The notes under the pieces were generated by a model. That model worked only from the letters and a program-made list of their open reading frames with translations. It had not been told where the DNA came from and ran no database searches. The translations under genes were made by a program, and so were the position numbers. DNA of 64,000 nt from Neobacillus sp. PS3-40 (GTDB lineage Bacteria > Bacillota > Bacilli > Bacillales > Cytobacillaceae): contig NZ_CP133266.1 of NCBI RefSeq assembly GCF_030915485.1, positions 3,662,001 through 3,726,000 on the forward strand, written 5' to 3'. Shown here piece after piece: positions 1 to 64,000 of the stretch. Each line of letters begins with the position of its first letter. Positions within the stretch are counted from its first letter, which is position 1.

Positions 1-1348
1 ATTGTGGCTTTGTATTTTGAAATTTTTTCGCATTTTTCTTTTGTCGATCCCGTATATATCCACCTTCTACAAGTTCTTCGCGAATCCCTTGAATATCTTT
101 TGGAGCAGCTGCTTGAACTTGCTGCAACAAACGATCAAAGTAGGCAACTTCCTCACGAGCTTTTTCTATTTGATCAATAACAATAGCAACCGCATTTTTT
201 GCCTTTTGATATTTTGAAAAATATTTTTGTGCATTATCAGATGGGGATTTCCGTGGATCTAGTGGAATAACAAGGATCCCACCCATTTCATCGTAATAAT
301 TAACAACTTCAATTTCCTTCATTCCTTTTTTTGCTGCATAAATGTTTGCTGTAAGAAGTTCGCCAAAACGCTTAAACTCGTCCGCTTTTTCGGCTGCCTT
401 TAAGGTGATTTTTAGTTTCTTAATTTTCTTTTCATTTTTTTCTTTTTCATTAATAATAAATCGCTCTACATCGGTTGATTGCTGTTTGACGCGGTCCCGT
501 TCAGCCTTGCCAAAGTAATAACGATCAAGCATTTCACTTATAGTATTAAATGTTTTGCTTTCTCCTCCAAGATGTTCAAGTGGAAAAAGATAAAAAGCTT
601 CTTTGCCATCAATTGTCATAATCGCGGGGGAAATGGAGCCGCTTTGCACTTTATTGATTAAATGTATAAACGTTTTTGGTAAGGTTGATCGATTTGCTAG
701 TCCGCTTTTAAAAATTACTTCTTTAGAAAAAAGTGGAGAGATCCCAGCAAATTGGTTAACAAGTTGCTGATCTAATTTACCACTGTTAAAATCTAATTTT
801 TTTAAAACATCTTCTTCTACTAAATTGAATGGGTTTTGTTTATGTTGTTCTGGTGGTGAAATGTAGTCTTGCCCCGGCATAATGGCACGATGACTGTTAA
901 CTGCAAAAGAAACGTGCTTGACACTATCAAGAATAACATTGCGGATTTTATCCACTAATACTATATTGCTGTGACGACCCATTACTTCTATGATTAATTG
1001 TTTATAGCTAATATCCCCGATTTCATTCCGACCCTTTATTTCAAAAATAATGATGCGGTCTTCTGCTACTTGGTAGATGTCCTCAAGGATATGTCCCTCT
1101 ATATGTTTCCTAAGAAGCATACAAAACATAGGTGGTTCAGATGGATTATCATACGCCTCGTTCGTTAACTGTACCCTTGCATAGCTAGGATGAGCAGATA
1201 AGAGGAGCTTGTGATTCCCCCCGCCCGCGCGGATTGTTAAAATTATTTCATTTTTATATGGTTGGTGAACCTTATTGATTCGCCCACCCTGTAATGAGCT
1301 TTTTAGCTCATCGACCATTGCTTTTGTAAATAAACCATCAAATGACAT
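1..1348 (-). CDS. rqcH: RqcH (Rqc2/NFACT family) ribosome quality-control protein, 5' part
   Basis: Only the N-terminal ~449 codons are inside the window; the C-terminal NFACT-R region lies beyond the left edge. The reverse strand reads MSFDGLFTKAMVDEL, then KVHQPYKNEI, PPMFCMLLRKHIEG and MGRHSNIVLVD, which match the NFACT-N domain of B. subtilis YloA/RqcH. Around codons 350-440 a charged helical stretch (KYFSKYQKAKNAV, EELVEGGYIRDRQ) fits the coiled-coil middle region. In the family this protein binds stalled 50S-peptidyl-tRNA complexes and recruits tRNA-Ala to add C-terminal alanine tails. I chose the ATG at 1346-1348 because AGGA lies 8 nt upstream; an in-frame ATG at 1357 overlaps that site. 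It is transcribed divergently from the ATPase gene. Confidence 0.93.
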   Translation of the reverse strand, partial: MSFDGLFTKAMVDELKSSLQGGRINKVHQPYKNEIILTIRAGGGNHKLLLSAHPSYARVQLTNEAYDNPSEPPMFCMLLRKHIEGHILEDIYQVAEDRIIIFEIKGRNEIGDISYKQLIIEVMGRHSNIVLVDKIRNVILDSVKHVSFAVNSHRAIMPGQDYISPPEQHKQNPFNLVEEDVLKKLDFNSGKLDQQLVNQFAGISPLFSKEVIFKSGLANRSTLPKTFIHLINKVQSGSISPAIMTIDGKEAFYLFPLEHLGGESKTFNTISEMLDRYYFGKAERDRVKQQSTDVERFIINEKEKNEKKIKKLKITLKAAEKADEFKRFGELLTANIYAAKKGMKEIEVVNYYDEMGGILVIPLDPRKSPSDNAQKYFSKYQKAKNAVAIVIDQIEKAREEVAYFDRLLQQVQAAAPKDIQGIREELVEGGYIRDRQKKNAKKFQNTKPQ

Positions 1349-1426
1349 AGGAAACATCCTTTTCTTTCAACAAATTTCTTCTAAGTTAAGTATATCTTAT
1401 TTGGTGCCCGCTTAGAAATTTGATAA

Positions 1427-1541
1427 CTGTCTAGTGCAAGCAGCCTTGCCCCCGAATCGCTTCGCTCTTCATGTTTCCTTTATCTCATACAGAGCAGTCC
1501 AGTCCATACGTTGCTAAACAGGTGCTTTCGCTTTTCTTTTT
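1427..1541. repeat. Degenerate copy of a dispersed intergenic repeat
   Basis: The rqcH/ATPase intergenic region contains a non-coding block that starts GTCTAGTGCAAGCAGCC and ends GGTGCTTTCGCTTTTC. It resembles the GC-rich dispersed repeats of Bacillus genomes that run from a GTCTAG end to a GCGCTTTCGCTTTTC end; that resemblance is from memory, not from a search. A shortened piece with the same two ends, reversed, may lie at 5339-5375. No open frame is present here. Confidence 0.4.
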
Positions 1542-1628
1542 TATCATAGCATTTTTTGGGACGAGGCTGAATAAGATTTCTGTAGATGAGGCTTGTTTGA
1601 ATTTTAGAGGGGGAAGTGAGATGGTCGG

Positions 1629-4307
1629 ATGAGATTCTATGAAATGGAAATAGATGAAGTTGGAAAAGCCTTAGAGACTGATTTTTCAGTGGGACTGTCA
1701 GCAGAAGAGGTAAAGAATCGGGTTAAGCAATATGGCTATAATGAACTGGATGAAGGAGAAAAGCAATCGGCTTTGCTCTTATTTTTTAGTCAATTTAAAG
1801 ACTTCATGGTCCTGGTATTACTGGTAGCAACTTTAATATCCGGTCTTCTTGGTGAATATATTGATGCCATTGCCATTATTGCGATTGTCATTATAAATGG
1901 ATTTCTTGGTTTTTTTCAGGAAAGAAGAGCTGAAAAATCACTTCAGGCATTAAAAGAATTATCGGCACCACAAGTCCATGTGTTACGAGAAGGAGAATGG
2001 ATCAAAATACCTTCAAAGGAAGTTACGGTCGGGGATATCCTTAAATTTTCAAGTGGAGACCGAATTGGTGCAGATGTACGGATTATTGAATCAAAAAGCT
2101 TAGAAATAGAGGAATCCGCTCTAACTGGAGAATCTGTACCGGTTTCGAAGCATGGGGACTTATTAAGAACAAGCAACCCAGGGATTGGTGATATGGAAAA
2201 TATCGCCTTCATGGGAACGATGGTGACTAGAGGCAGTGGCACCGGAGTTGTGATTGCAACGGGAATGAAAACAGCAATGGGACAAATTGCTGATCTCCTC
2301 CAAAATGCAGAAGCGGCTGAAACGCCGTTGCAGCGACGTTTGGAGGAATTAGGGAAAATATTAATTGTTGCTGCATTATTGCTGACCGTTTTAGTTGTGG
2401 CTATTGGCGTCATGCAGGGCCATGACTTATACACCATGTTCTTAGCAGGTGTATCGCTTGCGGTTGCTGCAATACCTGAAGGATTGCCAGCTATTGTAAC
2501 AGTTGCCTTATCACTCGGTGTCCAAAAAATGATTAAGAAAAATGCAATTGTTCGGAAGCTTCCAGCTGTTGAAACACTTGGTTGTGCATCTGTTATTTGC
2601 TCCGATAAAACGGGAACGATGACACAGAACAAGATGGCAGTTACACATTTATGGAGTGGTGGTAAGACATGGACAGTAGATGGCGTTGGATATGAACCGA
2701 AAGGTAATTTTTATCAAAATGACAAAGCCATTCATATTAGAGATGAAAAAGCGCTGCAACAAATGCTTATTTTTGGAATGGTTTGCAATCATTCAGAGTT
2801 AGTTATTAAGGATAATACTATAACTCTTGATGGTGACCCAACCGAAGGCGCATTGCTAGTGAGTGCTATGAAAGCCGGGTATGATCGCCATAAATTACTT
2901 GATGAATTCACGATTATAAATGAATTTCCATTTGATTCGGCTCGAAAAATGATGAGTATCCATGTAAAAGACAAACAAGGTCGAAACTTTATCGTCACAA
3001 AAGGTGCGCCGGATGTTCTTTTAGGTGTTTGCGAGTCGATCCTTTGGGATGGCAAGACACAATATATGGGGAATGATATCCAAACCAAAGTTCAGGATGC
3101 GATTAATGGACTTGCCTCCAAGGCACTCAGAACCATTGCGATTGCATTTAAACCAATTCCAGAAAATACGGTTCTCTTGTCAGAACATGAGGCAGAAAAA
3201 AAATTAACCTTTATTGGGGTTCAAGGCATGATTGACCCTCCGAGGCCGGAAGTGAAAACGGCTATAAAAGAGTGTAAGGAAGCAGGCATCAAAACGATTA
3301 TGATAACAGGAGACCATGTTGTTACAGCAAAAGCTATTGCCGGACAACTTGGGATTTTAACAAGTAAGAGTAGGGTTCTCGATGGGAAGGCATTATCTGA
3401 GATGTCCGTGGAAGAATTGGAGGACGTTGTTGACGATGTTTCTGTATTTGCTAGGGTTTCACCAGAACATAAGCTTAAGATTGTTAGGGCACTGCAAAAT
3501 CGAGGTCATGTTGTTGCCATGACAGGTGATGGTGTAAATGATGCCCCAGCGATCAAAGCAGCAGATATCGGGGTGGCTATGGGGATTACTGGGACTGATG
3601 TTGCGAAAGAAGCATCCGCCCTCGTTTTGCTTGATGATAATTTTGCGACAATTAAGGCTGCTATAAAAGAAGGTCGGAATATATATGAAAATATCCGAAA
3701 ATTCATTCGCTATTTATTAGCTTCAAATGTGGGTGAAATATTAGTAATGCTGTTCGCGATGATTTTAGGTTTACCGTTGCCACTTGTACCTATCCAAATA
3801 CTTTGGGTAAATTTAGTAACGGATGGTCTACCAGCAATGGCACTTGGCCTTGATAGCCCCGAAGAGAATGTAATGAAAAGGAGACCGCGTAGCCCAAAAG
3901 AAGGTGTTTTTGCAAGAGGCCTTGGGTGGAAGGTAGTTTCGCGGGGCTTTCTTATTGGAATAGTTACACTGTTTGCCTTTATGTTGGTTTATAAAAATGA
4001 TCCAGCTCGTTTGCAATACGCACAGACTGTGGCGTTTGCATCCCTTGTAATGGCACAGTTGATTCATGTATTTGACTGTCGCAGTGAAAAGTCTGTATTA
4101 TCAAGAAATCCATTTGGAAACATATTTCTCGTGTGGTCAGTTATCTCATCCCTTGCTTTATTGCTTGTGGTAATTTACTATCCACCACTTCAACCGATTT
4201 TTCATACTCTCCCTATCGCAGGAAAAGACTGGTTTTTGATTATTGGATTATCTTCAATTCCAACTTTTTTACTAGCAGGATCGTTTTTGGCAAGAAAAAC
4301 AAAATAA
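1629..4307 (+). CDS. Calcium-transporting P-type ATPase (YloB/PacL type)
   Basis: This 892-residue P2A-type ATPase pumps Ca2+ out of the cytoplasm using ATP. Visible hallmarks in order are an N-terminal cation-ATPase domain, the first membrane pair near residues 55-95, LTGES near 166 (actuator domain), the PEGL ion-site helix near 282, the phosphorylated Asp326 in SDKTGTMT, the ATP-site KGAPD, the TGDGVNDAP hinge, and a C-terminal bundle of membrane helices. Length and sequence follow B. subtilis YloB (about 890 residues) closely throughout. The ATG at 1629 is 15 nt from the strong AGAGGGGG site, whereas an ATG at 1621 is ideally spaced but stops after three codons and overlaps the real start. 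A hairpin terminator follows. Confidence 0.93.
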   Translation: MRFYEMEIDEVGKALETDFSVGLSAEEVKNRVKQYGYNELDEGEKQSALLLFFSQFKDFMVLVLLVATLISGLLGEYIDAIAIIAIVIINGFLGFFQERRAEKSLQALKELSAPQVHVLREGEWIKIPSKEVTVGDILKFSSGDRIGADVRIIESKSLEIEESALTGESVPVSKHGDLLRTSNPGIGDMENIAFMGTMVTRGSGTGVVIATGMKTAMGQIADLLQNAEAAETPLQRRLEELGKILIVAALLLTVLVVAIGVMQGHDLYTMFLAGVSLAVAAIPEGLPAIVTVALSLGVQKMIKKNAIVRKLPAVETLGCASVICSDKTGTMTQNKMAVTHLWSGGKTWTVDGVGYEPKGNFYQNDKAIHIRDEKALQQMLIFGMVCNHSELVIKDNTITLDGDPTEGALLVSAMKAGYDRHKLLDEFTIINEFPFDSARKMMSIHVKDKQGRNFIVTKGAPDVLLGVCESILWDGKTQYMGNDIQTKVQDAINGLASKALRTIAIAFKPIPENTVLLSEHEAEKKLTFIGVQGMIDPPRPEVKTAIKECKEAGIKTIMITGDHVVTAKAIAGQLGILTSKSRVLDGKALSEMSVEELEDVVDDVSVFARVSPEHKLKIVRALQNRGHVVAMTGDGVNDAPAIKAADIGVAMGITGTDVAKEASALVLLDDNFATIKAAIKEGRNIYENIRKFIRYLLASNVGEILVMLFAMILGLPLPLVPIQILWVNLVTDGLPAMALGLDSPEENVMKRRPRSPKEGVFARGLGWKVVSRGFLIGIVTLFAFMLVYKNDPARLQYAQTVAFASLVMAQLIHVFDCRSEKSVLSRNPFGNIFLVWSVISSLALLLVVIYYPPLQPIFHTLPIAGKDWFLIIGLSSIPTFLLAGSFLARKTK

Positions 4308-4321
4308 ATTATGTTATAATC

Positions 4322-4360
4322 CAAAAGGTAGTAGAGTGGACTCTATTGCCTTTTGTTTTT
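4322..4360 (+). terminator. Intrinsic terminator after the Ca2+ ATPase gene
   Basis: CAAAAGGTAGTAGAG pairs with CTCTATTGCCTTTTG (15 pairs including G-U) around a TGGA loop and is followed by a T run. It separates the ATPase gene from yloC. Confidence 0.85.
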
Positions 4361-4463
4361 GCAAAGGGTCATGAGCGGTATCTAGTAGGATTGATTTTAA
4401 ATTTAAATTCAATTTTTTTAAAATGTAAATCGAGCACTTTTTTATAGATTGGATGTGCTAAAG

Positions 4464-5339
4464 ATGGTTATAAGTATGACAGGCTTTGGAAGAAGCAAGG
4501 TAGTATCTGGGCCTTATTCGGTTAATGTTGAAATTAAAACAGTCAATCATCGTTTCTCTGAGTTCAGTATTCGAATGCCTCGTCAGCTTCTAAAAATCGA
4601 GGAAAAAATAAAGAAAAAACTTAATCAGCATATCCGCCGAGGAAGAGTCGAAGTATTTGTGACTTTAGAGGGCGAAGGAACTGTTACCCGAAAAGTCCAT
4701 GTTGACTGGAAGCTAATTGACGAATATTATCAGTTCCTCCTAGATGCAAAGAAAAAGTACAACCTTGAAGGAAATGTATCATTGGCTGAGCTACTGGGCC
4801 TTGATGAGCTTGTACATATTGAAGAGAGTGAAATGGGGAACGAAGAGCTTGAGACTATTGTCCTCACTGGAATTGAAGAAGCGGTTATTCTACTTAAACA
4901 AATGAGGCTTGCTGAAGGGGAAGAACTAAAAAAAGATATTACCGCAAATTTATATCAATTGGAGACTTCATTGCTCGATCTTCGGAAATATGCTCCATTC
5001 GTTGTTCAAGTATATAAAGAACGATTGACGAAAAGAATGCAAGAGTTTCTAAATGGCCAATATGATGAATCTAGAATCTTAACTGAAGTTGCAATTTTTG
5101 CTGATAAAGCAGATATAAATGAAGAAATGACAAGGCTTTGCAGTCATATTCAGCAATTCTTGCAAACACTAGAGGACAATGAGCCAATTGGACGAAAACT
5201 TGACTTCCTTGTACAGGAAATGAATCGAGAAGTAAATACAATCGGTTCAAAAGCAAACGATTCGAACATTGCAAAAAAGGTTGTCGAAATGAAAAGCCTA
5301 CTTGAAAAATTAAAGGAACAGATTCAAAATATCGAGTAG
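4464..5339 (+). CDS. yloC: YicC/YloC family endoribonuclease-like protein
   Basis: The 291-residue product begins MVISMTGFGR, the family signature, and continues with VNHRFSEFSIRMPRQL in the YicC-N region; the C-terminal half carries the DUF1732 pattern ending FLVQEMNREVNTIGSKAND. Family members in other bacteria act on RNA as stress-related endoribonucleases; the role in Bacillus is not settled. The start is the ATG at 4464, which leaves the conserved SMTGFG close to the N terminus; an upstream in-frame TTG at 4449 has no better ribosome site. It precedes remA and gmk as in B. subtilis. Confidence 0.88.
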   Translation: MVISMTGFGRSKVVSGPYSVNVEIKTVNHRFSEFSIRMPRQLLKIEEKIKKKLNQHIRRGRVEVFVTLEGEGTVTRKVHVDWKLIDEYYQFLLDAKKKYNLEGNVSLAELLGLDELVHIEESEMGNEELETIVLTGIEEAVILLKQMRLAEGEELKKDITANLYQLETSLLDLRKYAPFVVQVYKERLTKRMQEFLNGQYDESRILTEVAIFADKADINEEMTRLCSHIQQFLQTLEDNEPIGRKLDFLVQEMNREVNTIGSKANDSNIAKKVVEMKSLLEKLKEQIQNIE

Positions 5340-5375
5340 CACCTGTTTAGAAAGTGCTTGACAAGGCTAGACTAA
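5339..5375. repeat. Possible collapsed remnant of the 1427-1541 repeat
   Basis: The yloC-remA gap contains AGCACCTGTTTAG followed soon by AAGGCTAGAC. Both resemble the two ends of the block at 1427-1541 read in reverse, as if the middle were deleted. It is short, so chance similarity is possible. Confidence 0.3.
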
Positions 5376-5399
5376 ATTATTGATGATTGGATGATCGTG

Positions 5400-6289
<890 letters not shown>

Positions 6290-6291
6290 AT

Positions 6292-6510
6292 ATGTTATAT
6301 CCTTCTATTGACTCATTGCTTGAGATAATTGATTCAAAGTATTCACTTGTATCTGTTGCGGCTAAGCGTGCTCGTGCGATGCAACAAGCAAAAGATGAAA
6401 GATTACCTAAGTACGTTTCATATAAATGTGTTGGGAAAGCTCTTGAAGAAATTTATAGTGGCGAACTCACGTATCGTGTCGCTAAGAATTTAGATACTCA
6501 AGGTAAGTAG
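6292..6510 (+). CDS. rpoZ: RNA polymerase omega subunit
   Basis: The 72-residue protein has the omega-family core [15 protein letters not shown] followed by [14 protein letters not shown]. Omega helps assemble and stabilise RNA polymerase by wrapping the beta' C terminus. It follows gmk by 2 nt, an arrangement kept widely across Firmicutes, and is followed by a repeat and a terminator. Confidence 0.95.
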
Positions 6511-6534
6511 ACTGCGCAAAAAGAATAGCCCAGG

Positions 6535-6622
6535 TTTTAGCTAAGTGGAATTTATATCTATAAATTCTGCTAGCGCATAAGGGCAACTACGCCTAATCAT
6601 CGCCCTTAGGGGAGTTTTCTTT
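6535..6622. repeat. Structured dispersed repeat R2, copy 1
   Basis: The block starts with GCTAAG, carries the inverted repeat GAATTTATA-TC-TATAAATTC, then GCTAGCGCATAAGGGCAACT and ends GAGTTTTCTTTA. A second copy at 19473-19577 has the same order with substitutions and about 17 extra bases near the 3' end. A second stem can form here between TAAGGGC and GCCCTTA. It lies between rpoZ and the terminator at 6665, so it would be part of the rpoZ transcript. Confidence 0.7.
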
Positions 6623-6664
6623 AACGTAAACGGGATTAAAATACAACAAAAAAAACTGAAAGAA

Positions 6665-6710
6665 GGGTCTGACTCCGAAAGTTAATTTCCTTTTGAGTCA
6701 GCCTTTTTTA
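6665..6710 (+). terminator. Likely intrinsic terminator after rpoZ
   Basis: CTGACTC near 6669 pairs with GAGTCAG near 6695, flanked by GG/CC with a one-base bulge and followed by six T. The loop is about 19 nt, longer than usual. Confidence 0.6.
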
Positions 6711-6807
6711 TTTTTAAGAAATTCGAATGAAAAAGATGAAATATCGTTTTCAATCTATCATAATAAAAGGAAAGATAGAATGTGGACGAAAGAAGTGAGG
6801 ATGGTTG

Positions 6808-8016
6808 ATGGTGAAGGATAAAAAAATAGTATTATGTGTAACAGGAGGAATAGCAGTTTTCAAAGCTGCTGCGCTAACAAGCAAACTTATCCAAGCGGGA
6901 GCACAAGTGAAGGTTATTTTATCTGATTCTGCTGCAAAATTTGTGACGCCATTAACCTTTCAAGCTTTATCCCGCAATGAAGTTTACATGGATACCTTTG
7001 ATGAAAAGAATCCACAAGTAATTGCTCATATTGATCTTGCAGATTGGGCAGATTTGGTTATTGTTGCCCCTGCAACTGCAAATACAATAGCAAAAATTGC
7101 CCATGGAATTGCAGATAATATGTTGACAACTACATTGCTAGCTACAACGGCTCCCGTCTGGATTGCGCCAGCAATGAATGTTCATATGTACAACCATCCT
7201 GCAGTTAAGGAGAACATCACTACATTAACGAAATATGGATACCAGTTTATCGAGCCTGGTGAAGGCTATTTAGCCTGTGGTTATGTTGGCAAAGGCCGCC
7301 TCGAAGAACCAGAAAAAATCGTTTTGTTAGTACAGGAATTTTTCCAAAATGATTCAAACCTTCTAAGTGGAAAAACGGTGGTTGTAACTGCAGGACCGAC
7401 AAGGGAGAAAATTGATCCAGTTCGTTTCATCTCAAATCATTCAACAGGAAAAATGGGTTATGCACTTGCTGAAGCAGCAGTGAAAGCAGGGGCAAAGGTT
7501 GTCTTAATTTCTGGCCCGACAAACCTTGCGTGTCCATATGGTGTGGAGCGTATTAGCGTTGAAAGTGCATCTGAAATGTATGATGCTGTACTTTCACATT
7601 TTAACAGTGCAGATATTGTAATTAAATCAGCAGCAGTGGCGGATTACCGTCCGAAGATAGTCCATGACAATAAAATAAAAAAACAACAAGAAGCAGCGGT
7701 TATTGAATTGGAGAGAACAAAGGATATTCTCCATGAACTTGGATTGAAAAAAACCAAGCAATTGCTTATAGGTTTTGCGGCCGAAACAAATAACATTGAT
7801 GAATATGCGACAAAAAAACTCATCTCAAAAAATGCAGATATGATTGTTGCAAACAATGTATTGTCTGAGGGTGCGGGATTTGGTACTGATACTAACGTTG
7901 TGACTCTTTTTAAACGGGATGGAACCGCTTCTAAATTACCTTTAATGTCCAAGCAAAAAGTTGCTGAAAAGATTATCGAAGAGACTGCTCTTCTCTTGAA
8001 GGATTTGGAGAAATGA
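6808..8016 (+). CDS. coaBC: Bifunctional phosphopantothenoylcysteine decarboxylase/synthetase
   Basis: The 402-residue fusion makes 4'-phosphopantetheine for coenzyme A. The N-terminal flavin-dependent CoaC half shows VTGGIAVFKA, the catalytic-His segment AHIDLADWAD, PAMNVHMYNHP and the substrate-clamp Cys in ACGYVGKGR. The C-terminal CoaB half begins near residue 188 with VVVTAGPTREKIDPVRFISN and contains AAVADYRP and KIKK. The ATG at 6808 is 7 nt after GTGAGG; an ATG at 6801 is out of frame and stops after six codons. Its stop overlaps the priA start by 4 nt. Confidence 0.95.
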   Translation: MVKDKKIVLCVTGGIAVFKAAALTSKLIQAGAQVKVILSDSAAKFVTPLTFQALSRNEVYMDTFDEKNPQVIAHIDLADWADLVIVAPATANTIAKIAHGIADNMLTTTLLATTAPVWIAPAMNVHMYNHPAVKENITTLTKYGYQFIEPGEGYLACGYVGKGRLEEPEKIVLLVQEFFQNDSNLLSGKTVVVTAGPTREKIDPVRFISNHSTGKMGYALAEAAVKAGAKVVLISGPTNLACPYGVERISVESASEMYDAVLSHFNSADIVIKSAAVADYRPKIVHDNKIKKQQEAAVIELERTKDILHELGLKKTKQLLIGFAAETNNIDEYATKKLISKNADMIVANNVLSEGAGFGTDTNVVTLFKRDGTASKLPLMSKQKVAEKIIEETALLLKDLEK

Positions 8017-10424
8017 ATATTGCTAGTGTAATCGTTGATGTTCCGGCGAAGCAAACGGATAGGACATTTGATTACCTCATTCCAGTCAAATGGCAGGATA
8101 TTATTAAACCTGGTACAAGAGTTATAGTTCCATTCGGGCCAAGAAAAATACAGGGTTTTGTCACTGACATTAAGAGCCAATCAGATATCGAAAAATTAAA
8201 AGAAATTGTTGAACCTATGGACTTAGTACCTGTATTAAATCAGGAATTATTAGAACTTGGACATTGGTTAACTGAAAATACGCTTAGCTTTAAACTATCT
8301 GCTTTTCAAGCTATGCTACCTGCAGCATTAAAGGCAAAATATGAAAAGAAGATAAAACTAGTTGCTGGTATAGGAATTGAAAGTTTACCGGAAGAACTTC
8401 AACCATTTTTTAAAAAGGGAAATTCGATTACATGGGAGGACGCCTTACTAAATGGGATTGTTTCTGCTTTGAAAAAAGAGGTAACAAATGGTCATCTTGA
8501 AGTCGTATATGAAGTGATCGAGCGGGTTAAAAAGAAAAAAGTGAAGTTTGTAATGCCACTTCTTTCTCATGATGAAATAAAAGGAGTACTGGCACAATTA
8601 TCATCACGAGCAGGAAAACAAAAAGATCTTTTAATCTATTTCTTAGAGAATAGAAGTCCCATTGAATTAACAAAACTGGTTTCAGACCACTTAATGACAA
8701 AATCGGCGATAAAAGCATTAGTCGAAAAACAGGTTATTGTTGAAATCGAAAAGGAAGTTTATCGCGATCCGTTTATGAATCGTGAATTCAGCAGGACTTA
8801 CCCTTTATCCTTAACAGATACCCAAAAAACCGCTATTCAACCAATTCTAAAGGACATTAAAAAAAAGCAACATGCAGTGTTTTTATTATACGGAGTAACA
8901 GGAAGCGGTAAGACGGAAATATACTTGCAATCGATCCAGGAAGTAATCGAACAAGGAAGAGAAGCGATTGTACTTGTCCCAGAAATTGCGCTAACACCGC
9001 AAATGGTGAATCGCTTTAAGGGGAGATTTGGGGAACTAGTTGCTGTTTTGCATAGTGGATTATCTGCAGGAGAAAAATATGATGAATGGCGAAAGATTCA
9101 AGCGGGGGAAGTAAGTGTTGTCGTTGGAGCACGTTCCGCCATTTTTGCACCATTTGAAAATCTCGGTATTATTATCATCGATGAAGAGCATGAAACGAGT
9201 TATAAACAGGAAGAAATGCCGCGCTACCATGCAAGGGATGTGGCAATTGAGAGAGCCAAAAATGCCAAATGTCCGGTAGTATTAGGAAGCGCAACTCCTT
9301 CGTTAGAATCATTTGCCCGGGCGCAAAAAGGAGTTTATCACCTATTAACCCTTCCCGGTCGAATGAATAATCAATCCCTTCCCCCAGTCGAAATTATTGA
9401 TATGCGTGAGGAGCTTAGAGGTGGAAACCGCTCCATGTTTTCGAGAAGTCTGTTGGAGAAACTAAAGGTACGTATCGAAAAAAAAGAGCAAACCGTTTTA
9501 TTTTTAAATAAACGTGGTCATTCGTCCTTCGTCATGTGCCGAGATTGTGGTTATGTCATGAATTGCCCGAATTGTGATATTTCCCTAACCTACCACCGTG
9601 TAAGCGAGCAAATGAAATGCCATTATTGTGGACATGAGAGTTATGTACCGAAGAATTGTCCTGAATGTTCTAGTGAACATATTCGGTATTTTGGCACAGG
9701 AACTCAAAAGGTTGAAGATGAGCTGGGAAAAGTACTCCCCGAAGCAAAGGTGATTCGCATGGATGTGGACACTACTAGACGCAAGGGAGCTCATGAAAGG
9801 TTACTAAATGATTTTCAAGAAGGTAAAGCAGATATTCTACTCGGAACACAAATGATCGCAAAAGGATTAGATTTCCCCAATATTACACTTGTAGGTGTAT
9901 TGTCAGCAGATACGATGCTACATTTACCTGATTTCCGATCATCTGAAAAAACGTTTCAGCTGCTTACTCAAGTAAGTGGGCGGGCCGGACGTCACGAATT
10001 ACCAGGTGAAGTAGTGATTCAAACATACACACCCGAGCATTACAGTATTGAACTTGCTGGAAAACAGGATTATGACCTATTTTATCAAAGGGAAATGATG
10101 GTGAGGAAAATTCATAGGTATCCACCATTTTATTTTATTTCCCTAATTACAGTTAGCCATGATCAGTTAATGATGGTAGTTTCTGTCACTGAAAAAATAA
10201 CAAAATATGTACGTTCAAGGCTTTCAAATGAAGCAGTTATCCTTGGTCCTGTTGCCTCACCAATCCCCCGCATTAATAATAGATATCGATACCAATGTCT
10301 GATAAAATACAAGCGGGAACCAGATCTCACACAGACATTGAAAAAGGTTCTTGACCAATATCAAAAGGATGTAAGCGGCGGTCTACAGGTCTCGGTTGAT
10401 GTAAATCCGTTTATTTTAATGTAA
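8013..10424 (+). CDS. priA: Primosomal protein N', replication-restart helicase PriA
   Basis: The 803-residue superfamily 2 helicase reloads the replisome at stalled forks. Visible parts are the 3'-DNA-binding domain (residues 1-100), Walker A GVTGSGKTE near residue 294, the DEEH box, GSATPS, then eight zinc-binding cysteines in the CRDCGY to CPEC region (about residues 510-553), and the C-terminal helicase motifs GTQMIAKGLDFP and QVSGRAGR. It starts inside the end of coaBC (ATGA overlap), implying translational coupling. Confidence 0.96.
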   Translation: MNIASVIVDVPAKQTDRTFDYLIPVKWQDIIKPGTRVIVPFGPRKIQGFVTDIKSQSDIEKLKEIVEPMDLVPVLNQELLELGHWLTENTLSFKLSAFQAMLPAALKAKYEKKIKLVAGIGIESLPEELQPFFKKGNSITWEDALLNGIVSALKKEVTNGHLEVVYEVIERVKKKKVKFVMPLLSHDEIKGVLAQLSSRAGKQKDLLIYFLENRSPIELTKLVSDHLMTKSAIKALVEKQVIVEIEKEVYRDPFMNREFSRTYPLSLTDTQKTAIQPILKDIKKKQHAVFLLYGVTGSGKTEIYLQSIQEVIEQGREAIVLVPEIALTPQMVNRFKGRFGELVAVLHSGLSAGEKYDEWRKIQAGEVSVVVGARSAIFAPFENLGIIIIDEEHETSYKQEEMPRYHARDVAIERAKNAKCPVVLGSATPSLESFARAQKGVYHLLTLPGRMNNQSLPPVEIIDMREELRGGNRSMFSRSLLEKLKVRIEKKEQTVLFLNKRGHSSFVMCRDCGYVMNCPNCDISLTYHRVSEQMKCHYCGHESYVPKNCPECSSEHIRYFGTGTQKVEDELGKVLPEAKVIRMDVDTTRRKGAHERLLNDFQEGKADILLGTQMIAKGLDFPNITLVGVLSADTMLHLPDFRSSEKTFQLLTQVSGRAGRHELPGEVVIQTYTPEHYSIELAGKQDYDLFYQREMMVRKIHRYPPFYFISLITVSHDQLMMVVSVTEKITKYVRSRLSNEAVILGPVASPIPRINNRYRYQCLIKYKREPDLTQTLKKVLDQYQKDVSGGLQVSVDVNPFILM

Positions 10425-10563
10425 GAAGAAGCATTTTGAAGGTTATGAATAGTACTTTTTAGGTGAAAATGAAAATGTAAGGTTAGCGAGACTTCCATTT
10501 TCACAAAAATCAACAGTGTTATTTACTAAAACATAATAAAATGGCACAGATGGAGGAACTACA

Positions 10564-11037
10564 TTGGCAATACGAAAAATAGTAATGTATCCTGCAGATA
10601 TACTTGAGCAGCACTGCCAGGAAGTGAAAAAGTTTGATCGAAAGTTAGCAAAAGTGCTTGATGATATGTACGATACAATGATCAAATACGATGGTGTGGG
10701 TCTTGCGGCTCCACAGATTGGTTTGGATCTAAAAATAGCAATTGTTGATATTGATGATGAATCGGGAACTATTGAAATGATGAATCCAAGAATACTCGAA
10801 ACGGCAGGGGAGCAAACCGGTCCTGAAGGCTGCTTAAGCTTTCCAGGGTTATATGGTGAAGTGACTAGGCCTTTTTATGTTAAGATTGAAGCACTTGATC
10901 GATTGGGTAGAAAGTTCACGCTAGAAGCAGAGGATTTTCTTGCTCGGGCAATATTGCATGAAATTGACCATTTAGATGGGATATTATTTACAACAAAAGT
11001 TATTAGATATCTAACTGAACAAGAGCTAGAAGGGTAG
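10564..11037 (+). CDS. def: Peptide deformylase
   Basis: The 157-residue metalloenzyme removes the N-formyl group from nascent proteins. All three signatures are present: [18 protein letters not shown] and HEIDHLDG, which supply the metal-binding Cys and two His. The TTG start at 10564 has GGAGG about 8 nt upstream. It is followed by fmt, so the enzyme pair that adds and removes formyl groups is adjacent. Confidence 0.95.
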
Positions 11038-11044
11038 GGAATGT

Positions 11045-11989
11045 ATGACGAAAATTATTTTTATGGGTACACCAGATTTCTCAGTGCCAGTACTCCAGCA
11101 AATAATAAATGATGGCTACGAGGTAATCGGAGTCGTAACCCAGCCAGATCGACCAGTTGGTAGAAAAAGGATATTGACACCTCCCCCTGTTAAGGTAGAG
11201 GCATTAAAACATAGCATTCCTGTCTATCAACCTGAGAAAATCCAGCAAAAAGAAGAACTCGAAAAGATTCTGGTTTTAAAACCTGATCTGATTATTACTG
11301 CAGCATTTGGCCAAATTTTACCAAAAGAGTTACTTGATGCACCTGAATTTGGTTGCATTAATGTACATGCTTCATTGTTACCGGAACTACGCGGCGGTGC
11401 ACCAATTCATTACGCGATAATCCAGGGAAAAGAGAAAACTGGAGTAACCATTATGTATATGGTTGAGAAACTGGATGCAGGCGATATTATAACTCAGATT
11501 GAAGTTCCCATTACAGATGAGGATAATGTTGCAACACTTCATGAAAAATTAAGTGAAGCCGGTGCTAAATTACTGTCGGAAACACTTCCTCAATTGCTTG
11601 AAGGAAACATTCATCCAATTTCCCAAAATAATGAGAAGGCAACCTTTGCTTCTAACATAAGGCGCGAGCAGGAAAAAATTATCTGGGCGAAAACGGGTGA
11701 AGATATATATAACCATATCCGTGGGCTGAATTCTTGGCCAGTAGCTTTTACAAGCCTTGAAGGGCAGACTTTGAAAATTTGGAAGGCTGAGAAAGTTAAG
11801 GGCGAATTGAATGGTGAACCTGGAACTATTCTCCGAATTGAATCGGATGGATTCGTTGTTTCAACAGGAAATGAAGTTGGTTTGAAAATTGTAGAACTTC
11901 AGCCTTCTGGAAAAACAAAAATGACAGGAGAACAATTTTTAAGAGGGTCTGGATCAAAAATTTCAACAGGATTAAAGCTGGGAGATTAA
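11045..11989 (+). CDS. fmt: Methionyl-tRNA formyltransferase
   Basis: The 314-residue enzyme formylates initiator Met-tRNA using 10-formyltetrahydrofolate. It opens with [14 protein letters not shown], contains the catalytic segment [20 protein letters not shown] and the C-terminal tRNA-binding domain from about residue 205. The gene begins 7 nt after def and ends 1 nt before rsmB. Confidence 0.96.
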
Positions 11990-11990
11990 C

Positions 11991-13340
11991 ATGACTAAAA
12001 AGAAAAAAAATGTACGTGAAACGGCAATGGATCTTCTTGTCACAATCGAAAAAAACCAATCCTATAGCAATTTGCTTTTAAATCATGCGATTGAAAAAAA
12101 CCAATTACCGGCAAAAGATATCGGACTTTTAACTGAATTGACATATGGAACACTCCAAAGAAAAATGACTTTAGCTTTCTTTATTAAGCCTTTTTTAAAG
12201 AAAACAAGTAAAATTGAAAGCTGGGTTATGCAATTACTAATGTTGACACTTTATCAAATGGTTTATCTTGATAGGATTCCTGATCGTGCAGCTATATTCG
12301 AAGCGGTAGAAATCGCAAAAAATAGGGGCCATAAAGGAATAGCAAGTATGGTTAACGGTGTTTTAAGAAGCATCCAAAGAGAGGGCCTTCCTTCCTTGGC
12401 TGAAATTGCAGACCCTGTTCAAAGGCTTGCAATCGAAACAAGTCATCCAGAATGGATTATAAAAAGATGGCTTGAACAATACGGATATGAAAAAACGAAG
12501 ATAATGTGTGAGGTGAATTTAACTGCCCCACTACAAACTGCTAGGGTTAACACCACAAAAACAACTAGAGAAGAGTGTGTAGCACGTCTTATCGAAGAAG
12601 GCTTCAGTATTGAAGCAAGTCCAATTATTCCTGAAGCGATCAGAGCATTAAAGGGGAATTTAGCCCACTCGACTGTTTATAAGGAAGGTCTTTTATCGAT
12701 ACAGGATGAAAGTTCGATGCTCGTTGCCTATGCACTTGATGTCACAGAAAATGACTCTGTTTTAGATGCATGTGCTGCTCCAGGTGGAAAAAGTACCCAT
12801 ATTGCAGAGAAAATGAATAATACAGGTGAAGTCATCTCACTTGATCTTCATGAACATAAAGTAAAATTAATTAATGAAAACGCAAGTAGATTAGGTTTGG
12901 CAAATATTCAAACGAAGACAATGGATAGTCGTAGTGTTGGTGAACATTTTAAAGATGATTCATTTGATAAGGTTTTGCTTGATGCTCCGTGTTCGGGCCT
13001 TGGTGTCATGAGAAGAAAACCTGATATGAAATATACAAAAAAAGAGCAGGATTTGGTTCAATTAAGTAGTATTCAACAAAATCTATTAAAGGCAGTTTCC
13101 CCTTTAGTAAAAAAAGGTGGAATTCTTGTTTATAGCACATGTACAGTAGATAAAGAGGAAAATGAAAATACAGTAAGAGTATTTTTATCAGAAAATCCCC
13201 AGTATGAAGGAGATCCAACATTTAAAGAGCGAATGCCTGAGGCAATTCAACCCTTTATTACAGGTTTTGAACTACAAATTTTTCCTCAAGATTTTGGCTC
13301 AGACGGTTTTTATATTGCAACTTTTAGAAAGAAGGTGTAA
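11991..13340 (+). CDS. rsmB: 16S rRNA cytosine-967 C5-methyltransferase
   Basis: This 449-residue NOL1/NOP2/Sun-family enzyme has an N-terminal NusB-like RNA-binding domain (about residues 1-140) and a C-terminal SAM-dependent domain with CAAPGGKSTHIA near residue 260. Both family cysteines are present, Cys334 in DAPCSGLG and Cys384 in YSTCTVDKEENE. It methylates C967 of 16S rRNA in the E. coli numbering. It starts 1 nt after fmt and precedes rlmN by 3 nt. Confidence 0.94.
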   Translation: MTKKKKNVRETAMDLLVTIEKNQSYSNLLLNHAIEKNQLPAKDIGLLTELTYGTLQRKMTLAFFIKPFLKKTSKIESWVMQLLMLTLYQMVYLDRIPDRAAIFEAVEIAKNRGHKGIASMVNGVLRSIQREGLPSLAEIADPVQRLAIETSHPEWIIKRWLEQYGYEKTKIMCEVNLTAPLQTARVNTTKTTREECVARLIEEGFSIEASPIIPEAIRALKGNLAHSTVYKEGLLSIQDESSMLVAYALDVTENDSVLDACAAPGGKSTHIAEKMNNTGEVISLDLHEHKVKLINENASRLGLANIQTKTMDSRSVGEHFKDDSFDKVLLDAPCSGLGVMRRKPDMKYTKKEQDLVQLSSIQQNLLKAVSPLVKKGGILVYSTCTVDKEENENTVRVFLSENPQYEGDPTFKERMPEAIQPFITGFELQIFPQDFGSDGFYIATFRKKV

Positions 13341-13343
13341 CAG

Positions 13344-14435
13344 TTGGAAAACGCAACTACAACTGAGAAAAACACATCAATAGACAAAAATATGCCATCC
13401 ATTTATTCGTTACTTTTGCCTGAATTAAAAGAATGGTTGAAAGAAAATGGTGAGAAGCCATTTCGAGCAGAGCAAATCTATGATTGGCTATATCTAAAAA
13501 GAGTTTCCTCGTTTGAAGAAATGAGTAATTTATCAAAAGAATTAAGAGACAAGATGTCTTGCCAATTTCAAATAACAACGCTTAAAACTGTTATTAAACA
13601 AGAGTCATCAGATGGGACAATCAAATTTTTATTTGAACTACATGATGGATACTCGATTGAAACAGTTTTAATGCGTCATGAATATGGAAATTCAGTTTGT
13701 GTTACAACGCAAGTTGGTTGTAGGATTGGCTGTACGTTTTGTGCATCAACATTAGGTGGGTTAAAACGAGATTTAAAAGCAGGTGAAATTGTTGCCCAGG
13801 TTGTAAATGTCCAAAAGTCATTGGATTTGACAGATGAACGAGTAAGTTCTGTTGTGATCATGGGAATCGGGGAACCGTTTGACAATTACGATAACATGCT
13901 CTCGTTCCTAAAAATTATTAATCATGATAAGGGTTTAAATATCGGTGCGCGACACATCACAGTTTCGACAAGTGGGATTGTTCCGAAGATTTATCAATTT
14001 GCTGATGAAAACACACAGATTAACTTTGCAATTTCCTTGCATGCTCCAAATACAGAGATACGTTCAAGGCTGATGCCGATTAATAAGGCCTATAAACTTG
14101 ATGACTTAATGGAAGCAGTGAGGTATTATATCGGTAAGACTGGACGACGAGTTAGTTTTGAGTATGGCCTTTTTGGTGGTGTAAATGATCAAGTTGAACA
14201 CGCTGAAGAGTTAGCTAGGCTTGTAAAAGGAATTAAGTGTCATATCAACCTTATCCCTGTTAATTATGTACCAGAACGGGATTATGTTCGTACACCAAAA
14301 GATCAGATTTTTGCCTTCGAGAAAGAATTAAAGAAACATGGAATCAATGTAACGATACGCCGAGAGCACGGTCATGATATCGACGCAGCATGTGGACAAC
14401 TTCGTGCAAAGGAGCGCAAAGAAGAGACGAGGTGA
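13344..14435 (+). CDS. rlmN: Dual-specificity 23S rRNA/tRNA adenine C2-methyltransferase
   Basis: This 363-residue radical SAM enzyme methylates A2503 of 23S rRNA and A37 of certain tRNAs. The iron-sulfur motif is CRIGCTFC (Cys126, Cys130, Cys133), and the conserved C-terminal cysteine that resolves the methyl intermediate is Cys350 in [16 protein letters not shown] is also visible. The start is a TTG at 13344, about 7 nt after GAAGGTG. Confidence 0.95.
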
Positions 14436-14439
14436 AAGA

Positions 14440-15192
14440 ATGAAAGCTGGATATATGACAGACCAAGGAAAAATTAGATTGCATAATGAAGACTCCGGGG
14501 GTATATTTAAAAACCTTGATGGTAACCTTCTTACCATTGTCGCAGATGGAATGGGAGGTCACCGTGCCGGTGATGTAGCAAGTGGAATGACCATTGATGA
14601 GTTAAAGAAGCAGTGGGAAAGCACGACCGGAATTAGCATTGCAGAACACGCCGAGAATTGGCTCCAGGAACACATTCTTAAAGTAAATAAAATTTTATTT
14701 GAACATGCCAAAAATAACACGGATTGCGATGGTATGGGCACTACAATTGTTGCTGCAATAAGTACTGAATCTTTTGCAACAGTGGCTAATATCGGAGATA
14801 GCCGATGTTATTTGTTAAATGAAACTGGCTTTAAACAAGTAACTGAGGACCATTCACTAGTTAATGAACTTGTGAGATTTGGGCAAATTTCAAGGGAAGA
14901 TGCCGAACATCATCCCCGCAAGAATGTTTTGCTGCGCGCTCTGGGAACAGAAGAGAATGTGGAAATGGATATTAAAACGATTATGTTTGAAGATGGGGAT
15001 TGTCTGTTGTTATGCTCTGACGGACTTTCTAATAAAGTTAGTGAAAAAGAAATGGAAGAAATACTTTTAAATGATACTGATCTAATGCAAAAAGCAGGAA
15101 CGCTTATTTTACTAGCCAATGAATATGGTGGAGAAGATAACATTACCCTGGCAATAGTAGAGTTTTCTGATAGTAGTGAGGGTGATGAATAG
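14440..15192 (+). CDS. prpC: PP2C-type Ser/Thr protein phosphatase PrpC
   Basis: The 250-residue protein is a metal-dependent PPM/PP2C phosphatase that reverses phosphorylation by the adjacent kinase PrkC. Metal-site motifs are NEDSGG near residue 18, VADGMGGH, NIGDSRCYLL, LLLCSDGLSNK and GGEDNIT. The start MKAGYMTDQGKIR at 14440 follows GAGGTGAA; a longer upstream reading overlaps rlmN and lacks family similarity. It ends exactly before prkC. Confidence 0.95.
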   Translation: MKAGYMTDQGKIRLHNEDSGGIFKNLDGNLLTIVADGMGGHRAGDVASGMTIDELKKQWESTTGISIAEHAENWLQEHILKVNKILFEHAKNNTDCDGMGTTIVAAISTESFATVANIGDSRCYLLNETGFKQVTEDHSLVNELVRFGQISREDAEHHPRKNVLLRALGTEENVEMDIKTIMFEDGDCLLLCSDGLSNKVSEKEMEEILLNDTDLMQKAGTLILLANEYGGEDNITLAIVEFSDSSEGDE

Positions 15193-17154
15193 ATGATGAT
15201 TGGAAAAAGAATAAATGGCCGTTATAAAATTTTAGATATGATCGGCGGCGGAGGAATGGCAAATGTTTATTTAGCCCATGACATGATCCTCGACCGTGAT
15301 GTAGCAGTCAAAATGCTTCGGCTTGATTTAACCAACGATGAAGAGTTTATTCGACGGTTTCATAGGGAAGCCCAATCCGCTACGAGCTTGACACATCCTA
15401 ACATTGTGAATATTTATGATGTTGGGGAAGAAAATGATCTTTATTATATTGTCATGGAATATGTGAACGGGCAAACATTAAAACAATACATACAACAGTA
15501 TTCACCACTTAGGGTAGAAGAAACAATTGGAATTATGAGGCAGCTTACTTCTGCTATTGCGAATGCACATCAAAATTCTATTATTCATCGAGATATCAAA
15601 CCACATAATATTTTAATGGATCTAAACGGGAAAGTTAAAATTACTGACTTTGGAATTGCGATGGCACTAAGTGCAACAAGCATAACCCAGACGAATTCAG
15701 TACTTGGATCTGTCCATTATTTATCGCCTGAACAAGCTCGCGGAGGAATGGCGAATAAGAAATCTGATATCTATTCGCTCGGAATTGTGATGTTTGAACT
15801 GTTGACTGGACGACTCCCTTTTTCAGGAGAGTCAGCCGTTTCAATTGCGCTTAAACATCTCCAATCTGAAACACCATCTGTAAGAAGGTGGAACCAATCT
15901 ATTCCACAGAGTGTTGAAAATATTGTTTTAAAAGCAACCGCAAAAGATCCTTTCCATCGCTATAACAGTGTTGAAGAAATGGAAGAAGATTTAAGAACGG
16001 CATTAAGCCCTGAACGATTACATGAACCAAAGTTTGTCATTCCAATTGATTACGAGGCAACAAAAGCAATTCCGGTTATTACTCATGATCGTCCACATCA
16101 GAATTTGGATGAAACGCTCGTTCATAATCATGAAAAAATAAATCCAAGTCCTAAGGATTCCTCGAAAAAAGGGAATAATAAGACTAAACGCAAAAAGTGG
16201 CCAATTATTTTAATTTCTACGTTTATTATTCTGGCTATCCTTGGTATTTTTACCGTAACAGTCTTGCCAAGTCTGCTCGAACCAAATGATGTTAAGGTTC
16301 CGGATGTAAGCGGAAAAAATTTGGATGATGCAGTAGCACAGCTTGTTTCGAAGGGATTTGTCATCGGAGATACAAATGAAATATCAGACGATGAGGTTAA
16401 AAAAGGTAAAATCATTAGAACAGATCCAGAAGCCGGAACAACTGCTAAAGAAGGCGCCAAAATTGATATTTATAAAAGTTCAGGAAAAGAGAAGACTGTG
16501 CTTTCAGATTATGTTGGGCGGCAATATGATGTTGTTCTAAGTTTGTTGGAAGGTAAAAACTTTCAAGATATAAAGAAAAATGAAGTTCATGATGACAGTG
16601 AACCAGGAACAATCATTGAGCAAAATCCTCCAGCAGGTGACAAGGTCACACCAGAAAATACAACTTTGGAATTTAAAGTAAGTATGGGCCCTGAGAAAAT
16701 TACTTTAAAAAACTTAACAGAGTATAGTGAGAAAGCTGCCCAAGACTACGCTGAAACAGCAGGTCTATTAATTGATACAACCCAGCAGAAATATGATGAT
16801 ACAATTCCAGTAGGAATGGTCATTTCTCAATCACCAATCGCAGGAACTGAGATGCATAAAGGTGATAAAATAACAGTTGTTATTTCGAAAGGGAAGGAAG
16901 AAAAACCGCCTAAAAAGATTGTTAAAGAAGTTACTATTCCATATGATCCAGCAACACCAGGGCAGCCACAGGAAGTGCAAATTTACATTGAAGATATGAA
17001 TCACAGCATGACAGAACCAGCTGAAACCATTTATATTACTCAAACAATCAAAAAACAGATTGAGGTAACAATTCAGGATGGTCAAAAAGCAGAATTTAAA
17101 GTTATCCGAGATAGCAATGTTATTGATGATGAAGTAGTAGATTACAATGAATAA
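15193..17154 (+). CDS. prkC: PASTA-domain membrane Ser/Thr kinase PrkC
   Basis: The 653-residue kinase responds to muropeptides and phosphorylates cytoplasmic targets; in B. subtilis it triggers spore germination. The kinase domain spans roughly residues 10-270 with glycine loop GGGGMANVY, catalytic Lys40, HRDIKPHN and DFGIA. A basic linker is followed by one membrane helix near 337-358, then extracellular PASTA repeats starting near 367 (VKVPDVSGKN, LSDYVGRQYD, LKNLTEYSEKAA). The C-terminal tail after the PASTA repeats matches B. subtilis PrkC in layout. It pairs with prpC immediately upstream. Confidence 0.95.
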   Translation: MMIGKRINGRYKILDMIGGGGMANVYLAHDMILDRDVAVKMLRLDLTNDEEFIRRFHREAQSATSLTHPNIVNIYDVGEENDLYYIVMEYVNGQTLKQYIQQYSPLRVEETIGIMRQLTSAIANAHQNSIIHRDIKPHNILMDLNGKVKITDFGIAMALSATSITQTNSVLGSVHYLSPEQARGGMANKKSDIYSLGIVMFELLTGRLPFSGESAVSIALKHLQSETPSVRRWNQSIPQSVENIVLKATAKDPFHRYNSVEEMEEDLRTALSPERLHEPKFVIPIDYEATKAIPVITHDRPHQNLDETLVHNHEKINPSPKDSSKKGNNKTKRKKWPIILISTFIILAILGIFTVTVLPSLLEPNDVKVPDVSGKNLDDAVAQLVSKGFVIGDTNEISDDEVKKGKIIRTDPEAGTTAKEGAKIDIYKSSGKEKTVLSDYVGRQYDVVLSLLEGKNFQDIKKNEVHDDSEPGTIIEQNPPAGDKVTPENTTLEFKVSMGPEKITLKNLTEYSEKAAQDYAETAGLLIDTTQQKYDDTIPVGMVISQSPIAGTEMHKGDKITVVISKGKEEKPPKKIVKEVTIPYDPATPGQPQEVQIYIEDMNHSMTEPAETIYITQTIKKQIEVTIQDGQKAEFKVIRDSNVIDDEVVDYNE

Positions 17155-17184
17155 GAATAAGTCAACCGGGCAAGGAGTGTAGCT

Positions 17185-18066
17185 ATGCCTGAAGGAAAAA
17201 TTGTTAAAGCATTGAGTGGATTTTATTATGTACTTAATGAAAATGGACTTGTTCAATGCCGTGCTCGTGGTATTTTTAGAAAAAATAATGTTTCACCCCT
17301 TGTAGGGGATGAGGTCGTTTATCAAGCCGAAAATGATAAGGAAGGCTATGTTCTAGAGATTAAGGATCGGAAAAATGAATTAGCAAGACCACCGATCGCT
17401 AACGTTGATCAAGCTATCCTTGTCTTTTCTGCTGTTGAACCAGACTTTAGTACTGTTCTATTAGACCGCTTTCTAGTATTGGTGGAATTTAATCATATTC
17501 ACCCATTAATTTGTATTACAAAGATCGATTTAATTACAAATGAGCAGCATAATGCGATTGAACTGTATGCGCAAGCATATAGGACAGCAGGATATGAGGT
17601 AATCCTTACCTCTTCGGAAAAGGAAACAGGGATGCAATTGCTAAGTCCACATCTAGAAAATAAGATTTCTGTTTTTGCAGGACAATCAGGGGTAGGGAAG
17701 TCTTCCTTGTTGAATACCTTAAAACCTGATCTTGAATTGAAAACTAATGATATTTCAACACATCTAGGTAGAGGAAAACATACTACACGACATGTAGAAT
17801 TGATCAAGGTAGGAAATGGGCTTGTTGCAGATACACCGGGTTTTAGTAGCTTAGAATTTACAAATATTGAGGCAGAAGATCTAACTTTCTGTTTTCCAGA
17901 ATTGCACAAGGCAAGTGAAAACTGTAAGTATAGAGGCTGCCTCCATCTTAAAGAACCAAAATGTGGTGTTAAATTAGCAGTGGAATCAGGAGAAATCCCC
18001 CACTATCGATATGATCACTATCTTGATTTTTTACAGGAAATAAAAGAAAGAAAGCCGAGGTATTAG
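17185..18066 (+). CDS. rsgA: Small-ribosomal-subunit GTPase RsgA (CpgA)
   Basis: The 293-residue circularly permuted GTPase assists late 30S assembly. It has an OB fold at the N terminus, then G4 (TKID) before G1 (GQSGVGKSS) and G3 (DTPGF), and a zinc-binding segment CKYRGCLHLKEPKC near residue 250. A 30-nt gap separates it from prkC, and rpe starts 2 nt later. In B. subtilis this protein is a PrkC substrate, which fits the linkage. Confidence 0.95.
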   Translation: MPEGKIVKALSGFYYVLNENGLVQCRARGIFRKNNVSPLVGDEVVYQAENDKEGYVLEIKDRKNELARPPIANVDQAILVFSAVEPDFSTVLLDRFLVLVEFNHIHPLICITKIDLITNEQHNAIELYAQAYRTAGYEVILTSSEKETGMQLLSPHLENKISVFAGQSGVGKSSLLNTLKPDLELKTNDISTHLGRGKHTTRHVELIKVGNGLVADTPGFSSLEFTNIEAEDLTFCFPELHKASENCKYRGCLHLKEPKCGVKLAVESGEIPHYRYDHYLDFLQEIKERKPRY

Positions 18067-18068
18067 AC

Positions 18069-18716
18069 ATGGTGAAAATAGCCCCTTCGATATTATCTGC
18101 CGATTTCTCAAAACTGGCGGAAGAAATTATAGAGGTAGAAACAGGGGGTGCCGATTATATCCACGTAGATGTAATGGATGGCCACTTTGTTCCAAATATT
18201 ACGATTGGGCCATTGGTTGTTAAAGCGATTCGGCCAATTACAAAGCTACCGCTTGATGTTCACTTAATGATTGAAAATCCTGATCAATACATCCAAGCTT
18301 TTGCCGAAGCGGGTGCGGATTATATTACAGTTCACGTCGAAGCATGTATTCACCTTCATCGAACAATTCACTATATTAAATCGTTCGGAGTTAAGGCAGG
18401 AGTCGTGTTAAACCCTGCAACACCAATTGAAACGATCCAGCATATTATTGGGGATATTGATATGGTATTACTAATGTCAGTAAATCCAGGATTTGGTGGT
18501 CAATCGTTTATTCCAGAAGTTTTACCAAAAATTAGGGCAGTAAAGAAAATGGCACTTGAAAAAGGGCTTACAATAGAAATTGAAGTTGATGGTGGCGTAA
18601 ATAGTGAAACAGCAAAGCAATGCATTGAAGCTGGTGCAACTGTTCTTGTTGCAGGATCTGCAATTTATAATGAAAAAGATAGGGCAAAAGCCATATCGTT
18701 AATAAGAGGAGAATAA
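18069..18716 (+). CDS. rpe: Ribulose-phosphate 3-epimerase
   Basis: The 215-residue TIM-barrel enzyme interconverts ribulose 5-phosphate and xylulose 5-phosphate in the pentose phosphate pathway. Motifs are PSILSADF, HVDVMDGHFVPN, DVHLMI, MSVNPGFGGQ and EVDGGVN, containing the metal-binding and acid/base residues. It is the last gene before the repeat island. Confidence 0.96.
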   Translation: MVKIAPSILSADFSKLAEEIIEVETGGADYIHVDVMDGHFVPNITIGPLVVKAIRPITKLPLDVHLMIENPDQYIQAFAEAGADYITVHVEACIHLHRTIHYIKSFGVKAGVVLNPATPIETIQHIIGDIDMVLLMSVNPGFGGQSFIPEVLPKIRAVKKMALEKGLTIEIEVDGGVNSETAKQCIEAGATVLVAGSAIYNEKDRAKAISLIRGE

Positions 18717-18792
18717 AAGAAAGCCGGCTTTTTTTTAGTAGTTCCGTTTTTGGGGAGAAACATTTCACATAACGTTCTTTGAAACTTGTCTA

Positions 18793-18919
18793 TTGATTTC
18801 CGCTCCAGGTACTCGCTTTCCGCGGGGCGGGCGGTGAGCCTCCTCGGTGCTTAAGCGCCTGCGGGGTCTCACCTGTCCCGCTGCTCCCGCAGGAGTCGAG
18901 CACCTTCCGCTCTAATCAA
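18793..18919 (+). repeat. GC-rich palindromic repeat R1, copy A
   Basis: A 127-bp imperfect palindrome runs from TTGATTTCCGCTCC to GCTCTAATCAA. Internal marks are CTCGCTTTCCGCGGGG, GAGCCTCCTCGG, GCCTGCGGGGTCTC and CCCGCAGGAGTCGAGCACC; the ends can fold back into a long stem. Related copies are at 19624-19746 (reverse), 36760-36882 and, truncated, at 19039 and 38052. Its GC content contrasts strongly with the flanks. Confidence 0.85.
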
Positions 18920-18960
18920 CATGGTGCAAAATCAATAGTGTGCTTTAACATAGTCAATGT

Positions 18961-19010
18961 AAAAAAGACGGCTTAAAATCAGCATTTGAATTTTAGGGCC
19001 GTCTTTTTTA
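18961..19010 (+). terminator. Terminator-like hairpin downstream of rpe
   Basis: AAAAAGACGGC pairs with GCCGTCTTTTT, with a second short TAAAAT/ATTTTA pairing inside, and ends in a T run. It would terminate read-through from the prkC-rsgA-rpe operon, or the opposite strand as well because of the A run on the left. Confidence 0.7.
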
Positions 19011-19038
19011 ATACAGCTGTATATCCTTATTAAAATAA

Positions 19039-19081
19039 GGAAAATTTTTCAGTGCCTTTCTTAAGTCCTGCGGGGTCTCCA
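19039..19081 (+). repeat. Truncated R1 fragment
   Basis: GGAAAATTTTTCAGTGCC is followed by TTAAGTCCTGCGGGGTCTCC, matching the middle of R1 (compare TTAAGCGCCTGCGGGGTCTC in copy A). The same AAARTTTTTCAGTGCC junction appears at the left end of the half copy at 38052. Confidence 0.55.
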
Positions 19082-19185
19082 CGAATGTCATTAACCTATA
19101 TTACAGTAAATAACACTTTTTACATTATTCTTCTTTGAGGATTTATTTATAAACGTAAATTTAGAAATTTACCCTAAAATAGACT

Positions 19186-19395
19186 ATAGAATACCCAGGA
19201 GATGGAAGATTTCAAAAAGTTTATATTACCCTAGCTAATCGTGCACCTGATCGACGAGAGTATGAATGATTCACGAAGGCTTCTTATTAAAACGTCTTAT
19301 GGAATAATACGGGTGGTAAAGGCCCAAAATCGATAATTGGTAGAGAAAAAAGTCCTTCAAAAATAACAAATGATTCTGAAAAATACCATTTTTAA
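19186..19395 (+). pseudogene. Decayed coding remnant, unidentified
   Basis: One frame from 19189 reads EYPGDGRFQKVYITLANRAP, then DRREYE, a TGA at 19267, FTKASY, a TAA at 19288, and NVLWNNTGGKGPKSIIG continuing to a natural-looking TAA at 19393. The residue composition looks protein-like, with only two internal stops in about 68 codons, suggesting the C-terminal end of a lost gene. I do not recognise the family. A chance open stretch is possible. Confidence 0.4.
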
Positions 19396-19472
19396 CCGTC
19401 TAGTGGAATCAAAGTAGATTAGCAGTTACGAATAGATCTTAATCGTTCCCGTGACAGAGAATATCTATTCTT

Positions 19473-19577
19473 TTTTTAGCTAATCAGAATTTATATCAAT
19501 AAATTCTGCTAGCGCATAAGGGCAACTACGCCCCTGTCATCACCATTAGGGGCTTGCCAATCGGCGAGTTTTCTTTA
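19473..19577. repeat. Structured dispersed repeat R2, copy 2
   Basis: Same order of elements as 6535-6622: GCTAATCAGAATTTAT-ATCA-ATAAATTCTGCTAGC hairpin, then GCATAAGGGCAACTACGCC and CGAGTTTTCTTTA. This copy includes GGCTTGCCAATCGG, absent from copy 1, and can form a GCCCCT/AGGGGC stem instead of the TAAGGGC/GCCCTTA stem of copy 1. It ends about 10 nt before the flank of R1 copy B. Confidence 0.7.
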
Positions 19578-19587
19578 TATTTATAAA

Positions 19588-19746
19588 GGATTTTTTCAGA
19601 TTTTTCTACTTTAACTACCTGAGTTGATTGGAGCGGAGGGCACTTGACTCCTGCGGGAATAGAGGGAATGGGAGACCCCACAGGCGGTACGCCGAGGAGG
19701 CTCCCATCCCTCCCCGCGGAAAGCAAGTGCCCGGAGCGGAGAGCAA
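19588..19746 (-). repeat. GC-rich palindromic repeat R1, copy B (reverse) with flank
   Basis: The palindrome core is 19624-19746, inverted relative to copy A. On the reverse strand it reads CACTTGCTTTCCGCGGGG, GGAGCCTCCTCGGCGTACCG and TCAAGTGCCCTCCGCTCC, and is much closer to copy C at 36760-36882 than to copy A. Similarity to copy C continues past the palindrome (CAACTCAGGTAG then an AAAATCTGA stretch), so the mobile or duplicated unit is longer than the palindrome. Confidence 0.82.
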
Positions 19747-19948
19747 CGGGCAAAGTTAGGGTCTAAAAACAACCATTAATGCAAAAAGAGCCTTTAAAAA
19801 AATTGAAATAACCCAAGCTTTTTTCCGTGTTAACTAATATGCTAATTCAATTGTGATTTGGACAATTTTTAAGTTTTTTTCCACGTTATCGGAACTACTT
19901 AGGCTTTTTTGCTGGCTTTTTCCTATATTCAAGCGGAGGTAAATTTTA

Positions 19949-20596
19949 ATGATCATTAATATATTGGCTGGTGGTCCGATAGACCTTGTTCCAGATTTAA
20001 CAGATTTTATCCAAGAGAACTGCATTTGGGTTGGTGTCGACCGTGGAGTATTTTTTCTGCTTGAAAGAAAGATAAATCCTGATATTGCTTTTGGAGATTT
20101 TGATTCTGTTTCCCCAGAAGAAATGGTAGAAATAGAAAAACATGTTGATCATCTTAATAAATTTAAACCTGAAAAAGATGAAACGGATTTGGAACTTGCT
20201 TTGAATTGGGCATTGGAACAAAACCCAACAGAGATCCGTTTATTCGGAGCAAGTGGTGGGAGGCTAGACCATTTTTTTGCAAATGTCCAATTATTGATCA
20301 AGCCAGTATTGGCTAACAATTTAACAACTATTTATTTAATCGATCAGAAAAATAGTGTATCTGTGAAAAGCGCAGGAAAACACACCATTTCAAAAGATGT
20401 AACTAAAAAATATATTTCTTTCGTGCCTGTTACTTTAAATGTCACAAATCTCACCTTAAAAGGCTTTAAATATCCTCTAAACAATTGTCATATTCCACTC
20501 GGTTCAACACTATGTATTAGTAATGAACTTCTTGGTGATGATGGTACTTTTTCTTTTTCTGAAGGCATATTAATAGTGGTAAGGAGTCAAGATTAA
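19949..20596 (+). CDS. thiN: Thiamine pyrophosphokinase
   Basis: The 215-residue enzyme transfers pyrophosphate from ATP to thiamine. Motifs are GVDRGVFFLL, GDFDSVSPEE, KDETDLELAL and GASGGRLDH, with the C-terminal thiamine-binding beta domain after residue 130. The ATG follows GCGGAGGT by about 10 nt. It sits where B. subtilis thiN is, before spoVM. Confidence 0.93.
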   Translation: MIINILAGGPIDLVPDLTDFIQENCIWVGVDRGVFFLLERKINPDIAFGDFDSVSPEEMVEIEKHVDHLNKFKPEKDETDLELALNWALEQNPTEIRLFGASGGRLDHFFANVQLLIKPVLANNLTTIYLIDQKNSVSVKSAGKHTISKDVTKKYISFVPVTLNVTNLTLKGFKYPLNNCHIPLGSTLCISNELLGDDGTFSFSEGILIVVRSQD

Positions 20597-20689
20597 TGCT
20601 TTTGGCTTTTTCAGTACTTATTTCTTTCATTTGAATATGATGATAAGGCAAAAAAAGTGAAACTGTACAAGATGGTGAGGAGGGACCAT

Positions 20690-20773
20690 ATGAAATTTTA
20701 TACTATTAAGTTGCCAAGGTTTTTAGGTGGAATTGTAAGGGCTATGATTGGGGTATTTAAGAAAAACGAATAG
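20690..20773 (+). CDS. spoVM: Stage V sporulation protein M
   Basis: A 27-codon gene encodes MKFYTIKLPRFLGGIVRAMI followed by GVFKKNE. B. subtilis SpoVM is 26 residues with the same amphipathic helix, which senses the positive curvature of the forespore outer membrane and anchors SpoIVA for coat assembly; it also binds FtsH. Proline 9 and the R/K face are conserved. A strong GGTGAGGAGGG lies just upstream and a hairpin terminator follows at 20823. Position between thiN and rpmB matches B. subtilis. Confidence 0.95.
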   Translation: MKFYTIKLPRFLGGIVRAMIGVFKKNE

Positions 20774-20822
20774 AAGGTATTCAAACTTCGTTAAGCAGAC
20801 AGATAACCAACTATCAAAAGCC

Positions 20823-20845
20823 GCACCCATTATGGGTGCTTTTTG
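20823..20845 (+). terminator. Intrinsic terminator after spoVM
   Basis: GCACCCAT-TATGGGTGC forms a compact stem followed by TTTTT. Confidence 0.85.
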
Positions 20846-20856
20846 TATCTTATTAT

Positions 20857-20892
20857 TGAAAAAAGAAAGGACATCCTATAAATAGGATGTCC
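20857..20892 (-). terminator. Intrinsic terminator after rpmB
   Basis: On the minus strand GGACATCCTATT-TATAGGATGTCC is a long perfect stem followed by TTTCTTTTTT. It lies about 10 nt beyond the rpmB stop and faces the spoVM terminator. Confidence 0.9.
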
Positions 20893-20901
20893 AATCAATT
20901 A

Positions 20902-21090
20902 TTAAACGCGTTCTACTTTACCTGATCTTAGCGCTCTTGTAGAAACCCAAACACGCTTAGGCTTTCCGTCAACAAGAATGCGAACTTTTTGAAGATTAGC
21001 ACCCCATGTACGCTTGTTAGCGTTCAAAGCGTGAGAACGTGAGTTACCAGTTGTTGTTTTCTTACCAGTTACAACACATTTACGTGGCAT
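20902..21090 (-). CDS. rpmB: 50S ribosomal protein L28
   Basis: The 62-residue L28 reads [20 protein letters not shown], then [12 protein letters not shown] and [17 protein letters not shown]. The cysteine-poor form (only Cys5) means the zinc-free type. The ATG at 21088-21090 follows GGAGGGAATC on the reverse strand. It is the only complete minus-strand gene here and is transcribed toward spoVM. Confidence 0.97.
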
Positions 21091-21382
21091 AATGATTCCC
21101 TCCTTAACTACCAAAAGCTTTCATGCTTTTATATACGATCTTTCATGTGCTTCTATCTGGAAAAAGAAAAGATGACACAGCCAAATTTTCTGACCAAAAG
21201 ATACCTTAATAATTTATCATACAACGATTGGGATTGCAATAGTTGAACGATATGCTTTCAAGAAAAAAACCTTGACATTCTTTTTTAGCAAAGGACTCTT
21301 TAATAAGAATAACTTTTAATATTTAATTGACTATAGTAAAATGACTGTAGTTAAATAGCATTTTCCAAAGGGGGAACGATTC

Positions 21383-21745
21383 ATGTCCATTGAATTAAAA
21401 ACTAAGTTGGGACAAATTGATATTTCAAATGAAGTAATCGCTACCATTTCTGGAGGAGCAGCAATCGATTGTTATGGAATCATCGGAATGGCCTCTAAAA
21501 GTCAATTAAAAGACGGCCTAACGGAAATTTTGCGAAGAGAAAACTTTACTCGTGGCGTTATTGTCAGGCAGGAAAATGAAGAAGTACATATTGACATGTA
21601 TATTATCGTAAGCTATGGAACGAAAATTTCTGAAGTTGCTCATAATGTGCAATCAAAAGTTAAATATACACTTGAAAAAACAGTTGGACTTACCGTTGAC
21701 TCGGTAAATATTTATGTTCAGGGTGTTCGCGTTACGAATCCATAA
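21383..21745 (+). CDS. yloU: Asp23/Gls24 family protein (YloU)
   Basis: The 120-residue protein has the Asp23 fold pattern: ISNEVIATISGGAAIDCYGI, then GVIVRQENEEVHIDMYIIVSYG and VGLTVDSVNIYVQGV. Family members are alkaline-shock or envelope-associated proteins; a specific role for this one is unknown. It precedes fakA by about 35 nt, a linkage kept across Firmicutes that suggests a functional tie to fatty acid kinase. AAAGGGGGAACG precedes the ATG. Confidence 0.9.
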   Translation: MSIELKTKLGQIDISNEVIATISGGAAIDCYGIIGMASKSQLKDGLTEILRRENFTRGVIVRQENEEVHIDMYIIVSYGTKISEVAHNVQSKVKYTLEKTVGLTVDSVNIYVQGVRVTNP

Positions 21746-21779
21746 AGGTGTAACGAACCCCTGTGAGGAGGAAACTTTT

Positions 21780-23462
21780 GTGTCTATAACAACCTTAGAT
21801 GGAAAACGTTTTGCAGAAATGGTGATCCAAGGAGCCAATCATTTAGCTGTAAATGCAAAAATGGTGGATGCACTAAACGTTTTTCCTGTGCCAGATGGAG
21901 ATACTGGAACAAATATGAATTTATCGATGACATCTGGTGCAAAGGAAGTAAAGAACAATGTTCAAGATCATATCGGTAAAGTTGGGGTGCACCTGTCGAA
22001 AGGATTGCTTATGGGTGCTCGTGGAAATTCTGGTGTTATCCTATCACAGTTATTCCGTGGTTTCGCAAAAACAATAGAGCATAAAGCAGTAATTTCGGGA
22101 AGTGAATTTGCCGAAGCACTAGAATCTGGCGTTGAAACAGCCTATAAAGCCGTTATGAAACCAGTAGAAGGTACTATTCTGACAGTTGCTAAGGATGCAG
22201 CCAAGAAAGGTGTTCTAGCTTCCCAAAAGACAGAAAATATCATCACAATAATGGAGGAAGTTTTAACCGAAGCAAAAGCATCTCTTAAACGGACTCCAGA
22301 TCTTTTACCAGTTCTAAAAGAAGTAGGGGTCGTCGACAGTGGCGGACAAGGACTTGTTTTCGTTTATGAAGGCTTTCTTGCTGAATTAAAAGGAGAACTA
22401 CTTCCTAATTCACCATCAACCATCCCCACTTTGGATGAATTGGTAAATGCTGAACATCACAAAAGTGTTCAAAGCCATATGAATACAGAAGATATTGAAT
22501 TTGGATATTGTACAGAATTCATGGTGAAATTTGAACAGGAAAAACTAGCTATCCATCCTTTTACTGAAGATGTCTTTCGTACGGATCTAAGTCAGTATGG
22601 TGATTCCTTACTTGTTATATCTGACATGGATCTTGCAAAGGTGCATATACACTCCGAACAGCCAGGAATGGTTCTTGGTTATGGTCAGAGATATGGAAGC
22701 TTAATTAATATCAAAATTGAAAACATGCGACAGCAACATTCAAACATTGTGGGAGAAACACATACCCCGCTTGTTTCGGACAAGCCTGAACCAAAAAAAG
22801 AAATGCAGGAATACGGAATTGTTACTGTTTCAATGGGAGCGGGTATTGCAGATTTATTCCGTAGTATAGGAGCTCATGCCGTCATTGAAGGTGGCCAAAC
22901 CATGAATCCAAGTACGGAAGATATTGTGAAAGCCATTAAAGAAGTAAATGCAAAGAAAACATTTATTTTACCTAATAATAAAAATATTATTATGGCTGCC
23001 GAACAGGCTGCACAAGTTGTGGATAAAGAGGTTTATGTGATTCCGTCTAAAACAGTGCCACAAGGTTTATCTGCCCTTCTAGGGTTTAATTACGGGGCTA
23101 CGGCAAATGCGAATGAAACTTCTATGAACGAAGCCTTAAAGCATGTAAAATCAGGGCAAATTACTTTTGCTGTACGTGATACACATATTGATGGTCTTGA
23201 AATTGAAAAAGATGATTTCATGGGAATTTCAGAAGGCAAAATTATTGTGAAAAATAAAGATAAGGTTAAAGCATCTATTGACCTACTTACTGAGATGATC
23301 GATGATGATTCAGAAATTCTAACCATTTTACAAGGTGAAGGTGTAACAGAAGCTGAGTTAAATCATCTTGTTGATTATATCGGAGACAACTTTGATCATG
23401 TCGAAGTGGAAGTTCATAACGGGCAACAGCCGCTTTACTCATTTATTTTTGCGATTGAATAA
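21780..23462 (+). CDS. fakA: Fatty acid kinase catalytic subunit FakA (YloV)
   Basis: The 560-residue protein has an N-terminal DhaL/Dak2-type nucleotide-binding domain with NVFPVPDGDTGTNMNLSM and GARGNSGVILSQLFRGF, and a C-terminal DegV-like half. With a FakB fatty-acid carrier it phosphorylates exogenous fatty acids for phospholipid synthesis. The start is a GTG at 21780, 7 nt after GAGGAGG; a longer frame reaching back to 21714 overlaps yloU and has no family match. Terminator at 23532. Confidence 0.92.
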   Translation: MSITTLDGKRFAEMVIQGANHLAVNAKMVDALNVFPVPDGDTGTNMNLSMTSGAKEVKNNVQDHIGKVGVHLSKGLLMGARGNSGVILSQLFRGFAKTIEHKAVISGSEFAEALESGVETAYKAVMKPVEGTILTVAKDAAKKGVLASQKTENIITIMEEVLTEAKASLKRTPDLLPVLKEVGVVDSGGQGLVFVYEGFLAELKGELLPNSPSTIPTLDELVNAEHHKSVQSHMNTEDIEFGYCTEFMVKFEQEKLAIHPFTEDVFRTDLSQYGDSLLVISDMDLAKVHIHSEQPGMVLGYGQRYGSLINIKIENMRQQHSNIVGETHTPLVSDKPEPKKEMQEYGIVTVSMGAGIADLFRSIGAHAVIEGGQTMNPSTEDIVKAIKEVNAKKTFILPNNKNIIMAAEQAAQVVDKEVYVIPSKTVPQGLSALLGFNYGATANANETSMNEALKHVKSGQITFAVRDTHIDGLEIEKDDFMGISEGKIIVKNKDKVKASIDLLTEMIDDDSEILTILQGEGVTEAELNHLVDYIGDNFDHVEVEVHNGQQPLYSFIFAIE

Positions 23463-23531
23463 GAAAAATGGTTCATTAAAGAATTTGGCTGAGTTTAACA
23501 CTAGACCAATAGTAGATTGAACGGATAAAAT

Positions 23532-23556
23532 AGGAGGGGAAAACCCTTCTTTTTTT
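23532..23556 (+). terminator. Intrinsic terminator after fakA
   Basis: AGGAGGG pairs with CCCTTCT (one G-U) around GAAAA, followed by a run of T. Confidence 0.65.
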
Positions 23557-23639
23557 CGGCCTACATAATAGTAACCGTTGTCATTTAATGAATTTAAAAT
23601 AGTGTAAAAAGTTAAAGAATGGTAAAGGGAGAGATAGTA

Positions 23640-24302
23640 GTGAAATATAAAAGTGTATTTGACATTATTGGACCGGTAATGATTGGTCCATCAAGTTCCC
23701 ATACTGCTGGGGCTGCAAGAATAGGCCGGGTTGCAAGAAGCTTATTTGGTAGGGAACCAAAATGGGCTAATATTTCGTTTTATGGATCTTTTGCACAAAC
23801 ATATAAAGGACATGGAACGGATGTTGCGATTGTTGCCGGTATTTTAGATTTTGATACAGATGATGAAAGACTTATAAAAGCTGTGGACATTGCGGAGAAT
23901 CGAGGAATAAAGCTTACTTTTATTGAAGAAGATGCAGTTACAGATCACCCAAATACAGCCAGAGTTATCATTGGTGATGAGAATGGAGAATTAGACTTAG
24001 TTGGAATTTCAATTGGCGGCGGAAAAATCGAAATCATTGAACTTAACGGCTTCGAACTTAAGCTTTCCGGTAACCATCCTGCGGTATTAGTCATTCACAA
24101 CGATCAATTTGGTGCGATCGCAGGAGTTGCAAATGTTTTTGCACAAAATGAAATAAATATAGGTCATATGGATGATTCCAGGAAAGAAAAAGGGAAGCTT
24201 GCTCTCATGACAATTGAAGTGGACCAAAATATCAGTAACAATGTTCTCCATGATATTGAAAAACTTCCTTATGTTTTAAAAGTGACAAAAATAGTGGACT
24301 AG
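23640..24302 (+). CDS. sdaAB: L-serine dehydratase, beta subunit
   Basis: The 220-residue subunit opens KYKSVFDIIGPVMIGPSSSH, the substrate-side motif, followed by GSFAQTYKGHGTD, and ends in an ACT domain (LVIHNDQFGAIAGVANVF from about residue 148). With the alpha subunit it deaminates serine to pyruvate. The GTG at 23640 gives the family N terminus and follows GGGAGAG; an ATG seven codons earlier is less likely. Confidence 0.94.
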   Translation: MKYKSVFDIIGPVMIGPSSSHTAGAARIGRVARSLFGREPKWANISFYGSFAQTYKGHGTDVAIVAGILDFDTDDERLIKAVDIAENRGIKLTFIEEDAVTDHPNTARVIIGDENGELDLVGISIGGGKIEIIELNGFELKLSGNHPAVLVIHNDQFGAIAGVANVFAQNEINIGHMDDSRKEKGKLALMTIEVDQNISNNVLHDIEKLPYVLKVTKIVD

Positions 24303-24402
24303 AAAATAAAAGTACCCGTTTAGCAAAGTACGACCAATCAAAAAGTAATGACTTGCTCAAAAGTCCAAATCAATATACTGATATCAACAAGGGGGATATT
24401 TT

Positions 24403-25281
24403 ATGTTTCGTAATGTAGCTGAATTAGTTGAACTTGCCACCACTCAAAATAAGAAAATTTCTGAAATCATGATTGAGCAGGAAGTGAGCATAACAGGACG
24501 TTCTAGAGAAGAAATTCTCGCAAAAATGGATAAAAACCTAAAGGTAATGGAAGAAGCAGTTGAACGAGGGATTAAGGGAGTAAGGTCACATTCGGGATTA
24601 ACTGGTGGGGATGCAGTCCTGCTTCAAAAATACATTGAAAAAGGCAATTTTTTAACTGGGGAAACGGTTCTAGATGCAGTTAGTAAAGCAGTTGCAACAA
24701 ACGAAGTAAATGCAGCAATGGGAACAATTTGTGCTACACCAACCGCGGGTTCCGCTGGAGTGGTACCAGGTACCCTGTTTGCAGTACAAAAAAAGCTTAA
24801 ACCAACAAGAAATGAAATGATTTCTTTTCTGTTTACATCTGGCGCTTTTGGGTTTGTTGTAGCAAATAATGCTTTTATTTCCGGTGCGGCTGGTGGATGT
24901 CAAGCAGAAGTTGGCTCAGCATCAGGTATGGCTGCAGCAGCCATCGTTGAAATGGCCGGCGGAACACCTGCCCAATGTGCTGAGGCGATGGCTATTACGC
25001 TTAAAAATATGCTAGGACTAGTGTGTGACCCAGTTGCGGGGCTTGTTGAAGTTCCATGTGTCAAAAGAAATGCAATGGGGGCTGCCAACGCAATGGTTGC
25101 TGCTGATATGGCATTGGCTGGAATAACCAGCAAGATACCATGTGATGAGGTAATTGAGGCAATGTTTAAAATAGGTCAATCAATGCCGACTGCACTAAAA
25201 GAAACAGCACAAGGAGGGTTGGCGGCAACTCCGACAGGTCGTGAACTTGAAGCGAAGATCTTTGGAATTGCACGCAATTAA
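24403..25281 (+). CDS. sdaAA: L-serine dehydratase, alpha subunit
   Basis: The 292-residue subunit carries the iron-sulfur cysteines in GTICATPTAGSAG, LGLVCDPVAG and EVPCVKRN, plus GLTGGDAVLLQKY. It forms the oxygen-sensitive [4Fe-4S] serine dehydratase with SdaAB 100 nt upstream. AAGGGGGATA precedes the ATG. The end overlaps or abuts recG depending on which recG start is used. Confidence 0.94.
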   Translation: MFRNVAELVELATTQNKKISEIMIEQEVSITGRSREEILAKMDKNLKVMEEAVERGIKGVRSHSGLTGGDAVLLQKYIEKGNFLTGETVLDAVSKAVATNEVNAAMGTICATPTAGSAGVVPGTLFAVQKKLKPTRNEMISFLFTSGAFGFVVANNAFISGAAGGCQAEVGSASGMAAAAIVEMAGGTPAQCAEAMAITLKNMLGLVCDPVAGLVEVPCVKRNAMGAANAMVAADMALAGITSKIPCDEVIEAMFKIGQSMPTALKETAQGGLAATPTGRELEAKIFGIARN

Positions 25282-25282
25282 T

Positions 25283-27331
25283 GTGGAACAGAATCTTAAT
25301 CAATCAGTAATTGCTTTAAAAGGGATTGGTGAAGAAACTAGAATAGCACTTGAGGATATGAAAATATTCACAATCCACGATTTAATCGAGTATTTTCCTT
25401 ATCGGTATGAGGACTATCGACTTCGTGATTTAGCAGAAGTAAAGCATGAAGAGAAAGTGACGCTTGAAGGGAAGGTTCATAGTGAGCCTTCTCTTGTCTA
25501 TTATGGGAAAAAGAAGTCTAGGCTTACCTTTCGCCTTTTAGTTGAACGATATCTTATTCAGGTTGTTTTCTTTAACCAGCCGTATTTAAAAAATAAAATA
25601 ATTATGAATGAAACCATTACCATTACGGGTAAGTGGGATCAACACCGGCAGACTATTTCAGCTAATGAATTTCATAATGGGGCCCAAGTACAAAATAATA
25701 ATTTTGAACCAGTCTACACCTTAAAGGGTAGTCTAACGATGAAAGGAATCCGAAAATTCATTAGCTTGGCTTTTCATCAATGTGGACATTTAATTGAAGA
25801 GACATTTCCTGAATCACTGATTAAAAAATATAAACTATTAAATCGTCGGGATGCAGTGCGAGCCATGCATTTTCCTAGTAATCAAGAGGATTTGAAACAG
25901 GCGAGAAGACGATTTGTCTATGAGGAGTTTCTTTCATTTCAATTGAAAATGTTGGGATTACGAAAATTCGAACGGGAACATTCACCTGGCTTAGAACAAA
26001 AATACGATCTTCCAAAGTTAAAAAACTTTATTGACAGTCTCCCATTTCCACTCACAAATGCACAAAAAAAGGTCGTAAATGAAATCTTGTCAGATCTGAA
26101 ATCACCGTATAGAATGAATCGGCTTCTCCAAGGGGATGTGGGCTCCGGCAAAACAGTCGTCGCTGCGATTGGGCTTTATGCAAGCTATACTGCGGGATAT
26201 CAAGGTGCATTAATGGTTCCCACGGAAATCCTAGCTGAACAACATGTAGAATCTTTAAAGATTCTATTGGAACCATTTCAGATAAGGTGTGAACTGTTAA
26301 CTAGCTCCGTAAAGGGAAAAAAGAGGAAGGAAATTCTGCGTGGTCTTGCACAAGGTGATATCGACATATTAATTGGCACACACGCACTTATTCAAAATGA
26401 AGTTATATTTAGTAAGCTTGGCTTTGTGATAACAGATGAACAGCATCGTTTTGGGGTTGAACAGCGCAGGGTTTTGAGAGAAAAGGGTGAAAATCCCGAT
26501 GTCTTGTTTATGACGGCAACACCTATTCCGCGTACTCTTGCTATTACTGTATTCGGTGAAATGGATGTATCTATTATTGACGAAATGCCAGCAGGTAGAA
26601 AAACAATCGAAACCTATTGGGCTAAGGAAGAGATGTTGGACCGGGTCCTAGGATTTTTAGAAAAAGAATTAGTAAAAGGACAACAGGCATATGTGATCTG
26701 TCCTCTTATAGAGGAATCTGAAAAACTAGATGTGCAAAATGCCATAGATGTACATAGTACTTTAACCCATTATTTCCAAAGTCGTTATAAGGTTGGGTTA
26801 ATGCATGGACGTCTAGGGGCTGAGGAAAAAGAGAACGTTATGAAGGCTTTTAGTGGGAATGATGTACAAGTGCTTGTCTCTACTACCGTTGTTGAAGTAG
26901 GGGTTAACGTTCCAAATGCGACAATGATGGTTATATATGACGCAGAAAGATTTGGTCTTTCGCAGTTGCATCAGCTAAGAGGTCGTGTTGGACGAGGGAG
27001 TGAACAGTCATATTGTATACTTCTTGCGGATCCAAAATCAGATGTTGGTAAAGAAAGAATGAGAATTATGACTGAAACAAATGACGGCTTTGTTCTAAGT
27101 GAAAAGGATTTAGAACTTAGAGGTCCAGGGGATTTTTTTGGAAAAAAACAGAGTGGAATGCCAGAGTTTAAGGTAGCAGATATGGTCCATGATTTTCGAG
27201 CCCTTGAAACGGCAAGGAATGATGCAGCTCAGTTAATCCAATCCAAGGTTTTTTGGACATCTGATGAATTTAAACACTTAAGGGAAGAACTTGAAAAAAC
27301 CGGGGTTTTTGAAGGCGAAAAGCTTGATTAG
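25283..27331 (+). CDS. recG: ATP-dependent DNA helicase RecG
   Basis: RecG reverses stalled forks and processes Holliday junctions. The wedge/OB domain covers about residues 60-170 (YFPYRYEDYRLRDL, VHSEPSLVYYGKKKSRLTFR). Helicase motifs are GDVGSGKTVVA, VPTEILAEQH, DEQHRFGV, MTATPIPRTLA, and QLHQLRGRVGRG; the end EKDLELRGPGDFFGKKQSG is the TRG motif. The start is uncertain: GTG 25283 (682 residues, 2 nt after sdaAA) gives the usual N-terminal length, while GTG 25241 would overlap sdaAA by 41 nt. Neither has a clear ribosome site, so coupling to sdaAA translation is plausible. Confidence 0.94.
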   Translation: MEQNLNQSVIALKGIGEETRIALEDMKIFTIHDLIEYFPYRYEDYRLRDLAEVKHEEKVTLEGKVHSEPSLVYYGKKKSRLTFRLLVERYLIQVVFFNQPYLKNKIIMNETITITGKWDQHRQTISANEFHNGAQVQNNNFEPVYTLKGSLTMKGIRKFISLAFHQCGHLIEETFPESLIKKYKLLNRRDAVRAMHFPSNQEDLKQARRRFVYEEFLSFQLKMLGLRKFEREHSPGLEQKYDLPKLKNFIDSLPFPLTNAQKKVVNEILSDLKSPYRMNRLLQGDVGSGKTVVAAIGLYASYTAGYQGALMVPTEILAEQHVESLKILLEPFQIRCELLTSSVKGKKRKEILRGLAQGDIDILIGTHALIQNEVIFSKLGFVITDEQHRFGVEQRRVLREKGENPDVLFMTATPIPRTLAITVFGEMDVSIIDEMPAGRKTIETYWAKEEMLDRVLGFLEKELVKGQQAYVICPLIEESEKLDVQNAIDVHSTLTHYFQSRYKVGLMHGRLGAEEKENVMKAFSGNDVQVLVSTTVVEVGVNVPNATMMVIYDAERFGLSQLHQLRGRVGRGSEQSYCILLADPKSDVGKERMRIMTETNDGFVLSEKDLELRGPGDFFGKKQSGMPEFKVADMVHDFRALETARNDAAQLIQSKVFWTSDEFKHLREELEKTGVFEGEKLD

Positions 27332-27421
27332 TTATTATATCATGGGCTTTATAGAATCAACAGAATAGCTTAATAAAGCCTCAAATAGTATAAAAGGCAG
27401 GTTCTTTCTATAAATTATTTC

Positions 27422-27450
27422 TTGCAATCTGCTATTTCAAATTTTATACT
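27422..27450 (+). promoter_or_regulatory. Sigma-A promoter of the fapR operon
   Basis: TTGCAA (27422-27427), a 17-nt spacer and TATACT (27445-27450) form a good vegetative promoter. The FapR operator begins 4 nt later, so it covers the start point. Confidence 0.8.
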
Positions 27451-27454
27451 ACTA

Positions 27455-27471
27455 TTAGTACCTAGTCATAA
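27455..27471 (+). promoter_or_regulatory. FapR operator
   Basis: TTAGTACCTAGTCATAA fits the FapR palindrome (TTAGTACCTGGTACTAA type) with two or three mismatches in the right half. It sits just after the -10 box of the fapR promoter. FapR bound here would block initiation until malonyl-CoA releases it, giving feed-forward autoregulation of fapR-plsX-fabD-fabG. Confidence 0.88.
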
Positions 27472-27491
27472 GATCTCGGGTGGTGACTTTT

Positions 27492-28058
27492 ATGAAGATA
27501 AATAAGCGGGAACGACAAAAGTTGTTAACCTCGACTATAAAGGAAAATTTATTTATAACTGATGAAGATCTGGCTGAAAAATTTTCTGTTAGCGTACAAA
27601 CGATTCGGCTTGATCGGCTTGAGCTATCCATTCCGGAATTACGTGAACGTATCAGAAATGCGGCAGAAACACGATTTGATGATGCAGTCAGATCTTTACC
27701 TATTGAGGAAATAATCGGTGAAATTATTGATATAGATTTAGATCACAACGCCATATCCATTTTTGATGTCAAACAGGAGCATGTGTTTAAGCGAAATAAA
27801 ATAGCTCGGGGACATCATGTTTTTGCCCAAGCTAATTCCCTTGCAATGGCCGTTATTAACGATGAACTAGCGTTAACGGCAAAAGCAAATATTCAATTTA
27901 AACGATCGGTCAAACAAAATGAACGTGTTATAGCAAAGGCAAAAGTGGAGAAAATTGATAAAGAAAGTGGCAGAACTTTTGTTGAAGTAAATAGTTATGT
28001 AAATAATGAGTTGGTGTTTACTGGCGAATTTGATATGTATCGTTCAAAATTGAACTAA
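27492..28058 (+). CDS. fapR: Fatty acid biosynthesis repressor FapR
   Basis: The 188-residue repressor has an N-terminal helix-turn-helix ([29 protein letters not shown] region, residues about 20-50) and a C-terminal hot-dog domain that binds malonyl-CoA, with [19 protein letters not shown] and the end [11 protein letters not shown]. The ATG at 27492 follows GGTGGTG. It heads the phospholipid/fatty-acid operon and has its own operator upstream. Confidence 0.96.
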
Positions 28059-28071
28059 AGGATGAGGAAAT

Positions 28072-29052
28072 ATGAAAATTGCGATCGATGCAATGGGCGG
28101 TGACAATGCCCCGAGGGAAATGGTCCTTGGAGCTATGAAAGCCGTTGAAGAATATCATGATATACATATTACCCTTGTTGGAGACGAAAATAAGATAAAT
28201 GATCATTTGAAACAACATGATCGTATTCATATATTGCACACAGACGAAGTTATTCTTGGAACAGATGAACCTGTTCGAGCTGTTCGCCGTAAAAAAAATG
28301 CTTCAATGGTCCTTGCTGCACAACAGGTTGCTGATGGTAATGCTGACGCATGTATTTCCGCTGGGAATACTGGTGCCTTAATGGCGTCTGGCCTTTTTGT
28401 AGTTGGAAGGATCGACGGAATTGATCGTCCAGCCTTGGCACCAACTCTTCCAACAATTGGTGGAGAAGGTTTCTTACTTCTAGATGTTGGTGCAAACGTT
28501 GATGCACGACCTGAACATTTATTGCAATTTGCGATTATGGGATCTATCTACAGCGAAAAGGTAAGAGGCATTGATCGACCAAGGGTAGGGCTTTTAAATA
28601 TTGGAACGGAAGAAAAAAAAGGTAATGAATTAACAAAACAAACGTTTGAACTTTTAAAAAATGCTGACCTAAACTTTGTCGGTAATGTTGAGGCGAGAGA
28701 TTTACTTGATGGTGTTGCCGATGTCGTTGTAACAGATGGATTTACGGGGAACATGGTATTAAAAACAGTTGAAGGTACAGCATCGTCAGTATTTAAAATG
28801 TTAAAAACAGCCTTAATGAGCAGCATGAAAAGTAAGTTGGCTGCAGCCGTTTTAAAGCCGGAATTTAAGAAGCTAAAAAACACAATGGATTACTCAGAAT
28901 ATGGTGGAGCTGGGTTGTTTGGTTTGAAGGCTCCAGTGATTAAAGTACATGGATCCTCTAATGCACAATCCTTGTTCAGTGCTATCCGGCAAACAAGAGA
29001 AATGGTTGAAAAAGATGTAACAGGTCTTATAAAGAAAACGATAGAAAAATAA
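28072..29052 (+). CDS. plsX: Acyl-ACP:phosphate acyltransferase PlsX
   Basis: The 326-residue enzyme converts acyl-ACP to acyl-phosphate, feeding PlsY. Recognisable stretches are [16 protein letters not shown] at the N terminus, [29 protein letters not shown] and GLLNIGTEE. It follows fapR by 13 nt and precedes fabD by 27 nt. [16 protein letters not shown] near residue 270 is also family-typical. Confidence 0.96.
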
Positions 29053-29079
29053 TTTGTCCAAATAGAGGTGTCTAATAAT

Positions 29080-30027
29080 ATGGGTAAAATCGCATTTTTA
29101 TTTCCGGGACAAGGTTCCCAGACAGTTGGGATGGGTAAACAACTAGCCGATCAGCATTCGGCGGTACAGGCTTTTTTTGAGAAAGCAGATGAAACATTAA
29201 AAAGTCCACTTAGTAAATTAATTTTTGAAGGCCCACAGGAAGAGCTAACTTTAACCGTGAATGCCCAACCTGCCCTTTTAACCACGAGTATTGCCATCTT
29301 AGAATTCTTCCGTAAATCTGGCATTAAGCCTGACTATGTAGCAGGTCATAGCCTTGGGGAATATACGGCTCTTGTTGCTGCAGGTACCTTCACTTTTGAA
29401 GAAGGGGTGTATGCTGTTCGCAAAAGAGGCGAATTTATGGAGAGCGCTGTTCCAAATGGCGAAGGAACGATGGCTGCGGTATTGGGGCTTGATCGTACAA
29501 TTCTTTCCAATGTTACCGAAGAAATAACGCAATCAGGATTTCCAGTCCAGCTTGCGAATTTAAACTGTCCTGGACAGATTGTGATTTCTGGCTCTAGAAA
29601 AGGTGTTGAAGCTGCGGGAGTAAAAGCAAAAGAAGCGGGTGCAAAACGCGTGATTCCACTTGATGTAAGTGGACCATTTCATTCCTCATTAATGAAACCA
29701 GCAGCAGCTCAATTACAGGCTATTTTAGACGGAATTGACATGAAGGATGCACAAACTCCCGTTATTGCAAATGTTACAGCTGAACCGATAAACGACGCTT
29801 CTGTTATTAAGGAAAAATTGATTGAACAGCTATACTCTCCAGTTCTTTGGGAAGACTCTGTTCAAAAAATGATCGATCTTGGTGTGGATACTTTTATTGA
29901 AGTAGGCCCTGGTAAAGTTCTTTCAGGATTGGTAAAAAAAGTAAATCGAGCTGTAAAGGCATTTTCAGTCTCTGATGAAGAAAGCGCCCAAGCAGTAATC
30001 GATGCTTTAAAGGAGGAAGCACTATGA
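29080..30027 (+). CDS. fabD: Malonyl-CoA:ACP transacylase
   Basis: The 315-residue transacylase loads malonyl groups onto ACP. It opens [19 protein letters not shown], with the catalytic Ser in GHSLGEY near residue 89 and the catalytic His in GPFHSSLM near 200. The ATG at 29080 is about 9 nt after GAGGTG; a GTG at 29068 would overlap that site. The stop overlaps fabG by 4 nt. Confidence 0.96.
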
Positions 30028-30767
30028 ATTTAGAGGGTAAATCTGCACTCGTAACAGGTGCATCAAGAGGAATAGGCCGAGAAATTGCTCTTGAGCTTGC
30101 TAGACAGGGAGCAAATGTAGCAGTTAATTTTGCTGGTAATGAAGCAAAAGCAAATGAAGTGGTCGATGAAATAAAAGCACTTGGAAGAGACGCATTTTCC
30201 GTTAAATGTGATGTTTCAAATGCAGATGAAGTTTCCACAATGGTAAAAGAAACGATTGACCGTTTTGGAACACTTGATATTCTCGTTAATAATGCAGGAA
30301 TTACTCGAGATAATTTATTGATGAGAATGAAGGAAGAAGAATGGGACGATGTCATTAATATTAACTTAAAGGGCGTATTCCTTTGCACAAAAGCAGTTAC
30401 AAGACAGATGATGAAACAGCGGAACGGCCGTATTATTAATATTGCATCAATCGTTGGTGTTAGTGGAAATCCTGGACAGGCAAACTATGTTGCAGCCAAA
30501 GCAGGTGTCATTGGGTTGACCAAAACAACTGCTAAGGAGCTTTCCACGCGCAATATTACTGTGAATGCAATTGCTCCAGGCTTTATTTCAACAGATATGA
30601 CAGATAAGCTGACAGATGAGGTTAAAACGGAAATGCTTAAGCAGATTCCTTTAGCCCGTTTTGGGGAGCCTAAGGATATTGCTAAAGTAACGGCATTCCT
30701 TGCTTCCAGTGATAGTTCCTATATGACTGGACAGACGCTCCATATCGATGGCGGTATGGTGATGTAA
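30024..30767 (+). CDS. fabG: 3-oxoacyl-ACP reductase
   Basis: The 247-residue short-chain dehydrogenase carries out the first, NADPH-dependent reduction of the elongation cycle. It shows the cofactor motif TGASRGIG (residues 10-17), NNAGITRDN, the catalytic Ser in ASIVGVSG, and YVAAK. AAAGGAGGAAGC precedes the ATG, which overlaps the fabD stop (ATGA). Confidence 0.96.
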
Positions 30768-30776
30768 ATTTTTCAT

Positions 30777-30804
30777 TTGTTTTTTTGATGAAATACTCTA
30801 TAAT
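30777..30804 (+). promoter_or_regulatory. Promoter of acpP
   Basis: TTGTTT, a 16-nt spacer and a perfect TATAAT lie 24 nt before the acpP ATG. This would give acpP, needed in high amount, its own transcription apart from the FapR-controlled promoter. No FapR-like palindrome is visible here. Confidence 0.7.
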
Positions 30805-30827
30805 AGCTTGAGGGGAGGTGAACAAGC

Positions 30828-31061
30828 ATGGCAGATGTATTTGAACGTGTAACAAAGATCGTCGTTGATCGTTTAGGTGTAGACGAATCACAAGTGAAGC
30901 TTGAAGCTTCTTTTAAGGATGATCTTGGTGCTGATTCCCTTGACGTAGTTGAACTAGTAATGGAATTAGAAGATGAGTTCGATATGGAAATTTCTGACGA
31001 TGATGCTGAAAATATTACAACAGTTGGTGATGCTGTAAATTACATAAATAGCATTAAGTAA
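30828..31061 (+). CDS. acpP: Acyl carrier protein
   Basis: The 77-residue acidic protein carries the phosphopantetheine on Ser37 in [27 protein letters not shown] is a very strong ribosome site. It is followed by a terminator at 31076, so it can be expressed as a single-gene transcript. Confidence 0.97.
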
Positions 31062-31075
31062 TCGTTAAATTTCAT

Positions 31076-31107
31076 TGTAAAGCTCCGTTTTCAAACGGGG
31101 CTTTCTT
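31076..31107 (+). terminator. Intrinsic terminator after acpP
   Basis: AAAGCTCCGTTT-TC-AAACGGGGCTTT forms a long stem with one G-U pair and runs into TTTCTT. Confidence 0.85.
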
Positions 31108-31202
31108 CTGTATTATGGACCATGAAGGTCCAAAGTACATACTGGGTTATTTGAAATTTTTATATTAAAATGTAGGTAATTTAAATGCAAGGTGGAGACT
31201 TC

Positions 31203-31949
31203 ATGCGCAAAAACAGTAATGATAAAGAAATGAATCTAAATCGCGCAAAAGAAAATCAATTCAGGGATTTTCAAGATTTTATGGGAATCAAATTTAATAA
31301 TGAAAAGTTACTTATACAAGCTTTTACTCATTCATCTTATGTGAATGAGCATCGCAGAAAGCCTTATGAAGATAACGAGAGGCTTGAATTTTTAGGGGAT
31401 GCAGTACTCGAGCTTACTGTTTCTCAATTCCTATTCAAAAAATATCCAATGATGAGTGAAGGAGAGCTTACAAAATTAAGAGCTGCAATTGTCTGTGAGC
31501 CATCCCTAGTTTTATTTGCTGAAGATTTATCCTTTGGCAAATTTATCCTGCTTGGTAAAGGGGAAGAATTGACTGGTGGGAGAGAACGCCCTGCGTTACT
31601 AGCAGATGTGTTTGAAGCTTTTATTGGGGCACTTTATTTAGATATGGGGATTGAAAAAGTACTCGAGTTTCTTGAAAAAGTAATTTTTCCTAAAATCAAT
31701 GCAGGTGCTTTTTCTCATGTGATGGATTTTAAGAGCCAGCTGCAAGAATTGATTCAAAGAGATGGAACGGGTGTTGTTGAATATCGTGTTCTTCAAGAAA
31801 AAGGACCTGCCCATAACAGGGAATTCATTTCTCTTGTTTCTTTAAACGACGTGGAATTAGGGATAGGAACTGGAAGATCAAAAAAAGAAGCTGAGCAACG
31901 TGCTGCTCAAATGGCATTAGATAAATTAAAAACAGAAACATCCCTTTAA
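31203..31949 (+). CDS. rnc: Ribonuclease III
   Basis: The 248-residue double-strand-specific RNase has the catalytic motif [14 protein letters not shown] near residue 62, a second acidic cluster [15 protein letters not shown], and a C-terminal double-stranded RNA-binding domain ([14 protein letters not shown] to [12 protein letters not shown]). It processes rRNA and scRNA precursors. ATG 31203 follows AAGGTGGAG; a further ATG at 31185 lies before that site. Confidence 0.95.
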
Positions 31950-31992
31950 ACGGGTTTAATTTTAAACTAGCCCAGCCAAAGGAGGGGATGGA

Positions 31993-34900
31993 ATGTATTT
32001 AAAACGATTGGAAGTCGTAGGTTTTAAATCTTTTGCTGAACGCATTGGAGTGGATTTTGTCCAAGGAGTAACCGCTGTGGTTGGCCCAAACGGAAGTGGT
32101 AAAAGCAATATTACAGATGCGATCCGCTGGGTTTTAGGGGAACAATCTGCCAAATCCCTTAGAGGCTCCAAAATGGAGGACATTATTTTTGCCGGTAGTG
32201 ATTCGAGAAAGGCACTTAATTTTGCCGAAGTTACGTTGACACTCAATAACGAGGATCAAGGATTATCCATAGATTACAATGAAGTAAGTGTGACTAGAAG
32301 AGTGTTCCGCTCGGGGGAAAGCGACTTTTTAATCAACAAGCAACCATGCAGACTTAAGGACATTATCGATCTATTTATGGACTCTGGTCTTGGTAGAGAA
32401 GCATTTTCGATTATTAGCCAAGGAAAAGTCGAAGAAATTCTGAATAGCAAGGCTGAGGATCGAAGAACTATTTTTGAAGAGGCTGCTGGAGTATTGAAAT
32501 ACAAAAATCGCAAGAAAAAGGCCGAGGTTAAATTAACGGAGACACAGGATAATTTAAATCGGGTCCATGATATTTTGAGTGAACTTGAAAGTCAAGTAGA
32601 GCCTTTAAAAATTCAAGCTTCTATTGCAAAAGATTATTTAGAAAAAAAAGATGAACTTGAAAATTTTGAAGTATCTTTAACTGTTTTCGAAATTGAAGAC
32701 CTTCATCAAAAGTGGGAAAAACTTTCTGAATTAATAGAGGAACACAAGAAGGAAGAAATGAAGCTTTCGACAGAGCTTCAAAAGCGAGAAGCAAAAATAG
32801 AAGAAACAAGAGATCATATGACGGCTTTGGATGAATCAATTAGTGATCTACAAAATGTGCTTCTCCATGCAAGCGAAGAACTCGAAAAGCTCGAAGGCAG
32901 AAAAGAAGTTTTGAAAGAACGTAAGAAAAATGCCTCTCAAAATAAAGGACAACTAGAAGAAAGCATCCAAGAATTGACCAAAAAGGTCGCAATTCTAATA
33001 GGTCAACGGGATACCCAAGTCGAATCTATAAAGATACTTTCAGAACAGGTCAAAATTTTGCAGTCCGAGTTAAAAGCAAAACAAGAAAAAATTCAATTAT
33101 TCTCGGGAAATATTGATGATAAAATCGAATCCTTAAAAAGTGAATATATCGAGTTATTAAATAATCAGGCCGCTGTAAAAAATGAACGAAAATATATCGA
33201 ACAACAACTTGAACAGCAGGAAAGAAAGAATATCCGGCTTGACGAGGAAAATGTTAAATTTATATCTGGCCGAAAAGAAGCCGAAACTAAAAAAGTTACG
33301 ATTCTGTCGACACTAGAAGATATTCAAAAGAGTCTTGACCAACAAGTGCGTACTTATAGGGAAAATCAGAAGAAGCTTGAAGCCTTAAAAAATACTTACC
33401 AAAAGCAAGAGAAAACCTTATACCAAGCATACCAATTTCTTCAACAGGCGAAATCACGAAAAGAAATGTTGGAGGAACTTGAAGAAGACTTCTCAGGGTT
33501 CTTCCAAGGAGTAAAGGAAATTCTCAAGGCCCGCGGCAAGAAGTTGAACGGAATTGAAGGGGCTGTTGCAGAGCTTGTGCAGGTTCCAAAAGAATATGAA
33601 ACAGCCATCGAGATAGCTCTTGGCGGGGCACTGCAACATATTGTCGTCGATACAGATGAGAATGCTCGAAAAGCAATCCAATATCTCAAACAAAATTCTT
33701 TTGGGCGGGCAACATTTTTGCCACTTACTGTTATAAAGGGGAGACCTCTATCCTCGTCGCAGCTGTTTTCGATTCAAAACCACCCATCTTTTATCGGCAC
33801 TGCTGCTAGTCTAGTTGGGTATGAGCAAAAGTATGCAGAAATCTTAAATAATCTGCTTGGAAATGTAGTTGTTTCGAGAGACCTAAAAGGCGCTAATGAG
33901 TTGGCAAAAATACTTCAGTACCGCTGTCGCTTGGTCACTTTGGGCGGAGATGTCGTGAATCCTGGGGGATCGATGACTGGTGGAGCTATCAAGCAAAAGT
34001 CTTCATCTCTTTTAAGTCGCAAAGGGGAGCTTGATGATTTAAAAATAAAGCTTTCCACTATGGAAGAACAAACGGTTAAATTAGAAGGTCAAGTGAAGAC
34101 GTTAAAAGAAGATATTTCTAATCTAGAAAAACAGCTTGAATTGGTTCGGAATGATGGAGAAGAATTAAGGCTTAAGGAACAGACTGTAAAAGGGGATCTA
34201 CGAGAAGCGGAATTTGAGGAAAAAAATCATAATGAACGCCTATCAATGTATGACCTGGAAAAAACACAGTTTGAGGACGAGAAAAAAATGTTACAAGGAA
34301 GGCAAACAGAATTAGAGAAGTTAATGATTACTTATACGGAGGATATTGGCTCTCTTGATCTGCTGATTGCTAAACTTACTGAGCAAAAAACGCATGACTT
34401 AACTTCTAAGGAAGTACTTTCAACAGAAATTAATGATTTAAAAGTAGAATTTGCTGCAAAAAATGAACAATTTATACATGCAAAAGAACGTTTTGCCCTG
34501 CTTAAAGAAGATCTTGAGGAAAGTGAGCAAAAACTTACAAATCATAAAGAGGATCTACATCTGTTAACTTCTGAAATGACAAATAGTTCATCTGGTGAGG
34601 AACAGTTGGAAGCAGCAGCGCGCACAAAACAGCAAGATAAGGATGAAACAATTAAATTCATTTCATCGAGAAGGCAGGAAAGATTGCAGCTCCAATCAGC
34701 ACTTGAAGATTCTGAACTTGAAGCAAAAGAATTCAGAAGGCGTCATAAAGGGTTGGTTGAGGTTCTAAAAGATGAGGAAGTAAAAATTAATCGGTTAGAT
34801 GTTGAACTTGAAAACCGGCTCACCCATTTAAGGGAAAATTATTTATTATCATTTGATGGGGCTAAGCAACAATATCCTCTGATGATCCCAATCGAGGAAG

Positions 34901-35559
34901 CCCGAAAAAAGGTCAAGTTAATTAAATTGGCAATTGATGAGCTAGGAAATGTCAATCTTGGTGCGATTGAGGAATATGATCGCGTTTCTGAACGATATGA
35001 ATTTTTGCTAGAGCAAAAGAACGACCTTCAGGAAGCAAAAAATACTCTCTTTCAAGTTATCGATGAGATGGATACTGAAATGAAAAAGCGCTTCGAACAA
35101 ACCTTTGATGGGATCCGCGCCCATTTTGAACCTGTTTTCTGTGCTTTATTTGGCGGAGGAAGAGCAGATTTAAAATTAACAGATCCTAAAGATATATTAA
35201 ATACAGGAGTCGAAATTGTTGCTCAGCCTCCTGGAAAGAAACTTCAAAATTTAGGGCTTTTATCAGGTGGAGAACGTGCATTGACAGCTATTGCTTTACT
35301 GTTTGCTATTCTAAAAGTGCGCCCAGTTCCTTTCTGTATCCTTGATGAAGTGGAAGCAGCTCTTGATGAAGCAAATGTCTTCCGATTCAGCCAATATTTA
35401 AAAAAATACAGTGCAGAAACACAGTTCATCGTTATCACGCACCGTAAAGGTACAATGGAGGAAGCCGATGTCCTATATGGTGTAACCATGCAGGAATCTG
35501 GTGTCTCTAAGCTTGTATCTGTTCGGTTACAAGATACCAAAGAGCTTGTTGAATCTTAA
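31993..35559 (+). CDS. smc: Chromosome segregation SMC ATPase
   Basis: The 1188-residue condensin subunit has an N-terminal head with Walker A GPNGSGKSN (residues 32-40), two long coiled coils (about 165-500 and 675-1010), a hinge between them (EGAVAELVQVPKEYETAIEI to LGGDVVNPGGSMTGG), and a C-terminal head with signature LSGGERALTA and Walker B CILDEVEAALDE. With ScpA/ScpB it loads at parS sites and compacts the chromosome. It is flanked by rnc and ftsY as in B. subtilis. Confidence 0.97.
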   Translation: MYLKRLEVVGFKSFAERIGVDFVQGVTAVVGPNGSGKSNITDAIRWVLGEQSAKSLRGSKMEDIIFAGSDSRKALNFAEVTLTLNNEDQGLSIDYNEVSVTRRVFRSGESDFLINKQPCRLKDIIDLFMDSGLGREAFSIISQGKVEEILNSKAEDRRTIFEEAAGVLKYKNRKKKAEVKLTETQDNLNRVHDILSELESQVEPLKIQASIAKDYLEKKDELENFEVSLTVFEIEDLHQKWEKLSELIEEHKKEEMKLSTELQKREAKIEETRDHMTALDESISDLQNVLLHASEELEKLEGRKEVLKERKKNASQNKGQLEESIQELTKKVAILIGQRDTQVESIKILSEQVKILQSELKAKQEKIQLFSGNIDDKIESLKSEYIELLNNQAAVKNERKYIEQQLEQQERKNIRLDEENVKFISGRKEAETKKVTILSTLEDIQKSLDQQVRTYRENQKKLEALKNTYQKQEKTLYQAYQFLQQAKSRKEMLEELEEDFSGFFQGVKEILKARGKKLNGIEGAVAELVQVPKEYETAIEIALGGALQHIVVDTDENARKAIQYLKQNSFGRATFLPLTVIKGRPLSSSQLFSIQNHPSFIGTAASLVGYEQKYAEILNNLLGNVVVSRDLKGANELAKILQYRCRLVTLGGDVVNPGGSMTGGAIKQKSSSLLSRKGELDDLKIKLSTMEEQTVKLEGQVKTLKEDISNLEKQLELVRNDGEELRLKEQTVKGDLREAEFEEKNHNERLSMYDLEKTQFEDEKKMLQGRQTELEKLMITYTEDIGSLDLLIAKLTEQKTHDLTSKEVLSTEINDLKVEFAAKNEQFIHAKERFALLKEDLEESEQKLTNHKEDLHLLTSEMTNSSSGEEQLEAAARTKQQDKDETIKFISSRRQERLQLQSALEDSELEAKEFRRRHKGLVEVLKDEEVKINRLDVELENRLTHLRENYLLSFDGAKQQYPLMIPIEEARKKVKLIKLAIDELGNVNLGAIEEYDRVSERYEFLLEQKNDLQEAKNTLFQVIDEMDTEMKKRFEQTFDGIRAHFEPVFCALFGGGRADLKLTDPKDILNTGVEIVAQPPGKKLQNLGLLSGGERALTAIALLFAILKVRPVPFCILDEVEAALDEANVFRFSQYLKKYSAETQFIVITHRKGTMEEADVLYGVTMQESGVSKLVSVRLQDTKELVES

Positions 35560-35576
35560 TTTAGGGAAGTGACAAT

Positions 35577-36563
35577 ATGAGCTTTTTTAAGAAACTTAAA
35601 GAAAAAATCACAAGACAAACTGATTCCGTAACTGAAAAATTTAAGGAGGGTCTAACTAAAACCCGTAATAATTTTTCAGGTAAAATGAATGACCTTGTAG
35701 CAAGATACCGCAAAATTGATGAAGACTTTTTTGAAGAGTTGGAAGAAATTCTTATTCAAGCAGATGTGGGCTTTGATACGGTCATGAAATTAATTGATGA
35801 ATTGAAACTCGAAGTAAAGCGCCGTAATATTCAAGATCCGCAAGAAGTACAGGCTGTGATTTCTGAAAAACTGATTGAGATTTACAATGGTGGCGAGGAA
35901 GAATCTACCCAATTGAATATCCAAGAACAAGGGCTAACGGTTATTTTATTTGTCGGTGTAAATGGCGTGGGTAAAACGACCACAATTGGCAAACTTGCCC
36001 ATAAGTTTAAAACAGAAGGAAAGTCTGTTCTATTAGCAGCAGGAGATACGTTTCGTGCAGGTGCCATAGAACAGCTTGAGGTATGGGGCGATAGAGTTGG
36101 AGTGGATGTAATAAAACAATCTGGAGGCTCGGATCCTGCCGCAGTTATGTTTGATGCTCTTCAGGCTGCAAAATCCCGTAATGTGGATATTTTATTATGT
36201 GATACCGCGGGGCGTTTGCAAAATAAAGTAAACTTAATGAAAGAGCTTGAAAAGGTTAAACGTGTAATCGAACGGGAAATTCCGGATGCACCACATGAAG
36301 TGCTTTTGGTTCTTGATGCAACAACTGGTCAAAATGCACTCATACAGGCAAAAACGTTTAAAGAAGCAACAAATGTTAGTGGGATTGTTTTGTCAAAGCT
36401 AGATGGAACAGCTAAAGGTGGAATTGTTCTTGCCATTCGTAATGAATTGAAAATCCCTGTTAAATTTGTAGGACTTGGTGAAAAGATGGATGATTTACAG
36501 GAATTTGATGCAGAAAAATATGTGTACGGATTATTTGCTGACCAAGTGGAAACGTCAGAGTAG
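35577..36563 (+). CDS. ftsY: Signal recognition particle receptor FtsY
   Basis: The 328-residue SRP GTPase has a short N-terminal A region, an N domain and a G domain with GVNGVGKTTTIGKLA near residue 127, DTFRAGAIEQL, DTAGRLQNK, and SKLDGTAKGG. It docks Ffh-ribosome complexes at the membrane for co-translational insertion. It begins 17 nt after smc. A hairpin terminator follows at 36668. Confidence 0.96.
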   Translation: MSFFKKLKEKITRQTDSVTEKFKEGLTKTRNNFSGKMNDLVARYRKIDEDFFEELEEILIQADVGFDTVMKLIDELKLEVKRRNIQDPQEVQAVISEKLIEIYNGGEEESTQLNIQEQGLTVILFVGVNGVGKTTTIGKLAHKFKTEGKSVLLAAGDTFRAGAIEQLEVWGDRVGVDVIKQSGGSDPAAVMFDALQAAKSRNVDILLCDTAGRLQNKVNLMKELEKVKRVIEREIPDAPHEVLLVLDATTGQNALIQAKTFKEATNVSGIVLSKLDGTAKGGIVLAIRNELKIPVKFVGLGEKMDDLQEFDAEKYVYGLFADQVETSE

Positions 36564-36667
36564 AATGTTTAGTAATACTGTACCGCCCAAGTAATTCCGT
36601 TTTTTACGGAGAAATAGTAGAAATAGCATAAAAATTCAAGACCAAATCATATATCGATTTGGTAAGA

Positions 36668-36705
36668 TTGTCGAGAAAGGGTATTTTTCTCGGCAATTTT
36701 TTTGT
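36668..36705 (+). terminator. Intrinsic terminator after ftsY
   Basis: TTGTCGAGAAA pairs with TTTCTCGGCAA (one G-U), followed by TTTTTTT. It closes the rnc-smc-ftsY operon. Confidence 0.85.
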
Positions 36706-36759
36706 CTTAATCTAAATTACCGATTTTTTATTCATTTATTGTCTCTGCTAACTGGCCCG

Positions 36760-36918
36760 TTGATTTCCGCTCCGGGCACTTGCTTTCCGCGGGGAGGGAT
36801 GGGAGCCTCCTCGGCGTACCGCCTGTGGGGTCTCCCATTCCCTCAAATCCCGCAGGAGTCAAGTGCCCTCCGCTCCAATCAACTCAGGTAGAAAAAGTAG
36901 GAAAATCTGAAATCATCC
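36760..36918 (+). repeat. GC-rich palindromic repeat R1, copy C with flank
   Basis: The palindrome is 36760-36882, from TTGATTTCCGCTCCGGGCAC to CGCTCCAATCAA. It is almost the same as the reverse complement of copy B in the rpe-thiN island. The shared part continues to about 36918 (CTCAGGTAG, then GAAAATCTGAAA). Confidence 0.85.
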
Positions 36919-36995
36919 TTTGTAAATGTACAACGCTTACAACTTGTAGATGTAAAATTCCATTAAATAAGAAGGCTTGTCCTTACTCTGGTAAA

Positions 36996-37181
36996 AATAA
37001 GCGGAGATTTTCCGGTTAGATGCAGAATGGAGCTCATTTCGGGGTAAATAAGCGGAGTTTTTCCGGTTATGCAAAGAAAAATCCCCCATTTTTGAGGTTT
37101 TCAAGTCAATAGGCGGAATTTCTCCTTCTATTTGATCTATTTTTGATCTAATTTAGCAATTAAGCAGAATTTTTCCGTCTA
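36996..37181 (+). repeat. Four spaced degenerate 23-bp motifs
   Basis: Copies start at 36996 (AATAAGCGGAGATTTTCCGG), 37047 (AATAAGCGGAGTTTTTCCGG), 37108 (AATAGGCGGAATTTCTCCTT) and 37158 (AATTAAGCAGAATTTTTCCG). Each ends in TTA or CTA and has a CGGA...TCCG dyad; start-to-start distances are 51, 61 and 50 bp. The similarity decays from left to right. They lie just before the transposase relic. Confidence 0.6.
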
Positions 37182-37229
37182 TTCATGCTCATTGATTTCC
37201 TTTGATTCCCTTTAAACGCCTTAAATCAA

Positions 37230-37463
37230 ATGGATTTTGACCAATTTGAAGGTATCGTTGAAGTTGACAAGACCTATTTCTTGTACTCTCAAAAAGGGCA
37301 ACATGGCATTACAAAACGAAAGCGTCGAAAACGTGGAGGAAAATCCAAACACAGAGGAATCAGCCACAAAAAAGAATATGTTCTTGTCGCGAGAGACCGT
37401 ACAAAAGCAACTGTCTCCAAAATAACTAAACAATTACCTTGCTTGGTTCTTGTTTATAGATAG
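37230..37463 (+). pseudogene. IS1595-type (ISXO2-like) transposase remnant
   Basis: The frame reads DQFEGIVEVDKTYFLYSQKG, then a basic KRKRRKRGGKSKHRGIS stretch and EYVLVARDRTKATVSK. This resembles the start of the DDE domain of IS1595-family transposases, with the first catalytic Asp in VEVDKTY. The N-terminal zinc-ribbon part and the later Asp and Glu (or Asn) residues are missing, and the frame ends at 37461 in unrelated sequence. No terminal inverted repeats were recognised, so it is a dead fragment. Confidence 0.7.
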
Positions 37464-37659
37464 TCGCAGTACCGAAAGCACAAAGTAACATATTAAAGAA
37501 CTTCTACTAACATCATTTGTATTTGAAATGATAGAAACTTATGATAGTTTGCGGTTGGCGAAATTCAACATTTAACTGATTAGTTGTTAGTTATTTCAAA
37601 TCCTGTTAAATTATACAAATCATTTTGTTGTATAATTAAAATATAAGGGAGGGCTGTGA

Positions 37660-37956
37660 ATGAGAGTTATATTAGAATTAATACGAATCATTTTGATATT
37701 TGGTTTTTTTGAGAGTTTATTTTATATCGTTCTAAACAATATGTACAAATCATTAGGCGTAACCCAATATGAATGGTTTGGTTATTTAGGTATTTTGTTA
37801 TTGTTGTTTATTATTTACAGGAATAAATGGCAATTTACAGGTTTCTACAATGGAAAAGGAAACGTAAAGCTACCCCCAAAAGTTACTAATTTTTTAGCAT
37901 CCTTCTCTGTACTACTATTAATTTTCCCTCCCATTATCAATTTCTTCTTAAGTTAA
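37660..37956 (+). CDS. Small membrane protein of unknown function
   Basis: The 98-residue product has three predicted membrane helices: residues about 7-26 (RIILIFGFFESLFYIVL), 40-54 (GYLGILLLLFIIY) and 79-97 (FLASFSVLLLIFPPIINFF), with a short polar loop NKWQFTGFYNGKG between the second and third. AAGGGAGGGCTGTG precedes the ATG and a terminator follows, so it looks like a real single-gene unit. I do not recognise the function. It sits inside the ftsY-ylxM island between repeats and a transposase relic, suggesting it arrived by transfer. Confidence 0.65.
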   Translation: MRVILELIRIILIFGFFESLFYIVLNNMYKSLGVTQYEWFGYLGILLLLFIIYRNKWQFTGFYNGKGNVKLPPKVTNFLASFSVLLLIFPPIINFFLS

Positions 37957-37970
37957 ATCAATAAAGTCAG

Positions 37971-38007
37971 GGTAAACCTACTTTTAGAGGGTTTACCAAA
38001 ATTTTTG
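37971..38007 (+). terminator. Intrinsic terminator after the small membrane-protein gene
   Basis: GGTAAACC and GGTTTACC pair across a 10-nt loop; AAAATTTTTG follows. Confidence 0.65.
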
Positions 38008-38051
38008 TAGAAAAAACAACATTAAAATTTAACAGAGCCATTGAAAAAAAA

Positions 38052-38190
38052 GAAAGTTTTTCAGTGCCCTCGCTTTAGCGCCTGTGGAGGCTCCCATCCC
38101 TCCCTGCGGAAAGCAAGTGCCCGGAGCGGAAATCAACGGGCAAAGATGTGGTATGAAAACAACCATTTATGTCCAAAGATACTTAAAAAA
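38052..38190 (-). repeat. Half copy of R1 (copy D)
   Basis: GAAAGTTTTTCAGTGCCC leads directly into GCCTGTGGAGGCTCCCATCC and CGGAAAGCAAGTGCCCGGAG, the half of R1 found at the right side of copy B. Similarity continues past the palindrome end (CAACGGGCAAAG, AAAACAACCATT), as in copy B at 19743-19777. The other half of the palindrome is missing. Confidence 0.7.
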
Positions 38191-38333
38191 ATGATTGAGA
38201 TCCTGCATTATTTAGAACCATGAGTTAATGATATTGGAGTGACAATTAGTATAAAATCAAATGTGGAATAAATAGTAATCTATGGAAATAGTAAAAGGTG
38301 GAATTTCGATTTAACTCATGTAAAGGTATTATC

Positions 38334-38362
38334 TTGACATACAGAGAACTACTGTGTAAACT
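38334..38362 (+). promoter_or_regulatory. Sigma-A promoter of ylxM-ffh
   Basis: TTGACA (38334-38339), a 17-nt spacer and TAAACT (38357-38362) lie about 40 nt before the ylxM start. Confidence 0.75.
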
Positions 38363-38403
38363 TGCATTTGTAAAGGCTTTTCACTTAACAAGGAGGGATA
38401 AGC

Positions 38404-38736
38404 ATGCTTGAGAAGACAACGCGAATGAATTACCTCTATGATTTTTATCAGTCGTTGTTAACCCCAAAACAGCAAAGCTACATGTCTCTCTATTATTTAG
38501 ATGATTACTCGCTCGGAGAAATTGCCGAGGAATATGATGTAAGTCGCCAGGCCGTTTATGATAATATCAAGCGTACTGGAGCAATGCTCGAGGAGTATGA
38601 AGAAAAGCTACTATTGTTTCAAAAATTTCAAGAGCGTTCCAAACTGTTAACACATGTTAAAGAATTGCTTAAAGAGGAAACCGTTTCAGAGCAGTCATTG
38701 TTAGAAGCAGTGATCGAGCTTGAAAAATTAGATTAG
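38404..38736 (+). CDS. ylxM: SRP-associated helix-turn-helix protein YlxM
   Basis: The 110-residue protein belongs to the UPF0122/YlxM family: a sigma-70 region-4-like helix-turn-helix with [20 protein letters not shown] and [20 protein letters not shown]. In streptococci YlxM binds SRP and modulates Ffh GTPase activity. AAGGAGGG precedes the ATG and ffh follows after 12 nt. Confidence 0.94.
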
Positions 38737-38748
38737 GAGGCGGCATGC

Positions 38749-40101
38749 ATGGCATTTGAAGGATTAGCCGACCGACTGCAGAATACGATTCAAAAGATCC
38801 GTGGAAAAGGTAAGGTTTCCGAAGCGGATGTTAAAGAAATGATGAGAGACGTTCGTCTTGCGCTTTTAGAGGCTGACGTAAACTTCAAAGTTGTTAAAGA
38901 TTTTGTCAAAAAGGTTAGTGAACGTGCGGTAGGACAAGAGGTTCTGAAAAGTTTAACTCCTGGTCAGCAAATCATTAAAATTGTTAATGAAGAATTGACT
39001 GCACTAATGGGTGGAGAACAAAGTAAGATTGCTGTCGCCAGCCGCCCCCCGACCGTTATCATGATGGTTGGTTTACAAGGTGCCGGAAAAACAACTACAA
39101 CCGGAAAACTATCCAATTTGCTTCGAAAGAAATATAATCGCCAGCCTTTGCTTGTTGCTGCTGATATTTACCGCCCTGCGGCTATTAAACAGTTAGAAAC
39201 TCTTGGTAAGCAATTAAGTTTGCCTGTGTTCTCTCTTGGAGACAAGGTGAGTCCAGTTGAGATTGCGAAACAGGCAATCGTAAAAGCGAGGGAAGAGCAT
39301 CATGATTATGTTCTTATCGATACAGCAGGCCGTTTGCATGTAGACGAAGTGTTAATGAACGAGCTGAAGGATATTAAAGAGATTACAAAACCGGATGAAA
39401 TTTTCCTTGTTGTTGATGCAATGACAGGGCAAGATGCGGTAAATGTAGCCTCGAGCTTTAATGAGATTCTTGGCTTAACGGGTGTTATTTTAACAAAACT
39501 TGATGGTGATACTCGTGGTGGGGCAGCTTTATCCATAAGAGCTGTAACAAACACGCCAATTAAATTTGTTGGTTTAGGCGAAAAATTGGATGCACTAGAA
39601 CCATTTCATCCTGAACGGATGGCCTCGAGAATTCTAGGTATGGGTGATGTGCTTACTCTTATCGAAAAAGCACAAGCGAATGTAGATGAAGCGAAAGCAA
39701 AAGAGCTAGAACAGAAAATGCGAACTGCAACGTTTACGCTTGATGATTTCCTTGACCAACTTGGACAGGTTCGCAATTTAGGACCGCTTGATGAGATTTT
39801 GAAAATGATGCCAGGGGCAAACAAAATGAAGGGTTTGAATAACCTTCAGGTTGATGAAAAGCAAATTGGTCATGTTGAAGCCATAATCAGGTCGATGACA
39901 AAGGCAGAAAAAGAACATCCTGAAATCATGAATTCAAACCGAAAAAGGCGAATTGCAAAAGGAAGCGGAAGGACTGTTCCTGAAGTAAACCGTTTGTTGA
40001 AACAATTCGAAGATATGAAAAAAATGATGAAACAAATGACTGGCATGCAGCAAAAGGGAAAGAAAAAAGGTGGATTCAAGCTACCTTTTAAACCGTTCTA
40101 A
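38749..40101 (+). CDS. ffh: Signal recognition particle protein Ffh
   Basis: The 450-residue SRP54 homologue has the N domain, a G domain with [14 protein letters not shown] near residue 106, [19 protein letters not shown], and a methionine-rich M domain (residues about 300-435: [22 protein letters not shown]) that binds signal sequences and scRNA. The sequence encoding its last residues is also the left arm of a terminator hairpin. Confidence 0.97.
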
Positions 40102-40115
40102 AGGTAGTATTTTTT
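40081..40115 (+). terminator. Terminator overlapping the 3' end of ffh
   Basis: CTACCTTT (inside the ffh coding sequence) pairs with AAAGGTAG just beyond the stop, followed by TATTTTTT. A terminating ribosome would cover the left arm. Confidence 0.65.
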
Positions 40116-40134
40116 ATCCGTCAAGAAAAAACAC

Positions 40135-40163
40135 TTTACAAACCTTTTAGCTTTTGGTATTAT
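40135..40163 (+). promoter_or_regulatory. Sigma-A promoter of rpsP
   Basis: TTTACA (40135-40140), a 17-nt spacer and TATTAT (40158-40163) lie 39 nt before the rpsP ATG. Confidence 0.75.
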
Positions 40164-40202
40164 TCTATCTTGTGTGAAACTATTCGGAGGTGCTTATTTA
40201 AA

Positions 40203-40475
40203 ATGGCAGTAAAAATTCGTTTAAAACGTATGGGAGCTAAAAAAACTCCTTTCTATCGTATTGTAGTAGCAGATTCTCGTTCACCACGTGATGGACGTTA
40301 CATTGAGATCGTTGGAACTTACAATCCAGTTACTCAACCAGCTAAAGTTGAAATCAACGAAGAGCTAGTTCTTAAGTGGATGCAAGATGGTGCAAAACCA
40401 TCTGATACAGTTCGTAATTTATTCTCAAGCCAAGGCATCATGGAAAAATTCCATAATGCAAAACTTGGTAAGTAA
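40203..40475 (+). CDS. rpsP: 30S ribosomal protein S16
   Basis: The 90-residue S16 reads [20 protein letters not shown], followed by [15 protein letters not shown] and VGTYNPVT. The ATG at 40203 follows CGGAGGTGC; upstream codons in the same frame belong to the leader. It begins the rpsP-khpA unit. Confidence 0.97.
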
Positions 40476-40486
40476 TAAAATCGATA

Positions 40487-40717
40487 ATGAAACAATTAAT
40501 CGAGACGATTGTCAAACCCCTAGTTGATTTTCCGGAAGACGTTCATATAAATGTCATCGAAGAAGATGGGCGTGTAACCTATCAGCTTTCTGTCAACAAG
40601 ACGGACATGGGAAAAGTTATTGGAAAGCAGGGGCGCGTTGCAAAAGCGATCAGAACTGTTGTTTATGCAGCAGGATCATCACAACAGAAAAAGCTTTTTT
40701 TAGAAATCGGTGAATAG
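40487..40717 (+). CDS. khpA: KH-domain RNA-binding protein KhpA (YlqC)
   Basis: The 76-residue protein is a single KH domain with the GKVIGKQGR nucleic-acid-binding loop near residue 45. In pneumococcus KhpA acts with KhpB as a global RNA binder. It lies 11 nt after rpsP, before a strong terminator. Confidence 0.94.
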   Translation: MKQLIETIVKPLVDFPEDVHINVIEEDGRVTYQLSVNKTDMGKVIGKQGRVAKAIRTVVYAAGSSQQKKLFLEIGE

Positions 40718-40734
40718 CTTTTTGCATCATGATG

Positions 40735-40762
40735 AAGGGAGGGGCTTAAACCCTCCCTTTTT
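40735..40762 (+). terminator. Intrinsic terminator after khpA
   Basis: AAGGGAGGG-GCTTAAA-CCCTCCCTTTTT: a 7- to 9-bp stem with T tail. Confidence 0.9.
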
Positions 40763-40829
40763 GCTAACTTTTTTTTGCGGCAAGTGGTATTAAAATTTTT
40801 TCTTGTTTATGCACAAAGGGGGCAATATG

Positions 40830-41216
40830 ATGAAGATCCTTCAAACTGTTGTGGTGAAACAAATTTTAACTGAAGATAGCAAACAGAAATTGCTTGACCA
40901 ATATTTTGCACGGAAAATGCAATACTTAAAGGAATGCGACCAACTTCAATTTGAATTAAAAAGGCTTGAAAAAACGAACAAATTTGAAACAAATGGGTTA
41001 AAGAGACACTTTGAGAAGGAAATGCAGATGCGTAAAGAAAAAGTTAAGCTTCATGAGTTTCAAATTGAACAATTACATATGCTACCATTAGGCAGCGAAT
41101 TAAAAGAAAAAGAAGTCCAAGCACTTGTTGATATTAATGTAGGAGATCAATGGGATGAACATTTGGGCAGTACAACTATTATTATAAAAGATGGTATTAT
41201 TGCTGAGATACGATAG
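40830..41216 (+). CDS. ylqD: YlqD family protein, unknown function
   Basis: The 128-residue product starts MKILQTVVVKQILTEDSKQK, has a coiled-coil helix (residues about 20-75) and ends with ELKEKEVQALVDINVGDQWD followed by a small beta-rich tail. It matches B. subtilis YlqD in length and layout; function is unknown. The second of two adjacent ATGs (40827, 40830) has the better spacing (7 nt) from AAGGGGG. It is followed 15 nt later by rimM. Confidence 0.88.
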   Translation: MKILQTVVVKQILTEDSKQKLLDQYFARKMQYLKECDQLQFELKRLEKTNKFETNGLKRHFEKEMQMRKEKVKLHEFQIEQLHMLPLGSELKEKEVQALVDINVGDQWDEHLGSTTIIIKDGIIAEIR

Positions 41217-41231
41217 AGGTGAGGAAACGAT

Positions 41232-41747
41232 ATGGAAGAATGGTTTAATGTTGGAAAGATTGTCAATACTCAAGGTTTGAAAGGCGAGGTTCGCGTTATT
41301 TCAAAAACGGATTTCCCGGAGAAACGCTACAAAATTGGAAATACATTGTTCCTTTTTTTGCCGAAGTCAGATACGCCAATTGAATTAACAGTTAAAAGTC
41401 ACCGTACCCATAAATCATTTGATATGCTGACATTTGAAGGATATGAAAGCATTACTGAAGTTGAAAAATTCAAAGAGGGATTTTTAAAGGTTCCTGATTC
41501 ACAGCTAGATGAACTTGACGAAGATGAATTTTATTTCCATGAAATTATTGGTTGTACCGTTATTACAACAGAAGGTAAAGAGATTGGGAAGATACTTGAA
41601 ATTCTAACACCTGGCGCAAATGATGTTTGGGTTATAAAAGCTGGTGGAAAGGAAATCTTGATTCCATATATTGAAGATGTAGTTAAAAAAGTGGATGTGA
41701 AGGAGAAAACAATTATCATCGAACCGATGGAAGGACTTCTATCATGA
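41232..41747 (+). CDS. rimM: 16S rRNA processing factor RimM
   Basis: The 171-residue protein has the N-terminal RimM beta-barrel ([20 protein letters not shown]) and a C-terminal PRC-barrel (residues about 95-170: [31 protein letters not shown]). It assists 30S head maturation near S19. Its stop overlaps the trmD start by 4 nt. Confidence 0.95.
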
Positions 41748-42487
41748 TGAAAATTGATGTTCTTTCTTTATTCCCTGACATGTTCAGTGGAGTGTTTGGA
41801 GAATCAATTTTAAAAAAGGCAACTGAAAAACAAGCTGTACAATTTAATGTTGTGAATTTTCGTGAATATGCTGCCAACAAACATCTGACAGTAGATGATT
41901 ATCCATATGGTGGCGGGGCTGGGATGGTTTTGAAGGCACAGCCAATTTTTGATGCGGTTGCGGCATTAACAGCGCAAACAGAGAGTGTGAAACCAAGAAT
42001 TATTCTTCTTTGTCCACAAGGGGATCGTTATACCCAAAAAAGAGCAGAAGAATTAGCGCAAGAGGAACATCTCATTTTTATATGTGGCCATTATGAGGGG
42101 TATGACGAAAGAATTCGTGAGCATCTTGTAACAGACGAAATCTCAATAGGTGATTATGTACTAACAGGTGGAGAGCTTGGTGCAATGGTTGTGATTGATA
42201 GTGTCGTTCGCCTTTTACCAGATGTGTTAGGGAATGCAGAGTCACATATGAAAGATTCTTTCAGCACCGGAATGCTTGAGCATCCTCATTATACTAGACC
42301 AGCTGACTTTCGCGGGATGATGGTTCCAGAAGTACTTATGTCTGGAAATCATAAACACATTGAGGAATGGCGAACAAAAGAGGCATTGCGAAGAACGCTT
42401 CTGCGTCGTCCCGATTTATTTGAGGAAGTAGAATTAACAAAAGAACAAGAAAAATGGTTGGTTGATATAAAAAAAGAATACGAGTAG
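41744..42487 (+). CDS. trmD: tRNA guanine-37 N1-methyltransferase
   Basis: The 247-residue SPOUT enzyme methylates G37 of tRNAs to prevent frameshifting. It shows [40 protein letters not shown] and the trefoil-knot SAM site [14 protein letters not shown]. Two adjacent ATGs (41744, 41747) are possible; the first gives the ATGA overlap with rimM. Confidence 0.96.
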
Positions 42488-42519
42488 TTATTGCAGAAGG
42501 GCTTCATGTATGGTAAGAT

Positions 42520-42962
<443 letters not shown>

Positions 42963-42971
42963 CACAAAGAG

Positions 42972-43001
42972 AAAAGAGTTTGCTCTGCAAACTCTTTTTT
43001 T
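42972..43001 (+). terminator. Intrinsic terminator after rplS
   Basis: AAAGAGTTTGC-TCT-GCAAACTCTTT is a perfect stem followed by more T. Confidence 0.92.
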
Positions 43002-43197
43002 ATTCGATAAAACAAATGGCATCAGCTTTTGCGCAATTCGCCCCTGACCAAACAAATAATTACTAAATTGTTTCTAAATTACCTACAAATTATTAAAGTT
43101 TGATTAAAAAATGAATCCCTTTGTGTTAATTACGGAGTAGTTATGTAAAATAAGCTTAGGAAAAATATTTTTTTGCTGAGATTGGTGGGGAACAAGA

Positions 43198-43761
43198 ATG
43201 ACAAAAACAAAAAAGAAGAATGAATTATGGGAATGGACGAAAGCACTATTGATAGCCGTCCTACTTGCCGCAGTTATTCGGTATTTTCTATTTGCTCCGA
43301 TTGTTGTTGATGGATTATCAATGATGCCTACATTGCATGATCAAAACAGAATGATTGTTAATAAATTTAGCTATGAGGTTGGTAGTCCGAAAAGGTTCGA
43401 TATTATTGTTTTCCATGCACCAGAAGGCAAGGATTACATAAAACGGGTAATTGGTTTACCAGGGGACACGATAGAATATAAAAACGATATATTATATGTG
43501 AATGGTAAAGCATATAAAGAACCGTATCTAGATGAATATAAAAAGCAAGTGGTGGATGGACCATTAACAGATCCATTTACATTAAAAGAAAAAATTGGCC
43601 GGAGCACCGTTCCAAAAGGAGAACTGTTCGTGATGGGGGATAATCGCCGCTTTAGTAAAGATAGCAGGCATATTGGAACAATCCCATTAAGCAAGGTAAT
43701 TGGTAAAACGAATTTTGTTTATTGGCCAATGAAAGATGCACATATTGTTAGAGTGAAATAA
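43198..43761 (+). CDS. lepB: Type I signal peptidase
   Basis: The 187-residue SipS-type enzyme cleaves signal peptides outside the membrane. One N-terminal membrane anchor spans residues 14-35. The catalytic Ser41 is in DGLSMMPTL and the catalytic Lys82 in DYIKRVIGLPGD; MGDNRRFSKDSRHIG is the conserved box E. A single anchor marks the Gram-positive form. It is located between rplS and rbgA. B. subtilis has several paralogs (sipS-sipW), so the exact ortholog is not assigned. Confidence 0.93.
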   Translation: MTKTKKKNELWEWTKALLIAVLLAAVIRYFLFAPIVVDGLSMMPTLHDQNRMIVNKFSYEVGSPKRFDIIVFHAPEGKDYIKRVIGLPGDTIEYKNDILYVNGKAYKEPYLDEYKKQVVDGPLTDPFTLKEKIGRSTVPKGELFVMGDNRRFSKDSRHIGTIPLSKVIGKTNFVYWPMKDAHIVRVK

Positions 43762-43779
43762 AGTTTGGAGGTGGCAACT

Positions 43780-44655
43780 TTGACGATTCAATGGTTCCCA
43801 GGACATATGGCCAAGGCTCGTAGAGAGGTCACAGAAAAGTTAAAACTAGTCGATATTATCTTTGAATTGGTTGATGCAAGGATACCATATTCATCGAGAA
43901 ACCCTATGATTGATGAAATTATTCAGCATAAGCCAAGGCTTGTCTTACTAAATAAAGCGGATATGGCTGACAAAGAGGCTACAAGAGCATGGATTGCTTT
44001 TTTTGCTGACAAAGGCATTAAAGCACTTGCCATTAACTCTCAGGCAGGTGAAGGGATGAAGGAAATTGTTCAGGCGTCCCATGTTATTTTAAAAGAGAAA
44101 ATAGACCGTTATAAAGCAAAAGGGGTTAAACCTAGAGCTATTCGGGCAATGATTGTCGGAATTCCTAACGCTGGAAAGTCAACTCTTATTAATCGTTTGG
44201 CAAAGAAGAATATTGCAAAGACGGGAAATACACCAGGGGTTACAAAGAAACAACAATGGATAAAAGTAGGAAAAGAACTAGAACTACTTGATACTCCGGG
44301 AATTTTATGGCCTAAATTTGAGGATCAACAAGTTGGAATGAAACTTGCGGTAACAGGTGCAATTAAGGATACTTTATTAAATCTTCATGATCTTGCTGTC
44401 TATTCATTAAGGTTTTTAGAACTAAACTACCCAGATCGATTAAAAGAACGCTACAATCTTGAGTCTATTCCTGAAGATCTTGTGGAATTATTTGAGCATA
44501 TCGGTAGCCTAAGAGGCTGTTTAATGGGTGGTGGCCTTGTAGATTATGATAAAGTAGCGGAATTGATCGTAAGAGAGATCAGAAGTGAAAAGTTCGGTGC
44601 ACTAACCTTCGAAAAGCCAGTTGACCTTATTAGGGATGAAACAATTGAAAAATGA
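43780..44655 (+). CDS. rbgA: Ribosome-assembly GTPase RbgA (YlqF)
   Basis: The 291-residue circularly permuted GTPase completes 50S maturation (uL16 incorporation). It begins [16 protein letters not shown] with the catalytic His region, then G4 LLNKADM, G1 GIPNAGKST near residue 125, and G3 DTPGILWP; the C-terminal domain is ANTAR-like. The start is a TTG at 43780, 7 nt after GGAGGTG. Confidence 0.96.
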
Positions 44656-44660
44656 TATAT

Positions 44661-44687
44661 GCTCTCCAATAGGAGGGCTTTATTTTT
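44661..44687 (+). terminator. Intrinsic terminator after rbgA
   Basis: GCTCTCC-AATA-GGAGGGC (one G-U) followed by TTTATTTTT. Confidence 0.8.
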
Positions 44688-44735
44688 GAATTTTTCTTTT
44701 TAACCGATACATAATGTAATGGGTAGGTGTATATT

Positions 44736-45512
44736 TTGGGGAACATGTCTATTAAACAAATCGAAGAACAACTTGAGTCCATTGGGGAAGACTGCCATCC
44801 ATTTTTACAGAAGATAAAGGATGATAAGCGCAAAGGAGTTCAAAATCTTATTTTAAAATGGCAAAGGCAGCAAGATAAAGAAAAAAATCTGCGAAATAAA
44901 TTTGACGAAATGAATCTGTATGAAAGACAATATCGAAAACAAGGGTTTCAACTCATTGCTGGAATTGATGAGGTCGGTCGAGGTCCACTTGCTGGACCTG
45001 TTGTTGCAGCTGCTGTAATTCTACCTGAAAACTTTTTCCTGGCAGGAATTGATGATTCTAAAAAATTATCTGAAAAAAAACGGGAAGAATTTGAAGAATT
45101 AATTCAAAAGGAAGCAATTGCTATCGGCATTGCGATGATTCAACCTGCTGAAATTGATGAAATTAATATTTATGAATCGACTAAAAAGGCTATGATGGCT
45201 GCCATTTCATGTTTAGAACCGAAACCGGACTTTTTACTTATTGATGCAATGAAATTAACAACTCCTTATTCATCTGAATCAATCATTAAAGGTGATGCAA
45301 AAAGTGTATCAATAGCAGCAGCATCGATCGTTGCTAAAGTTGCTAGGGATCGACTAATGAAGGAGCTTTCAAAAAGCTACCCTTTATTTGGTTTTGAACA
45401 ACATATGGGATACGGAACGAAAGAACATATCCGAGCGATACAACAATACGGGATTACTCCTCATCACCGTAAAAGCTTTGCACCAATTAAAGATAGCATT
45501 TCTATTGAATAG
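44736..45512 (+). CDS. rnhB: Ribonuclease HII
   Basis: This about 258-residue enzyme cuts RNA in RNA-DNA hybrids and removes misincorporated ribonucleotides. It has an N-terminal helical extension of about 70 residues, then LIAGIDEVGRGPLAGPVV (catalytic Asp-Glu), DSKKLS, FLLIDAM, and the end YGTKEHIRAIQQYG. The start is uncertain: TTG 44736 has AGGTG 6 nt upstream, while GTG 44727 and ATG 44745 are alternatives. Confidence 0.93.
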   Translation: MGNMSIKQIEEQLESIGEDCHPFLQKIKDDKRKGVQNLILKWQRQQDKEKNLRNKFDEMNLYERQYRKQGFQLIAGIDEVGRGPLAGPVVAAAVILPENFFLAGIDDSKKLSEKKREEFEELIQKEAIAIGIAMIQPAEIDEINIYESTKKAMMAAISCLEPKPDFLLIDAMKLTTPYSSESIIKGDAKSVSIAAASIVAKVARDRLMKELSKSYPLFGFEQHMGYGTKEHIRAIQQYGITPHHRKSFAPIKDSISIE

Positions 45513-45575
45513 AAAACCGGCTTAGATGGAAAAGAGGGAGAGAAAATGGCATAAAGTGCCAGAGGGGGTTTTTAT

Positions 45576-46289
45576 ATGGATCCTTTAAATTTGTTGAAAA
45601 CATTTTTAAAATTTGAGGGAAATGTTCAACCCAATATAAAATCGCTTAAAGTTGGACAAATTATAGCTGGGAAAATAATTAGGTTTTTTCCGAATCAAAC
45701 AGCTGAAATACAGATTGGATCCCAAAGACTGATCGCAAAACTTGAAGTTTCCCTTTTGGCGAATCAACAATATTGGTTTCAGGTTCAACCTGGAGATGGA
45801 AAAATTCGTTTAAAGATGATCAAGAGAAATAATGATGATAGGGTTTCATTTGATCAGCAGCCACCATTAGTATACAAAGAAAATCTAGAGGAATCACATG
45901 GTGCACTTGAGCAATTTGTTACCCAAATTCCACTTCAAACTGAAAATAGAACTTCAGAAATAACGATTCAATGGAATGGACGAAAAAAGAAGGATGGGAA
46001 AATTGATCCTAATTATTGTCGTGTCCTGTTATATCTTGATTTAGAAAATATTGGGGATACATTCGTTGATTTGCACATTCAAAATCGGATTATGTCTATT
46101 TCTATCAGCAATGAAAGGGAAGACTTGAAAATAATTGCTTCGCCGCTAATCGATTTTTTAAAAGAAAAACTTTCGAAAATGGATTACAAACTATCAGCAG
46201 TTTCGTTCGAGCATCCAACAAAAATGAAAAAAGGGGTGTTTTCATCCTTCGAGAGTACATCCTACGAAGGAGTCGATATTCGAATATGA
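45576..46289 (+). CDS. FliK-like protein (YlqG position), unknown function
   Basis: The 237-residue protein occupies the place of B. subtilis ylqG but, as I recall, is less than half its length. An N-terminal beta-rich part (KVGQIIAGKIIRFFPNQTAE, RLIAKLEVSLLANQQYWF) is followed by a C-terminal stretch, residues about 145-225, with LYLDLENIGDTFVDLHIQN and LIDFLKEKLSKMDYKLSAV, resembling the FliK C-terminal (Flg_hook) domain. AGAGGGGG precedes the ATG. It overlaps the next gene by 4 nt. Similarity is by eye only. Confidence 0.7.
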   Translation: MDPLNLLKTFLKFEGNVQPNIKSLKVGQIIAGKIIRFFPNQTAEIQIGSQRLIAKLEVSLLANQQYWFQVQPGDGKIRLKMIKRNNDDRVSFDQQPPLVYKENLEESHGALEQFVTQIPLQTENRTSEITIQWNGRKKKDGKIDPNYCRVLLYLDLENIGDTFVDLHIQNRIMSISISNEREDLKIIASPLIDFLKEKLSKMDYKLSAVSFEHPTKMKKGVFSSFESTSYEGVDIRI

Positions 46290-46579
46290 ATAAAAATGAT
46301 AGTAAACGTAAAGAAGCAGTTGCTCTCAGATATCGTGCCAATCATGATGAAACACCTCAAGTGATTGCAAAAGGCAAAGGAATAATAGCGGAAAATTTGA
46401 TTGAAAAAGCCAAAGAGCATCAAGTTCCTGTTAAGGAAGATCCATCTCTAGTAACTCTCTTATCCGAACTTAAATTAAATCAAAGTATCCCAGAAGAGTT
46501 ATACCAAGCAGTAGCAGAGGTGTTTGCATTTATTTATCACGCAGATAAACTAGCAAATCAAAACAAGAATAGAGGATAA
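46286..46579 (+). CDS. ylqH: Stand-alone FlhB C-terminal-domain-like protein (YlqH)
   Basis: The 97-residue protein resembles the part of FlhB that follows the NPTH autocleavage site: KEAVALRYRANHDETPQVIA, KGKGIIAENLIEKAKEHQVP, and SIPEELYQAVAEVFAFIYH. It has no membrane helices and no NPTH motif. The FlhB cytosolic domain switches secretion substrate in concert with FliK, so its translational coupling to a FliK-like gene is notable. The role of YlqH is unknown. Confidence 0.85.
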   Translation: MNKNDSKRKEAVALRYRANHDETPQVIAKGKGIIAENLIEKAKEHQVPVKEDPSLVTLLSELKLNQSIPEELYQAVAEVFAFIYHADKLANQNKNRG

Positions 46580-46634
46580 TATCCATACTTACTATTCTGA
46601 ATATTAGGATTAATAGGATTTATTAGAGTAATGC

Positions 46635-46662
46635 TAGACAAGATAGGTGGACATTATATAAA
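46635..46662 (+). promoter_or_regulatory. Possible promoter of sucCD
   Basis: TAGACA (46635-46640), a 16-nt spacer and TATAAA (46657-46662) lie about 49 nt before the sucC start. The -35 box is one base from consensus. Confidence 0.5.
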
Positions 46663-46710
46663 ATGAAAGCGCAGTAATTTTTGTCGAAGGTTAAAATAGG
46701 AGGATGGGAA

Positions 46711-47871
46711 ATGAATATCCATGAGTATCAAGGCAAGGAGATCCTCAGAAAATATGGGGTAATGGTCCCTAATGGAAAAGTAGCATTCACTGTAGAAGAA
46801 GCAGTTGAAGCTGCAAAAGAACTAGGAACGCAAGTATGTGTTGTAAAAGCACAAATTCACGCTGGTGGAAGAGGAAAAGCTGGCGGAGTTAAAGTGGCAA
46901 AAAATCTTGATGAAGTACGAATATATGCAAATGAAATTTTAGGGAAAACATTGGTAACACACCAAACAGGTCCAGAGGGAAAAGAAGTAAAGCGTTTGCT
47001 AATTGAAGAAGGCTGCGATATTAAAAAAGAATACTATGTTGGTTTAGTGTTAGATCGAGTAACCTCTCGTGTTGTCTTAATGGCATCTGAAGAAGGTGGA
47101 ACAGAAATTGAAGAAGTAGCAGCGAAAACACCTGAGAAAATTTTTAAAGAAGTAATCGATCCGGTGTTAGGATTAATGCCTTATCAGGCACGCCGTATTG
47201 CTCTTCGAATTAACATTCCGAAAGAATTAATGAATCAAGCAGTTAAGTTTATGATGGGTCTTTACCAGGCATATATTGAAAAAGATTGTTCTATTGCAGA
47301 AATCAACCCACTTGTTGTAACAGGTGATGGTAAAGTAATGGCACTTGATGCAAAACTTAATTTTGATGACAATGCAGTATCACGTCAAAAAGATATCGTT
47401 GCTTACCGTGATATTGAAGAAGAGGATCCAAAAGAAATTGAAGCTTCCAAATTTGATTTAAGCTATATTTCATTAGAAGGCAACATTGGCTGTATGGTAA
47501 ATGGTGCAGGTCTTGCAATGGCGACAATGGATATTGTGAAACATTACGGTGGGGACCCTGCGAATTTCCTTGATTGTGGAGGCGGTGCGACTGCTGAGAA
47601 GGTTACAGGCGCATTCAAAATTATCCTTGCTGATCCAAATGTTAAAGGGATTTTTGTTAATATCTTCGGTGGAATTATGAAATGTGATGTCATTGCAGAA
47701 GGTGTTATTGAGGCCATAAAACAAGAAGGATTGAATGTTCCACTTGTTGTACGATTGGAAGGAACAAATGTTGATGTTGGTAAGAAACTAATAGCTGAAT
47801 CAGGTTTTAATATTATTTCAGCACAATCAATGTCTGATGGAGCACAAAAAATCGTATCATTAGTAGGGTAA
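46711..47871 (+). CDS. sucC: Succinyl-CoA synthetase, beta subunit
   Basis: The 386-residue ATP-grasp subunit starts [17 protein letters not shown] and contains [16 protein letters not shown], the [15 protein letters not shown] loop, AEINPLVVT and [13 protein letters not shown]. It couples succinyl-CoA cleavage to nucleotide triphosphate formation in the TCA cycle. AGGAGGATGGG precedes the ATG at 46711. Confidence 0.96.
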
Positions 47872-48003
47872 GTTAAAGTGGAACTGACTGTTTCGTGCAA
47901 AAAGCATAAGACTACCATGTAAAGGGTGAATTTTGCCTATTATGATGGACGGCTATGAGCTAGCACTTACGAGGTGAAACAGGATATCGAAAGGAGTAAT
48001 GAC

Positions 48004-48906
48004 GTGAGCGTATTTATTAATAAAGACACAAAAGTTATTGTTCAAGGGATTACAGGTTCAACTGCCCTTTTTCATACAAAACAAATGATTGATTATGGAA
48101 CAAAAGTTGTTGCAGGTACGTCTCCAGGTAAAAAAGGCCAGGTAGTTGAAGGAATTCCTGTTTTTAATACAGTAATCGATGCTGCTAAAACAACTGGGGC
48201 AACCGTTTCTGTTATTTATGTCCCAGCTTCTTTTGCTGCTGATGCCATAATCGAAGCTGTTGAAGCTGAATTAGATCTAGTTATCTGTATTACTGAGCAT
48301 ATTCCAGTTCTGGATATGGTAAAGGTTAAACGGTACATGGAGGGCAAGAAAACTCGTCTTATCGGTCCGAACTGTCCAGGGCTTATTACTCCAGATGAAT
48401 GCAAGATTGGAATCATGCCTGGATATATTCATTCCAAAGGGCATGTTGGAGTTGTTTCTCGCTCTGGAACACTAACATATGAAGCTGTACATCAATTAAC
48501 TCAAAGTGGCATCGGCCAGTCGAGTGCTGTAGGTATTGGTGGAGATCCTGTAAACGGTACCAACTTCATTGATGTTTTAAAAGCTTTTAATGAGGACCCT
48601 GAAACGTTTGCGGTTATTATGATTGGTGAAATTGGCGGTACTGCTGAAGAAGAAGCAGCTGAGTGGGTTAAGGACAACATGACCAAACCTGTTGTAGGCT
48701 TTATTGGTGGTCGTACTGCTCCTGCAGGAAAACGAATGGGCCATGCTGGTGCCATTATTTCAGGTGGTAAAGGTACTGCTGATAAGAAAATTCAAATTAT
48801 GAATCAATGTGGAATTAAAGTAGCAAACACTCCTTCTGTGATGGGTGAAACGCTAATTGAAGCGTTAAAAGAAAATGGTTTATACGAAAAGTGTAAAACA
48901 CATTAA
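48004..48906 (+). CDS. sucD: Succinyl-CoA synthetase, alpha subunit
   Basis: The 300-residue subunit starts [20 protein letters not shown] after a GTG at 48004 (GGAG 8 nt upstream) and carries the CoA-binding fold, TEHIPVLDM, and the phospho-His region [18 protein letters not shown] (His near 246). A 132-nt gap separates it from sucC. A longer in-frame GTG at 47974 lacks family similarity. Confidence 0.96.
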
Positions 48907-48938
48907 GAGAAAAGCAATCTATGCTATACTTACAAATA

Positions 48939-48967
48939 GTCCCTCTCCTTTATAGAGGGGCTTTTCT
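48939..48967 (+). terminator. Intrinsic terminator after sucD
   Basis: GTCCCTCT pairs with AGAGGGGC (G-U included) across CCTTTAT, followed by TTTTCT. Confidence 0.75.
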
Positions 48968-49004
48968 ATAATTTAAAAAAATAATTCAGAATGGAGACTG
49001 TTAA

Positions 49005-49880
49005 ATGGACGATTTTAAGGAAAGGTTCATTCATTTACTTCATTACCCAAATATCACATGGCAAACGGTTTATCGAATCCTGAAAAAAGATCCAAATTTG
49101 TATTCAATCTATCACTTACAACCGCACGATTTAGACCAAAAATCTTTTCCACCGCTAAACTCCTTTAACCAATCCGCCTTCCGCCTTCAATCTGAAACCA
49201 TCCATGAACAAATTCGACAATACTATCCAAATGAAATAAGTGTCATTTCTTTTTTTGATAAAGAATATCCTTCATTATTAAAAAGCATTTATCAGCCTCC
49301 TTGGGCATTATTTGCAAAGGGCGATCTTTCCCTTCTTCAAAAAAATCCGAAACTTGCAGTTGTAGGATCTCGGCAGGCAACCCCATATGGAAAGAATTCA
49401 CTGAAACTTTTAATGCCACGTTTAATCGAAAAGGATATGGTGATTGTTAGTGGCCTCGCAAAAGGAATTGATGCGGTTGCACATGAATGTGCCATCAACT
49501 GCGGTGGAAAGACCATCGCTGTGATTGCGGGAGGTCTATATCATATTTACCCAAAAGAAAATATGAATCTCGCACTTCAGATGATGAAAACGCAGCTTAT
49601 TGTATCCGAATATCCTCCAGATACAAAACCAGTTAAATGGCAATTTCCAATTCGAAATCGAATCATAAGTGGATTGTCTGTGGGTACATTTATAATAGAA
49701 GCAAAACAAAAAAGTGGTTCATTAATAACGGCTAATTATGCTGTAACGGAAGGACGTGAAGTTTTTTCTTTACCAGGAAGTATTTTTAATCCCTTTTCGA
49801 ATGGAACGAATGAATTAATTCAACAAGGAGCAAAGCTCGTAACGAGGGCTGAGGATATTTTTGATGAAATTAGATTATAA
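49005..49880 (+). CDS. dprA: DNA processing protein DprA (Smf)
   Basis: The 291-residue protein loads RecA on incoming single-stranded DNA during transformation. The Rossmann core shows AVVGSRQATPYG, MVIVSGLAKGIDAVAHECA, TIAVIAGGLYHIYPKEN, EYPPDTKPVKWQFPIRNRII and SGSLITANYAVTEGREVFSL. It has no added C-terminal winged helix. TGGAGACTG precedes the ATG. Confidence 0.95.
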   Translation: MDDFKERFIHLLHYPNITWQTVYRILKKDPNLYSIYHLQPHDLDQKSFPPLNSFNQSAFRLQSETIHEQIRQYYPNEISVISFFDKEYPSLLKSIYQPPWALFAKGDLSLLQKNPKLAVVGSRQATPYGKNSLKLLMPRLIEKDMVIVSGLAKGIDAVAHECAINCGGKTIAVIAGGLYHIYPKENMNLALQMMKTQLIVSEYPPDTKPVKWQFPIRNRIISGLSVGTFIIEAKQKSGSLITANYAVTEGREVFSLPGSIFNPFSNGTNELIQQGAKLVTRAEDIFDEIRL

Positions 49881-50359
49881 CTAAGGTTGTATGGATAAAT
49901 TGAGAAGAAAAAGCAAAAAAATCTTAAAAAACGATTGGTTTGCACTTTGACAATTCTCTTTAGCCTAAGATCTAAGTTATGATAGGAGAAGACCTTTTGT
50001 TTAGAGACGAGGTTTTAGGTTAAGGTAATGCTTTAATTCTTTATCCTTAGAATTCGTGAAAAAAGGCTAAAAATAGTAAAAAACACCTGTTTTTAAAGGA
50101 TTTTTTCAATTTTATTTGTTTTTTTGAAAAAAAAGGTTGAAATTATTTCCGTTATGTTATACATTTTGCAACAGGTGTTCGAAAAAAAGGTAGCACCATA
50201 GTCGATAAAACGGTTACAGTCCTAATCGTTTCATTTTTGAAAAGAAAAAATCACTTGGTAAATACAAATGGATAATTTATTTTAATAGAAACCATCATTT
50301 TTTAAAAAGAATAAACAAATAGTGATGATTGAATTATCCCTCTTAAGGAGGATGACTGG
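49881..50359. other. AT-rich gap between dprA and topA
   Basis: About 480 nt with no plausible gene on either strand. It is very AT-rich with many A and T runs. TTGAAA (near 50139) and TATACA (near 50160), 15 nt apart, could be a topA promoter, but the spacing is short. TTAAGGAGGATGACTGG at the end is the topA ribosome site. No riboswitch or stable terminator is evident. Confidence 0.6.
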
Positions 50360-52438
50360 ATGTCAGAATTTCTAGTGATCGTTGAATCGCCTGCCAAAGC
50401 GAAAACGATCGAGCGTTATCTTGGAAAGAAATATAAAGTTAAAGCATCCATGGGACATGTACGTGATTTGCCGAGAAGTCAAATGGGCGTAGATGTTGAA
50501 AATGACTACAATCCTAAATATATAACGATACGCGGAAAAGGCCCTGTTCTAAAAGAATTGAAAACTGCTGCTAAAAAGGCGAAAAAAATCTATCTGGCAG
50601 CTGACCCGGATCGCGAAGGGGAAGCAATTGCATGGCACTTGGCACATAGCCTTTCCGTTGATATTTCATCAGATTGTCGAGTAGTTTTTAATGAAATCAC
50701 AAAGGATGCTATTAAAGAATCATTTAAACATCCCCGTCCAATCAATATGGACCTGGTTGATGCACAGCAGGCCCGTCGAATTCTTGACCGCCTCGTTGGC
50801 TATAATATTAGCCCTTTGCTTTGGAAAAAAGTAAAGAAAGGTCTAAGTGCAGGAAGAGTTCAATCGGTTGCAGTTCGATTAATTATTGATCGGGAAAAAG
50901 AGATTAAAGAATTTGTCCCTGAAGAGTACTGGACAATCGAAGGCGACTTTTTAAAAGGAAAAAGCAATAATTTTAGTGCGATTTTCTATGGTGAAAATAA
51001 GAAAAAAATAGAATTAAAGTCAGAAGAAGATGTACAGAAGATCCTAAAGCAAATAAAAGGGAATAAATTTAAAGTTGTTTCGGTTACAAAAAAAGAACGA
51101 AAAAGAAATCCTGCATTTCCGTTCACTACTTCATCTTTGCAACAAGAAGCAGCGCGAAAGCTAAACTTTCGTGCAAAGAAAACAATGATGTTAGCGCAGC
51201 AATTATATGAAGGTATCGAACTTGGTAAAGAAGGAACTGTTGGTTTCATTACATACATGAGAACGGATTCCACCCGTATTTCAGAAGTAGCACAAGAAGA
51301 AGCTGCAAATTATATTAAGTCTGAATACGGCGAAAGTTATTTGAAAGAGGATGAACGGAAAGAAAAAAAACAGTCAAATGTGCAAGATGCACATGAAGCG
51401 ATTCGTCCGACAAGTACTTTTCGTGATCCGAATAGTATAAAGCAGTTCCTTTCGAGGGATCAATTTAGATTATATAAATTAATTTGGGATCGCTTTTTAG
51501 CAAGTCAAATGGCTCCAGCGGTCATGGATACCATGGGTGTTGATTTGCAAAATGGGGATATTGTTTTTCGTGCAACTGGTTCAAAAATAAAATTCCCTGG
51601 TTTTATGAAGCTATATGTTGAGAGTACAGATGATCAAGAGGAAGAAAAAGAGAAAATGTTGCCTGATTTAAAAGAGGGCGATGAAGTTATCAAGAAAGAT
51701 ATTGAACCGAAACAGCATTTCACACAGCCACCGCCAAGGTACACGGAGGCAAGGCTTGTTAAGACGCTTGAGGAACTTGGGATTGGAAGACCTTCAACCT
51801 TTGCACCTACTCTGGATACTATTCAAAAAAGAGGTTATGTGGCCTTAGATAATAAACGCTTTATTCCAACTGAATTAGGTGATATTGTCTTAGAGTTGAT
51901 TCTTGAATTTTTCCCTGATATTCTTGATGTAGAATTTACAGTCAAAATGGAACAGGGTTTGGATGATGTTGAAGAGGGCAAAGTTCGTTGGGAGAAAGTA
52001 ATCGACGAATTTTACCAAGACTTTGAAAAACACCTTGTTAAGGCAGAGAAAGAAATGCAAAAAGTGGAAATTAAAGATGAACCAGCAGGAGAAGATTGTG
52101 AACTTTGTGGTAACCCAATGGTATTTAAAATGGGTCGGTACGGAAAATTCATGGCCTGCAGTAATTTCCCAGACTGTCGTAATACAAAACCGATCGTAAA
52201 AGAAATCGGTGTTACTTGTCCGAAATGTAAAGAAGGCAATATCATCGAAAGAAAAAGCAAGAAAAAAAGGCTGTTTTATGGATGTGATCGTTTTCCAGAG
52301 TGTGATTTTATCTCTTGGGATAAACCAATACCAAGAAGCTGTCCTAAATGTGAAGGTCCTTTAGTAGAGAAAAAGTTAAAAAAAGGTGTCCAGGTACAAT
52401 GTACTGAATGTGACTACAAGGAAGAGCAGCAAAGTTAA
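50360..52438 (+). CDS. topA: DNA topoisomerase I
   Basis: The 692-residue type IA enzyme relaxes negative supercoils. The Toprim domain is at residues 1-115 ([30 protein letters not shown]), the catalytic Tyr is in [12 protein letters not shown] near residue 301, and three C-terminal zinc ribbons begin near 577 (CELCGNP, CPKCKEG and CPKCEGP). The strong site AAGGAGGATG precedes the ATG. Length is normal for Bacillus. Confidence 0.97.
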
Positions 52439-52440
52439 AG

Positions 52441-52475
52441 GGGTGGGCTCAAAGGTAGCTCACTCTTTTCATTTG
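52441..52475 (+). terminator. Probable terminator after topA
   Basis: GGGTGGGCT pairs with AGCTCACTC (two G-U) and is followed by TTTTC. Confidence 0.6.
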
Positions 52476-52561
52476 AACTATATTGAGAGCCGTTTGGCTT
52501 AAATTCTACATATTTCTTTTTGAACTGAAGAAATTGGCTTTAGAAACTAGGAGGTACACTC

Positions 52562-53875
52562 ATGAAAGATGTTACCGTAAATGTCATCGGAGCAGGTTTG
52601 GCAGGAAGTGAGGCTGCATGGCAGATTGCCAAAAGAGGGGTAAAGGTTCGACTCTATGAAATGAGACCAGTTAAACAAACACCTGCACACCATACAGATA
52701 AATTTGCAGAATTGGTCTGTAGCAATTCATTACGAGCTGATACACTCACTAATGCTGTCGGTGTTTTAAAAGAAGAGATGAGAAAGCTTGATTCTATTAT
52801 CATTTCTTCAGCAGATGCCTGTTCGGTTCCCGCAGGTGGAGCACTTGCTGTTGATCGCCATGAATTTGCAGCAAAAGTAACAGATATGGTAAAAAGTCAC
52901 GAAAATATTACGGTTATTAACGAGGAGGTTAGTGAGATCCCTAGTGGTCCCACTGTGATTGCTACGGGTCCACTCACTAGTCCGGCACTTTCTTCAAAGC
53001 TAACAGAAATAACGGGTGAGGATTATTTATATTTTTACGATGCAGCTGCACCTATTCTTGAAAAAGAAAGCATAAATATGGATAAGGTTTATTTAAAATC
53101 CCGCTATGATAAAGGTGAAGCAGCTTATTTAAACTGCCCGATGACAGAAGAAGAGTTTGATCGTTTTTATGAAGCTCTGATTACAGCGGATATAGTTCCA
53201 GTGAAAGAATTTGAAAAAGAAATCTTTTTTGAAGGTTGTATGCCAATCGAAGTAATGGCTAAGCGTGGTAAAAAGACGATGCTTTTTGGACCAATGAAGC
53301 CAGTAGGTCTTGAAGATCCGCGAACAGGAAAAAGACCATTTGCGGTTGTCCAACTTCGTCAAGATAATGCGACAGGGACCCTTTTTAATATTGTTGGTTT
53401 TCAAACCCATTTAAAATGGGGAGCACAAAAGGATGTTATACGCTTAATTCCAGGCTTGGAGAATGTTGAAATAGTCCGCTATGGTGTTATGCATCGAAAC
53501 ACATTTATTAACTCACCAAAGGTGTTAAAAGCGACATATCAATTCCAAAATCGTGAAGATTTATTTTTTGCTGGTCAAATGACTGGGGTTGAAGGATACG
53601 TGGAATCGGCTGCAAGTGGATTAATAGCAGGAATAAATGTAGCTAGGCTTGTACTTGGAGAGAGCCCGTTAGAATTCCCAATAGACACAGCGATGGGGAG
53701 TATGGCGAATTATATTACAACTGCTGATCCAAATCATTTTCAGCCTATGAACGCAAACTTCGGGTTATTTCCTGAATTGCCAATAAGAATAAAAGGCAAA
53801 CAAGAAAGAAACTTACAGCATGCAAATCGGGCATTGGAAAAAATTCAAAACTTTGTGAAAATTTTGTCAAATTAG
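52562..53875 (+). CDS. trmFO: Folate/FAD-dependent tRNA uracil-54 C5-methyltransferase
   Basis: The 437-residue flavoenzyme makes ribothymidine 54 in tRNA from methylenetetrahydrofolate. The FAD-binding start is [20 protein letters not shown], followed by [26 protein letters not shown] with a conserved Cys, and [28 protein letters not shown] precedes the ATG. The order topA-trmFO-xerC-hslV-hslU-codY is conserved in Bacillus. Confidence 0.96.
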
Positions 53876-53931
53876 TTGCAAGCTTTTTGGATGTATGGTA
53901 AGCTGTAGGAGCCTTTACGAGGTGATTGGAT

Positions 53932-54831
53932 TTGGTAAATGTGAACGTTTTTTTAAAGATGTTTAAAGAATATTTACAAATTGAAAAAAATTACTCACAA
54001 TATACAATTGAACATTATCAACATGAAATCAGTGATTTCATGTTGTTCATGTCTGAACAAGCAATCGCGAATGTAAAAGATGTTCAGTATTCGGATGCAA
54101 GGCTTTATTTAACAATGTTATTCGAGAAAAAACTTTCAAGAAAAACAGTTGCAAAAAAAATTTCGTGTTTACGAAGTTTTTATAAATTTTTGCTTCGTGA
54201 AAAACTTGTTGAGGAAAATCCTTTCGCTCTCGTAACCATTCCAAAGTCTGAAAAGAGACTGCCTGAGTTTTTTTATGAGGATGAACTTAAACTACTATTT
54301 CGTGCATGTGAAACAGAGACACCACTAGGGATGCGAAACAAAGCATTACTGGAAATTCTCTATGCCACAGGTATTCGTGTGAGCGAATGTTGTCAAATCA
54401 GGATAAATGATCTTGATTTTTACTTATCTACCGTACTTGTTCACGGAAAAGGCCATAAGGAGAGGTATGTTCCATTCGGCAGCTTTGCAAAAAATTCACT
54501 GGAACAATACATATCTAACGGCAGAAATAAGCTCTTAACAAGTGAAAATCCTCACGATGTTTTGTTTGTCAACCATCGTGGTGGTCCATTGACAACCAGA
54601 GGTGTGAGAAAAATTCTTAATGGGATGATTGAAAAGTCCGCGTTAAATGGGAAAATACATCCTCATATGTTAAGGCATACATTTGCAACACATATGCTAA
54701 ATAACGGTGCAGATCTTCGTTCCGTTCAAGAATTACTTGGGCATTCTTTTTTATCTTCTACCCAGATATACACGCATGTAACCAAGGAACATTTACGAAA
54801 AACGTATATGTCCCATCATCCTAGGGCATAA
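53932..54831 (+). CDS. xerC: Tyrosine recombinase XerC
   Basis: The 299-residue recombinase resolves chromosome dimers at dif with XerD. It has an N-terminal SAM-like core-binding domain (residues about 5-90) and a catalytic domain with Arg in ATGIRVSE, Lys in HGKGHKER, HMLRHTFATH, the second His in LLGHS, and the nucleophile Tyr in TQIYTHV. The TTG at 53932 is 6-7 nt after AGGTGA; the TTG at 53926 directly abuts that site. Confidence 0.94.
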   Translation: MVNVNVFLKMFKEYLQIEKNYSQYTIEHYQHEISDFMLFMSEQAIANVKDVQYSDARLYLTMLFEKKLSRKTVAKKISCLRSFYKFLLREKLVEENPFALVTIPKSEKRLPEFFYEDELKLLFRACETETPLGMRNKALLEILYATGIRVSECCQIRINDLDFYLSTVLVHGKGHKERYVPFGSFAKNSLEQYISNGRNKLLTSENPHDVLFVNHRGGPLTTRGVRKILNGMIEKSALNGKIHPHMLRHTFATHMLNNGADLRSVQELLGHSFLSSTQIYTHVTKEHLRKTYMSHHPRA

Positions 54832-54944
54832 ATGAATACGAATTTTTGTAGTTTTGGTCATGTTACATTTTACCCTAGATCCATTATTTGAACTATACCA
54901 TCTGCTTTTCGGGTGGTTAGCCACCAAAAAGGAGGAATCTCATG

Positions 54945-55487
54945 ATGTCTGAATTTCATGCAACGACCATATTTGCCGTCCAACATAAGGGAGAATGTGC
55001 AATGGCCGGTGACGGACAAGTGACATTCGGAAATGCTGTCGTGATGAAACACACAGCAAAGAAGGTAAGGAAGATCTTTAATGGTCGAGTACTTGCAGGA
55101 TTCGCAGGGTCTGTTGCGGATGCATTTACTCTCTTCGAAATGTTTGAAGGGAAATTAGAAGAGTACAATGGAAATCTCCAAAGGGCAGCGGTGGAACTCG
55201 CTAAAGAGTGGAGAAGTGATAAAATCTTAAGAAAACTTGAAGCAATGCTAATTGTGATGAATCGTGAACATTTACTTCTTGTATCTGGAACAGGTGAAGT
55301 GATTGAGCCAGATGATGGGATTTTGGCGATCGGGTCTGGTGGAAATTATGCGCTAGCCTCGGGACGAGCGCTAAAGCAATTCTCTGGTGAACATTTAGCT
55401 GCGAGAGAAATTGCGAAAGCTTCCTTAGAAATTGCTGCTGATATATGTGTATATACGAATCACAATATTATCGTGGAAGAGATTTAA
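54945..55487 (+). CDS. hslV: ATP-dependent protease proteolytic subunit HslV (ClpQ/CodW)
   Basis: This 180-residue subunit forms the peptidase rings of HslUV. It reads [53 protein letters not shown], and [20 protein letters not shown]. Two adjacent ATGs are present (54942, 54945); the second is 9 nt from GGAGG and gives a Ser right after Met, as in B. subtilis CodW, which is reported to use an N-terminal Ser. hslU follows 22 nt later. Confidence 0.95.
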
Positions 55488-55509
55488 TTAGGAAGGAGCC
55501 CTAAAATTC

Positions 55510-56916
55510 ATGGTAAAAACAACAAATTTAACCCCCAGACAAATTGTTGAACGTCTTGACCAATTTATTATCGGGCAAAAGGATGCTAAGAAGGCTGTAG
55601 CGGTAGCGCTTCGCAATAGGTATAGGCGCGGTTTATTAAGCGAAAAATTAAGGGATGAAATTATTCCTAAAAATATATTAATGATTGGACCAACTGGAGT
55701 AGGTAAAACTGAAATTGCTCGGAGAATGGCAAAAATAGTTGGGGCACCATTCGTAAAGGTAGAAGCAACTAAGTTTACTGAGGTCGGATATGTTGGTCGT
55801 GATGTAGAATCAATGGTACGTGACTTGGTTGAGACTTCAATCCGCTTAGTAAAAGAGGAAAAAATGCTAAGTGTAAAAGAACATGCTGAAGAAGGTGCGA
55901 ATCGACGGCTCGTTGATTTACTCGTCCCTAGTGCAAAAAAGACAAATAGCTATAAAAACCCACTGGAAATGTTATTCGGAGGTGGAAATTCTCAGAATGA
56001 AGAGGATACCAACCATTCTGAAGACTTTTCGGTTAATGAAAAACGAAAAATTATTAAAGAAAAATTAGCACTTGGTCAATTGGAAGAGGAATTAGTTACG
56101 GTTGAAGTTGAAGAACAAACACCATCGATGTTTGATATGCTTCAGGGCTCCGGAATGGAACAAATGGGCATGAATATGCAGGATGCATTTAGTAACCTAA
56201 TGCCAAAACGGCGTAAAAAAAGGAAACTAACCGTCCGTGATGCTAGAACGATTTTAACCAATGAAGAAGCTGCGAAACTTATTGATATGGATGAAGTGAC
56301 CCAGGATGCTGTATATCGAGCAGAACAGACTGGAATCATTTTTATTGATGAGATAGATAAGATTGCTAGCAAAAATTCAGGTGGCTCCTCTGCTGACGTA
56401 TCACGCGAAGGTGTTCAAAGGGATATTTTGCCTGTTGTTGAAGGGTCAACCGTTGTAACAAAATATGGATCTGTTAAAACAGATTATATATTATTCATTG
56501 CAGCAGGAGCTTTCCACATGGCAAAACCATCTGATTTGATTCCTGAATTGCAAGGACGTTTCCCAATTCGGGTAGAGCTAACAAAATTAACGGTTGATGA
56601 CTTTTTCAGGATTTTAATTGAACCTGACAATGCGTTAATTAAGCAATATCAGGCATTATTAGAAACAGAAGGTATACAAATAGAATTTTCTGACGAAGCT
56701 ATTCGTAGGATTGCTGAAGTGGCATTTGAAGTGAATCAAAATACGGATAATATTGGTGCCAGACGACTTCATACGATACTTGAGAAGCTCTTAGAGGACC
56801 TCTCATTTGAAGCGCCTGATATTACACTGGAGAAAGTCAACATCACACCACAATATGTGGATGAAAAGCTAGGTGTGATTTCAAAGAATAAAGATCTAAG
56901 CCAATTTATTCTTTAA
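55510..56916 (+). CDS. hslU: ATP-dependent protease ATPase subunit HslU (ClpY/CodX)
   Basis: The 468-residue AAA+ unfoldase feeds HslV. It shows [20 protein letters not shown], Walker [13 protein letters not shown] near residue 60, the pore-loop region [16 protein letters not shown], a variable I domain (about residues 120-245 with basic [14 protein letters not shown]), Walker B FIDEIDKI and the sensor-2 region [12 protein letters not shown]. The C-terminal tail ends FIL, as expected for docking into HslV. Confidence 0.96.
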
Positions 56917-57012
56917 CATCTTTGTACCACCGCTGTACACAGGAATATTCGAACTATTATATAGAAATAAAATACTTACTAATTGTTACAGTTAACTAGG
57001 AGGAATAAATCC

Positions 57013-57792
57013 ATGGATTTACTTACAAAAACAAGAAGGATCAACTCATTATTACAAAAGGCAGCTGGAAAACCGGTAAACTTCAAAGAAATGGCAGAGA
57101 CTTTAAGCGAAATTATTGAAGCAAACTGTTATGTAGTTAGCCGTAGAGGTAAACTTTTAGGATTTTCAATCTATCAGCAAATTGAGAACGAACGAATGAA
57201 AAAGATGTTTGAAGATCGTCAATTCCCTGAAGAATACACAAAAGGTTTATTTAATATTCAAGAAACATCTTCTAACTTAGATATTGAAAGTGCCTATACA
57301 GCCTTCCCGGTCGAAAACGAAGAGTTATTCCGTGAAGGATTAACAACGATTGTACCGATTATCGGGGGCGGTGAACGCCTTGGTACATTAATTTTAGCAA
57401 GACTTCATGAAAAGTTTCATGATGATGATTTAATCTTAGGAGAATACGGTGCAACAGTAGTTGGAATGGAAATCCTTCGTGAAAAGTCTGAAGTAATCGA
57501 AGAAGAGGCAAGAAGCAAAGCAGTTGTTCAAATGGCGATTAGTTCATTATCTTATAGCGAGCTTGAAGCAATTGAACATATTTTTGAAGAATTAAATGGA
57601 CATGAAGGTTTATTAGTTGCTTCCAAAATCGCTGACCGTGTCGGAATCACTCGTTCTGTTATTGTCAATGCTTTAAGAAAGCTTGAGAGTGCAGGAGTCA
57701 TTGAATCCCGTTCATTAGGTATGAAAGGTACTTATATCAAAGTATTGAACAATAAGTTCCTAGTTGAGCTTGATAAATTAAGATCCAACTAA
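57013..57792 (+). CDS. codY: GTP-sensing global transcription regulator CodY
   Basis: The 259-residue regulator starts [20 protein letters not shown]. The N-terminal GAF domain (to about 155) senses branched-chain amino acids; the C-terminal winged helix has [20 protein letters not shown] near 205. It represses stationary-phase, amino acid uptake and motility genes when GTP and isoleucine are high. TAGGAGGAATAAATCC precedes the ATG at 57013; upstream in-frame codons have no family match. Confidence 0.97.
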
Positions 57793-57803
57793 AAGATAAA
57801 TTT

Positions 57804-57845
57804 AAAAACCCTGTTAGAAATTATCAAATTTCTAACAGGGTTTTT
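57804..57845 (+). terminator. Strong bidirectional terminator after codY
   Basis: AAAAACCCTGTTAGAAATT pairs with its perfect complement AATTTCTAACAGGGTTTTT around a 4-nt loop. The A/T flanks allow termination in both directions. Confidence 0.95.
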
Positions 57846-58261
57846 ATTTGTTTAGGCTTATTCATTTGAAACCGATGGTTTTATATAAATATGTTGAAAA
57901 AATGAACAAAGTTAGTAAGATATCCTTTAAAAGAATAAAAATTCAAAGAAATGTAATGAAAATTAGGAACAAGTACCCAATTGTTTTTTACAATAATATA
58001 TTATTATGGAAAATAGAGTCGAAAAATAAAAAACATCATTCGACAAAACTCAGCAATGATGTTTCAATATCTAAAAGGTCGGAAAATTACGAACATGGTG
58101 AAAAATGGTTGAAATGGTTGAAAAGGTTACGAAAAATAACATGTAATAATATAGACAGGGTATTACAAATTCATTACAATGAATAAGAAGATTCATATAT
58201 TTCGTCTGTTTTTTCTACATAAAGTTCCAATTTTTTTATTTTGTCGAAAGAGGTGTGAATC
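57846..58261. other. AT-rich leader of the flagellar operon
   Basis: About 416 nt lie between the codY terminator and flgB. It contains a minus-strand terminator-like hairpin (58021-58064), tandem ATGGTTGAA motifs (58105-58125) and AAAGAGGTGTG before flgB. The open frame through it has a TTG start with no ribosome site and Lys/Asn-rich low-complexity sequence, so I do not call a gene. The operon promoter (sigma-A and sigma-D in B. subtilis) must be here, but I see no convincing -35/-10 pair. Confidence 0.6.
58021..58064 (-). terminator. Minus-strand terminator-like hairpin upstream of flgB
   Basis: AAACATCATT and AATGATGTTT are a perfect 10-bp inverted repeat with a 14-nt loop. Read on the minus strand, it is followed by TTTATTTTT. 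It could stop antisense transcripts leaving the flagellar operon region. Confidence 0.5.
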
Positions 58262-58657
58262 TTGAAGTTATTTTCTAATATATTTACTTCGTTAGATCAT
58301 GCGCTTGATTATTCATCATTAAAGCAAAAGGTAATTTCCCAAAATATTGCAAATGTTGATACTCCAAACTATAAAGCTAAAGACGTTAGCTTTAATGCTA
58401 TTTTTCAAAATGAAATCAACCAAGATTTCCAGACAAACAGAACAGATCCAAGGCATCTAGACTTTTCAGGTGATAGCTCATCGCAGCCTGGAATTGTAAC
58501 TCGTCAAAATGTAGAGTACAACAACAATGGAAACAGTGTTGACTTAGATAAAGAGATGTCTGATATGGCAACGAATCAAATTTATTATGACGCTCTAGTT
58601 GAACAGTTAAACAGCAAGTTCTCAACTCTGCAAAATGTAATAAGGGGAGGCAAATAG
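58262..58657 (+). CDS. flgB: Flagellar basal-body rod protein FlgB
   Basis: The 131-residue proximal rod protein shows LDHALDYSSLKQKVISQNIA followed by NVDTPNYKAKDVSF, and ends with LVEQLNSKFSTLQNVIRGGK. The start is a TTG at 58262, 8 nt after AAAGAGGTG. It is the first gene of the fla/che operon, ending 2 nt before flgC. Confidence 0.95.
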   Translation: MKLFSNIFTSLDHALDYSSLKQKVISQNIANVDTPNYKAKDVSFNAIFQNEINQDFQTNRTDPRHLDFSGDSSSQPGIVTRQNVEYNNNGNSVDLDKEMSDMATNQIYYDALVEQLNSKFSTLQNVIRGGK

Positions 58658-58659
58658 GG

Positions 58660-59121
58660 ATGTCTATATTCCATAGTTTAAATACTACTGCATCCGCCCT
58701 AACAGCTGGGAGACTTAGGATGGATGTTATTTCCTCCAATATGGCGAACGCTGATTCTACTCGTGGGAAATTTGTAGATGGTAAGTGGGAGCCATATCGC
58801 CGGAAAACAGTCGTTTTACAGCAAAAGGAAGGTTCTTTTTCCTCGCACCTACAAACCGCACTCAATCCTAATGATCCAGCATCTGCTGGTAATGGTGTAG
58901 TGGTTTCAAAAATTCAGGAGGATACAACAACACCATTTAAAATGGAATATGACCCTGAAAATCCTGATGCGAATCAAGATGGATATGTAGAACTTCCAAA
59001 TGTAGATCCGCTTCGTGAAATGGTGGATTTAATGAGTGCTACACGTTCTTATGAGGCGAATGTCACTGTTTTTAACGCTTCTAAGGGTATGATGATGAAA
59101 GCATTGGAAATAGGCAAATAA
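58660..59121 (+). CDS. flgC: Flagellar basal-body rod protein FlgC
   Basis: The 153-residue rod protein opens LNTTASALTAGRLRMDVISS NMANA-type and closes with VDLMSATRSYEANVTVFNAS, the conserved C-terminal helix. It overlaps no gene but follows flgB by 2 nt. AAGGGGAGGC supplies the ribosome site. Confidence 0.95.
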   Translation: MSIFHSLNTTASALTAGRLRMDVISSNMANADSTRGKFVDGKWEPYRRKTVVLQQKEGSFSSHLQTALNPNDPASAGNGVVVSKIQEDTTTPFKMEYDPENPDANQDGYVELPNVDPLREMVDLMSATRSYEANVTVFNASKGMMMKALEIGK

Positions 59122-59134
59122 AGGAGATTATTAA

Positions 59135-59446
59135 ATGAATCCAGTATCATTTCCGTCTGTACAACAAGTTTTTGCTTCTAGTAACCCGAATGTTAAAAGT
59201 ACTTCTGCTACACCATTCGAAGCACAAAATAGTTTTGCGTCCGTCTTAAAGGATTCTATTAATAAAGTTAATGAATCTCAACTTGAAGCAGATACAATGA
59301 CTCAAAAGCTTGCCCAAGGTGAAAATGTTGATTTACACCAAGTTATGATCGCGCAACAAAAGGCAAATATAACCTTACAAGCAACATTAGAAGTTCGTAA
59401 TAAAGTTATTGAGTCCTATCAAGAAATGATGAGAATGCAAGTTTAA
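59135..59446 (+). CDS. fliE: Flagellar hook-basal body protein FliE
   Basis: The 103-residue FliE links the MS ring to the rod. Typical stretches are FASVLKDSINKVNESQLEAD, VDLHQVMIAQQKANITLQ and LEVRNKVIESYQEMMRMQV. It is followed by a 173-nt gap with no visible gene before fliF. Confidence 0.95.
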   Translation: MNPVSFPSVQQVFASSNPNVKSTSATPFEAQNSFASVLKDSINKVNESQLEADTMTQKLAQGENVDLHQVMIAQQKANITLQATLEVRNKVIESYQEMMRMQV

Positions 59447-59619
59447 TAGATCAGCGGAACATGCAATTAGCGATGATTGGACAAAGAGTTCCGTTGGATT
59501 CTAGGATATTTCGTAAGGGATAGAAGCGGAAGTAAGACAATTTATAATGCTTAAAGAATACTAAAGAATGAAGCGGTTATTAACTGCCGGGAAATAGACA
59601 GAGTAACCGGGGGAAAATC

Positions 59620-61206
59620 ATGAACGAATCAATCAAAAATTACAAAAATAAAATCAAAGCTTTTTGGTCAGGACGAACAAAAAAGCAAAAAACGATTTAT
59701 ATTAGTTCAGCGCTGTTCCTTTTGATAGTTATTAGTTTAACTTCATTTTTTACAACCAGGACAACGCTTGTTCCTTTATACAGCAACCTATCGCCTTCTG
59801 AAACAGGCTCGATCAAGCAAAGCTTGGATGCAAAAGGGATTCAATCTGAAATTGCAGATAATGGTTCAACTATTAAGGTTCCTGATGATGTTGTTGATAC
59901 ATTAAAAGTACAGCTCGCCTCTGAAGGTCTTCCAAAGTCAGGGAGTATTGATTATTCCTTTTTTAGCCAAAATGCGGGTCTAGGGACAACAGATAATGAA
60001 TTCAATGTCATTAAGTTGGATGCAATGCAAACGGAACTTGCAAATTTGATAAAAGGGATCGAGGGAGTTCAGGATGCCAAAGTGATGGTTAATCTTCCTG
60101 AAAAAGGAATCTTTGTAAGCGACAAGGATTCAGTTGCTTCTGCCTCGATTGTTTTAAACACAAAACCGGGCTATCAATTTCGGGATGATCAAATTACAGG
60201 CCTTTATCAATTAGTTTCTAAAAGTGTTCCTAATCTCCCTACAGATAATATCGTCATTATGAATCAATATTTTGAGTACTTTGATTTAAATAAAGGAAAA
60301 AGTTCTACTAATGGCTCAACATTTGCTGATCAAAGCGAAGTTCGAAAACAAATTGAGCGGGATGTGCAAAGACAGGTTCAAATGATGCTAGGGACATTAA
60401 TGGGACAAGACAAGGTTGTAGTTTCTGTTTCAGCTGACGTTGATTTTACACAAGAGAATAGGGTTGAAAACCTTGTAGAACCTGTTGATAAGGAAAATAT
60501 GAAGGGAATCGCAATTAGTGCGGAAAATATCTCTGAAACCTTTACTGGTAAAGCAAATCAAACGGGGGGAACACCACAATCTGAAAGTACCTCTGATACC
60601 GGTTCTAGTTATTTAGCCGGAAGCGATTCAAACGGAGATTCTGAAAAAATTGATAATAAGGTCAATTATGATGTTAATCGTATTCGTAAACAAATTGCTG
60701 AAAGTCCATATAAAATTAGAGATTTAGGAATCCAAGTGATGGTAGAACCGCCAAAACCAAATAATCCTAAATCACTTCCGAAATCAACAGTAAATGACAT
60801 CACAAAAATACTTGGGACAATCGTTCGAACCTCAATTGATAAAAGTAGTACAGGAAAGGCTCTAACGGATCAAGATATAAAAAATAAAATTGTTGTTTCT
60901 GTGCAGCCTTTTAAAGGGAAAACGAATTTTACTCAAACTGCTCAAACAGTGTTTCCGTGGTGGATCTACGTTGTAGGTGGTATTTTAGTGGCAATCATCG
61001 CATTATTGTTAATTCTATTCTTACGAAAAAATCGGAAGGTGGTCGAAGACATATCACTCGATCAAGCAGAACCGATTTATGTTCCAGATGTTAATGAGGA
61101 ACATGAAAATGAAAATACTCTTAAGCAAAAACAATTGGAAAAAATGGCCAAGGAACATCCTGAAGATTTTGCCAAACTTCTCCGTACATGGATTGCTGAA
61201 GACTAG
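59620..61206 (+). CDS. fliF: Flagellar MS-ring protein FliF
   Basis: The 528-residue protein forms the membrane ring on which the flagellum is built. It has two membrane helices (residues about 26-46 and 447-469), the periplasmic ring-building motifs between them (YSNLSPSETGSIKQSLDAKG; GLGTTDNEFNVIKLDAMQTE; EGVQDAKVMVNLPEKGIFV), and a C-terminal FliG-binding tail ending HPEDFAKLLRTWIAED. Confidence 0.95.
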   Translation: MNESIKNYKNKIKAFWSGRTKKQKTIYISSALFLLIVISLTSFFTTRTTLVPLYSNLSPSETGSIKQSLDAKGIQSEIADNGSTIKVPDDVVDTLKVQLASEGLPKSGSIDYSFFSQNAGLGTTDNEFNVIKLDAMQTELANLIKGIEGVQDAKVMVNLPEKGIFVSDKDSVASASIVLNTKPGYQFRDDQITGLYQLVSKSVPNLPTDNIVIMNQYFEYFDLNKGKSSTNGSTFADQSEVRKQIERDVQRQVQMMLGTLMGQDKVVVSVSADVDFTQENRVENLVEPVDKENMKGIAISAENISETFTGKANQTGGTPQSESTSDTGSSYLAGSDSNGDSEKIDNKVNYDVNRIRKQIAESPYKIRDLGIQVMVEPPKPNNPKSLPKSTVNDITKILGTIVRTSIDKSSTGKALTDQDIKNKIVVSVQPFKGKTNFTQTAQTVFPWWIYVVGGILVAIIALLLILFLRKNRKVVEDISLDQAEPIYVPDVNEEHENENTLKQKQLEKMAKEHPEDFAKLLRTWIAED

Positions 61207-61229
61207 AGATTTAGGAGGGAAGAAGAATT

Positions 61230-62246
61230 ATGGCAAGAAAAGATCAAAAGGAAATATCCGGAAAACAAAAAGCGGCCATCCTCCTCATTTCTCTTGGACC
61301 TGATGTTTCAGCAAATGTATATAAACATTTAAATGAAGAAGAAATTGAAAAGTTAACATTGGAAATTTCAGGAGTGAAAAAGGTAGACTCGGTCGCAAAA
61401 GAGGAAATTTTAGAAGAGTTTCATAATATTGCACTTGCACAGGACTTTATTTCTCAAGGAGGAATCGGGTATGCAAAAACGATACTTGAGAAGGCATTAG
61501 GGCATGAACAGGCTTCTGTCATCATTAATCGCCTGACTTCCTCTTTGCAGGTTCGACCTTTTGATTTTGCACGTAAGGCTGATCCAGCCCAAATTTTAAA
61601 CTTTATTCAAGGTGAACATCCACAGACGATCTCCTTGATTCTATCGTATCTTGATGCTGCTCAAGCAGGCCAAATTTTATCAGAGCTTCCTCAAGAAATG
61701 CAAGCTGATATTGCGAGAAGAATTGCTGTAATGGATAGTACCTCACCAGAAATTATTAATGAAGTAGAACAAATCCTTGAAAGAAAGCTTTCCGCAACTG
61801 TTACACAGGATTATACGCATACTGGTGGAATTGAAGCAGTTGTGGATGTCTTGAATGGTGTGGATCGCTCTACCGAGAGAACGATCCTTGACGCTCTTGA
61901 AATTCAAGACCCGGAACTTGCCGAAGAAATTAAGAAAAGAATGTTTGTCTTTGAAGATATTGTCACTCTTGATAATAGAGCTATACAGCGTGTGATTCGT
62001 GATTGTCAAAATGAAGATCTATTGCTTGCACTTAAAGTTTCAAGTGATGAAGTGAAAGAAATTGTCTATAAGAATATGTCACAACGTATGGTCGAATCAT
62101 TTAAGGAAGAAATGGAATTCATGGGTCCTGTTAGGTTAAGGGATGTTGAAGAAGCGCAATCAAGGATAGTTTCTGTTATCCGCCGTTTAGAAGAAGCCGG
62201 TGAGATTGTCATAGCCCGTGGAGGAGGGGACGATATCATTGTCTAG
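61230..62246 (+). CDS. fliG: Flagellar motor switch protein FliG
   Basis: The 338-residue rotor protein shows ISGKQKAAILLISLGPDVSA, EHPQTISLILSYLDAAQA with the EHPQ motif, LDNRAIQRVIRDC and MSQRMVESFKEEMEFMGPVR, the charged C-terminal helix facing the stator. AGGAGGGAAG precedes the ATG. The last codons overlap fliH. Confidence 0.96.
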   Translation: MARKDQKEISGKQKAAILLISLGPDVSANVYKHLNEEEIEKLTLEISGVKKVDSVAKEEILEEFHNIALAQDFISQGGIGYAKTILEKALGHEQASVIINRLTSSLQVRPFDFARKADPAQILNFIQGEHPQTISLILSYLDAAQAGQILSELPQEMQADIARRIAVMDSTSPEIINEVEQILERKLSATVTQDYTHTGGIEAVVDVLNGVDRSTERTILDALEIQDPELAEEIKKRMFVFEDIVTLDNRAIQRVIRDCQNEDLLLALKVSSDEVKEIVYKNMSQRMVESFKEEMEFMGPVRLRDVEEAQSRIVSVIRRLEEAGEIVIARGGGDDIIV

Positions 62247-63003
62247 ATTGATTAAATCCCAATGGGCTAATCCTACCAGCGAAAATCAAAAAGTTATTTC
62301 TATAAAAATGCTCCATCTTAATACAGAAAATGAATCGGCACCAATCGATCATTATGATTCAAAAAAGGAAGAAATGTTGACAAAAGCCAAGCAAGAAGCT
62401 GAATTACTGGTTCAAAACGCATTATTACAGGCACAGTCTATTCGAGAACAAATTGCACTTGAAAGAGAAGCTTGGGACCATGAGAAAAAAGAAATTGCAG
62501 AAGAGGCCAAACGGGATGGTTACGCAAAAGGGCTCATCGAGGGAAAAGATCAAGGCTATCAAGAATATCAAGATTCACTTTCGTTTGCAAAAGAGGTCGT
62601 TACTACTTCAAGGAAAGATTATCAACAGCAAATTGTTTCCGCTGAAAAAACAATCTTACGCTTAGGAATGAAGGTTGCTGAGCAAATTATCGGACTAAAG
62701 CTGGTAGAAAGTGAAACGACCTTTTTATCGATTGTAAAAAGGGCACTTAAAGAAGCACGTGAATACAAAGAGGTTCAGTTACATATGAACCCTGTTCACT
62801 ACGGGTTTGTTTTATCGCAAAAAGAAGAACTATTGGCCATATTTCCACGGGAAGTGGATATTTACATTTATCCGGATGAGGATCTTTCAAAAGAAACCTG
62901 CATCATTGAATCGTCGAGCGGTCGAATTGATGCCAGTATTGATAGTCAATTAGAAGAAATAAAGAGGAAGCTTTTGGAGCTCTTGGAGAGTGAGAACGAA
63001 TGA
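62239..63003 (+). CDS. fliH: Flagellar export regulator FliH
   Basis: The 254-residue protein binds the export ATPase FliI. It starts MSRLIKSQWANPT from a TTG at 62239, after GGAGGAGGGG in the end of fliG; a GTG at 62218 is in frame but lies before that site. A central coiled coil (residues 45-100) carries alanine/glutamate-rich helices, followed by LRLGMKVAEQIIGLKL and a C-terminal V-ATPase-E-like part. It overlaps fliI by 4 nt. Confidence 0.92.
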   Translation: MSRLIKSQWANPTSENQKVISIKMLHLNTENESAPIDHYDSKKEEMLTKAKQEAELLVQNALLQAQSIREQIALEREAWDHEKKEIAEEAKRDGYAKGLIEGKDQGYQEYQDSLSFAKEVVTTSRKDYQQQIVSAEKTILRLGMKVAEQIIGLKLVESETTFLSIVKRALKEAREYKEVQLHMNPVHYGFVLSQKEELLAIFPREVDIYIYPDEDLSKETCIIESSSGRIDASIDSQLEEIKRKLLELLESENE

Positions 63004-64000
63004 TAGCAAAGGGTCTCCTTAAGTATATTGATCAACTTGATACGTTTAAACGGTTTGGCAGAGTAAAGAGGGTTGTTGGCTTAATGATAGAGTCACAAGG
63101 ACCTGAAAGCTCAATTGGGGATGTTTGCTACATTTATGTAGGTAATAATAAAAAGCGAAAGATTCAAGCTGAGGTTGTGGGCTTTCGAGAAGAAAACGTT
63201 ATTTTAATGCCCTATACCACAATTCAGGATATTTCTCCTGGGAGTTTAGTGGAAGCCTCTTCAAAACCTTTAGAAATAAAAGTCGGGGCAGGACTGATTG
63301 GGAGTGTAATTGATTCACTTGGAAAACCTCTTGATGGTTCATTTTTACCAAAAGGACTAACGGCTGTACCAACTGATCAAGCTCCACCAAATCCAATGAG
63401 TAGACCACCGATTGAAAACACAATTGAAGTTGGCGTTCGTATCATTGATAGCCTTCTAACAGTTGGAAATGGACAACGGGTTGGGATTTTTGCAGGAAGT
63501 GGAGTTGGCAAAAGTACTTTACTAGGAATGATAGCCCGCAATACGACAGCTGATTTAAATGTGATTGCCTTAATTGGTGAGCGTGGTCGTGAAGTCAGGG
63601 AATTCATTGAACGTGATCTTGGTGTGGAGGGTTTAAAACGGTCTATTGTAGTTGTCGCGACTTCTGATCAACCTGCCTTAATGAGGATAAAAGGGGCCTT
63701 AACAGCAACGGCTATTGCAGAATATTTTCGGGATAAGGGTCTAAATGTCATGATGATGATGGACTCAGTTACTCGGGTTGCAATGGCACAGCGGGAAATA
63801 GGCTTAGCTGTCGGGGAACCACCAACGACAAAAGGCTACACACCTTCCGTCTTTTCTGTACTCCCCAAGCTGCTTGAACGAACTGGAACGAATGAGCATG
63901 GCTCTATTACCGGTTTCTATACGGTTCTTGTTGATGGTGATGATATGAATGAGCCGATTGCAGATACAGTACGAGGAATATTGGATGGACATTTTGTATT
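63000..64000 (+). CDS. fliI: Flagellar export ATPase FliI, 5' part
   Basis: The first 333 codons are present before the window ends. The F1-beta-like ATPase drives unfolding and export of flagellar subunits. Visible motifs are GRVKRVVGLMIESQGPESSI at the N-terminal barrel, Walker A GIFAGSGVGKSTLLGM near residue 160, ALIGERGREVREFIERDLG, MMMMDSVTRVAMAQREIGLA (Walker B) and GEPPTTKGYTPSVFSVLPKL. ATG 63000 overlaps the fliH stop (ATGA). Confidence 0.96.
   Translation, partial: MIAKGLLKYIDQLDTFKRFGRVKRVVGLMIESQGPESSIGDVCYIYVGNNKKRKIQAEVVGFREENVILMPYTTIQDISPGSLVEASSKPLEIKVGAGLIGSVIDSLGKPLDGSFLPKGLTAVPTDQAPPNPMSRPPIENTIEVGVRIIDSLLTVGNGQRVGIFAGSGVGKSTLLGMIARNTTADLNVIALIGERGREVREFIERDLGVEGLKRSIVVVATSDQPALMRIKGALTATAIAEYFRDKGLNVMMMMDSVTRVAMAQREIGLAVGEPPTTKGYTPSVFSVLPKLLERTGTNEHGSITGFYTVLVDGDDMNEPIADTVRGILDGHFV

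Follow-up and report, generated by a model that had tools for sequence, protein, structure and literature searches.

HP1575, the FlhX protein of H. pylori, is reportedly called a 'spare part' in the title of a study devoted to it. YlqH of B. subtilis is a protein which we take to be FlhX, i.e. a member of TIGR00789 (flhB_rel).

The mechanism by which FliK switches flagellar export has been debated for a long time. The last five residues of Salmonella FliK were described as important for switching (PMC10965912), and the C-terminal part of FliK as a core followed by a disordered tail (PMC6972891). The cytosolic C-domain of FlhB (FlhB-CCD) keeps early secretion and its FliK-dependent loss flips the switch; the last five FliK residues were proposed to interact with or destabilise FlhB-CCD (PMC13344023, 2026). 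The text of PMC13344023 contains no mention of FlhX or of 'paralog'. FlhX was listed among flagellar export proteins (PMC10746217), and flhX-fliK was named as a gene pair of Nitratiruptor located away from the main flagellar cluster (PMC9321776). In the available text of PMC11523185, the only appearance of ylqG is among the mutations of evolved clones. Literature searches returned no study of ylqG or ylqH function in Bacillus. A preliminary description of the locus had considered the function of the family undescribed, which is correct only in part, with H. pylori FlhX reportedly studied and an flhX-fliK pair in print.

Gene arrangement of the locus

The gene pair was located in the window, which comprises the whole analysed stretch of 64,000 nucleotides from Neobacillus sp. 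PS3-40. Two ORFs were present on the + strand, 45576-46289 (237 aa) and 46286-46579 (97 aa). They were flanked by rnhB (44727-45512) on one side and sucC (46681-47871) on the other. The overlapping pair had been placed between these genes in the preliminary description, and both ORFs and the ATGA overlap were found exactly there. The features were as follows.

45576-46289, + strand: ylqG-type gene for a 237-aa FliK-like protein (ORF; Flg_hook E = 0.0022; profile match to 2rrl, E = 1.2e-4)
45648-45827, + strand: N-terminal OB-like beta domain, aa 25-84 (AF2 strands 29-81, pLDDT >90 in most blocks; OB-fold matches with Z 6-8)
45906-46211, + strand: T3S4 / Flg_hook switch domain, aa 111-212 (Pfam, AF2 model, profile and fold comparison)
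46269-46286, + strand: C-terminal switch tail GVDIRI-COOH, aa 232-237 (Phi-D-Phi-x-Phi ends of relatives; E. coli FliK GVDIFA; pLDDT <50)
46286-46289, + strand: ATGA stop/start overlap of ylqG and ylqH (ORFs and sequence)
46286-46579, + strand: ylqH / flhX gene for a free-standing FlhB cytosolic C-domain of 97 aa that lacks NPTH (ORF, Pfam, TIGR00789, profile, alignment)

An AAGGAG-like stretch was located 13 bases upstream of the ylqH start, inside ylqG and over the tail codons for E-G. The -4 overlap with an upstream FliK-type gene was present in 66 of 83 FlhX copies of the sampled Bacilli. Overlap and tail were both present in 77 of the 79 named Bacillales loci. The window pair represents a spare set of flagellar export-switch parts beside rnhB, consisting of a FliK-type protein with a switch tail and a free-standing version of the FlhB domain targeted by FliK.

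The host genome held three FlhB-C copies, namely the FlhB of the fla/che operon, the FlhX of the window pair and that of another FliK-like/FlhX pair. This second pair (L005:9361-11846, C1 about 1869361-1871846) was longer, had the -4 overlap and was flanked by fliD on one side and by a DUF327 gene, flaG and fliS on the other. The canonical FliK of the host, 432 aa, was encoded in fla/che together with FlhB and ended in EALLNTEV, without a switch tail. Four FlhB-C matches were present in genome G135. At its locus L065 (3447-3761 and 5888-6184), an extra stand-alone FlhX immediately preceded a FliK-like/FlhX pair.

Domain composition of YlqG and YlqH

A FliK C-terminal-like stretch had been proposed for YlqG, and the similarity held by profile and by fold. 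The single-sequence match to Pfam Flg_hook (aa 148-213, E = 0.0022) reached 18.2 bits, which falls short of the gathering score of 29.8 and is therefore weak on its own. With the C-domain profile of the YlqG family, built from window YlqG and 45 relatives, Salmonella FliK-C (2rrl) was the top PDB match (E = 1.2e-4). Flg_hook was present in 34 of the 46 members of this set with E up to 0.01. In the AF2 model of YlqG (mean pLDDT 78.7, 52 rows), strands 29-81 made up an N-terminal beta domain, residues 111-212 formed the C-domain, and the end of the chain (220-237) was disordered. The modelled C-domain matched the PscP switch domain 5cuk with Z 6.3 (73 residues, 2.7 Å) and 2rrl with Z 6.2 (76 residues, 4.1 Å). 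The fold match was middling, and a Foldseek search with the YlqG model gave no match with E <0.001. VIA rows for YlqG were mostly OB folds, matching the N-domain. No function was read from this, since OB is a common arrangement.

The preliminary description had remarked on the shortness of YlqG, rightly so. Window YlqG has 237 aa, whereas its relatives at 77 named Bacillales loci range over 281-719 aa, the shortest of them, 281 aa, running off its contig end. The one available genome of the same genus, G344, held a YlqG-type ORF of 428 aa. The long ruler segment between N- and C-domains was absent from window YlqG. Because the relatives, including that of the same genus, are longer, the window protein has probably lost its middle.

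YlqH matched the C-terminus of Bac_export_2 (PF01312) with 2.6e-20 over 262-335 of 335 and flhB_rel (TIGR00789) with 1e-31 over positions 1-82 of 84. The latter match had 109 bits versus a cut-off of 117.35, which was exceeded in 3 of 200 Bacilli genomes, placing window YlqH below it like nearly all sampled. A YlqH profile matched FlhB 3b1s of the PDB with 3e-20, and the FlhX model of a relative matched 3b0z_B with a TM of 0.85 by target length and 1.6 Å. YlqH was aligned from A11, the equivalent of the residue right after NPTH-F/Y in FlhB, in agreement with the earlier proposal of an FlhB cytosolic domain starting right after NPTH. The NPTH positions read S6-K9 and the membrane domain was absent, leaving 97 aa in all.

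Conserved sites were compared between 83 FlhX and 21 FlhB proteins. NPTH was missing from the 83 compared FlhX, and a gap followed the LY position in 83/83. Three FlhB sites were mostly exchanged: D replaced N (21/21 FlhB) in 79/83 FlhX, V replaced A (21/21) in 62/83 and E replaced R (17/21) in 53/83. The FlhB-like motifs AP..VVAKG and the LYxxVAE helix were kept in FlhX. YlqH keeps the FlhB-CCD fold and much conserved sequence but has neither membrane part nor NPTH cleavage site. FlhX of family f18 (L026, L061, L074, L077 and L084) showed a conserved acidic C-terminal extension, about DISLDDLLQSIRNI.

The C-terminal tail of FlhX-linked FliK-type proteins

The C-terminal end Phi-D-Phi-x-Phi-COOH was present in 105 of 116 FlhX-linked FliK-type proteins (pooled), with GVDIRI in the window, and the loose form Phi-[DN]-x-x-Phi in 111 of the 116. 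Background ORFs showed the strict tail in 0/224 and the loose tail in 3/224, and canonical FliK in 16/39 and 28/39, respectively. The C-terminus of E. coli K-12 FliK is GVDIFA. Given this ending and the tail counts, the tail is, as judged from sequence, a FliK feature. What appears to be new, again on the basis of sequence, is the occurrence of this Phi-D-Phi-x-Phi tail, like that of E. coli FliK, on FlhX-linked FliK-type proteins. In the AF2 model, aa 220-237 of YlqG including the tail had pLDDT <50 and were predicted to be disordered when alone.

In Bacilli, 76 of 83 FlhX partners ended in Phi-D-Phi-x-Phi, and G preceded it in 64 of the 76. The Bacilli-locus background had the strict tail in 2/420, and one of these two is apparently a repeat reading of the second pair of its genome. 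The strict tail was missing from the partners at L021, L046, L063, L069 and L071, and no upstream ORF was called for the copies L022 and L065|3447. The true partner ORFs of L021 and L022 stayed unassigned in the ORF calls. At named Bacillales loci, the ORF calls gave no FlhX for L116, no upstream ORF for L163 and a wrong upstream ORF for L114. By eye, L116 ends in SGVDIRI and L163 in YRGVDIKI, both with ATGA. No tail was present in the family f14 partners L046, L063 and L069. Flg_hook matched L046 with 1.4e-5 and L069 with 0.11, and a search for it in the L063 partner gave no match.

The profile scan of genome contigs gave almost only Bacillales, so that other lineages were covered only by the phylum sample. 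From the remaining classes of the phylum, 40 regions yielded 38 FlhX (no FlhX ORF at L195 and L201), 35 of them with an upstream ORF (none at L199, L207 and L210). The strict tail was found in 29/35 and, by the printed tails, the loose tail in 35/35. L189, L193, L194, L202, L208 and L222 failed the strict and passed the loose form. In Bacilli, the tail glycine at -6 and the codon ends near ATGA may partly reflect a ribosome site and the overlap inside ylqG. The tail D and hydrophobic positions persisted in the other classes despite the -4 overlap being present in only 1/35.

Two further ideas on the tail were not adopted. Strand donation, in which the beta-1 strand of FlhB, absent from FlhX, would be provided by the YlqG tail, gained no support from AF2. 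In the tail-FlhX reading of L114, the tail (~residues 29-35) was unstructured with pLDDT ~55, and residues 6-13 formed a strand. L114:3900-6300 (Lentibacillus populi) is a degenerate duplication of the pair, in which the YlqG tail of the second copy reads in frame into FlhX. It was the only natural reading of this kind found. The strand test is weak and biased, yet its outcome counts against strand donation, which is not claimed. A charge swap, with R/Q in FlhB and mostly E in FlhX versus R/K at -2 of the YlqG tail, is not claimed. Among 107 clustered pairs, Fisher p was 0.01, but the mutual-information z stood at 1.8, with higher scores in other columns.

Distribution of the gene pair

Samples of 200 Bacilli genomes (class) and 149 genomes (phylum) were searched. 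TIGR00789 matched in 147 and FlhA in 151 of the 200 Bacilli. The FlhX/FlhB-positive set and the full-length-FlhA set were the same 147 genomes. The four extra FlhA-like (FHIPEP) matches, in G037, G117, G161 and G192, were weak (E 1e-21 to 1e-23). These genomes were without an FlhB-C match, and the FlhA-like match of G037 covered 330-533 of 657. FlhX presence was scored as two or more FlhB-C copies per genome, a copy count rather than a direct check. It applied to 132 of the 147 genomes with full-length FlhA and to none of the 53 Bacilli genomes without. All 80 of the 80 regions opened contained a stand-alone FlhX. Three or more FlhB-C copies were present in 33 of the 147 flagellated Bacilli genomes.

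A strong match to the YlqG C-domain profile (E up to 1.2e-14) was found in 116 of the 200 Bacilli genomes, all 116 with FlhX; 6 further genomes had weak matches. Strong YlqG was found in 0 of the 15 flagellated Bacilli genomes without FlhX and in none of the other 53. The 16 of 132 FlhX genomes without strong YlqG all belonged to family f14. In the phylum sample, TIGR00789 was present in 129 and FlhA in 128 of the 149 genomes. The single discordant genome, G221, held FliP and flagellin. The pair is flagellum-linked and occurs only in sampled genomes with flagella; none was found in a non-flagellate genome of the 200 Bacilli. It is dispensable in some lineages, because 15 of the 147 flagellated Bacilli genomes are without it.

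Proposed function and alternatives

The identities of the domains and of the tail, the gene coupling and the co-occurrence with flagella were read directly from the genomes. The preferred reading, with a probability of roughly 0.55, is that YlqG/YlqH constitutes a dedicated second FliK-C/FlhB-CCD module modulating flagellar export specificity. YlqG would be a FliK-type switch protein in which a flexible linker connects the T3S4 domain to the C-terminal switch tail, and YlqH (FlhX) a free-standing FlhB-CCD. We infer joint production of the two proteins and their association, in the manner suggested for FliK-C with FlhB-CCD; site of action and direction of effect are likewise deduced. The pair would adjust the change from early to late flagellar export, and the most plausible route is that FlhX takes up the position of FlhB-CCD or substitutes for it there.

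A dedicated partner or modulator of type III export had been one of two options in the preliminary description. Flagellar co-occurrence and the shared FliK switch tail strengthen it. Of the two outcomes that the preliminary description had named as contradicting it, missing FliK-C similarity and frequent occurrence in genomes without flagella, neither was obtained. The second host pair adjoining fliD, flaG and fliS counts in the same direction, as does the replaceability of the part, HP1575 being a 'spare part' according to the reported title. Counted against it are family f14 (16/132 FlhX genomes without strong YlqG, three partners without tail), the AF2 tail-FlhX fusion, the middling Foldseek result, the 15/147 genomes without the pair and four genomes (G180, G199, G020 and G040) described below. 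For work on binding, structure and genetics, a widespread co-inherited pair of just these two elements, lacking the membrane part and sitting outside the flagellar operon, would provide a natural system in minimal form. Some canonical FliK proteins have lost the otherwise conserved FliK tail, a loss that the study of FliK alone would miss.

The canonical FliK proteins bear on a more specific, and unlikely, version for Bacillales. Here the switch would be split: canonical FliK measures the hook and has lost its tail, YlqG provides the tail in trans, and FlhX serves as a renewable FlhB-CCD lock that YlqG delivers or removes. This fits the canonical FliK of the window's order, which had no genuine tail in 15 pair-carrying genomes read (nine and six in two readings; one chance match, LLMDAKV, among the nine). 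It also fits the contrast by pair presence in family f10. Canonical FliK ended in LIDEEV, FLNEEV and MIELEV in three genomes with the pair, the first two passing the loose form by chance, and in GIDYSV, KVDYTV and KVDYTV in three genomes without. The split does not fit G180, G199, G020 and G040, which have neither pair nor canonical FliK tail, yet FlhA, nor the many other lineages with both. In genus g6, the pair was present in G052 and absent from G180 and G199, and canonical FliK ended in LNMLT in all three. If the split were true, a switch thought to be irreversible would become adjustable or resettable.

It is similarly improbable that FlhX is a spare part only, backing up damaged or ejected FlhB-CCD, with YlqG as a chaperone or passive neighbour. 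The wording reported for HP1575 and the retained motifs AP..VVAKG and LYxxVAE agree with it. However, FlhX departs from FlhB at conserved sites (gap 83/83, D 79/83, E 53/83), and a passive neighbour leaves the strict pairing with a tail-bearing FliK unexplained.

Slightly less credit is given to FlhX as a decoy or antagonist, which would trap the YlqG (or FliK) switch tail within the cytosol and delay the switch, turning the pair into an anti-switch. FlhX is soluble, co-translated and devoid of cleavage and membrane parts, and the tail is predicted to be disordered when alone. These properties fit the dedicated export module equally, and the sign of the effect is not given by these data.

That the window copy is decaying is quite improbable. 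On this reading, YlqG would have lost ~190 residues between its two domains (237 aa here, 428 aa in G344) and may no longer act, with a second, longer pair in the host genome. However, both YlqG domains are intact, as are the tail and the ATGA overlap, the frame is open, and window FlhX still covers positions 1-82 of 84 of TIGR00789.

Reuse outside the flagellum, the other option of the preliminary description, is very improbable despite a position next to rnhB and sucC and apart from the fla/che operon, because genomes lacking flagella yielded no FlhX (200 Bacilli; 149 phylum), with 0/53 in class-sample genomes without FlhB/full-length FlhA and with FliP and flagellin in the sole discordant phylum-sample genome.

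Comparison with known systems

Like FlhX of TIGR00789, YlqH is a stand-alone FlhB C-domain covering positions 1-82 of 84; unlike it, YlqH scores 109 bits, below the curated 117.35. A pairing of FlhX with a tail-bearing FliK is not described in the available text of PMC10746217 and PMC9321776. YlqG shares the T3S4 core and the E. coli K-12-type C-terminal tail with FliK. Unlike FliK, it is encoded outside the fla/che operon, is fused to an OB-like N-domain and is without the long ruler here. The fold of the FlhB / SctU cytosolic domain is common to FlhX (model of a relative against 3b0z_B; profile against 3b1s). Unlike FlhB / SctU, YlqH has neither membrane domain nor NPTH, and FlhX differs by the gap after LY, by D in place of N and, in most cases, by E in place of R. 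The C-domain of YlqG is similar in fold to PscP (5cuk; Z 6.3 over 73 residues). PscP belongs to an injectisome ruler, whereas the genome context of YlqG is flagellar. The flhX-fliK pair of Nitratiruptor, only named and without analysis of tail, function or linkage in the available text, comprises the same two gene types and is also located apart from the main flagellar cluster (PMC9321776).
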